Both the position numbers and the translations under genes were made by a program. Below the pieces are notes generated by a model, which worked only from the letters and a program-made list of their open reading frames with translations, was not told where the DNA came from and made no database searches. A DNA stretch of 37,001 nucleotides, taken from Pirellulales bacterium (GTDB taxonomy: Bacteria; Planctomycetota; Planctomycetia; Pirellulales; Lacipirellulaceae). The DNA is taken from contig JAKVCC010000017.1 of the NCBI GenBank assembly GCA_022448265.1, positions 69,498 through 106,498 of the forward strand. Reading direction: 5' to 3'. Below are positions 1-37,001 of this stretch, piece by piece (the stretch's first letter is position 1; the number at the start of each line of letters is the position of its first letter).

Positions 1-113
1 TATTTGAGTGGTGATCGCTCCAGTTGCTGGATCCCATCGGCATCCAATTCGTACTCGGCCTGTCAAGCCAACATGCCCCGGTTGCCGGTGTTGACCGCGC
101 CCAGGGCTAACAT

Positions 114-290
114 GTGTGCTTGATCGATGTCTGCGCAACAATTTTTGCGGCCCTGGGCATTTTGCCCGATCACCATTATGTTATCGAGAGTGGTTCGTTG
201 TACGTCAGCCAAGATAGGCCTGGCCAGACGATTCAGGGCGCGTTGGTGTTGATCGCGAAACTGGCGAATAAATGCCAGACAAAAAACCTA
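114..290 (+). pseudogene. Possible remnant of a DUF1501-type C-terminus
   Basis: The frame opening with GTG at 114 reads like the last part of a DUF1501 (secreted sulfatase-like) protein: a stretch CATIFAALGILPDHHYV is followed by a segment containing SQDRPGQTIQ, similar in pattern to the end of that family (a short helix ATI-x-x-x-LGI, then a GRP-like loop). The frame is closed by a stop at 108-110 and I find no matching coding sequence upstream in the other two frames, so the body of the gene is missing. The frame then drifts into unrelated residues and overlaps the start of the next gene. Identification rests on a short weak resemblance. Nothing else is visible in 1-372. Confidence 0.28.
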
Positions 291-372
291 AAAAGAGATT
301 TGATGAGTCTGGAGACGGCGCCCCCTCGCATCCCTAAATTCCATTGTTTCAGGTTAAGGCAAAGGGTTTTTC

Positions 373-1446
373 ATGTCAAAAGTTCGCTGGGGCTTTATTA
401 GTACAGCCACAATTGGGCATAGGAATTGGCAAGCAGTCAAGCTGTCTGGAAACGGGTTGATCGCAGGTGTTGGCAGCCGCAGTCTCGACGCAGCTGACGC
501 GTACATCGATCAATGTCAATCCTGGTGCCCGTTTGAACAGCGTCCGGTTGCCTTCGAATCCTATGAAGCATTGATCGCATCGGACCAGGTTGACGCTGTC
601 TACGTGCCGCTGCCGACGGGGCTGCGAAAACAACATGTAATCGCTGCAGCGAATGCTGGCAAACACGTATTGTGTGAAAAGCCCTGCGCTGCGTCTGCTG
701 ATGACCTAACTGAAATGATCGATGCCTGTCGTGCTAACAACGTACAGTTTATGGACGGTGTGATGTATATGCACACCAATCGGCTGTCGCAGCTGCGAGA
801 AAGGATTGATGATGGCAGCAGTGTAGGAGACGTGAAAAGGATCACTTGCCAATTTAGTTTTTGTGGTGACGATCAGTGGCTAGACACAAACATTCGACTG
901 GACCGTGCATTGGAACCGCACGGATGTTTGGGTGACCTTGGCTGGTATTGTATTCGTTTTATTCTTTGGACAATGAATTGGAAAATGCCAGACCGAATTA
1001 CTGCCAACATGCTAACGGAGCGACATCGCGACGGCAGTCCCGGTCCCGTGCCGGTTGAATTTTCGGCCGAACTATTCTTTTCGGGCAATGTTTCAGCAAG
1101 TTTTTATTGCAGTTTTATCACGCATCATCAGCAATGGGCAATCGTCAGTGGCACCAAAGGATATATCCAAGTCAATGACTTTGTGTTGCCTTATCAGGGT
1201 GACGAAGCCTTGTTTGAGGTAAGCAACGCAGATTTTGTGATCGAGGGCTGTGACTTTGCCATGCTAAATCATCGCCGTACAGAATCGACGCCTGAAAGCG
1301 GAAACAGCACCGCCAATTCTCAAGAAACGAATCTGTTTCGCAAATTCAGCGAGTTGGCCATTTCCGGGTCGCCAGATTATCACTGGGCCGAGATCTCATT
1401 GAAGACCCAAACCGTCTTGGACGATTGTCTTCAAAAGGCTCGCTGA
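373..1446 (+). CDS. Gfo/Idh/MocA family oxidoreductase
   Basis: Predicted NAD(P)-dependent sugar or inositol dehydrogenase of 357 residues, a usual length for the family. The N-terminus is a Rossmann fold (VRWGFISTATIG at 4-15, a slightly altered nucleotide loop), followed by a second strand ending AGVGSRS near 31-37. The family EKP motif, whose lysine takes part in catalysis, is at 102-104 in HVLCEKPCA. The middle contains the conserved GCLGDLGWYCI segment of the C-terminal substrate domain. There is no signal peptide, so it is probably cytoplasmic. An AAGG sequence lies about eight bases before the ATG. It stands alone: the next gene is convergent. The substrate cannot be read from sequence. 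Confidence 0.9.
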   Translation: MSKVRWGFISTATIGHRNWQAVKLSGNGLIAGVGSRSLDAADAYIDQCQSWCPFEQRPVAFESYEALIASDQVDAVYVPLPTGLRKQHVIAAANAGKHVLCEKPCAASADDLTEMIDACRANNVQFMDGVMYMHTNRLSQLRERIDDGSSVGDVKRITCQFSFCGDDQWLDTNIRLDRALEPHGCLGDLGWYCIRFILWTMNWKMPDRITANMLTERHRDGSPGPVPVEFSAELFFSGNVSASFYCSFITHHQQWAIVSGTKGYIQVNDFVLPYQGDEALFEVSNADFVIEGCDFAMLNHRRTESTPESGNSTANSQETNLFRKFSELAISGSPDYHWAEISLKTQTVLDDCLQKAR

Positions 1447-1625
1447 TCTGCAGGACTCACGGCATACCGAATGTGGAGTTTCTCGATTGTGCGGCCATGA
1501 AAACGTTGTGCACAAAATCCCGGCGGAAAAAAAGAGGGGGCTAGGCGATGATCTCGTCGAGCACGGCACCGCCGATGTCAGTTTTCCCAATCAGCGGAGC
1601 TGTTTTGCCTTTTTGCGCACTGGGT

Positions 1626-3131
1626 TCATTTGTCGGTCCAGAGGGAGTTGAGTATCTCAACTGTGTGTTCGGTCAGTACTTGTCCGCCTTCGGCGCCGAC
1701 TAGATTGCTTTGGACAATGGCGCTGTAGCCACCACCACGTGCGCCTCGTTCGCTGGGTATGTAAGAGCCTGGGCCAGCCAGTTGAATGATGAAGGTTTGC
1801 AAGGCTGGGCTGCGAGCTTTCATTTGAATTCCAAAATCGGTGAATAACTCGAAGCTGTTCGTTGCGATGGCCACATCTCCCAGACGCAGCGCGTGCAATT
1901 CCATTTGGTAGGGTGCGGAGGTTTTGGCTCGTTGCAACTCGTGCCGATCTATGACGCGCTGGTGCCAGCGAATAAGAGTGTGGTTGTGCGGATCTTTAGA
2001 TAAGGACGTGAGGGCCGCTTTCATCGCTACGATCTCCTGATCGGTGATCTTGCGCAAAGGCAACTCGATCGTTTTGACTTTGTGTACGAGGACGACTCCC
2101 GAGTTGCGTTCTTGGCGCGCGCCTTCGTATGCTTCTTCCCACGCGATGACAATGCGTCGCGCGATGTCTTCTAGACGGCTGAGCCCCCGCAGTTTGCGCA
2201 TCCGCTCTTCCGCTTGCTTGCGAAACATCAGATGGGGCGATTGATCGCCGGCGGCGCCGGTCCAGCCCAGTACGAGCAAGTCGTCGCCATATTTTTTGCG
2301 CAGCGATTCGCGAACCGGGTGCCAGAAGTCAGCGTTGATGGCTGACCGTCCCTCGACCTCCTGCGACGGGCAGGCAATATTAATTGCCGTGCCCATCAGT
2401 CGGTCTTTTTCATCCCAGAAGTACAGTACCTCGACGCCGTGATCTTCATAGCCCTCAATTCCGCGAAAATTGTCCGTATGGGTGGCACCGTACATCTGTG
2501 CCTGACCATCGGCGTACACGCTGCGCCGGTTTAGTGCTACGGCGGCATAACCCAACCCCCAGCCAACAGTGCCTGGCTTGCGGGTTTGCCACGCCTCGAC
2601 GGAGGCATCGGCCACGCGGTCGGCCAGAAACTCGACGTATTCCTTGGGCGGCATGATTCCGTCTATAGGCAGTCGATAGGAGTTCTCCCGGGTGACGGGT
2701 GCCGTGTGCGTGTGGGTCGCGCTCAGCACGAGCTTGTCGACGTCGAAGTCCGGCAAGCGACCCTGAATGCGCTGCCGGACCATCTCAACAATCCCCTCGC
2801 GAATTGCGACCAGGTCACAAGCGACCATGATCGCCTGATCCAAAACCTTGTTACCGTCCCGCGACTCTAAGGCCAGCGCTGTCGCAGTGACTGGGTTCTC
2901 CACTTTTTGGGAAATGCGCGTGCCCATCTGTCCAGAAAGGGCAACCGGCTGCTCTGGGGTGATGCTGATCGTTTGGCCGCCCACATACAATACCGTAGCG
3001 CAGCATGGAAGCCCCGGCAGCAAAAGCAGTAGTGACGCGGTAATCACCTCAATAAATTTTCGGCTTGGTTGCAACAGGCAATACAAGGGGCTCTCTTCTA
3101 AGGGTGTATTGTAAGACCAATGAGCAGTCAT
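1626..3131 (-). CDS. Secreted neutral/alkaline ceramidase-like protein
   Basis: A 501-residue protein with an N-terminal hydrophobic signal segment at about 27-46. The mature part resembles the N-terminal domain of neutral (non-lysosomal) ceramidases, which are zinc amidases: it has the ATHTHTAP motif (138-145) that supplies zinc-ligand histidines in that family, preceded by a strand with VACD. It is shorter than true neutral ceramidases (about 650-780 residues) and seems to lack their C-terminal domain, so hydrolysis of ceramide is uncertain; planctomycetes carry many such homologues. The ATG at 3131 has AAAGGA about ten bases upstream. It lies 47 bp downstream of a symporter gene on the same strand, so the two may be co-transcribed and the enzyme may feed the transporter. 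Confidence 0.75.
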   Translation of the reverse strand: MTAHWSYNTPLEESPLYCLLQPSRKFIEVITASLLLLLPGLPCCATVLYVGGQTISITPEQPVALSGQMGTRISQKVENPVTATALALESRDGNKVLDQAIMVACDLVAIREGIVEMVRQRIQGRLPDFDVDKLVLSATHTHTAPVTRENSYRLPIDGIMPPKEYVEFLADRVADASVEAWQTRKPGTVGWGLGYAAVALNRRSVYADGQAQMYGATHTDNFRGIEGYEDHGVEVLYFWDEKDRLMGTAINIACPSQEVEGRSAINADFWHPVRESLRKKYGDDLLVLGWTGAAGDQSPHLMFRKQAEERMRKLRGLSRLEDIARRIVIAWEEAYEGARQERNSGVVLVHKVKTIELPLRKITDQEIVAMKAALTSLSKDPHNHTLIRWHQRVIDRHELQRAKTSAPYQMELHALRLGDVAIATNSFELFTDFGIQMKARSPALQTFIIQLAGPGSYIPSERGARGGGYSAIVQSNLVGAEGGQVLTEHTVEILNSLWTDK

Positions 3132-3178
3132 CAGTTTTATCCTTTATTTTGTTTATTCCATTTGGGGAGCGCGCTCGG

Positions 3179-4672
3179 TCAGAAGTCCATGACCGCTTCG
3201 ATATCGGGATCCAGTTGCGGCGGCCGAGAACACAATGAAATCCCAAAAAACAACAGCAGCGACACCAACAGCGACAAGGCACCGACTTGAAGCCCGTGTG
3301 GGAGTGAATAATTGCCCACTTTGACAACAAAGTTGATCAGCAGACTCGACAGGATGGCTGTGATCGCGGCCGGAGCGGTTGCGCGCTTCCAGTTGAATCC
3401 GATCGCAACGGTGGGTACCAGCGCCGCCGCAAACGTCCCCCAGCCGAACGCCCCGAGCAGCGCAACCAGATCGCCGGAATACAGGGCAAACACCGATGCG
3501 ACTACGGCTAGCACGCCCGTGGCCACGCGGGCCCACAGCAGCTCTCGCACCAAGGGTCTACCCCGCAGTGACCGTGGAATGTCGTGAACGACGGCCGCTG
3601 CGCCAATATTGAGAAACGCGTCGGCAGTCGACATGATTGCCGAGAAGAGTCCCGCGAATACGAGCCCGGCGAGTACGGGATGTGCGAACGTCTGCAGAAA
3701 TTGCGGCGCCGCCTGGTCACTGTCGACAAGGGCGGTATGGGAGCCAGCGAGCACGTGGGCGCGCATGACCAGTCCGATGCCGATCCACAACAGGGCTGAC
3801 AATAGGTACCCGATCACGGCGAAGGCAAGAATATAGCGGGCGTCGGTAATCCGGCGGTTCATCATAAACTTGGTTACGATATGGGGTTGGCCAACGGCCC
3901 CCAGCGCAAAGAGAAAGAACCAGGAGAGACAACCGACCATGCCGAGTGTTCCCCACGGAAGAATAGCCTCCGCATTGTCGGCGTGAATCACCTCTACGAC
4001 TCCGCCAACACCGCCCGCGTACGACTTGACCGCTGCCCCGAAGACGAGAACCGCCGCGACAACCATTACCAGCCCCTGAATTACGTCGGTGTATACTGAG
4101 GCGATGATACCCCCGGTGACGCAATAAAAAACGAGCACGACGCAAGACACCGCCATGCACATCTCTAAAGAAACCGGCCCAATCGCTTCGTGATTGGAAA
4201 GTACGTTGCGCAGCACGGTTGCCATCGCTAGGATTTGAGCACCCAGGTAGCCCATCACTCCCAGGAGGATGGCGAGCGCCGTCAGCAATCGGCACACTTC
4301 GCTGTTGTATCGGGCTGCGACCACGTCGGGAAGCGAAATTGAATCACACAGCTCTGCCATCAGACGCAGACGTTTGCCCAGCAAGAAGAAGGAGAAGCAA
4401 TAGCCGATCGGCGCGGCGACGACGATCCAAACGCTGCTCATTCCCATGCGGTATACTAGGCCGGGCCCCCCTATAAAACCGAAACCGCTCATCATGCTTG
4501 AAAAGACCGCGACGCCGGTGACGATAATGCCCAGATGGCGCCCGGCCATGAAAAAGTCGCTGGTCGAGTGGGTGCGCCGCATCGCCCAGATCCCGATCGC
4601 GAGACACATGCACATGTACCCCAGTACGCAGACAAGAACGATGGTTTCTCGATCGAAAGTCATAGATTGCAA
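3179..4672 (-). CDS. Sodium:solute symporter family protein
   Basis: A 497-residue integral membrane protein with about thirteen hydrophobic segments, as expected for the sodium/solute symporter (SSS) family that includes PutP and PanF. Family-like segments are the N-terminal helix pair ending STSDFFMAGRHLG (about 36-48), GFGFIGGPGLVYRMG in helix 2, the GGIIASVYTDVIQG region (about 187-200) and the later ALFSAIMSTADAFLN-type segment (here GLFSAIMSTADAFLN). Function: sodium-driven uptake of a small solute across the cytoplasmic membrane; the substrate is not known. The TTG at 4672 is placed six bases after GGAG (4679-4682), better spaced than the in-frame ATG at 4663, so I prefer TTG. It lies between a small membrane protein gene and the ceramidase-like gene. 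Confidence 0.87.
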   Translation of the reverse strand: MQSMTFDRETIVLVCVLGYMCMCLAIGIWAMRRTHSTSDFFMAGRHLGIIVTGVAVFSSMMSGFGFIGGPGLVYRMGMSSVWIVVAAPIGYCFSFFLLGKRLRLMAELCDSISLPDVVAARYNSEVCRLLTALAILLGVMGYLGAQILAMATVLRNVLSNHEAIGPVSLEMCMAVSCVVLVFYCVTGGIIASVYTDVIQGLVMVVAAVLVFGAAVKSYAGGVGGVVEVIHADNAEAILPWGTLGMVGCLSWFFLFALGAVGQPHIVTKFMMNRRITDARYILAFAVIGYLLSALLWIGIGLVMRAHVLAGSHTALVDSDQAAPQFLQTFAHPVLAGLVFAGLFSAIMSTADAFLNIGAAAVVHDIPRSLRGRPLVRELLWARVATGVLAVVASVFALYSGDLVALLGAFGWGTFAAALVPTVAIGFNWKRATAPAAITAILSSLLINFVVKVGNYSLPHGLQVGALSLLVSLLLFFGISLCSRPPQLDPDIEAVMDF

Positions 4673-4714
4673 GCAATGCTCCGTAATTAAGTTGGCCTCA
4701 TGTATTCTTGTTAT

Positions 4715-5239
4715 CTACTGTTGCCTTGCCCGTCGATTCGCGACCAGGTTGTCAAACCGAGTTTTTTCCTCGGGCGGGAGTATCCAGCGAGGAAACGCCA
4801 CCATGTAAAGGAGAACCAGCACGAGCGGCGAAGGGGTGAGGACAAGCAGCATCATCGCGGTCGAAAGTGGCATGCCCCATAGTCGGGCCGCGGAATTATC
4901 TACGCCCACATAGAGAAAAACGACGAGCATGAACAGGCTGGCGAAGATCACTGCGGCGATGGTCAAAATCCACGGGGCGAATCCGACTTGCCGTGGGCTG
5001 AGGCCAAGCGAAAGGCCCCCGACAACAAACAGGCAAGTCAGGACGCCAAAACAACTGGCGCTGATGGTCACCCAGCCACCACGCTCGCTACCATCAGGCG
5101 CTTGTTGCATGGTGTTTTTTGGATAATTGGGATGCTCGAATCCCTGATCCTCAGGGGCGTCACTAATTAAAAAGAAGCTGACCAGCACGATTGCCATGCA
5201 AATCAGCAGGCCAAAGAGTACTTCTGGTACCTTGTTCAT
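4715..5239 (-). CDS. Small four-helix membrane protein beside the symporter
   Basis: About 174 residues from ATG 5239 (MNKVPEVLFG); an upstream in-frame start at 5272 would add eleven residues with no hydrophobic character, and AGGGAG lies before the chosen ATG. Four hydrophobic helices can be seen: residues about 6-25, a second around GVLTCLFVVGG, a third around WILTIAAVIFASLFMLVVF and a fourth around LLVLTPSPLVLVLLYMVAF. The tail is basic and cytosolic-looking (ANRRARQQ). I do not recognise a family. It is encoded 42 bp upstream of the symporter on the same strand, so it may be an accessory or regulatory subunit of the transporter, but this is inference from position only. Confidence 0.7.
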   Translation of the reverse strand: MNKVPEVLFGLLICMAIVLVSFFLISDAPEDQGFEHPNYPKNTMQQAPDGSERGGWVTISASCFGVLTCLFVVGGLSLGLSPRQVGFAPWILTIAAVIFASLFMLVVFLYVGVDNSAARLWGMPLSTAMMLLVLTPSPLVLVLLYMVAFPRWILPPEEKTRFDNLVANRRARQQ

Positions 5240-5384
5240 ATGCACGGCTACTCCCTGGAGATCCGCTGCCAAGATTACAATTTATACGAAATTTATCTCA
5301 GTGGAAGTCGTCAATTTGACCACCGTCTCTAAAGCAGTCGTACCTGCTTCATCGGGAAACGAAGCCCACAACGGAGCTGACACT

Positions 5385-6236
5385 TCACCCCGACATCTCA
5401 TCAGGACGCTCTAACGTGGGGCCACCCAGGCTGGCGCGTGCAGAGTCGATATCGACATCATGACGAACACGATTTACGAAGTAACTGACCTGAGTGAAGC
5501 CGCATTCAGATAGCAAGTCGAGTCCCTGCTGGAATCCGTCAGCCACGCGACCCGGATTGTGCGCGTCGGAACCAATCACTACAGGAATCTCACGAGAGGC
5601 AATCTCCACCAGCATCTCGGGGAATGGATTCATTTCGGAAACGACCTTGTTGACCCCTGAGGTGTTTAGCTCCATGGCGACACCCACAGCGGCAACACGA
5701 TCCAGGCATCGGCGGATTTCGTCCATGATTTGAGCTGGACGCCAGTGGTGCGGAGTCTCGTTCTTGATCAGGTCAGGGTGCGCCATAGAATCGAACAGCT
5801 GGGTTTCGGCAGCATCGGCCAGAAGTTGGAAATAAATTCTCTGCACCTCTACGGGATCCTCTCTCCAATACTGCTGCCGAAATTCGGCGATTTGCGGATG
5901 GACTGAGCCAAGCACGTAGTGAAAATCGCTGGAGGCCAGTTGTTTTTCCAACCACGGTTCGAACCCGGCGAAGTAATCAGCTTCCAGTCCCAATCGCACA
6001 TCGACGCGCCCGTCCCACGCCTCGCGGGCACGGGCGACCATATCTAAATACTTGCCAAATTCGTTAAGGTCCATCCGCACGTGCGGCGCGAACCCATCGG
6101 GCATTGGATTGTGGCAGGTGATCACGATCCCGCGCAGGCCGCGCGCTTCCGCCACTGCCGCATATTCTTCTGGCAAGCCGACCGCGTGTTTGCAAAGCGG
6201 GGTATGCGAGTGGGTTTCGTAGAGGAGTCTTGCCAT
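5385..6236 (-). CDS. PHP-domain phosphoesterase, histidinol-phosphatase-like
   Basis: A 283-residue metal-dependent phosphoesterase of the PHP superfamily. The metal-binding motifs occur in order: ETHSHTPLCKHA at the N-terminus (motif I), TCHNP (motif II), GLEADY, GSVH, AHPDL and finally GSDAHNP near 220. This set and length match HisK/HisJ-type histidinol-phosphatases (about 260-290 residues), which remove phosphate from L-histidinol phosphate in histidine synthesis. No other his gene is nearby, so a different phosphomonoester substrate is possible. The ATG at 6236 is chosen over a TTG two codons upstream because GGGA lies eight bases before it. An 80-bp repeat lies just upstream. Confidence 0.82.
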   Translation of the reverse strand: MARLLYETHSHTPLCKHAVGLPEEYAAVAEARGLRGIVITCHNPMPDGFAPHVRMDLNEFGKYLDMVARAREAWDGRVDVRLGLEADYFAGFEPWLEKQLASSDFHYVLGSVHPQIAEFRQQYWREDPVEVQRIYFQLLADAAETQLFDSMAHPDLIKNETPHHWRPAQIMDEIRRCLDRVAAVGVAMELNTSGVNKVVSEMNPFPEMLVEIASREIPVVIGSDAHNPGRVADGFQQGLDLLSECGFTQVSYFVNRVRHDVDIDSARASLGGPTLERPDEMSG

Positions 6237-6308
6237 TGTCAAAGTCCCACAAGGATCTGACGAGATGTGTGTATTTTACATGACGGTCTGGAGGGTCGCC
6301 CATATAGG

Positions 6309-6390
6309 ATAGAACCAGTTTCAAAATCTGGTTAGGGCCAAACTCCTCAAGGATCTTTCCGGCAACTAAGGGTATTGAATGCGGTTCTAT
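6309..6390. repeat. Palindromic-ended dispersed repeat, copy 1
   Basis: An 82-bp element bounded by ATAGAACC (6309-6316) and GGTTCTAT (6383-6390). The interior holds TTTCAAAATC and TTAGGGCC. Its sequence aligns along its full length with the reverse complement of 12767-12847, and its left arm with 8337-8365. The right arm is decayed relative to copy 2. It sits between the 5' end of the PHP gene and the 3' end of galK. No ORF is in it; it looks like a small non-autonomous mobile or REP-type element. Confidence 0.7.
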
Positions 6391-6509
6391 TAGTTGGCTG
6401 GCGTTTCAGGCCAGGACAATGCAGTGTTCTGGATTTGTGCCGGCAGTGGGCCTACGTACGATAAGGGAGGTGCCAAACCTCGAATTGCTAACCGTGGCTT
6501 GCTTCGCAG

Positions 6510-7727
6510 CTAGTTTCGAGCAGTAGCTTGAGGCAGGAGGATCTTAGCGCCATGCGCTGGCGGTGTGGAAAATGCGGTGGCTTCGATCCCAGTTTCCTTT
6601 TGGTAGGCTCCGCAGATTGCTTCAGCCATCTCCTGGGCGGCCGATGTTTGCACCAAACTTACGGTGCAACCGCCAAATCCGCCACCGGTCATGCGCGAGC
6701 CGATGACTCCCCGCTCACTGCCAAGCCGTTCGGCGAGATCCACGAGGATGTCGAGTTCCGCACAACTTACTTCGTAATCATCGCGAAGCGACGCGTGGCT
6801 GGCAAACATAAGCCTGCCCACCTCCTCCCAGCGAGCGGTCCCGATGGCCTCGGCCGCGCAAGTGGTGCGGTGGATTTCTCCGATCACATGCCGGGCGCGC
6901 CGGTAGAGAATCGATTCCATCCGGGATTGGTGCTGTTCGAGCGTTTGTGTGGTCGCGTCTCGAAGTGACTCTACACCCAAGGCAGCGGCAGCCGCCTCGC
7001 ATTGTTGGCGGCGCTCGGCATATTCACCGCCGGTGAGCTCGTGTTTGACGTTGCTGTTGATGATCAGCACCGTATAGTTCGGATCTGCGAGCGGAACCAT
7101 TTTCGTCTGTTGGTTGCGGCAGTCCAGGAGCATCAGATGTCCTGCCTGGCAGAGCACCGAGCTGAACTGATCCATGATCCCGCAGGGCACTCCGGCTCCC
7201 TCATGCTCGGCCTGTTGGCATAACAACGCTTTGCGAACGGGCGTTACTTGGCTACCGCTCATGGCTTCGATAAGTGTTGCCATAGCCACCTCAAGGGCCG
7301 CGCTACTGGAGAGACCTCCCCCCAGTGGCACGGTAGAGTCGATCACCCCATCGAAGGGAACCGGTCTAATACCCTCGCCGTCGTAGGCATCCAGAACGCC
7401 TCGGATATAACTTGTCCAGACTGGGAGAGCATCGGCTTTGCCCTTGCGAAGCGGGATTTCGACTTGCTCGTCGACTGTACAGCTAAGTATCCGCGCCACT
7501 TTGCCCTTCGCGGCCAAATCAGCGGCCACAACAGTGTAGCGGTCAATTGCCATCGGGAGTACGAACCCGCCGTTGTAGTCCGTATGCTCGCCGATGAGAT
7601 TCACGCGCCCTGGCGCGGCCGTCACAAAACGGGCTGGCCTACCAAATTGGTTGGCGAAAGTAGCCGCAGCGCGGGCTGCGAGATCATCGAGCGAAATAGT
7701 TTTTTCGACCAACACCTGAACGATCAT
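6510..7727 (-). CDS. galK: Galactokinase
   Basis: Phosphorylates alpha-D-galactose to galactose 1-phosphate with ATP, the first step of the Leloir pathway, in the cytoplasm. The 405-residue protein has all GHMP kinase signatures: the galactokinase motif GRVNLIGEHTDYNGGF at 40-55, the ATP-binding PLGGGLSSSAALE at 134-146, PCGIMDQ at 181-187 with the catalytic aspartate 186, and GGGFGGC near 350. It is about 20 residues longer than E. coli GalK, mostly at the N-terminus. The start is uncertain: GGAG (7729-7732) is only one base from the ATG at 7727, while a GTG at 7715 is 13 bases away. No other gal genes are adjacent. Confidence 0.93.
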   Translation of the reverse strand: MIVQVLVEKTISLDDLAARAAATFANQFGRPARFVTAAPGRVNLIGEHTDYNGGFVLPMAIDRYTVVAADLAAKGKVARILSCTVDEQVEIPLRKGKADALPVWTSYIRGVLDAYDGEGIRPVPFDGVIDSTVPLGGGLSSSAALEVAMATLIEAMSGSQVTPVRKALLCQQAEHEGAGVPCGIMDQFSSVLCQAGHLMLLDCRNQQTKMVPLADPNYTVLIINSNVKHELTGGEYAERRQQCEAAAAALGVESLRDATTQTLEQHQSRMESILYRRARHVIGEIHRTTCAAEAIGTARWEEVGRLMFASHASLRDDYEVSCAELDILVDLAERLGSERGVIGSRMTGGGFGGCTVSLVQTSAAQEMAEAICGAYQKETGIEATAFSTPPAHGAKILLPQATARN

Positions 7728-8078
7728 TCTCCATAACTAGGGATACAGCCTGCCATCTAATTTTCCACCGTCCAGCGAAGCCGTTGCCAATTGTAGCGAG
7801 ACCTTGGGGTCGGGGCGACCTCTTCGTGGATCTTACCTGGGGCTGAGGCGACCAGCCGGGGGCGATATCACCAGAGGCCGGAGTTCCAAATTATGCTGAG
7901 CCGTGGGCGTCAGCAGTCAATTCATCCGGACGGCGATGGCCTCGTCACCTTCGCGGGTGGCTGGCACCGACCGCTGAATCAAGCCGTTTGCCTACCCATC
8001 CGGTCGGTTGGCAGTGGTACAGCGGCAGCGCGGTTCCCACGCGTATGGGGCAATCGGTTGATGCCCACGTCGGGCGCC

Positions 8079-8246
8079 CGCACGAGCGTGTTCGTAGACT
8101 CCGCCTACGTGCCGTGGCCTGTTGCTGTCCGCTTCGCCTTCACCGACACGGCCGAACCCAACCTGATCAACACCGCTGGACTGCCCGTTGCACCTTTTCG
8201 CACTCACAGCTGGGATGTGAAAACTAAAAGGGATAAGTCCAATTGA
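8079..8246 (+). pseudogene. Remnant of a sialate O-acetylesterase C-terminus
   Basis: The reading frame ending at the TGA 8244-8246 encodes a stretch with the hallmarks of the end of sialate O-acetylesterases: PVAVRFAF, then NLINTAGLPVAPFRTHSW. In intact members this reads roughly PVAVRYAW, then NLYNKEGLPASPFRTD near the C-terminus of a protein of about 500-650 residues. I could not find the catalytic parts upstream in any frame; the open frame continues to 7893 but without recognisable family features. It is thus a 3' fragment left by a deletion. The last codons run into a palindromic repeat. The rest of 7728-8090 holds nothing I can identify. Confidence 0.55.
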
Positions 8247-8291
8247 CGAGTGGATCAGAGCCACAGAAATAATTTGGCCTTATCCCCTTTT
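8227..8291. repeat. REP-like palindrome
   Basis: AAAAGGGATAAG (8227-8238) is repeated inverted as CTTATCCCCTTTT (8279-8291) with one extra C, separated by 40 bases. The pattern, a long hairpin with G-rich and C-rich arms, recalls repetitive extragenic palindromes mobilised by REP-associated tyrosine transposases; no such transposase gene is in this window. It overlaps the last codons of the esterase remnant, so it may mark the breakpoint. Confidence 0.5.
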
Positions 8292-8336
8292 GTCTCGGTC
8301 TACGTAATACGATCAGGTCATGGGTAAGCAATGAAC

Positions 8337-8396
8337 TAGGGCCAGTTTCAAAATCTGATTTGGGGGCACAAAACGGTATTTACTGTTTTGTGCTCC
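8337..8396. repeat. Partial third repeat copy joined to a strong hairpin
   Basis: 8337-8365 matches the left arm of the repeat at 6309 (TAGGGCC in place of TAGAACC, then AGTTTCAAAATCTG). Its right part is replaced by a hairpin: 8363-8374 pairs with 8385-8396 (core GCACAAAAC / GTTTTGTGC, loop of ten bases). No T-run follows on either strand, so a Rho-independent terminator is not well supported, although it lies downstream of tRNA-Pro. Confidence 0.5.
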
Positions 8397-8460
8397 TAGA
8401 AAAACAGGCTGCACTACCGACAGGTATCTAGCACTAGAAAACCAGCGATTTTGTAAACAG

Positions 8461-8534
8461 TCGGGGTGACAGGATTCGAACCTGCGACCTACTGGTCCCA
8501 AACCAGTCGCGCTACCAGGCTGCGCCACACCCCG
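8461..8534 (-). tRNA. tRNA-Pro(TGG)
   Basis: A 74-base cloverleaf on the minus strand. The acceptor stem is CGGGGTG pairing with CACCCCG, discriminator A. The D arm, the anticodon stem CTGGT/ACCAG with loop TTTGGGA (anticodon TGG), and the T arm with GGTTCGAATCC are all complete. The CCA end is not encoded. Decodes CCN proline codons. Confidence 0.96.
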
Positions 8535-8696
8535 TGAGAACACGGCCCTCGTAGATAAGCTGGCCGCTAATACTTATTGGTTGTTGGCGAACCCGGTTTC
8601 GGTCATCGCCGGTCAGCCTGCATGCGGCTGAAAAACCATGGCTCGATCGTAGCGGATAAAGTTAACAGCGGCAATGCAGTAGTATACGTAAGTACA

Positions 8697-9689
8697 CTAG
8701 CTGGCTTCCCGTTTGCGCTGGCCACCGCCCTGCAGAATTGCCTGCAGACGCTCAAATTCTTCGTTGCTTTTGAAGTGGATCGTGATGCGACCGCTTCCCT
8801 TGACCGTTTGGCGCAAATCTACCTTTGTGCCGAGGGCGAGCCGCAGCTGGCCCTCAAGTTGGGCTGCGTGGCTGCTGGCCGGTTTGGCGGCGGCGCGTGG
8901 GTTGCCCTCGGCATCAACGACCGACAACGGATCGCGATCCGCATGACGGATGTGTTCGCGGACAAGATTCTCTGTCGCCCGGACAGAGAGCGATTCCTGC
9001 TTGATCTGATCGGCGAACTGACGCTGTTCGTGTTCGTCGCCAAGCGGTAAGAGTGAACGCGCATGACCTTGGGATATATCGCCGTTGGCCACCATTTGTT
9101 TGATATCTTGGGGAAGCTCTAGAAGCCGGATGAGGTTGGCAATGGTCGATCGATCGATATGAATCCGCGCTGCGAGTTCTTCCTGAGTACACTCGTACTC
9201 CTGCAAATAGCGCTGGAAGGATGCCGCCTTTTCCAGGGCATTCAGGTCCTTGCGCTGCACGTTTTCCACGATGGCCAACTCCGCCATCTGACGATCGTCG
9301 ACCTCGCGAATTTGTACGGGTACCTGTTCCCAATTCGCCAACTTGGCCGCACGAAAGCGCCGTTCGCCGGCAATGATTTGGAATCCCTCGTCAGTCTTGC
9401 GGACGACGATCGGCTGCAGAAACCCGTGTGTGCGAATGCTATCGCAAAGATCGGTAATCTCCGATTCGTCGAAGTGCTTGCGGGGTTGGTAAGGGTTAGG
9501 TACGACAGACTCCAGAGGCAACCACTGTTGCGGGGCACTGCCTGAAGCGACGGATTCACCGCCCGCCGCGGAAGTGTCCTCGTCACGTACGACGCTCAAC
9601 CGGACCTCTTCGCCCACCTGGGCTACGGGTGGCGCGGGGCGTCCCAACAAAGCTTCCAAACCTCGTCCCAAACGTCTTTCCTTAGACAC
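8697..9689 (-). CDS. parB: ParB/Spo0J family chromosome partition protein
   Basis: DNA-binding CTPase that loads at parS sites and spreads as a sliding clamp to help segregate the chromosome. The 330-residue protein has the usual order: a variable N-terminus with LGRGLEALLG (8-17), box I NPYQPRKHF (about 62-70), the CTP-binding box GERRFRAAKL (about 107-116), VENVQRKDLN, then a helix-turn-helix region (TQEELAARIHIDRSTIANLIRL) and a C-terminal dimerisation domain. The start is GTG at 9689, and its first eight bases (GTGTCTAA) include the parA stop, so the genes are translationally coupled. parS-like sites lie just upstream of parA. Confidence 0.95.
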   Translation of the reverse strand: MSKERRLGRGLEALLGRPAPPVAQVGEEVRLSVVRDEDTSAAGGESVASGSAPQQWLPLESVVPNPYQPRKHFDESEITDLCDSIRTHGFLQPIVVRKTDEGFQIIAGERRFRAAKLANWEQVPVQIREVDDRQMAELAIVENVQRKDLNALEKAASFQRYLQEYECTQEELAARIHIDRSTIANLIRLLELPQDIKQMVANGDISQGHARSLLPLGDEHEQRQFADQIKQESLSVRATENLVREHIRHADRDPLSVVDAEGNPRAAAKPASSHAAQLEGQLRLALGTKVDLRQTVKGSGRITIHFKSNEEFERLQAILQGGGQRKREAS

Positions 9690-10428
9690 GTTCTAGCACC
9701 TCCTGGCATAGTTCCACGTAAGCTCGAGCGCCCCGCGATCGTGGGGCATAGTCGACCACCGAGCGTCCATGGCTCGGCGCTTCCGACACTGCGACATCAC
9801 GTGGTATTACATTCTGAAAGACAATCTCTCCAAAAAAATCGCGGACCTCGCGTTCGACTTCGACCGTGAGTTCCAAGGTGGCGTCGAACATCGTCAGTAA
9901 GATGCCACCAAATGTTAATCGGCTACCCGACCTGTCGATCACCTGTCGGATTACTTCGATCATCTGGGTGAGACCTTCCATCGCAAAGTACTCACACTGA
10001 ATAGGCATTAAGATTTCGCTAGCACTCGCCAGCGCAGTGCGGGTGAGCGGGCCCAGCGAGGGCGGGCAATCGATGAGAACGGTGTCGAATGATCCGAGAC
10101 TTCCCGCCAGATGGGTTGCCAGCATCGTCGAGTGGGCGTCGCTGCAGTTGGCTAGTGCATCGACATCCTGAAAGCTGCGCGATCCAGGAAGAAGCGACAA
10201 GCCGGGCTGATAGACATCGATGAATGATTCACGCAGCGGACGACTATCGACGAGCGCGTGTCGTTCGGTCGGTTGATGGCCAAGTCCGGTCGTAGCATTG
10301 CACTGCGGGTCGAGGTCGACCAACAGGGTTTTCTGGCCGGCGATCGTCAGGAGAACGGCCAGGTTCAGCGACGTGGTCGTTTTGCCGACGCCTCCTTTTT
10401 GGTTTGCAACACAAATGACTCGGCGCAT
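9682..10428 (-). CDS. parA: ParA/Soj chromosome partition ATPase
   Basis: Walker-type ATPase that binds DNA non-specifically and works with ParB to move origins. From ATG 10428 it has 248 residues, normal for chromosomal ParA/Soj. The deviant Walker A motif KGGVGKTT is at 11-18 in VANQKGGVGKTT, the Walker A' region is LLVDLDPQCN, and Walker B is VLIDCPPSLG. The open frame runs up to 10500 from a TTG, but those 24 extra residues lie outside the family pattern, in which the first strand begins at or next to the start methionine. No clear Shine-Dalgarno sequence is seen before the ATG. It overlaps parB by eight bases. Confidence 0.94.
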   Translation of the reverse strand: MRRVICVANQKGGVGKTTTSLNLAVLLTIAGQKTLLVDLDPQCNATTGLGHQPTERHALVDSRPLRESFIDVYQPGLSLLPGSRSFQDVDALANCSDAHSTMLATHLAGSLGSFDTVLIDCPPSLGPLTRTALASASEILMPIQCEYFAMEGLTQMIEVIRQVIDRSGSRLTFGGILLTMFDATLELTVEVEREVRDFFGEIVFQNVIPRDVAVSEAPSHGRSVVDYAPRSRGARAYVELCQEVLERV

Positions 10429-10547
10429 TGGATATTGGGATTTTGGGTTGCAAATGGGGGAGAAATTTTCCGGCGGAGGCTGACGCAGACGTCGCGGCAA
10501 CGAGTGGGGGACTATGGAGCCTATCGGTCACCGAGAGGCCGAAAAGG

Positions 10548-10563
10548 GGTTCCACGTAAAACA
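10548..10563. promoter_or_regulatory. parS-like site 1
   Basis: GGTTCCACGTAAAACA matches the parS variant TGTTCCACGTGAAACA at 14 of 16 positions, with one core mismatch (CACGTA). It lies about 120 bp upstream of the parA start. Weakest core of the three sites. Confidence 0.55.
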
Positions 10564-10720
10564 ATCGTTGATATCAACGCATATTGCGTGAATTGCGCAA
10601 ATCGCGTGGTCGCCGGCCTGTAGTCAGAGTCGTTACGTATAGCGTAGCCGGAGGGCTGTTCTTAGCGAGGCAGTGGCCCATCGACCGGTGGGAGACCCTC
10701 TATGCGTTTTAGTATCCGTC

Positions 10721-10758
10721 AAGCTGATGGTCGGGTTTACCATGTGGACTATCAGCTT
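10721..10758. repeat. Inverted repeat upstream of parA
   Basis: AAGCTGATGGTC (10721-10732) and GACTATCAGCTT (10747-10758) form a 12-bp stem with one mismatch and a 14-base loop. It lies between parS-like sites 1 and 2. No terminator T-run follows. Function unknown. Apart from this and the parS-like sites, I see no gene in 10429-11184. Confidence 0.5.
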
Positions 10759-10949
10759 CAGACGTCTTGGCGGACCGCCCGCATGAGTACTGCTTGTGCC
10801 CTAGTTGATGGCGACGCTGTGGGTGTTGATCCAGCACTCAGTCATGGCAGCAATGATGTCGCAACGGGGAATTGGAACGCGGTTGCCGATTCGGATGGAC
10901 TATTGCCACCAAGATCATGGAATGGCGTCATTATGGCGTAAACTCGTCG

Positions 10950-10965
10950 CTTTTCACGTGAAACC
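10950..10965. promoter_or_regulatory. parS-like site 2
   Basis: CTTTTCACGTGAAACC matches TGTTTCACGTGAAACA at 13 of 16 positions, with the twelve-base palindromic core TTTCACGTGAAA intact; the mismatches are at the outer ends. Confidence 0.72.
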
Positions 10966-10999
10966 CTCTTTCGCCCCATATTGCGCAGAACCCCCAGTC

Positions 11000-11015
11000 T
11001 GTTTCACGTGGAACC
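11000..11015. promoter_or_regulatory. parS-like site 3
   Basis: TGTTTCACGTGGAACC matches the consensus at 14 of 16 positions. Read on the other strand, GGTTCCACGTGAAACA matches the common variant TGTTCCACGTGAAACA at 15 of 16. It is 34 bp from the end of site 2, and is the best site of the cluster. Confidence 0.8.
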
Positions 11016-11184
11016 TGTTAGATGCAGTGAGTGGGCGATTGGGTGAGAGAAAAACGCCGCCGGTAAATTACCAATTCGTTCTACTGGCACCGGGCAACTT
11101 GTGGCGCACCCGAGGCGAGCGCCTGTGGCTGATTTGTGTGAACCCAATCAAATACAGCACGTTTTACTCCAAAGGCCCAGGTGC

Positions 11185-12549
11185 TTACTCCAGAGGGTTG
11201 AACACCAGCCCACTCAACAGCTTCGGATAAAAGTAGGTGCTCTTCGCCGGCATACGCTGCCCTGCACCGCTGATCGCGCGGATATGTTCGAGTGTCGCCG
11301 GCATCACCAGCGCGGCCAGCTCAAAGCGGCCGCCGGCGGCAACCTGACCCGTATGATCTCGTCCGACAGAGTCGCCGCTTTGCAAGCCATCCACCACTTC
11401 TTCAATGGCCCTTACGTAATTGGGCGCAGGCAGGTTCGACCCAATTCCTGGCAAGTCGGCGAGCAAAGTTTCCACAATCAATCGTTGCAAGATGCTCACC
11501 CCAAGCCCTTGCCACGCCGGACACTGGTCTTTACCGACAATGGCCATCTTGGCGCGTCCAGCGTCGGTGAGACGCACAACCGTCCACTGTTGATCCTCGG
11601 ACGTGAAGAGGGCCAGTGTCGCTTGATCATCTTCGGTTTCAATTTCTTCCCAAAGGTGCAGAGCCTGGTCGGCTCCTTTGCCTGCTGGTGTGGTAGTGAA
11701 GTAGTCGCCGAGTTTTTCGCCAAGCAGCCCGGTTGTGATCGGCGGCAACCCACGGAACAATCGGTGGGTTGGCAGTACGATCATGCCCGGGTCGCTCATC
11801 GAAACGCACATCATCATTACAAAATTGGCTGGGTGCTGCGGGTCGATTCCTCCCATCTCGTGGGCCAATGCGTCGCGATAGTTGCACGCGGTTTCGTATC
11901 GATGATGCCCGTCTGCAATGTACACCGGCTTATCGCCCATCGCGGCGCTCGCGGCAACAAGCACACTGATGTCGGTTACCGGCCAGAGTCGATGCAACAC
12001 GCCCAGGTGGTCAGTGGCTTCCAGCGGGGTAATCCCCACGGTGGCTCGTTCGAGAAGATCCTGTGCAACGTTATCCGAGTCGGGATAGAGCCCAAATATC
12101 TGGCTCATATTAGCTTTGCACTTTTGCCAAAGCTTGAGCCGATCGGCCTTGGCGCCGCTATGGGTCTGTTCATGGGGATGAATATTACCCTCTCCAAACG
12201 GCTCCAGGCGGGTGCGACACATGAATCCCCGCCGAGTGTGCGCTACGCCCGCCTCAACAAACTCCTGGTGATAAACGTAGATCGCCGGATCCCCTTCGCT
12301 GAAGAGGATTCCGTCACGCTGCCAGCTCTTGAAGAACCTGGCCGCTCGGCTGTATCGATTCTCGTGTTGGTCGTCGCCCGGTTCATCCATTCCCAGGATA
12401 AGTCGCGCACAATTGTGCTCGCTTCGATCGTAGAGCTCACCTAGAAGCTGTGCATCGATGACGTCGTAGGGCGGGGCAACCACATCGCTTAGCGAGCCAA
12501 CGTGGCCAAGGTCATAACGGATGCCACGGAAGGCAGATATTTGGGGCAT
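11185..12549 (-). CDS. DUF1015 family protein
   Basis: A 454-residue cytoplasmic protein of the DUF1015 family. The start at ATG 12549 gives MPQISAFRGIRYD, the typical family N-terminus, and is followed by VVAPPYDVID, a conserved family segment. Later conserved-looking parts include GHHRYET (in YIADGHHRYET), near the middle, and the C-terminal part with FYPKLLSGLVFNPLE. The family is related to ParB-like/SerK kinases and some members are serine kinases, but the role in bacteria is mostly unknown; the proximity of parAB is probably chance. The upstream extension to 12663 is rich in arginine and unlike the family. A long antisense frame (11101-12444) is a shadow. Confidence 0.85.
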   Translation of the reverse strand: MPQISAFRGIRYDLGHVGSLSDVVAPPYDVIDAQLLGELYDRSEHNCARLILGMDEPGDDQHENRYSRAARFFKSWQRDGILFSEGDPAIYVYHQEFVEAGVAHTRRGFMCRTRLEPFGEGNIHPHEQTHSGAKADRLKLWQKCKANMSQIFGLYPDSDNVAQDLLERATVGITPLEATDHLGVLHRLWPVTDISVLVAASAAMGDKPVYIADGHHRYETACNYRDALAHEMGGIDPQHPANFVMMMCVSMSDPGMIVLPTHRLFRGLPPITTGLLGEKLGDYFTTTPAGKGADQALHLWEEIETEDDQATLALFTSEDQQWTVVRLTDAGRAKMAIVGKDQCPAWQGLGVSILQRLIVETLLADLPGIGSNLPAPNYVRAIEEVVDGLQSGDSVGRDHTGQVAAGGRFELAALVMPATLEHIRAISGAGQRMPAKSTYFYPKLLSGLVFNPLE

Positions 12550-12766
12550 ATGTTGGGCTAATGCTCTAAGCGAAATGATGGACAGTGGGTACCGAGTGGC
12601 GATAGTCCGCCACAAACGGCGAATGCGGAAAGCGGAGGGCAAAAAACGTTGGGCCCGAGTCAAAACCAGGCCGCTAAGTCTACTGCAAGGGAGTGAAAAA
12701 ATCGCCGGCAGTCACCAGCCGATTATTCCTCGCACGAGTTTCTGGACACGCTCCTCCAGGCTTTTG

Positions 12767-12847
12767 TAGAACCCATTTCAAAATCACCATTCGGCGGCAA
12801 GATTCCGGAGAATTGTGGCCCTAAACTAGGTTTTGAAATTGGTTCTA
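12767..12847. repeat. Palindromic-ended dispersed repeat, copy 2
   Basis: An 81-bp element with near-perfect inverted ends: 12767-12785 (TAGAACCCATTTCAAAATC) and the reverse complement of 12829-12847 agree at 17 of 19 positions. Inverted, it aligns with 6309-6390 through the middle as well (shared TTAGGGCCA). The ahcY stop codon (12845-12847) is made by the last three bases of the element. The rest of 12550-12766 holds nothing I recognise. Confidence 0.75.
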
Positions 12848-14203
12848 ATATCGGTAGTGTTCGGACTTGTACGGCCCGTCCACGGGCACGCCAATATAGT
12901 CAGCCTGTTCTTGCGTGAGCCGCGTAAGCTGCACACCCAGTTTGTCGAGATGCAGGCGGGCGACTTCTTCGTCGAGTTTTTTGGGAAGGCGATAGACTTT
13001 GACTTCGTAGAGGGAGGTTTTTTGCCACAATTCTATCTGGGCCAACACCTGGTTGGTAAAGGATGTGCTCATCACGAAGCTGGGGTGGCCCGTCGCACAG
13101 CCCAGATTTACCAGGCGTCCCTTGGCCAATATTAATACCGATCTCCCCGTATCGGCGAATGTATAACGATCGACGGCACCAATGTCGGCCGGCTTGATTT
13201 CATCTTTGCTGGCCCGCCCAGCGGCGACTTCCGCCTCCAACCAGGCCACGTCGATCTCGGTGTCGAAGTGGCCAATGTTGCAGAGGATGGCGTCGTTGGC
13301 CATTTGTCGGATATGGGGACCGAGGATAATGTCCTTATTGCCTGTTGTGGTAACGAACAGATTGCCTTCTTTGGACGCCTCGTCAATTGTGGTTACCTCG
13401 AATCCTTCCATGGCGGCCTGCAATGCGTTGATCGGATCGATCTCAGTGACCAGCACGCGGCAGCCATAACGTTGTAGGCTGTGGGCGCAGCCCTTGCCGA
13501 CGTCGCCGTAGCCGCACACGACTGCCACCTTGCCGGCAAGCATGATATCCGTTGCTCGTTTTACGCCGTCGGCCAAGGACTCTCGACATCCGTACAGATT
13601 GTCAAACTTGCTTTTAGTGGCACTGTCGTTGACGTTGATCGCCGGAACCCGCAAGCGTCCGTCCTGCTTTAAAACGTTTAGGCGATGGATGCCGGCGGTA
13701 GTCTCTTCCGAGAGGCCTCGGATGTTGTCTAGCAGCTCTGGAAACTTGTCGTGGACCATCGCAGTCAAATCACCGCCGTCGTCAAGAATCATGTTTAGCG
13801 GCTCACCGGATGGGAAATTGGTGAGTGACTGTTCGATGCACCAGTCAAACTGCTCCTCAGTCATGCCTTTCCACGCATAAACGGGGACCCCCGCCTTGGC
13901 GATCGCACAGGCGGCATGGTCTTGTGTGGAGAAAATGTTGCAACTGCTCCAGGTTACTTCTGCGCCCAATTCGAGCAGGGTTTCGATGAGCACCGCCGTC
14001 TGAATGGTCATGTGCAAACACCCGGCCACGCGAGCACCTGCCAGTGGCTTGCTCGCGCCGTATTTAGTGCGGAGGGCCATCAGCCCCGGCATTTCGTTTT
14101 CGGCGAGGCTGATTTCCTTGCGGCCCCACGCAGCCAATCGTTCGAACTCTGCTGGGGTACAATCCACAACCTTGTAGGGCAGCTGTGTTTCAACTTGGGC
14201 CAC
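12845..14203 (-). CDS. ahcY: Adenosylhomocysteinase
   Basis: Hydrolyses S-adenosylhomocysteine to adenosine and homocysteine with a tightly bound NAD, relieving product inhibition of methyltransferases; cytoplasmic. With the GTG start at 14203 it has 452 residues, within the bacterial range (about 430-480). Family motifs are [39 protein letters not shown], the NAD-binding [10 protein letters not shown] and the C-terminal YKSEHYRY. The open frame extends to an ATG at 14287, but those residues are unlike the family, and AAGGAG (14214-14219) stands ten bases before the GTG, which decides the start. No SAH riboswitch was recognised in the leader. Confidence 0.96.
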
Positions 14204-14213
14204 GATCGATAAA

Positions 14214-14219
14214 CTCCTT
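14214..14219 (-). promoter_or_regulatory. Ribosome binding site of ahcY
   Basis: AAGGAG on the minus strand, ten bases before GTG 14203. It supports the internal GTG against the upstream ATG at 14287. Confidence 0.7.
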
Positions 14220-14331
14220 GAGTGTTCTATTTTCAGGGGGCAAGTCCGCCTACCCCAGTCCGGTCGTACCGAATACACCGGTTGCACTGATTCTACTCTG
14301 AGGAGTATGGCTGGAGCAAGTCGGCGATAGC

Positions 14332-15042
14332 TTACGATTGAATGGCAGCGAAAGCGGCCCTTGCTGCGACCACAAACGCCCGCACTTTTGCATGATCCTT
14401 GACTCCCGGTGATCGCTCGACTCCGCCGGCCACGTCGACGCCCGCGGGTTGCACCGCACTGATTGCCGATGCCACGTTCTCGGGCGTGAGGCCACCGGCC
14501 AGGATCAGGGGTACATCGCCAAGCTCCCGGCGATAGCCAGCCAGTTTTTCCCAGGCAAGTGTCTCGCCCGTGCCACCGTAGCAGCCCTGTTGGAATGCAT
14601 CGACAAGTATGGCATCCGGAACGCGACCGGCAACTCTACAGGCAATGAGGTCTTCAGCGATTGCCGACAGGCCCCGGTCGCCGATACGACGTGCACGAAC
14701 CGCGCGTAGATCAGCTAGGCCAGCCAAGTACTCAGGCGACTCGTCTCCGTGCAATTGGATGGCGGTCAAACCGACTTGGTTGGCAACTGTTTGCAGTGTG
14801 CCTGCCGGCATATTGACAAAAACGCCGACCGCCTCCACATCGCCGCACTCCGCCAGCACCTTCGAGGCGCTTTGCCGGGAAACATAACGAGGACTTTCTT
14901 CATAGAAATTTAGCCCGATAGCATCGGCGCCGGCCTCTATGGCGGCATGCGCATCATCCGGAGTCGTGACTCCGCAGATTTTGATTTGAAACACGGTCGG
15001 ACCACTAGGGAATAGACGAATGTCTTGGGCGGGGGTATTCAC
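14332..15042 (-). CDS. trpF: Phosphoribosylanthranilate isomerase
   Basis: Catalyses the Amadori rearrangement of N-(5-phosphoribosyl)anthranilate to CdRP, the third step of tryptophan synthesis. It is a single TIM barrel: [18 protein letters not shown] at the first strand (with the catalytic cysteine in KICG), [12 protein letters not shown] on the second, LQLHG-type AIQLHGDES, and a C-terminal phosphate-binding [10 protein letters not shown], plus [13 protein letters not shown]. The first GTG (15042) gives 236 residues; a GTG at 14994 gives 220, closer to the usual 205-215 and just before KICG. No strong Shine-Dalgarno sequence precedes either. No other trp genes are near. It is divergent from the AAA ATPase gene. 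Confidence 0.93.
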
Positions 15043-15234
15043 TTATTGTTTCCCGGCTGCCGCGATAGTCAAGCTGGGGCTGTTTGTCGTGATGATGCTG
15101 CAGCAGACGCGCATTCTTTGCCGATAAAAGACGATAGAGACCGAGAACCACCGGCGCTGACGGACAAATTGCGCCTGGGCATGCCTGCCCATTCAGCCAT
15201 ATTGGTTCCAGGCGAGATCGAGGAAACTATCACC

Positions 15235-16752
15235 ATGACTGACCGCCGCGCGTCCGATTTATCACCTCGCCCATTTGTGGCTGCCCCCGATGCCAGCCGC
15301 TATTTTCCGGCGGTCGTCTTCGAAGAAGCTCGCCACCGTATCGCGCGTTCGATTGAGCGCGGGGAAGGCCCGGCGCTACTTGTGGGGGGAGCGGGAATCG
15401 GAAAGACCATGCTTGTGGAAGTGCTTGCCGAGCAGTTTCGTGGTTCGATGGCGATTGCACACATGGGGGGCGCACAACTTTGCACGCGCCGGGCGCTTCT
15501 TCAAATGATACTTTTCCACACCGACTTGCCCTACCGTGGCCTGGATGAAGGCGAGTTGCGGCTTTCGCTGTTGGATTTTCTGCGTCCCAATGGCGAACCG
15601 GCTCGTCGCTTGTTGCTCTTGGTCGATGAGGCGGAGTCGTTGCCGGATCGGTTGCTGGAGGAACTTCGTGTACTGACCAATGTTGCCGATGCCGGGCATC
15701 CTCTGGTGAGCTTGGTATTGGTCGGGACATCCATTCTGGAAGAGCGTTTTGCAGATCCTAAGCTCGAGGCGTTTAGTCAGCGGATCTCGACGCGATCGTA
15801 TCTCGCACCATTGGGTCGCGAAGAAACTTTGCAGTACATCAAGGCGCAAGTGGCAGCCGTAGAAAAAAATCCCGACGCGGTTTTTACCGACGAAGGGCTG
15901 GAAGCCATGTTTGCCGCTACCGACGGAGTGCCGCGCTTGATTAATCAACTCGGTGACCAGCTTTTCTGGTTGGCGGGCGAAACGGGCTACGCGCCGTTAG
16001 ACGCTGATTTCGTGCAGCAGGCCTGGTCGGAGTCGCAACAACTTCCTGCCCCCTGGAATAACCCACCTGCCGAATCAACGGGAAGTCCGGTTGAATTTGG
16101 CGACCTTGCATTGGACGAGATGAATGACGAGGAGTTGATTGTCGGCAACGATGACCCCGAGGACGACATGCCCGCGTCGATTCCCATTGGTTCGCCTTCA
16201 ATCTCCAGCCTGCCGGCGAGCTCGATCGAGATGCCAACGGCCAGCCCTTTGGAAGCCGCCGAAAATCTGCTACAGCAATTGGATTACCTAGAGCAAGCCA
16301 AAGTGGCACCAGAAAGCGTGGAATCTTCCGGTACAATCTCGGTACAGAATCCGTTTCTGGAAGAGTTTGATTCAGAAGAACTTGTCTTCGATCGCTATTC
16401 AGGCATCGAAAGCCAAATCTTGTCTTCTGCGCAGCGAGTGGTGAATCGCAATGACACGACATTCGGTCCGCAGCTCAGGCAGTTTGAAATTGTCGAGGCT
16501 GCGGCAGTCACCGTCGATACTGAATTTGCATCGCCCGAATTCGCATCGCCTGAGTCCGCACCGTCGTTGGAAGACGTCGCCGCTTATGAGGCGACGAATG
16601 TCGCGGGCTGTGATTCGCCGGAAACGGACGCTGGCGAGCTGCTAGTCGTTGAGGATCCATCTGGTGTGGATGTCGATGTTGTTTCCGGCAAACACTTTAG
16701 ACAACTCTTTAGCAGTCTGCAGCGCCCAAACAGCATGACTTGTCCTGACTAG
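15235..16752 (+). CDS. ExeA-like AAA ATPase with acidic C-terminal extension
   Basis: A 505-residue ATPase related to the ExeA/GspA group. From ATG 15235 the AAA domain has Walker A GGAGIGKT (51-58), Walker B LLLLVDEAE (126-134, acidic pair D131-E132), a following VGTS sensor-like strand, and an ATPase lid with DGVPRLINQLGD around 225-236, all typical of this group. After about 270 the protein is acidic and low in complexity, with a 15-bp tandem repeat. No membrane helix is seen, unlike GspA. GAGGAA precedes the ATG; the frame runs on to 15025 but that part is arginine-poor coding noise. It is 2 bp before a glycosyltransferase gene, so the two are probably one operon. Confidence 0.8.
   Translation: MTDRRASDLSPRPFVAAPDASRYFPAVVFEEARHRIARSIERGEGPALLVGGAGIGKTMLVEVLAEQFRGSMAIAHMGGAQLCTRRALLQMILFHTDLPYRGLDEGELRLSLLDFLRPNGEPARRLLLLVDEAESLPDRLLEELRVLTNVADAGHPLVSLVLVGTSILEERFADPKLEAFSQRISTRSYLAPLGREETLQYIKAQVAAVEKNPDAVFTDEGLEAMFAATDGVPRLINQLGDQLFWLAGETGYAPLDADFVQQAWSESQQLPAPWNNPPAESTGSPVEFGDLALDEMNDEELIVGNDDPEDDMPASIPIGSPSISSLPASSIEMPTASPLEAAENLLQQLDYLEQAKVAPESVESSGTISVQNPFLEEFDSEELVFDRYSGIESQILSSAQRVVNRNDTTFGPQLRQFEIVEAAAVTVDTEFASPEFASPESAPSLEDVAAYEATNVAGCDSPETDAGELLVVEDPSGVDVDVVSGKHFRQLFSSLQRPNSMTCPD
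16522..16566 (+). repeat. Three 15-bp tandem units inside the ATPase gene
   Basis: GAATTTGCATCGCCC, GAATTCGCATCGCCT and GAGTCCGCACCGTCG follow one another in frame and encode EFASP, EFASP and ESAPS. The units lie in the disordered tail, so length variation would be tolerated. Confidence 0.7.
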
Positions 16753-16754
16753 CC

Positions 16755-17477
16755 ATGCATGCCGAACCCGCAATTCTCGTGGCGCTGGCGACGTACAATG
16801 AGTTGGAAAACCTTCCATCGCTTGTCGCGGCGATTCATGATGGGATGCCCAAAGCCGATGTGCGTGTTGTCGATGACGGCTCGCCCGATGGGACGGGCGA
16901 ATGGTGCCGAGACTTTGCGGAGCGCCATCGATGGTTTACCGTTGAGCATCGCCAGAGCAAACAGGGACTCGGTTCGGCAATCGTGGCTGCGATGCGATTT
17001 GCGGTGGCCGAGCACTACGACTTGCTGATCACCATGGACGCCGACTGGAGCCATGCGCCCCACTATCTTCCGCAACTCGTTGACGGCGCGCGGCAGGCCG
17101 ATATGGTGATTGGTTCGCGTTATTGTGCAGGCGGTTCGATTGAGGGCTGGCCTTGGCGACGACGCGTGGCAAGCCGTTTGGTAAATTACTTGACGCGATT
17201 GTTACTGGGCATTCCGGTCTGCGACTGCAGCGGAAATTTTCGCGTTTACAAAACGACTCTTCTCGGGCAAATGAAGTGGGACGTTTTTCGCGCAACCGGA
17301 TATGGATTCCTGGAAGAAGCGATCTGGCACTTGCATCGTTTGGACGCCAGCATGACGGAAGTACCAGTGGTGTTTACGGATCGGCAACGCGGTATCTCGA
17401 AAATCAATTGGCGAGAAGCTTTGGGGGCGATGGCGACGCTGCTGCGGTTGACTTGGCGGCGCATGCTGTCGGGGTGA
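16755..17477 (+). CDS. Polyprenol-phosphate-mannose synthase-like GT2 glycosyltransferase
   Basis: A 240-residue family-2 glycosyltransferase of the dolichol/polyprenol monophosphate mannose synthase type, which moves a sugar from a nucleotide donor to a polyprenyl phosphate at the cytoplasmic membrane face. The GT-A nucleotide motif is VVDDGSPDGTG (38-48) and the metal-binding DAD is at 95-97 in TMDADWSH. The segment GSRY, then the RLVNYLTRLLLGIPVCDCSGNFR helix-loop and the C-terminal QRGISKINW (a RxxGxSK-like motif) are family signatures. It has no C-terminal transmembrane domain, so it is the short soluble form. Its start is two bases after the ATPase stop. Confidence 0.88.
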   Translation: MHAEPAILVALATYNELENLPSLVAAIHDGMPKADVRVVDDGSPDGTGEWCRDFAERHRWFTVEHRQSKQGLGSAIVAAMRFAVAEHYDLLITMDADWSHAPHYLPQLVDGARQADMVIGSRYCAGGSIEGWPWRRRVASRLVNYLTRLLLGIPVCDCSGNFRVYKTTLLGQMKWDVFRATGYGFLEEAIWHLHRLDASMTEVPVVFTDRQRGISKINWREALGAMATLLRLTWRRMLSG

Positions 17478-17840
17478 ACCCGAGACGTACAGAAATAGCG
17501 GCTGTACTGATTGTACTGGCCGTCGCGCCGCGTGGGATTGCCTGCCAGCGGTTCGCATTCGCTCTAGTCGCTGAGCTTGAGCCCGGCGGGAGCTAACGCA
17601 GCCCGGTCTCGGTCCGCCTCGAAAGCCAGTTTGAGGCTGGTTTCGTGGCCTATCTTTGGGGAGGGGTTCCCGCCGGATTAGTCAGCAGCGTTCCGCTAGG
17701 AGTCCGAAGACTAGTTGTTCGTAGGGTGCCTGCCTGCGCGATGCATGCCTCGTCTACGACAAAATGCTTCCGTGTTAGCGAGCCTGGCCGCGTCAAGATT
17801 CTAGAAAGGGCCAGGATCATGAGAAAGGACAGACAAGCGG
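17478..17840. other. Intergenic region upstream of the phosphofructokinase gene
   Basis: No gene is seen. A weak hairpin lies at 17620-17645 (CGAAA plus CCAG pairing with CTGG plus TTTCG, one bulge). AAAGGA at about 17823 lies upstream of ATG 17841. The promoter of the next gene presumably lies here but none is clear. Confidence 0.4.
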
Positions 17841-19040
17841 ATGAACAATAAATGTATTGGAGTCTTGACGAGCGGCGGCGACTGTCTTGAACTGAACGCG
17901 GTTATCCACGGCGTCGTCAAATCTTCGTCTCAACTTGGTTACGACTGTGTGGGGTTTCTCAAAGGCTACGAAGGCCTGCATGATCCTGTTCGCTTTTTAA
18001 ATCTGACTCCAAAAAATACGACGAAGATTCTCAATCGGGGCGTCACAGATCGCGTCGAGATTAATCCAGAATTTTTGGCCGGTGTGCGCACGACTGTGGA
18101 CCGTCTTGGTATTGAGGGCCTAGTCTGCATTGGTGGCGACGATTCGCTAGCTATCGCCGAGCAATTCCACGAGTATGGCATTCCTGTGGTTGGAGTTCCC
18201 AAGACGATCGACAACGATCTGTCTGCCACGGCATCTACTCTTGACTTCGACAGCGCGATCGAATGTGCAACCAATTCCATCGAACGCCTGCATGTCACCG
18301 CCAGTGATGAGCGGATCTTGGTGGTTGAGGTAATGGGCCGGCACGCTGTCTGTATTGCGCTCCATGCTGGCATTGCAGGAGGAGGCGATGTTATACTGCT
18401 GCCCGAGATTCACTGGACGTGGGAGAATGTGTGTCACAAGATTCTCAATCGCGAGAGTCATGGCAAGCAATTCACCCTGATCGTTGTAGCCGAAGGAGCA
18501 GAGTTGCCAGGCGGACACGTTGGTGAAGAGCACGAGGGTGGCCAGTCGCGTTTCGGCAATATTGGCCAGAGGGTAGCCGAGGAGATCGAACGTCGACTGC
18601 AATGCGAAACGCGAGTCGCCGTCCTGGGCCACTTGCAGCACGGAGGGGCGCCCACCACTTTCGATCGGGGCTTGGCAGCCCAATACGGCGCGCATGCGGT
18701 GCAACTGATCCTGGAAGGCAAATTCGGAGAGATGGTCTACTACCAACCTCCGAAAATCAGCAGTGTACCCATTGTGGAAGCTGCCAACCGCCTCCGCCAG
18801 GCCGACAGTAATAGCTCGGCTGTGGAAGTGGCGCGCACGCTGGGAGTCAGCTTTGGCGACTGCAAATCCGACGAAATTCCGTTTGTATTCGAAGCCGAAG
18901 TCCAGCAGGTGGCCACCGCCAACGACGTCGAATCCGATGCAGAGTTTGCACTCGACCTGGCCGCTGCCGCAATCGAAGAGGCGCTAGAGAAGATGCCTAA
19001 GGAACTGCCAGAGGAGGCACCAGAGGAAGCGGTTTCCTAG
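17841..19040 (+). CDS. Phosphofructokinase-like protein, pyrophosphate-type signature
   Basis: A 399-residue protein of the PfkA superfamily, which phosphorylates fructose 6-phosphate. Two residues point to pyrophosphate rather than ATP as donor: D101 in GGDDS (ATP enzymes have GGDGS) and K121 in PKTIDND (ATP enzymes have PGTIDND). The catalytic TIDND (122-126), R158, the MGR at 165-167 and R276 in TTFDR are kept. Several nearly invariant positions differ: the loop SGGDCLELN has L16-E17 where PG is normal; HAG reads HAV (168-170) with C171 for W; and the substrate arginine of the GHLQRGG motif is H267. Activity may therefore be altered or lost. The last 30 residues are acidic and low in complexity. 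It is 360 bp from the glycosyltransferase gene. Confidence 0.85.
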   Translation: MNNKCIGVLTSGGDCLELNAVIHGVVKSSSQLGYDCVGFLKGYEGLHDPVRFLNLTPKNTTKILNRGVTDRVEINPEFLAGVRTTVDRLGIEGLVCIGGDDSLAIAEQFHEYGIPVVGVPKTIDNDLSATASTLDFDSAIECATNSIERLHVTASDERILVVEVMGRHAVCIALHAGIAGGGDVILLPEIHWTWENVCHKILNRESHGKQFTLIVVAEGAELPGGHVGEEHEGGQSRFGNIGQRVAEEIERRLQCETRVAVLGHLQHGGAPTTFDRGLAAQYGAHAVQLILEGKFGEMVYYQPPKISSVPIVEAANRLRQADSNSSAVEVARTLGVSFGDCKSDEIPFVFEAEVQQVATANDVESDAEFALDLAAAAIEEALEKMPKELPEEAPEEAVS

Positions 19041-19392
19041 CCATTTGGCAATCCCCGCAACCTCGTCTTCCAAGCCGCCGGTTCGCCATCGCTTGCGGCA
19101 ACTTCGGCGCTAATCGACATTGCCCATGAAGGATTCGTCTGTCACTTCCCGGTGGTGAAGCAGTTGGGTGAGGAGTTGGGAGCCATTGCTTATGTTTTGA
19201 AAACTCCCATCGAGAGCAGTTGGACAGCTTGGCGGAGCTGTCGTCATTGAGCATTAACTACCAGGGATCGACGGAGTGAGCGACGGCAACCTAGCGGTCC
19301 TCTACCGTTTGCAGTGCCACTTGCAGGTGATTGGCTTTTTCAGCGAGAAAGCTCAACAAGACTTGATATTGGACGACCTACGGGCCAGCTAA
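19041..19392 (+). pseudogene. Broken coding remnant of unknown family
   Basis: The frame continuing past the phosphofructokinase stop reads coherently for about 57 residues, including AATSALIDIAHEGFVCH and KQLGEELGAIAYVLKTPI. Near 19212 the sense appears to move to another frame (EQLDSLAELSSLSINYQG, ending at a TGA at 19277-19279). A GTG at 19276 overlaps that stop and opens a 38-residue frame (LYRLQCHLQVIGFFSEKAQ) ending at 19392. The helix-forming character and shifting frame suggest a decayed gene. I recognise no family. Confidence 0.35.
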
Positions 19393-19741
19393 ATAGCCAA
19401 ATAGCTCACCTAATTTGCGCCAAAGACCCGGTAGTTGATGGAAAACACGCCGGCTGCTTGACGTCCTCCCTTCCGCTGCCAGGCACTGGTGTGGTCAGGC
19501 TTTCCTTTACCGGCATCTATCTTCGGGCCACCCCAGGCTCCTAGCTGCCGCACCGTGCGGCAACCGGTGGCGGTAGCATGCGTCGTTCCATGTGAAGTGG
19601 GATCGCCGAGAATCTCAGCCTCGCACCGATCGACGCCGCCCGTGGAAGCACCCCCTCTTGGGTGCTTAACTTGCCGGACACGCTCGACCCGGTAGAATCG
19701 TGGGTTTGGTGTGCTTCTTTTTTTCGGCAAGGAGTCTTCGA
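19393..19741. other. Region upstream of acs with two hairpins
   Basis: No gene is convincing. An inverted repeat TGCCGCAC/GTGCGGCA spans 19546-19562 around one central base. A perfect 8-bp hairpin (AAGCACCC, six-base loop, GGGTGCTT) lies at 19646-19667, followed by AAC, not a T-run. AAGGAG at 19729-19734, seven bases before ATG 19742, is a good ribosome binding site for acs. Confidence 0.5.
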
Positions 19742-21697
19742 ATGACTAGGTCTACCGGCCAGATCGACACCGTCATGCAGGAAGCGCGACTGTTTCCGCC
19801 CAGTGAAGCGTTTTCCAGTCAGGCGCGCATCCAGTCGCTTGACGAGTACCAAGCACTCTGGGATCGCGCTCAAGCCAATCCCCTGGCCTTTTGGGCCGAA
19901 CTGGCTCGAGAAGAACTTCACTGGTTTGAGCCGTTCAAGGAAACGCTTGTCTGGAAGGAACCTTTTGCGGAGTGGTTTGTCGGCGGAAAAACGAACGTTA
20001 GCTTTAATTGCCTGGACCGCAATATCGACGCGGGACTCGGCGATCGGACCGCCATCCTTTGGGAAGGCGAACCGGGCGATAGCCGCAAGCTTACCTACAG
20101 CGAACTGCACCGGGAAGTTTCCAAGGCCGCCAACTGTATGAAATCGCTCGGCATTGGCCAGGGAGATGTGGTGTCGATCTATATGCCGATGGTACCCGAA
20201 CTGGCCATCGCGATGCTCGCGTGTGCACGGATCGGTGCGATTCACTCCATTATCTTCGCCGGCTTTTCTGCCGAGGCGATTGCTGACCGCAATAACGATG
20301 CGAGTGCCAAGCTGCAAATCACGGCCGACGCAGGCTGGCGTCGCGGAAAGGCCTTGCCACTGAAAGCGACCGTTGATGAGGCCCTCGCCAAGTCACCGAC
20401 GGTTCAGAACTGTATCGTGCTCAACCGTACGGGCGACGCAGTGCCCATGGAGTCGGGCCGCGACCATTGGTGGCACGAACTCATGGCCGAGGCGGAGGAA
20501 GACTGCCCCGCCCAGCCGCTCGACAGCGAAACGCCCCTGTTTATTCTCTATACCAGTGGATCGACGGGCAAACCAAAGGGCATCAAACACACCGCGGCCG
20601 GCTACAACCTATACGCAAAAAAAACGTTTGAGTGGGTCTTCGATCATCGAGCCGACGACGTCTACTGGTGCACGGCTGATTGTGGCTGGATCACCGGACA
20701 CACCTATATTGTCTACGGACCTCTGTCGGCGGGGGCGACCTGCCTGATGTACGAAGGCGCGCCCAATTACCCAGATGAAAGTCGTTTCTGGAAAATCGTC
20801 GAAAAATACAAGGTTACGATCTTTTATACAGCGCCCACGGCGATCCGCGCCTTTATTCAATGGGGTGACGCGCATGTTGAGAAGCACGATCTCTCGAGTT
20901 TGCGACTCTTGGGTACTGTGGGCGAGGGTATCAATCCCGAAGCCTGGATGTGGTATCACCGAAAGATTGGCGGCGAGCGCTGTCCCATCGTCGATACCTG
21001 GTGGCAAACCGAGACGGGTGGCATCATGATGAGCCCGTTGCCTGGAGCCATTGCCACCAAACCGGGAAGTTGCACCAAGCCGCTGCCTGGCATCCTCCCC
21101 GCGATCGTCGATGAGACGGGTCAACCCGTCGGACAGAACCAGGGGGGCTGGCTTACGATTACCCATCCATGGCCTGGGATGCTCCGAGGCATATGGGGCG
21201 ACGATGCGCGCTACCAGGAGGTTTATTGGAGCAAGGTGCCAGGCAAATACTTGGCGGGCGACAATGCGCGGTGCGACGATGACGGCTACTACTGGATTAT
21301 GGGTCGTATCGACGACGTACTCAACGTATCGGGCCACCGTCTCAGCACGATTGAGATTGAGAGTGCACTGGTGTCTCATCCGCAAGTAGCGGAAGCCGCG
21401 GCAGTTGGACGTCCCGACGATTTGAAAGGTGAGGCCGTTGCCGTCTTTGTCACGATCAAAAATGCGCAGCCAAGTGAAGAGCTAACCCAATCGCTCAAAC
21501 AGCATGTTCGGAAAGAAATCGGTGCACTGGCCCAACCCGATGACATTCGCTTTACAGGGGCTCTGCCCAAAACACGGAGCGGCAAGATCATGCGGCGCTT
21601 GCTCAAGGACATAGCTGCCGGAAAAGAGACCGTGGGTGACACGACAACCCTGGAAGACTACAGCGTATTGGCCAGTTTGCGCGGGGATGAAGAGTAA
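19742..21697 (+). CDS. acs: Acetyl-CoA synthetase
   Basis: AMP-forming acetate:CoA ligase that makes acetyl-CoA from acetate, ATP and CoA; cytoplasmic. The 651 residues from ATG 19742 fit the family (about 630-660). Motifs in order: the acetyl-CoA synthetase N-terminal domain ([17 protein letters not shown]), the P-loop [11 protein letters not shown], the [10 protein letters not shown] motif, the hinge [14 protein letters not shown], and the C-terminal catalytic lysine K615 in [10 protein letters not shown], the site acetylated by Pat-type acetyltransferases in other bacteria. AAGGAG lies seven bases before the chosen ATG; an upstream in-frame start at 19700 is less likely. It follows a non-coding region and is probably monocistronic. 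Confidence 0.97.
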
Positions 21698-21741
21698 CCG
21701 GGTTTGGCAGGGGGCCCGCGAAAAAAGTTTGTGCCGACAAT

Positions 21742-21769
21742 ATTATTTCACGGGAATTATTTCACGGGA
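21742..21769 (+). repeat. 14-bp tandem duplication
   Basis: ATTATTTCACGGGA occurs twice in a row (21742-21755 and 21756-21769) shortly after the acs stop. TTTCACGGGAA resembles half a parS site but lacks the CACGTG core. Confidence 0.85.
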
Positions 21770-21968
21770 ATTTTTGAATGGCAGTTGCAGCAACGTGATA
21801 AGCGTTTCGAATGCCATCGGCTGTGTCTGGTTGCATGGGTAGGTGGCCGCTTCGGGCCAGCCAATAGAGATTGGCGATAGAACGCACCCGTCCGCCGCAG
21901 CCTACGCAATCGGCGCTCTTTTCTTGGCTCTTGCCAATTGCCGAGTGACTGCGCACCGGCCATACTAT

Positions 21969-22026
21969 CTTTATTTGGCCTCAGCAGTGCAGTGGAACTT
22001 TATTTGGCCTCAGCAGTGCAGTGGAA
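21969..22026 (+). repeat. 29-bp perfect tandem duplication
   Basis: A 29-bp unit at 21969-21997 (beginning CTTTATTTGGCCTCAGCAGT) is repeated without change at 21998-22026, in the intergenic region before the ThuA gene. Its identity suggests a recent event. The rest of 21698-22103 shows nothing that I recognise as a gene. Confidence 0.9.
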
Positions 22027-22103
22027 GAATGATGGGACGCCTCGGGGTAGGCGGTTTCCGAGACGGGCCAGCGCTTTTTGTACGAAAAGACGGAGGGTTC
22101 AAA

Positions 22104-23141
22104 ATGCCTTTGAGACTAGCTGCGAGATTTGGGCTGTTGGGGGTATGGGTGGCTTTGGGCGGCGTTGCCGGCGGCGAACCCTTGGTCTATGAATCCGACA
22201 GCGGGGAAGGAAACCGCGGGCCCGGAAAGGGCATGCATTTAGTCTTTATTGCCAGCGATCACGAGTACCGATCAGAAGAAACCTTGCCTGCGCTGGCTCG
22301 ATTGCTTGCCAGGCACCATGGTTTTCGATGTACGGTGGTGTTTGGAGTCGACGAAAATGGTGCGATCCTTCCTGGGGCCAGCAACGTGCCTGGCATCGAG
22401 GCGCTCGACTCGGCCGATTTGATGGTCGTCTTTACGCGCCACCAGCGCTGGCCAGCAGATCAGATGCAGCACTTCGTCGACTATTTGAAGCGTGGTGGCC
22501 CCATTGTCGGGCTGCGGACCGCCACGCATGGTTTTAGCATTCCGCGAGACAGTCCCTTTGCCAAATACGGGGAAACTTATGACGGTGAAGACTACTTGGG
22601 CGGCTTCGGGCGTCAGATACTTGGCGAGACATGGGTCGGTCACCACGGCCACAATCATCGCTCAAGTACACGGCTTGATATCGTCCGCGAAAAGAGCAAC
22701 CACCCCATATTGCGCGGTGTCAAAGACATGTGGGTGCAATGTGGCGGCTACCATGCTGATCCACTGCTGCCCTGTGAAGTGCTGGCCATGGCCCAGCCGT
22801 TGGTGGGAATGGAGCAGGACTCGGGACCGGATAGGAACTTCAAACCTGTTCCCGGCGCGTGGACGCGCTCCTACCAAAGCGAATCGGGGACGGTGGGCAG
22901 GGTGTTCACTAGTACGTACGGAGCGTCCAACGATATTGAAAACGATGGCTTTCGCCGCATGCTGACCAATGGCTGCTTCTGGGCCGTGGGTTTGGAAGAT
23001 GCGATTCAAGATGACATGGATATAAGTTTTGTGGGACCCTACCACGCTACTTGGCGCCATGACCGAGGCGAGCGAAAAAAAGGCCTGAAGCCTCAGGACC
23101 TGGCCGGTTGGGATGCCCCAATCGTGCCCTTGGAGCCGTAA
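22104..23141 (+). CDS. Secreted ThuA-like protein
   Basis: A 345-residue secreted protein of the ThuA-like (trehalose utilisation) family, a glutamine-amidotransferase-like fold whose bacterial role is unclear. From ATG 22104 it has a signal peptide (LAARFGLLGVWVALGGVAGG, about 5-24). The mature part begins with HLVFIASDHEYRSEET, the family's opening strand and loop, followed by VDENG, DLMVVFTRHQRW and GGPIVGLRTATHGF, where this family keeps a nucleophile-like position without the catalytic Cys. CGGAGG lies before the start and fixes it; the open frame up to 21843 runs through a 29-bp duplication and is not coding. It is the first gene of a tight operon. Confidence 0.86.
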   Translation: MPLRLAARFGLLGVWVALGGVAGGEPLVYESDSGEGNRGPGKGMHLVFIASDHEYRSEETLPALARLLARHHGFRCTVVFGVDENGAILPGASNVPGIEALDSADLMVVFTRHQRWPADQMQHFVDYLKRGGPIVGLRTATHGFSIPRDSPFAKYGETYDGEDYLGGFGRQILGETWVGHHGHNHRSSTRLDIVREKSNHPILRGVKDMWVQCGGYHADPLLPCEVLAMAQPLVGMEQDSGPDRNFKPVPGAWTRSYQSESGTVGRVFTSTYGASNDIENDGFRRMLTNGCFWAVGLEDAIQDDMDISFVGPYHATWRHDRGERKKGLKPQDLAGWDAPIVPLEP

Positions 23142-23172
23142 AAGGTCGATTTATAGTGGAGCAACTTGGTTG

Positions 23173-26100
23173 ATGAAGATACCGGACCATCTTTTGCGCA
23201 CGTTGGTCGCCCTCGTCCTACTAAGTGCTTATCAGCACGCCTCCGCCCAATCGCTTACCAGTAAGCTGCGGGAAGAGGGAGCCGCGCGTCTTGCCAAGGC
23301 CGCGACCGAAGAGGGAAGCGCGGCACGTGGGGCTATCTTATTTCCTCAACAAAAACTGCAGTGTGTTCGTTGCCATGTGGCGGGACACACCGATGTTTTG
23401 GGGCCCGACCTGACCCGCCTAGGGACAGATGTTTCCAGCGAATCGCTTGTCGAATCGCTGCTCAACCCGTCTAAGGTCATTGCTAAGGGATTCGAAACGT
23501 CTGTCATTACAACAATCGACGGAGTTTTAATCGTCGGGCAAATTATCAGCCAGGACGATAAGCGAATTCTCGTCCGCGTCGCCAGTGAACCAACCAAGAC
23601 GCAGACGATCCCGGCGGCAGACATCGACGAGACCGTATTGAGTAAGACGTCGTCCATGCCGGACAACCTTCCGGACCAACTGAATAGCCGGCAGGAGTTT
23701 TTGGATCTGGTCCGCTATCTAATGGAGATCGCAGATAGCGGGACGCCGACCGCATCGGAGGGGCAACCTTCCGGCGGAGGCGCGATCAGCCTACAACACC
23801 AGGGATTGTTGCTGCTCGACCGGTTCAACTGCGGCGCCTGCCACGAGGGCAAGTGGCAATATCCCAACCGCGCGCCTCATCGCGGACCGAATTTGAAGTG
23901 GTGCGCCGAAAATGTGGATCCGTCCTTTATTGGGCGCTATATTGCAAGTCCAGCCCATGAAAAACCGGCAGCGAGAATGCCGCACCTGTTGGGCCGATTC
24001 GATGCTGCGACCCGCGCTGAGGCGGCCCGCGCGATTACCCATTACGTTGTCGCTTTCGGTGACACGCCTTTTGCTCGCCAGGCGCGGGATCGTGTTGCCG
24101 CGCGGCGTGGCCAGGAACTATTCCACTCAGTGGGTTGTGTCGCTTGTCATTCACCGCGCGACGAGGCGGGCCAAGAAATCCTGCCTGAATCGTCTGAACC
24201 GCTGGGCAACCTGGACGGGAAGTACAGCGTCGCTGGGCTTACCAAATTTCTCTACGATCCGCATGCCTCCCGGCCGGAGGGTCGCATGCCCAGCATGCGG
24301 CTAACCTATTGGGAATCACGCGATATCGCAAATTATTTACTTCAAGAGAACCAGCTTACCGGCCGTTTGCGCTATACTCTCTACGAAGGAAAAATGCACG
24401 AGGGTTTCGATCGTCTGGCTGGAAAAGCGACCGCGGCGGGAATCGCCGGGGCGTTTTCCCTCGCACCTTTTGAAGCCTATCGCCATGATTTTGCCGTCGT
24501 TTTTGACGGATATCTGGAGTTGCCCGAAGCCGGGTCCTATGTTTTTGCGCTGAATTGCAACGACGCTGGACGGCTCGTCATCGACGGCAAAACGCTTATT
24601 GACTTGCCAGCCCAACCGGGTGACCAGGCGCAGTCAGCCGAGGTCCGTACGGAACTCGCTTCCGGCATGCATGCCATTCAGTTGAGTTACCTCCAGTTGC
24701 AAAAAAAATCACAGTTGGACCTTCGATTTCAGGGTCCAGGTCGAGTGCGCGGTCCGGTGCCCGAGAGCATGCTTTCTAGTCACGCCCAGTCGATTATCGC
24801 GACGCCACCTTTTCGTGTTGATTCAGACTTGGCGCAAAAGGGCGAAGCCCTGTTTCGCCAAATCGGGTGCGCGGCCTGCCATCAGGTAGATGGGGCTGCT
24901 GTTGTGTCAGAGCGACCGGCAATCCCTATCGAAGATGCTGCGGGTGGTTGCCTATCCGAGGAGTCGGGCGATTGGCCGCAGTTTGCCATGAAGCCTGCGG
25001 AGCGCGAATTGTTGCGATTGGGCTTAGGGGCGGATGCGGGCGCGCTCACCGGCGAGGAGCAGATCGCAACGACGATGACCAGGCTTGCGTGTTTCGCCTG
25101 CCATCAGCGGGATGGCTTGGGCGGCGTTGCCCTCCAGCGGGACCAATACTTCCGCAGCGCCGATGCCAATCTGGGGCCGCAGGGCAGAAGCCCTCCGCAC
25201 CTGACGGGCGTTGGTGCCAAGCTCAAACCAGCTTGGCTCCGAGACGTGTTAGTCAACGGGCGATCCATTCGTCCGTATATGCATACACGGATGCCCCAAT
25301 ACGGATCGGAGAATGTCGCCCATTTGATCGATTTGTTTGCCCGTATCGATGACTTGCCAGAAGTTGAATACGAAGGAATTGCCGATTTAGCCAAGGCCGG
25401 AGAGATCAGTACAGAGCTAGTCGGCAGTGACGGTTTAAATTGCGTCGCCTGCCACACTTTTCAGAAGCGGGCGGCCCAAACTATGTCGGCGGTCGATTTG
25501 ACGGAGATGGGGGAGCGGCTTAACAAGGAATGGTTCTTCCATTACATGCTTGATCCGCAGCGGCTGGGCCCGCGCACGGTGATGCCTTCGTTTTGGCCTG
25601 GCGGTCGTGCCATCCGACAAGACATTCTGAAGGGCAGTGTTGCCGGTCAGATCGAACACATTTGGCATTACCTGCAAGACGGGCGGCAGGCCCGTTACCC
25701 GCACGGCTTGCGGTTCGATCCCTTCGAGCTAATCGCCACCGACGAAGCAATCCTGCTGCGTCGTAGTTTTGAGGAGACCGGCAAGCGTGGAATCGGTGTT
25801 GGCTACCCGGCTCAGGTCAACCTGGCCTTTGATGCCGAGCAGATGCGGTTGGCGATGATTTGGAAGGGAAAATTTGCCGACCCTGCGCACGTATGGTTTG
25901 GACAGGGATCTGGGCATGCCCGCCCTGCCGGTGATCCACCGCTACATTTTTCCAAGGGGCCCGATCTTGACGACGCTGCGAATCCATGGGTCGTCGACGA
26001 GGGGCGACCCCCTAAACACCAATTTACCGGCTACTATCTTGATGCGCTGCGCCGGCCGACCTTTACGTATCGCTTTGAAGATGTTGATGTGGAAGACTAT

Positions 26101-26376
26101 ACGATCGACGTGCGCCGGAAAGATGCGGTTGTATTGCGGCGAGTATTGACGTTCCGGGCCGTCAAAGAGCGCGACAACCTCTTGTTTCGAGTTGCCTCCG
26201 GGGAGACGATTCAGCGATCCGAGGACGCAGAATATCAGGTCGGCGAAGACCTCCGTATCCGGCTGATAGGTGGCGTGAATGCAAAAATCGAAACTACCTT
26301 GACCGACCAGCGATTGATGGTTCCGGTCGTTGCAACCAAGGACAAATCGACCCTGGTCATTGAATACATTTGGTAG
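23173..26376 (+). CDS. Secreted hexahaem cytochrome c with PA14-like domain
   Basis: A 1067-residue exported protein with a signal peptide (LLRTLVALVLLSAYQHASAQ, cleavage near 26). It has six CxxCH c-haem motifs at about residues 64, 220, 322, 566, 640 and 757. The first belongs to the putative haem-binding domain of the Pirellula/Verrucomicrobium type (LNPSKVIAKGFETSVI is its typical segment). Between haem motifs 3 and 4 (about 400-530) lies a PA14-like beta domain (GYLELPEAGSYVFAL, then DDGGRLVIDG-like NDAGRLVIDG), a fold often carbohydrate-binding. A long beta-rich region with no haem follows 757. Its likely place is the periplasm or cell surface, in electron transfer. It lies 31 bp after the ThuA gene and 6 bp before the beta-propeller gene. 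Confidence 0.87.
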   Translation: MKIPDHLLRTLVALVLLSAYQHASAQSLTSKLREEGAARLAKAATEEGSAARGAILFPQQKLQCVRCHVAGHTDVLGPDLTRLGTDVSSESLVESLLNPSKVIAKGFETSVITTIDGVLIVGQIISQDDKRILVRVASEPTKTQTIPAADIDETVLSKTSSMPDNLPDQLNSRQEFLDLVRYLMEIADSGTPTASEGQPSGGGAISLQHQGLLLLDRFNCGACHEGKWQYPNRAPHRGPNLKWCAENVDPSFIGRYIASPAHEKPAARMPHLLGRFDAATRAEAARAITHYVVAFGDTPFARQARDRVAARRGQELFHSVGCVACHSPRDEAGQEILPESSEPLGNLDGKYSVAGLTKFLYDPHASRPEGRMPSMRLTYWESRDIANYLLQENQLTGRLRYTLYEGKMHEGFDRLAGKATAAGIAGAFSLAPFEAYRHDFAVVFDGYLELPEAGSYVFALNCNDAGRLVIDGKTLIDLPAQPGDQAQSAEVRTELASGMHAIQLSYLQLQKKSQLDLRFQGPGRVRGPVPESMLSSHAQSIIATPPFRVDSDLAQKGEALFRQIGCAACHQVDGAAVVSERPAIPIEDAAGGCLSEESGDWPQFAMKPAERELLRLGLGADAGALTGEEQIATTMTRLACFACHQRDGLGGVALQRDQYFRSADANLGPQGRSPPHLTGVGAKLKPAWLRDVLVNGRSIRPYMHTRMPQYGSENVAHLIDLFARIDDLPEVEYEGIADLAKAGEISTELVGSDGLNCVACHTFQKRAAQTMSAVDLTEMGERLNKEWFFHYMLDPQRLGPRTVMPSFWPGGRAIRQDILKGSVAGQIEHIWHYLQDGRQARYPHGLRFDPFELIATDEAILLRRSFEETGKRGIGVGYPAQVNLAFDAEQMRLAMIWKGKFADPAHVWFGQGSGHARPAGDPPLHFSKGPDLDDAANPWVVDEGRPPKHQFTGYYLDALRRPTFTYRFEDVDVEDYTIDVRRKDAVVLRRVLTFRAVKERDNLLFRVASGETIQRSEDAEYQVGEDLRIRLIGGVNAKIETTLTDQRLMVPVVATKDKSTLVIEYIW

Positions 26377-26382
26377 GTAGCT

Positions 26383-27948
26383 ATGAACATCTTTTTTTTG
26401 CGATGGAGTTGCAGTCTCCGAGAGTTTTCCATTCGGCGATCGACGGTGGACGCAAGATTTGCCTGCAACGGGCTGGCACTTCTACTTGTCGCCGCTAGTT
26501 TTCTAGTCGTGGGGAGTGCGGGCGCCAATACACTGGGGGAATACTGGGGAACAGCCGAAAAAGAAGCCGAATATTATCCGGTTGTCGACGTGCAAGTCCC
26601 GGAGGAGATGGCGCTGGAAGCGGGTAGTTTTGAGGTGCTGCCAGATAACCGACTGGCCGTCGGTACGCGCCGGGGCGAGATTTACCTAGTAAGCGGGGTT
26701 TTTGACGAGAATCCCCAGCCTCGCTTTGAACTGTTTGCGCGCGGCCTTGATGAGGTGTTTGGCCTCAGTTACCGCGACGATGCGTTTTACGTGACGCAAC
26801 AAACCGAAGTCACACGAATTACCGATACCAATCAGGACGGCCGTGCCGACCGATTTGAGACTTTGAGTGACGTGTGGGGATTTAGGAACTATCACGAGTA
26901 TGCATTCGGATCGAAGATGGATCCCGAGGGCAATATCTGGGTTGCCCTGTGCCTGACGCATTCCTTTAAGTCGGAAGTGCCATTTCGTGGCTGGTGCCTG
27001 AAAGTCACTCGCGACGGCAAGGTAATTCCCGTTTGCAGCGGAATGCGGAGTCCTGGCGGGGTTGGGCCGAATGAGCACGGGGTGATGTTTTACACGGAGA
27101 GCCAAGGTCCATGGAACGGTTCCTGCTCGCTCAAGGTTCTGCAGCAGGGGGCCTTCATGGGAAATCCGATCAGTTTTAATTGGTACGATCTGGCTGAACA
27201 GATGGAGCGGCCCAAAGTCGAACCCAACACACCATCGCGCCTGGTGACCGAATGTGAACGGGTCAAAGAGTTGGTACCTTACGCAGTGGTTTTTCCTTAC
27301 AGGAAGGCCGGACGTTCGCTGTCGGGCTTTGTGGTCGATCGTACAGGCGGAAAGTTTGGGCCGTTTGAGAACCAGATTTTTGTCGGCGACTTTAGTCTTA
27401 GTATTGTCATGCGGGCCACTACGGAAAAGGTGAACGGGGTGTGGCAGGGGGCCTGCTATCCCTTCCGGGAGGGCCTTGCCACCGGATTACTCGCTTGTGA
27501 ATTCACGCCCCGCGGCGATTTGATTGTTGGCGGAACGAATCGCGGTTGGCCCGTTCGTGGGCCCGATGCCTTCGCGGTGCAGCGGCTCGACTGGACGGGC
27601 ATTGTGCCGTTTGAGATCAAGTCTATCCAAGCTCGTCCGAATGGCTTTCGTGTGACGTTTACGAAACCCGTGGCGGCCGATGTGGCGGGCGATCCCAGTG
27701 TGTATGATGTTTCGACGTACACGCATATCTACCAGGAAGGGTACGGTAGCCCGGAAGTCGACCAAACTTGGCCCCGCGTGGCCAAAGCCACGGTTGCCGA
27801 GGACGGTTTGACGGTAGATTTGGAGATCGATGGACTCGTGAAGGGGCACGTCCACGAATTTGATCTTGCTCCCATACGGTCGCGTGATGGGGATAAATTG
27901 GTTCATGTTAACGCCTACTATACGTTGAATGAGATTCCCCGCGAGTAG
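26383..27948 (+). CDS. Secreted beta-propeller protein, sorbosone dehydrogenase-like
   Basis: A 521-residue exported protein. A long N-terminus has a hydrophobic segment at about 30-50 (LALLLVAASFLVVGSAGA), after a basic stretch, so the true start may be later than ATG 26383. The body is a beta-propeller like those of glucose/sorbosone dehydrogenases and membrane-bound dehydrogenase domains of planctomycetes: VLPDNRLAVGTRRGEIY, TDTNQDGRADRFE (an EF-like aspartate loop) and GGTNRGWPVRG are visible. A C-terminal beta domain (about 410-510) follows. A PQQ-type cofactor is not proven; no PQQ-binding residues were identified. Being 6 bp after the hexahaem gene, it could donate electrons to it. Confidence 0.82.
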   Translation: MNIFFLRWSCSLREFSIRRSTVDARFACNGLALLLVAASFLVVGSAGANTLGEYWGTAEKEAEYYPVVDVQVPEEMALEAGSFEVLPDNRLAVGTRRGEIYLVSGVFDENPQPRFELFARGLDEVFGLSYRDDAFYVTQQTEVTRITDTNQDGRADRFETLSDVWGFRNYHEYAFGSKMDPEGNIWVALCLTHSFKSEVPFRGWCLKVTRDGKVIPVCSGMRSPGGVGPNEHGVMFYTESQGPWNGSCSLKVLQQGAFMGNPISFNWYDLAEQMERPKVEPNTPSRLVTECERVKELVPYAVVFPYRKAGRSLSGFVVDRTGGKFGPFENQIFVGDFSLSIVMRATTEKVNGVWQGACYPFREGLATGLLACEFTPRGDLIVGGTNRGWPVRGPDAFAVQRLDWTGIVPFEIKSIQARPNGFRVTFTKPVAADVAGDPSVYDVSTYTHIYQEGYGSPEVDQTWPRVAKATVAEDGLTVDLEIDGLVKGHVHEFDLAPIRSRDGDKLVHVNAYYTLNEIPRE

Positions 27949-27978
27949 ATTTGTGCCACGCTATTTTTTGTAGCAGCT

Positions 27979-28029
27979 ATGTTAAAAGTCGCGATTACTG
28001 ATTACACGTTCCCGTGCGACGGCTGGTAG
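27979..28029 (+). pseudogene. First codons of a 2-hydroxyacid dehydrogenase
   Basis: ATG 27979 opens a 16-codon frame that begins MLKVAITDYTFP, the characteristic start of CtBP-like D-2-hydroxyacid dehydrogenases (residues about 1-12). After TTC CCG it runs into unrelated sequence and a TAG at 28027-28029. At that point an E2 acyltransferase sequence begins in a different frame, so the rest of the dehydrogenase has been lost. Confidence 0.55.
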
Positions 28030-28317
28030 ACCAGGCGGTGTCAGGCGTCCTGGATCACGATCAATTAGCCGGTGGCACGTTCACGGTCACAAATCTCGGC
28101 AAGTTCGACATCGACTACTTCACACCTATTATTAATTTGCCGCAGACGGCTATTTTAGGCGTTGGGCGAATCGCTGATGAGCCTGTCGTGGTGGAAGGTA
28201 AAGTGGTAGCCGGTAAGACGATGGCCCTGAGTTTGACCTTTGACCATCGTGTTGTCGACGGCGGCCCGCTGGTTGCAACAACTGGGCAAAAGGATCCAGC
28301 AACTGATTGCAGATTAA
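28014..28317 (+). pseudogene. 3' fragment of a 2-oxoacid dehydrogenase E2 subunit
   Basis: The frame from 28014 encodes the end of the catalytic domain of dihydrolipoamide acyltransferases: GGTFTVTNLGKFDIDYFTPI, NLPQTAILGVGRI and the active-site motif SLTFDHRVVDG. The lipoyl and E3-binding domains and the first half of the catalytic domain are absent. Just after the active-site motif the frame is broken: the natural C-terminus (ARWLQQLGKRIQQLIAD, stop 28315-28317) lies in another frame. Both truncation and frameshift show it is dead. No E1 or E3 genes are in the window. Confidence 0.82.
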
Positions 28318-28414
28318 GGCGCCGTGTGAGACAAAGCGACACGGACGAGACAGTTTTTCCATTCTTCCGGGCATAATCGAGATCGGCCCTTTGTTGCGAG
28401 CACACCACAACCGA

Positions 28415-30337
28415 ATGCAAGTCAAAAGAATTCAGTTGAGGGCGGCCCTCCTGTCGTTGGCCCTATTGTTTCTGGGCCTCGGTTGTCGAGAAACACAACC
28501 TTCTTCGGTGGGCAGTCCTTCGGCTATCCCAGCGGTTGGCGATCGTGGCGAACCCGCAGCAACAGCAATCCCGCAAGTCACGTCAACAAACTATATCGGC
28601 AGTGAAGCGTGTGTCGAGTGCCACCAGGAGATCACTGATCAGTACCGCGGCCATTCGATGGGCCGCTCGCTGGCACCGGTGATGCAGGCCGAGCCGGTCG
28701 GGCCGGCCAAGGGTTCCGCGTCGGATACGCCTGGCAACAAGTCTTTTGTTGCAGGTGGATTCCGCTATGAAGTACTGGAGCGTGAGGGCAAGGTATTTCA
28801 CCGACAAAGTCGCGTCACCGACGAAGGGGCCGAAATGGCCGTTATCGAGCAGGAAGTCCATTACGCGGTCGGGTCGGGGCAGCATGGTCGCTCCTATTTG
28901 GCGAATCGGGACGGCTATCTTTTTTTGTCACCAATTACTTGGTATCCGGAAAAGGGCATTTGGGATCTGTCGCCCGGATTTGAAAAGGTCAACTCGCAGT
29001 TCAATCGTCCAGTCATTGAGTCGTGCCTGTTCTGTCATTCGCATCGGCCGTTACACGTCCCGCACACGGCGAACCGGTACTCGGACCCTGTTTTTGACGG
29101 CCATGCCATTGGCTGCGAGCGTTGTCACGGACCGGGCCGGCAACACGTGCAGAAGCACCGTGAGGGCCAAGTCATAGACGCCGGCGCAGACGAAATCGTC
29201 AACCCAGCCCATTTGCCGCCACGCCTACGCGAAGCAGTATGCCAGCAGTGTCATCTTTCGGGTGTGGCACGCGTGTTACAGCCCGGATGCTCCCTGCAGG
29301 ATTTTCGCCCTGGGCAGCCATTGGAGTCATGTTTTTCTACCTTTGTCCTGCGGCCCGACACGTCCAAAGAAAACCCGTTTGTCGGGCAGGTCGAGCAGAT
29401 GGTCGCGAGCCGCTGTTTTCAGGCCAGCGATGGCAAGCTGGGATGCATTTCTTGTCACGATCCCCACGGTTTGCCGGCACCCGAGGCGAGGATCGAATTT
29501 TATCGCAATCGATGTTTGCGCTGCCACGCTACGGATGCATGCGATCTGGACGAAACCGCGCGCCAAAAGGCGGCCGACAATAGTTGCATGGCCTGCCATA
29601 TGCCTCGCCGCGATACTGAGGTGCAGCATGCCGCGATGGTCGATCACCGGATTCCACGTCACGGGGCAGAAGCGTTGCATGAGAAACCGGCCAGCCAGGT
29701 CGATAGCCTAGCGATGCCCATCGTGCGTTTTGGAAGCACTCTGGCGCCACCACTGGTGGACCGCGACCTAGCGATCGCCCTGATGATGGCGACCGATTCA
29801 CTGCCAAAGGCCATGCGGTCGGATCTTCAAAGGCGCGCGTTGACAACGTTGGAGCAAGTCGCGCGGGACGATCCCGACGATTTGCCCGCCCACGAGTATT
29901 TGGGGCAGGCCTATCTGGCTGAGGGTCGGGCTCGCGAGGCAATTACCGTCTTGGACCACGTGCTGCGGCGTCAACCCGGACGAGAGGTCAGTTTAGCGGT
30001 GATGGCCGATCTGATTGGCGCGATGGGTGACCATGGGCAGGCCATTCAATACTGGAAGCGCGCAATTGACGTGAATCCGTGGATGTCCCGGTACTGGTAT
30101 GGCCTGGCCAAAGCCCATGATCGGAGCGGTCAGTGGATGCAGTGCCAGGAGACAGCCCGGCAAGCAGTTCTTCGTTTTCCCACCAGCATGGGTGCCCGCC
30201 ACTTGCTCGTCGAGAGCTATTTAAGGTTGGGGCAACCCGCGCGTGCCGAGGAGGCGTTTGAGTGGATCCTACGGTACAAGCCGCGCGGTTTGGATGCCCT
30301 ATCCAAGTGGTACGAGTCGCATCCCCTGCGACGCTAG
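28415..30337 (+). CDS. Heptahaem c-type cytochrome lipoprotein with TPR repeats
   Basis: A 640-residue predicted lipoprotein. From ATG 28415 the signal ends in LGLGC (lipobox cysteine 24), with upstream frame residues to 28307 discounted. Seven CxxCH c-haem motifs occur at residues about 66, 204, 234, 276, 344, 367 and 391; the second is followed by SHRPLH. The pattern resembles multi-haem cytochromes of the c554 type. From about 500 to the end there are tetratricopeptide repeats (AHEYLGQAYLAEGRAREAI and later a repeat around HLLVESYLRLGQPARAEEA), likely a protein-protein surface. It would be anchored outside the cytoplasmic membrane and pass electrons. It lies 98 bp after the E2 remnant. Confidence 0.87.
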   Translation: MQVKRIQLRAALLSLALLFLGLGCRETQPSSVGSPSAIPAVGDRGEPAATAIPQVTSTNYIGSEACVECHQEITDQYRGHSMGRSLAPVMQAEPVGPAKGSASDTPGNKSFVAGGFRYEVLEREGKVFHRQSRVTDEGAEMAVIEQEVHYAVGSGQHGRSYLANRDGYLFLSPITWYPEKGIWDLSPGFEKVNSQFNRPVIESCLFCHSHRPLHVPHTANRYSDPVFDGHAIGCERCHGPGRQHVQKHREGQVIDAGADEIVNPAHLPPRLREAVCQQCHLSGVARVLQPGCSLQDFRPGQPLESCFSTFVLRPDTSKENPFVGQVEQMVASRCFQASDGKLGCISCHDPHGLPAPEARIEFYRNRCLRCHATDACDLDETARQKAADNSCMACHMPRRDTEVQHAAMVDHRIPRHGAEALHEKPASQVDSLAMPIVRFGSTLAPPLVDRDLAIALMMATDSLPKAMRSDLQRRALTTLEQVARDDPDDLPAHEYLGQAYLAEGRAREAITVLDHVLRRQPGREVSLAVMADLIGAMGDHGQAIQYWKRAIDVNPWMSRYWYGLAKAHDRSGQWMQCQETARQAVLRFPTSMGARHLLVESYLRLGQPARAEEAFEWILRYKPRGLDALSKWYESHPLRR

Positions 30338-30503
30338 CCAAACGGCAGGATAAGCCCCCTCACTTGCTTAACGACAGAGTCCCAGCATTACGCCGGGGCG
30401 GCGTAGATCAGACTACACGAATTTTGCAGGCGTCAAGCATTGTTCCAAGGGTCGCCACTCCATTAACCGGCAGCAACGCAAACACGAGCCAGCAAAAAAC
30501 GGC

Positions 30504-31541
30504 CTAAGGAGATTCGACGACAAACCCATCGCGACGATCTCCCAGCCGGTTGAACGTGACGATGTCGATTCCATAATCGATTCGCGACACATGTCCATCG
30601 GCATAGACGACGTGGAACGCACTGGAATGCGCCGAACCAAAATAGTACCCAATATTGCCACCCGGATTATCGTTTCGTTGGGTCTCGGGAATGTCTGGCC
30701 CCGGTTGATAGCCCGTGTATCGAACGATGTCGGGATCCCAGCCGTCGGTCCACCCCTGATCGTCGTGCCAAGCACCAATTTCGTAGCGGTTGGAGTGCAA
30801 TCGCTTCTCGCCCAGCATGATTGTGTTGGATGTGCCGTCTTCAATTTGCCCACTGGTACATGGCTGGCTGGCGATCGTGCGCGTAATAATCCCGAAGTAG
30901 TCGTTACTGGTGTAAGTACGTCCTTTATATTGATACTCTCGGCCACTTTCCACGACGCCATGGCCAATATCATGCCAGTACCACGGCTCGTGATCGAGAT
31001 CATTGGGGTCTAGCTCACCGTCTGGTGTGGCGCTGGCATAGTCGTTCAGCGCACAGCAGCTCGAAGCGGAGTTTATACGTCGCGATGGACAAAAATACAT
31101 AGGAATAGGCGTTTGTTGGATCAACGTGTTACGTTCTAAATCTCCCTTACCGTAGCCCTTGGAGATATTTTGGACCGCCGTATTTTCAACGTATGGAAGG
31201 ATCTGCACCATCCAGCCATAGCCCTTACTGTAAATCGAATCTGCATTGCCCGAGTCATGCCAGGGTTCGCTGCCGCCGGTCGGATACTCGTTTTTCGCGG
31301 ATTCGTAGTTCAGGGCGGCCAGACCCATCTGTTTTAGATTGTTGACGCACCTCGTCCGGCGCGCCGCCTCGCGGGCTGCTTGCACCGCTGGGAGTAACAG
31401 AGCTACCAAAACCCCAATAATGGCAATGACAACCAATAATTCGACAAGCGTAAAGGCAGCTCGACGCGATTTTTCAGAAGTGCTCGCCAGATGCAGTTTC
31501 CCTAGCGGTTGTACTGATGTGTTGTGTAAGCCATTCTTCAT
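30504..31541 (-). CDS. DUF1559 prepilin-type protein
   Basis: A 345-residue member of the planctomycete-specific DUF1559 family. The N-terminus has a type IV prepilin signal: basic residues, then [19 protein letters not shown] (about 29-47), in which cleavage would precede F and E is at the fifth position. Next comes [20 protein letters not shown], the invariant family segment. The C-terminus has the H-x9-DG motif ([12 protein letters not shown]). It is likely exported and may form pilin-like structures; function unknown. It lies 69 bp downstream of a small lipoprotein gene on the same strand. Confidence 0.92.
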
Positions 31542-31610
31542 GACACATGCACCTGTTTGTATGGTTTTATCAAAGTAAAAATAATGTCAAATGAAAAAAT
31601 GGGCGGGCCA

Positions 31611-32096
31611 TTATTCGCGAGCTAAGAATTCTTCTAGCTCCGCATCGTCCACTTCCATTGCGTAGCCCAACTCGAATGCGACCAGCTTCTTGCCGCCGTA
31701 TCCTTCTTTCTCATGAGCCGCCACGTTGCGGTCCATTCTTTTCGAATTTGGTCTGCCATATCTAACCACGTACCTTTGGCCATCCCGTGGCGACGTCAGT
31801 AATTGGTCAACGTCAGTTGGGTTTCCTCGGGCCTTCAGCCGACCGCTAATATATTTGACGAATTGTTTTTCATTGGCCGGAGGCCTATTGCGGTTGCTAA
31901 CGCGGAAATGTTTGTACCATTTGGCTACTTCTTCGATCGCGAGTTGACCCTCAGGCGGAGGCGGTCCAGGACCGCAAGAGGTGGCCGAAAGCACCGTGAC
32001 GACTAACCCAAGCGACAACCATGCCCGGGCGGTACCTGTGATCGAAAAATATTTCAACAACCTCTCCCATAGTAATGAGCATTCATACTTAGCCAA
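31611..32096 (-). CDS. Small putative lipoprotein of unknown function
   Basis: 161 residues from a TTG at 32096; no ATG is available in the frame, so the start is uncertain (a TTG near a GGGAGAGG, ten or so codons in, is another choice). A hydrophobic segment (WLSLGLVVTVLSATSC) ends in a lipobox-type cysteine, followed by proline-rich GPGPPPPEG. The mature part is a small mixed domain with RPPANEKQFVKYISGR, ending in an acidic DDAELEEFL. I recognise no family; the composition is like small partner proteins found beside DUF1559 genes, here placed upstream instead of downstream. Confidence 0.65.
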   Translation of the reverse strand: MAKYECSLLWERLLKYFSITGTARAWLSLGLVVTVLSATSCGPGPPPPEGQLAIEEVAKWYKHFRVSNRNRPPANEKQFVKYISGRLKARGNPTDVDQLLTSPRDGQRYVVRYGRPNSKRMDRNVAAHEKEGYGGKKLVAFELGYAMEVDDAELEEFLARE

Positions 32097-32516
32097 AACT
32101 TTTTACCCATTAATTTTTCGCGAGGTGAGCCGCCCTTGGCGGATGCTGCAAATACAGGCTTCTTTTCAAAGTAAGCCAAATTGGGCTAATCCAGCCTCCA
32201 GCCTAGCATTCAATCCGGCAGCCGTAAATCGAGTGATTAGAGAATATACATATATGATAGCCTTAAACTATACCTCTGGCGATATGTGGTTCCGGCCATA
32301 GGCTTGCTGCATTCGGCCTCCACAAGCCATGCAACGCAACTAAAATCTTTTAAATACAGATTTTTTGGGGCAGCGGGACTACTCTGGTTCGCCGGTCAGA
32401 GCTGGAAAAACAGTTTCTACTGCGACGATGACGTGCAGGAGTTTTACTGGGTTACCCATGGCAAGGGCAGCCATTTCCATGGCGGGCAGGTCCCCAAAGG
32501 CGTGTTGTGCCCAAGA
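32097..32516. other. AT-rich intergenic region between two minus-strand groups
   Basis: No supported gene. Between 32100 and 32350 the sequence is clearly more AT-rich than its neighbours and may hold the promoter of the lipoprotein gene. From about 32340 both strands keep a long open frame, the plus one reading GAAGLLWFAGQSWKNSFYC, with no family recognised. Confidence 0.35.
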
Positions 32517-33956
32517 TTAGCTCAGAATTTCGCGGACCACACGCGCCTCTTCAACTCCGGTAAGTTTTTGATCGAGGCCCTGGAAGGGGAACCGGAGGCG
32601 GTTATGGTCGATCCCAAGTTGATGCAGTATGGTAGCCTGGAAATCGCGAATGTGGACAGGGTTCTTAGCAATATTGTAGCAAAATTCGTCAGTCTCACCG
32701 TAGCTCGTGCCACCCCGGACGCCGCCCCCTGCCATCCAGGTAGTAAAACAGCGTGGGTGATGGTCGCGACCGTAGTTATGACGATTCGCCATTTGTCCCT
32801 GGGCGAAGGTTGTGCGGCCAAACTCGCCGGCAAACACCACGAGCGTATCGTCCAATAAGCCGCGCTGCTTGAGGTCTGTAATGAGCGCGGCGATGGGCTG
32901 ATCCACGTCCTGGGCCTGACCTCGTAAGTTGTCAGGGAGTTGCGAGTGATGGTCCCAACCGCGATGGAAGAGCTGAATAAAGCGGACATCGCGCTCGGCC
33001 ATCCGTCTCGCAAGCAGACAATTGCGGGCAAAGGATCCGCTCTTGTAGACCTCGGGACCATACTTGTCTTGGACGGCCTTGGGTTCGCTGCTGAGATCCG
33101 TAAGTTCGGGAACAGACATCTGCATGCGAAAAGCCATTTCCTGCTGAGCCATAGAGGTTTGAATCTCGGGATCTCCGGTGACCTCCTGCTGCTCCTCATT
33201 GATGCGCGAAACAAAGTCCAACATTTTGTGACGCGCACTGCGATCGATGCCAGGAGGATTAGAGAGAAACAAGACCGGGTCGCCTACCGACTGGAAGGCG
33301 ACTCCCTGATGTTTTGAGGGCAGAAAGCCAGTGCCCCAGAGGCGGCTATAAAGTGCCTGGACGTTGACCTGCCCCGACCAGAAGGCGGAGGTCAATACGA
33401 CAAATTCTGGCAAGTCTTTGTTCATTGACCCCAACCCGTAACTCAGCCAGGCGCCCATGCTTGCCTTGCCCGGCATTTCCGAGCCAGTACAGAAAAACGT
33501 TTTCGCCGGGTCATGGTTAATTGCTTCAGTGTGCGTGGATTTGATCAAGCAAAGATCGTCCGCCACGGTTGAGAGGTGGGGCAGCAGCTCGCTCATGACC
33601 AAGCCACTCTTGCCTTGGGGAGCAAACTTGAACACCGAAGCGCAAATATTCTGTGTGTGGCCCCGGGTCATCGTCGTAACCCGTTGTCCCTTGCTGATTT
33701 CTTTGGGAAGCGGCTGTCCGTGACGCTTTTCCAAATTGGGTTTGGGGTCAAAGAGGTCGAGTTGGCTGGGGCCCCCTGCCATAAACAGAAAGATCACCCG
33801 CTTGGCTTTGGCGCGATGATGCAGGCCCAAGGTTGAACGGGCCGTAACGGGGCTTGCGATGGCCGCCGCTGTCGCGCCAAGTCCCAAGCCAGCGCTGCGA
33901 ATGAACTGGCGACGGTTTTGTATGTCGCAAAATTGTTGAAATGTGTGGGTCATCAT
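32517..33956 (-). CDS. DUF1501 secreted sulfatase-like protein
   Basis: A 479-residue protein of the DUF1501 family (alkaline phosphatase/sulfatase-like fold). It has a twin-arginine signal: R15-R16 in [12 protein letters not shown], followed by a hydrophobic core, so it is exported folded. The mature domain begins [19 protein letters not shown], a family signature (metal-binding D-x-D-type start), and later has [10 protein letters not shown] and [21 protein letters not shown]. The substrate is not known. Its ATG overlaps the stop of the upstream DUF1553 gene by four bases (ATGA), the usual planctomycete pair, so both are made together. Confidence 0.92.
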
Positions 33957-36355
33957 CGCCGGACCTTGGTGAGTTCAAGGTTAAACAGACTGTGCGTCAT
34001 CATCGTCCAGGCCGCCAATTCTGCGCATGCCAGGCCATCGACCTCTTCGCGATTATCCGTAAGCGAATCAGCAAGCGCCGGATTGTTTTCGTAGTACGTG
34101 CGAAAGTCGTTGAGTGCGCGTTCCATGAGCGCAATCCGCTGTTGACTGGGCCGATGAGAGGTAACCTTTTCGTACACGAGGCTCAGGCCACGCTGATCGT
34201 CGCCGCCAGCTTCCGCAAGCGTGTTTTCAGCGCAAGCCTTGGCGGCCTCGAAATACTCCGGCTCATTCATGAGTAGCAACGCCAGGAGTGGGGTATTAGT
34301 ACGCTCGCGGCGCGCCACGCAATATTCCCTGGAGGGGGCGTTCATGATCGTCATTTGCGGAGGCGGCATGCTGCGCCGCCAGAAGGTATAGAAGCTTCGC
34401 CGGTAAATGGCATCACCCGTATCGGGCACGTAGCTCACCGGGGACGACATGCTGACCGCTTTCCATAGCCCCGGCGGTTGGGGCGGTTTTACGCTTTGAC
34501 CGTACATCTTGATATTGAGCTTGCTGCCCAGAAACAGTATCTGATCGCGGATCATCTCCGCGTCCATTCGGTATCGGGACCCCCGCGCTAATTGGCGGTT
34601 CTCAGGATCCTGGTCAAACTCGACCGGGTCAGCATCCGAGCTCTGGCGATAGGTACTTGAGTGGACTATCTCGCGAACAAGGTCCTTGATGTCCCAGCCC
34701 GATTCGATGAATCGCAGTGCCAGGCTATCCAGCAGTTGAGGATGGCTGGGCCACTCGCCTTGTGCGCCAAAATCTTCCGCCGTCTTTACAAGTCCCACTC
34801 CAAAGAACTGTTGCCAAAACCGATTTGCCGCGACGCGGGCGGTGAGCGGGTGTTGCGGTTCAACCAACCACTCTGCCAAATCCATGCGAGAGTACACGCC
34901 CTCTTTTTCCTTAAGCGGCGGCAGGAAGGCCGGCGTATTGCGCGACACCAATTCGCCTGGTGCGTCGTACGCACCTCGTATCAGCATATGGGTTGGGGTC
35001 GGGACAGCCTTCTCTTTCATGACCATGGCCGTAACGGAGGCCGTCGTTTCCGTTCCGCGTTCTTGCTCTAATACGTCCTTTGCGGGCGTACGGTCTTGTT
35101 TTGTTTTTGGTGGCGCGCGGGCAATATCAGTCTTGATTTCTGGGGCCGCCAGAGTAATGAAGGGCGGTTGAATGCCATTTTTTGGCGCGTGCCCCGTTTC
35201 GGGAGCACCATCAAAGTTGTTGAAAAATGCGTAGAGCTGATAATATTCCTTTTGACTGATGGGGTCGTACTTGTGCTCGTGGCACTGGGCGCATTGAACC
35301 GTGAGTCCAAGAAAGGTGGTGCCAAATGCCTCGACGCGGTCCAGCACGTTTTTGTGAAAACTCTCTTCCGGTAGGGCAGTCCCGGAGTCGATGATCAGAT
35401 GCAGGCGGTTGAAACCGGAGGCAACGAGCTGATCTTGTGTGGGTTCTGGATACAGGTCGCCAGCCAACTGGTACATGATGAAATCATCAAACGGTAAGTT
35501 TTCATTGAAGGCGCGAATCAACCAATCGCGATAGGTCGAGAAATTGCGATAAAAGTCCTTATGCATGCCGTTGGTATCTGCCAGGCGAACCAGATCGGCC
35601 CAATAGCGGGCCATGTGTTCTCCGTACTGCGGCGTATCCAGCAATCGCTCTACCAGTTTGGCATAGGCGTCCGAGGAGTCATCCTGGACAAAGTCGTGGA
35701 TCTCGTCGAGGGTTGGAGGCAAACCGGTCAGGTCGAACCTGAGGCGGCGGATTAGCGTTCGCCGGTCCGCTTCACTGTTCGGTTGCAATCCCTTCTTCTC
35801 AAGATTCGCCAGCACTTGGTCGTCGATGAGCCCTCGACTCCAATCGCTATTTTCTACCGTCGGCGGCAAGCTAGTCTGAGGCGGCACGAAGGCCCAAAAT
35901 TCTTGAAACTCCGCTCCCTCAAGAATCCATTGCTTCAGTAGTTCCTTCTCGTGTCTGCTGAGGGATTTTTTGTGTGCGTCCGGGGGAGGCATCACCTCGT
36001 CTTGATCATCCGAGTTGATTCGCCGCCAGAGTTCGCTTTCCTGCAGGCTCTTCGGCTTGATGGCGGTCGTTCCCTCATGGGAGCGAAAGGCGCCCTCTTC
36101 CCCATCGGGCTGGTCTAACCGCAAGTAGGATCTGCGATCGTGCTCATTGGGGCCGTGGCATTGAAAGCAGCGGTCCGAAAGAATCGGCCTGATATCGCGA
36201 TTAAAGTGAACGCTCGCCGCCCGTCCCGGACACGCAATCACTAGCAAAAAGACGACACCTACACACCGAAATATTCCAAAACAAGGTGTCTGCCGCCTTT
36301 TTGGGGGTTTGGGTAAAATTTCCGGCATATTATGCATTCCACGGGTGTCAGTCAT
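33953..36355 (-). CDS. PSCyt1/DUF1549/DUF1553 cytochrome c protein
   Basis: An 800-residue exported protein with the standard planctomycete domain order. A hydrophobic signal lies at 32-42. PSCyt1 follows with haem motif CFQCH (63-67); DUF1549 (PSCyt2) spans about 160-370 with [16 protein letters not shown] and the second CxxCH, CAQCH at 355-359; DUF1553 spans about 490-760 with [34 protein letters not shown] and [16 protein letters not shown]. These proteins are thought to couple with DUF1501 enzymes in periplasmic breakdown of polymers, but no activity is established. The exact start is uncertain: an ATG nine codons downstream is also possible. Confidence 0.92.
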
Positions 36356-36387
36356 ATTAATTTAACTTGCTGACAATGGCACTTGTA

Positions 36388-36393
36388 ATTATA
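36388..36393 (-). promoter_or_regulatory. Possible -10 element for the DUF1553/DUF1501 pair
   Basis: TATAAT on the minus strand, about 33 bases before ATG 36355. No good -35 hexamer is seen at the right spacing, so the promoter assignment is tentative. Confidence 0.3.
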
Positions 36394-36543
36394 GCTGGGG
36401 CCTATCGGCCTCGCTACATGCGAGATGGGGCAACCGCCAAGCAGGCAAACGTCGCTCAGTCTAGCAAAAGAGCGCATGACCTTTTTGTTTACGGTACCGG
36501 GTGCCTATTGCTAATGGTATAAGTCATTGGCTTGTAGCAACTT

Positions 36544-36617
<74 letters not shown>

Positions 36618-37001
36618 CTAAATAGATGTGCGCCGCACTCGGGTGGATATGTGGCCCCGTTTGTTGCGGTAGTACGTTTGGCGCTGCCGTGCGCCATGCT
36701 GTGCCACGGGTTTTCCTTTATCGATTGAGCCCAAGCTGAAGTTGTCTGACATGAGCCTTGCTCTCCAGTGAGAGACGCAGCAAGCCTGGAACTTCCCCGT
36801 CTTGTCTTATGAATCGTCCGTATTCGTTTCGCCACCAGCGGAGGTGCTTAGTGCTCGCCAAACCCATTTGTCAGTGCCATCCGAATAGAATCGAACCGAC
36901 CCATCAACTTGGGAAGCATTTACGCCACCCGGATGGAAACCGCGGGCCGAGCGGTTCAGATTGGCGTCGATGCCCGACCTCAAATTAGGATTGGCCCGAC
37001 C
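36618..37001. other. Right-edge region without a recognisable gene
   Basis: Short frames exist on both strands but carry no recognisable domain or ribosome binding site. One minus-strand frame is simply the antisense of the tRNA. Confidence 0.4.

Follow-up and report, generated by a model that had tools for sequence, protein, structure and literature searches.

Why should a gene-free gap of 466 bases, lying between two intact genes of a Pirellulales bacterium, hold the start of one enzyme gene joined to the end of another? The window (the whole stretch of 37,001 nucleotides analyzed here) belongs to contig C9 of a draft genome that totals 3.64 Mb over 87 contigs. Upstream of the gap, an intact gene (26383..27948, plus strand) encodes a DUF7133/PVC-type putative beta-propeller-like protein of 521 amino acids (Pfam PF23500, E 1.2e-7), which matched NCBIfam TIGR02604 weakly and under its cut-off and has no CxxCH motif. 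This gene forms a pair (together spanning 23113–27948 of the window) with that for a large protein carrying a PA14 domain and six CxxCH motifs. Downstream lies an intact gene (28415..30337, plus strand) for a TPR cytochrome with seven CxxCH motifs, identified by Pfam TPR and Paired_CXXCH matches and by motif count, and likely a lipoprotein given a signal-like N-terminus judged by eye. Its listed TTG start at 28307 overlaps the remnant described below, and the ATG at 28415 appears more plausible. Elsewhere in the window, a parA/parB-like pair (ParB and AAA_31 matches) occupies 8697–10500 on the minus strand.

The gap opens with an ATG at 27979, 30 nt past the stop of the DUF7133 gene. The frame from this ATG reads MLKVAITDYTFP (remnant A, 27979..28014, plus strand) and corresponds by translation, by the N-termini of relatives and by profile score to the first 12 codons of a CtBP-like D-2-hydroxyacid dehydrogenase. 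Sequence of a 2-oxoacid dehydrogenase E2 takes over at about 28014, in a different frame. The peptide fits the N-terminal start pattern of the CtBP-like dehydrogenases (PF00389/PF02826) of the gene cluster described below; the NAD-binding and catalytic domains are absent, leaving these 12 codons. On a start profile built from the N-termini of 14 intact cluster dehydrogenases, which themselves scored 30.6–38.6 bits, the peptide reached 32.9 bits. Because the runner-up among the 2,829 start codons of the window scored −0.3 on the same profile, the start at 27979 is judged to be a real dehydrogenase start, with chance excluded. More than half of its score was attained by 17 of 148,973 starts in the collected loci, comprising 12 cluster dehydrogenases (one duplicated), four copies of the scar site itself and a single start, at 17.2 bits in locus L045, that belongs to neither group.

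The remainder of the scar derives from an E2 catalytic domain, of which it holds the C-terminal part as far as the DHRVVDG motif (remnant B, 28014..28263, plus strand). Pfam PF00198 matched 28014–28373 at model positions 129–212 of 232 (E 3.6e-32; 112 bits against a cut-off of 23). Together with the translation and the start profile, this match bears out the proposal of the initial annotation that a CtBP-like dehydrogenase start is fused to an E2 C-terminal domain at about 28014. Remnant B was 67–71% identical to the E2 proteins of loci L037, L038 and L039, and at most 69% identical to matches in whole-genome searches. It shares catalytic-domain positions 129–212, DHRVVDG included, with PDH-type E2 proteins but is N-terminally truncated and frameshifted. 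It has no lipoyl domain and no E3-binding domain and is missing roughly the N-terminal half of the catalytic domain, whereas the E2 of L037 contains lipoyl, E3-binding and catalytic domains. No complete E2 in one open frame is present, and by its sequence the remnant is a pseudogene rather than a working member of the family.

A second lesion lies just past DHRVVDG, as had been suspected. Alignment with the E2 genes of L037, L038, L041, L045 and L047, all intact, placed a single gap of 8 nt between 28263 and 28264 (plus strand). The E2 frame is lost there, and the tail (28264..28317, plus strand) continues as ARWLQQLGKRIQQLIAD-stop, sharing its frame with the ATG at 27979 and reaching its stop at 28317. 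Among 132 distinct E2 stretches of the collected loci, the frame stays open for at least 14 amino acids beyond the motif in 129; the other three were not scored, one lying at the end of its stretch and two having a variant motif. With a first, stricter spacer pattern past the motif, 92 of the 132 showed the expected spacing, five a longer one and 35 no match. The short E2 frame (28014–28376) could in principle encode a functional mini-protein, since it runs open from a GTG through 120 codons and retains DHRVVDG. We consider this extremely improbable: compared with the E2 of L037 it has neither a lipoyl nor an E3-binding domain, some half of the catalytic domain is gone, and the final ~36 residues are out of the E2 frame. 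A functional mini-E2 was rejected on the missing essential domains and the out-of-frame end.

Both pieces were traced to a single cluster in relatives, taken from the best 80 of 322 loci found by scanning species genomes with the remnant and from whole-genome searches. A cluster dehydrogenase was scored at 45% identity or more, with its start included, upstream of the E2 and on the same strand. After extension of the regions, 22 of 89 rows, representing at least 21 distinct loci, had such a dehydrogenase upstream of the matching E2 on one strand; under a stricter cut with regions not yet extended, 15 rows (14 distinct loci) did so. Two of these loci (L099 and L112) have verrucomicrobial record titles, and the other 19 are planctomycete by record title or come from genomes of the order of the window. 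The L037 cluster (L037:950–10306) consists of a divergent GntR regulator, the CtBP-like dehydrogenase, an FAH hydrolase, a cyclase-like protein with two PF04199 cyclase stretches, an MFS transporter, an SDR, a fused E1 alpha-beta and the E2. The fused E1 is one ORF of 674 amino acids in L037, and a single tblastn match spanned both E1 halves in all 22 rows. With L037 as the query, the E1 of the at least 21 cluster loci showed at least 63% identity.

The cluster is variable in its makeup. The points joined in the scar lie 4.8–11.0 kb apart in the at least 21 intact loci, and 6.4 kb apart or less in L099, L112, L068, L120, L122 and L123. In the last four of these the FAH hydrolase is present, and the cyclase-like, MFS and SDR queries found no match between dehydrogenase and E1. 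The remaining 67 of the 89 rows had scant upstream sequence, a more distant dehydrogenase (34–38% identity, including Chloroflexi and Gemmatimonadota), no dehydrogenase, or another E2 type. Locus L202 (G390), which has one of the two E2 proteins nearest to the remnant, retains SDR, E1 and E2 with no recognizable CtBP-like dehydrogenase in 13.7 kb upstream; none was found in 19.1 kb upstream of L203 (G330) either. Clusters therefore vary in their first gene, which is not always this dehydrogenase. In G368 (L182) the contig ends before the dehydrogenase position could be judged. Across L118, L202, L203, L216 and L217, E1 and E2 are kept and no CtBP-like dehydrogenase was recognized within 8–19 kb upstream; an SDR (61–66% identity) precedes E1 in four of the five.

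The scar comprises the two ends of this one cluster, in the same order and on one strand as in intact relatives. Compared with the planctomycete clusters of L037 and L184, it matches the start of the first gene and the end of the last but lacks all middle genes. It also lacks the GntR gene, which in several relatives stands divergently and directly before the dehydrogenase; none lies between the scar and its upstream neighbor. Since the start of a first gene is joined to the end of a last gene, a large internal deletion within one operon follows. The scar is thus very probably a double pseudogene, left when most of an operon running from a CtBP-like dehydrogenase to a fused E1 and an E2 was deleted at this site. 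The ancestral operon would have led from the dehydrogenase through FAH, cyclase-like, MFS and SDR genes, in one of their various combinations, to the fused E1 alpha-beta and the E2; which middle genes stood in the lost copy we can only infer. The deletion would have removed ~5–11 kb, most likely ~8–11 kb (the estimate for the fuller cluster type), beginning at codon 12 of the leading gene and ending midway through the E2 catalytic domain, and a further deletion of 8 nt would have disrupted the E2 tail.

The initial annotation had envisaged a single internal deletion through a cluster of dehydrogenase, E1 alpha, E1 beta and E2 genes. Gene order, common strand and joined ends agree with that proposal; the cluster proved larger, with FAH, cyclase-like, MFS and SDR genes, and in it E1 alpha and beta are fused into one gene. 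One event is the simplest reading of the main loss, to which the 8-nt gap adds a second lesion. Nucleotide comparison with the CtBP-like starts and E2 stretches of relatives placed the deletion junction at 28011..28017 (plus strand), to within a few bases. The ends were presumably joined illegitimately, with homology playing little or no part.

Own-genome searches with E2, E1, dehydrogenase and cyclase-like queries found no second copy of the cluster. The nearest CtBP-like dehydrogenase showed 36% identity and the nearest E1 39%, and no cyclase-like gene was found at E 1e-20. The idea that the cluster had moved to another place in the genome was rejected, as none of these four queries gave anything close. 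A look for other E2 genes, as recommended at the outset, returned two (on C23 and C4), with 48% and 39% identity to the remnant. An E3-like gene, recognized from sequence, adjoins the E2 gene on C4. As two E2 genes persist, one particular complex has been lost and not oxoacid dehydrogenation as such.

Remnant B is well preserved. It breaks none of 33 E2 columns that are at least 90% conserved in the best 60 relatives, 27 of which themselves break at least one. Decay has accordingly been slight, and loss of the operon was probably recent. The same preservation would fit an intact gene that was mis-assembled, and offers no independent sign of long decay. A metagenome assembler might have collapsed or mis-joined the ends of an intact cluster, and the draft state of the genome, with its 87 contigs, lends this some weight. 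Several observations make such an artefact very unlikely. No 12-, 15-, 18- or 21-mer starting in 27991–28040 recurs within the window, which disfavors a repeat-driven collapse, and by eye the CtBP-like starts and E2 stretches of relatives share no long stretch at the junction. The E1, cyclase-like and dehydrogenase genes are absent from the rest of the assembly, and a mis-join leaves the separate 8-nt frameshift unexplained.

The distribution of the cluster in the genus was assessed by its E1, since an E2 cut-off of 1e-24 misses the known own-family cluster holders G014, G024 and G027 and so cannot prove absence. None of 13 same-genus genomes had a cluster-like E1 above 40% identity: the best matches were 38% in G009 and 40% in G010, and the other 11 gave nothing at E 1e-40. 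Among their E2 proteins the remnant matched none better than at 48% identity (E 2.5e-18), and no cyclase-like gene was found in them at E 1e-20. The E1-like match in G009 (L222, G009:C38:3577–5610) spans both halves at 38% identity with three internal stop codons, and represents either two adjacent genes or one broken gene. The suggestion that a whole complex locus was lost from this lineage consequently holds for one genome; a genus-wide loss is unsupported.

An intact cluster between the propeller and heptahaem genes had been anticipated in relatives; none was found in any relative examined. The propeller gene pairs with an upstream cytochrome gene in several other families and in the same-genus genome G009, with no cluster genes near the pair within the regions fetched. 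With up to 20 candidates scored per genome, the heptahaem gene was matched (E 1e-20) in six of 58 other genomes, and as a flank it appeared in none of the 13 same-genus genomes and in one genome of the family (G034). Because so few relatives retain these flanks, the missing synteny does not refute loss in place.

These patterns also bear on whether the operon was ever whole at this site. A fragment already deleted elsewhere might have arrived by horizontal transfer along with a flank. In a tree of 82 E2 residues, the remnant groups with L145 and L153 (G368 and G390, family f15), with local supports of 0.74–0.82 on the nested branches leading to a 22-member clade and 0.66 on the next. The 19 listed members of the enclosing clade include no own-family E2. 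This grouping, the lack of a cluster-like E1 in the genus and the scarcity of the heptahaem flank would suit such a transfer. The tree of so few residues is weak, however, and the propeller gene pairs with cytochrome genes elsewhere without cluster genes, leaving the flank untied to the remnant. We hold transfer of a fragment to be unlikely and retain deletion of an operon that once stood here. The tree would allow horizontal arrival of that operon before its loss, without proving it.

Some indication of what was lost comes from the intact clusters. The MFS transporter lies nearest to D-galactonate and 4-hydroxyphenylacetate permease models, and the FAH hydrolase to a 2,4-didehydro-3-deoxy-L-rhamnonate hydrolase model, all under curated cut-offs. 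Together the components suggest that the operon may have served to take up and degrade a sugar acid or aromatic acid, a PDH-like complex performing the last step. Our literature search on planctomycete pseudogenes, oxoacid dehydrogenase clusters and the enzymes of the cluster, part of which was judged by title, returned no described pathway for the operon; in the main text of PMC6461901 the terms 'pseudogene', 'deletion' and '2-oxoacid' do not occur. Speculatively, the operon might have come by horizontal transfer from a planctomycete of a different family, stood immediately behind the propeller/cytochrome pair and soon been lost, and might encode an undescribed pathway that combines sugar- or aromatic-acid uptake, FAH/cyclase hydrolysis of a ring or diketo compound and a dedicated oxoacid dehydrogenase; we rate this scenario as possible but doubtful.

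In kind, the scar is a genuine operon deletion and an ordinary bacterial gene loss; loss through an internal deletion, with a scar left behind, is an ordinary mechanism. Deletional bias operates in bacterial genomes, which contain deletion pseudogenes and operon remnants. Like these, the present scar combines an internal deletion joining first and last genes with a small frameshifting deletion. It differs in that both ends are recognizable and match one operon type, so that the size of the loss can be estimated. The scar directs attention to a conserved operon that has an oxoacid dehydrogenase of its own and of which we found no description in the literature, and provides a clear planctomycete case of whole-operon loss in which both ends are still legible.
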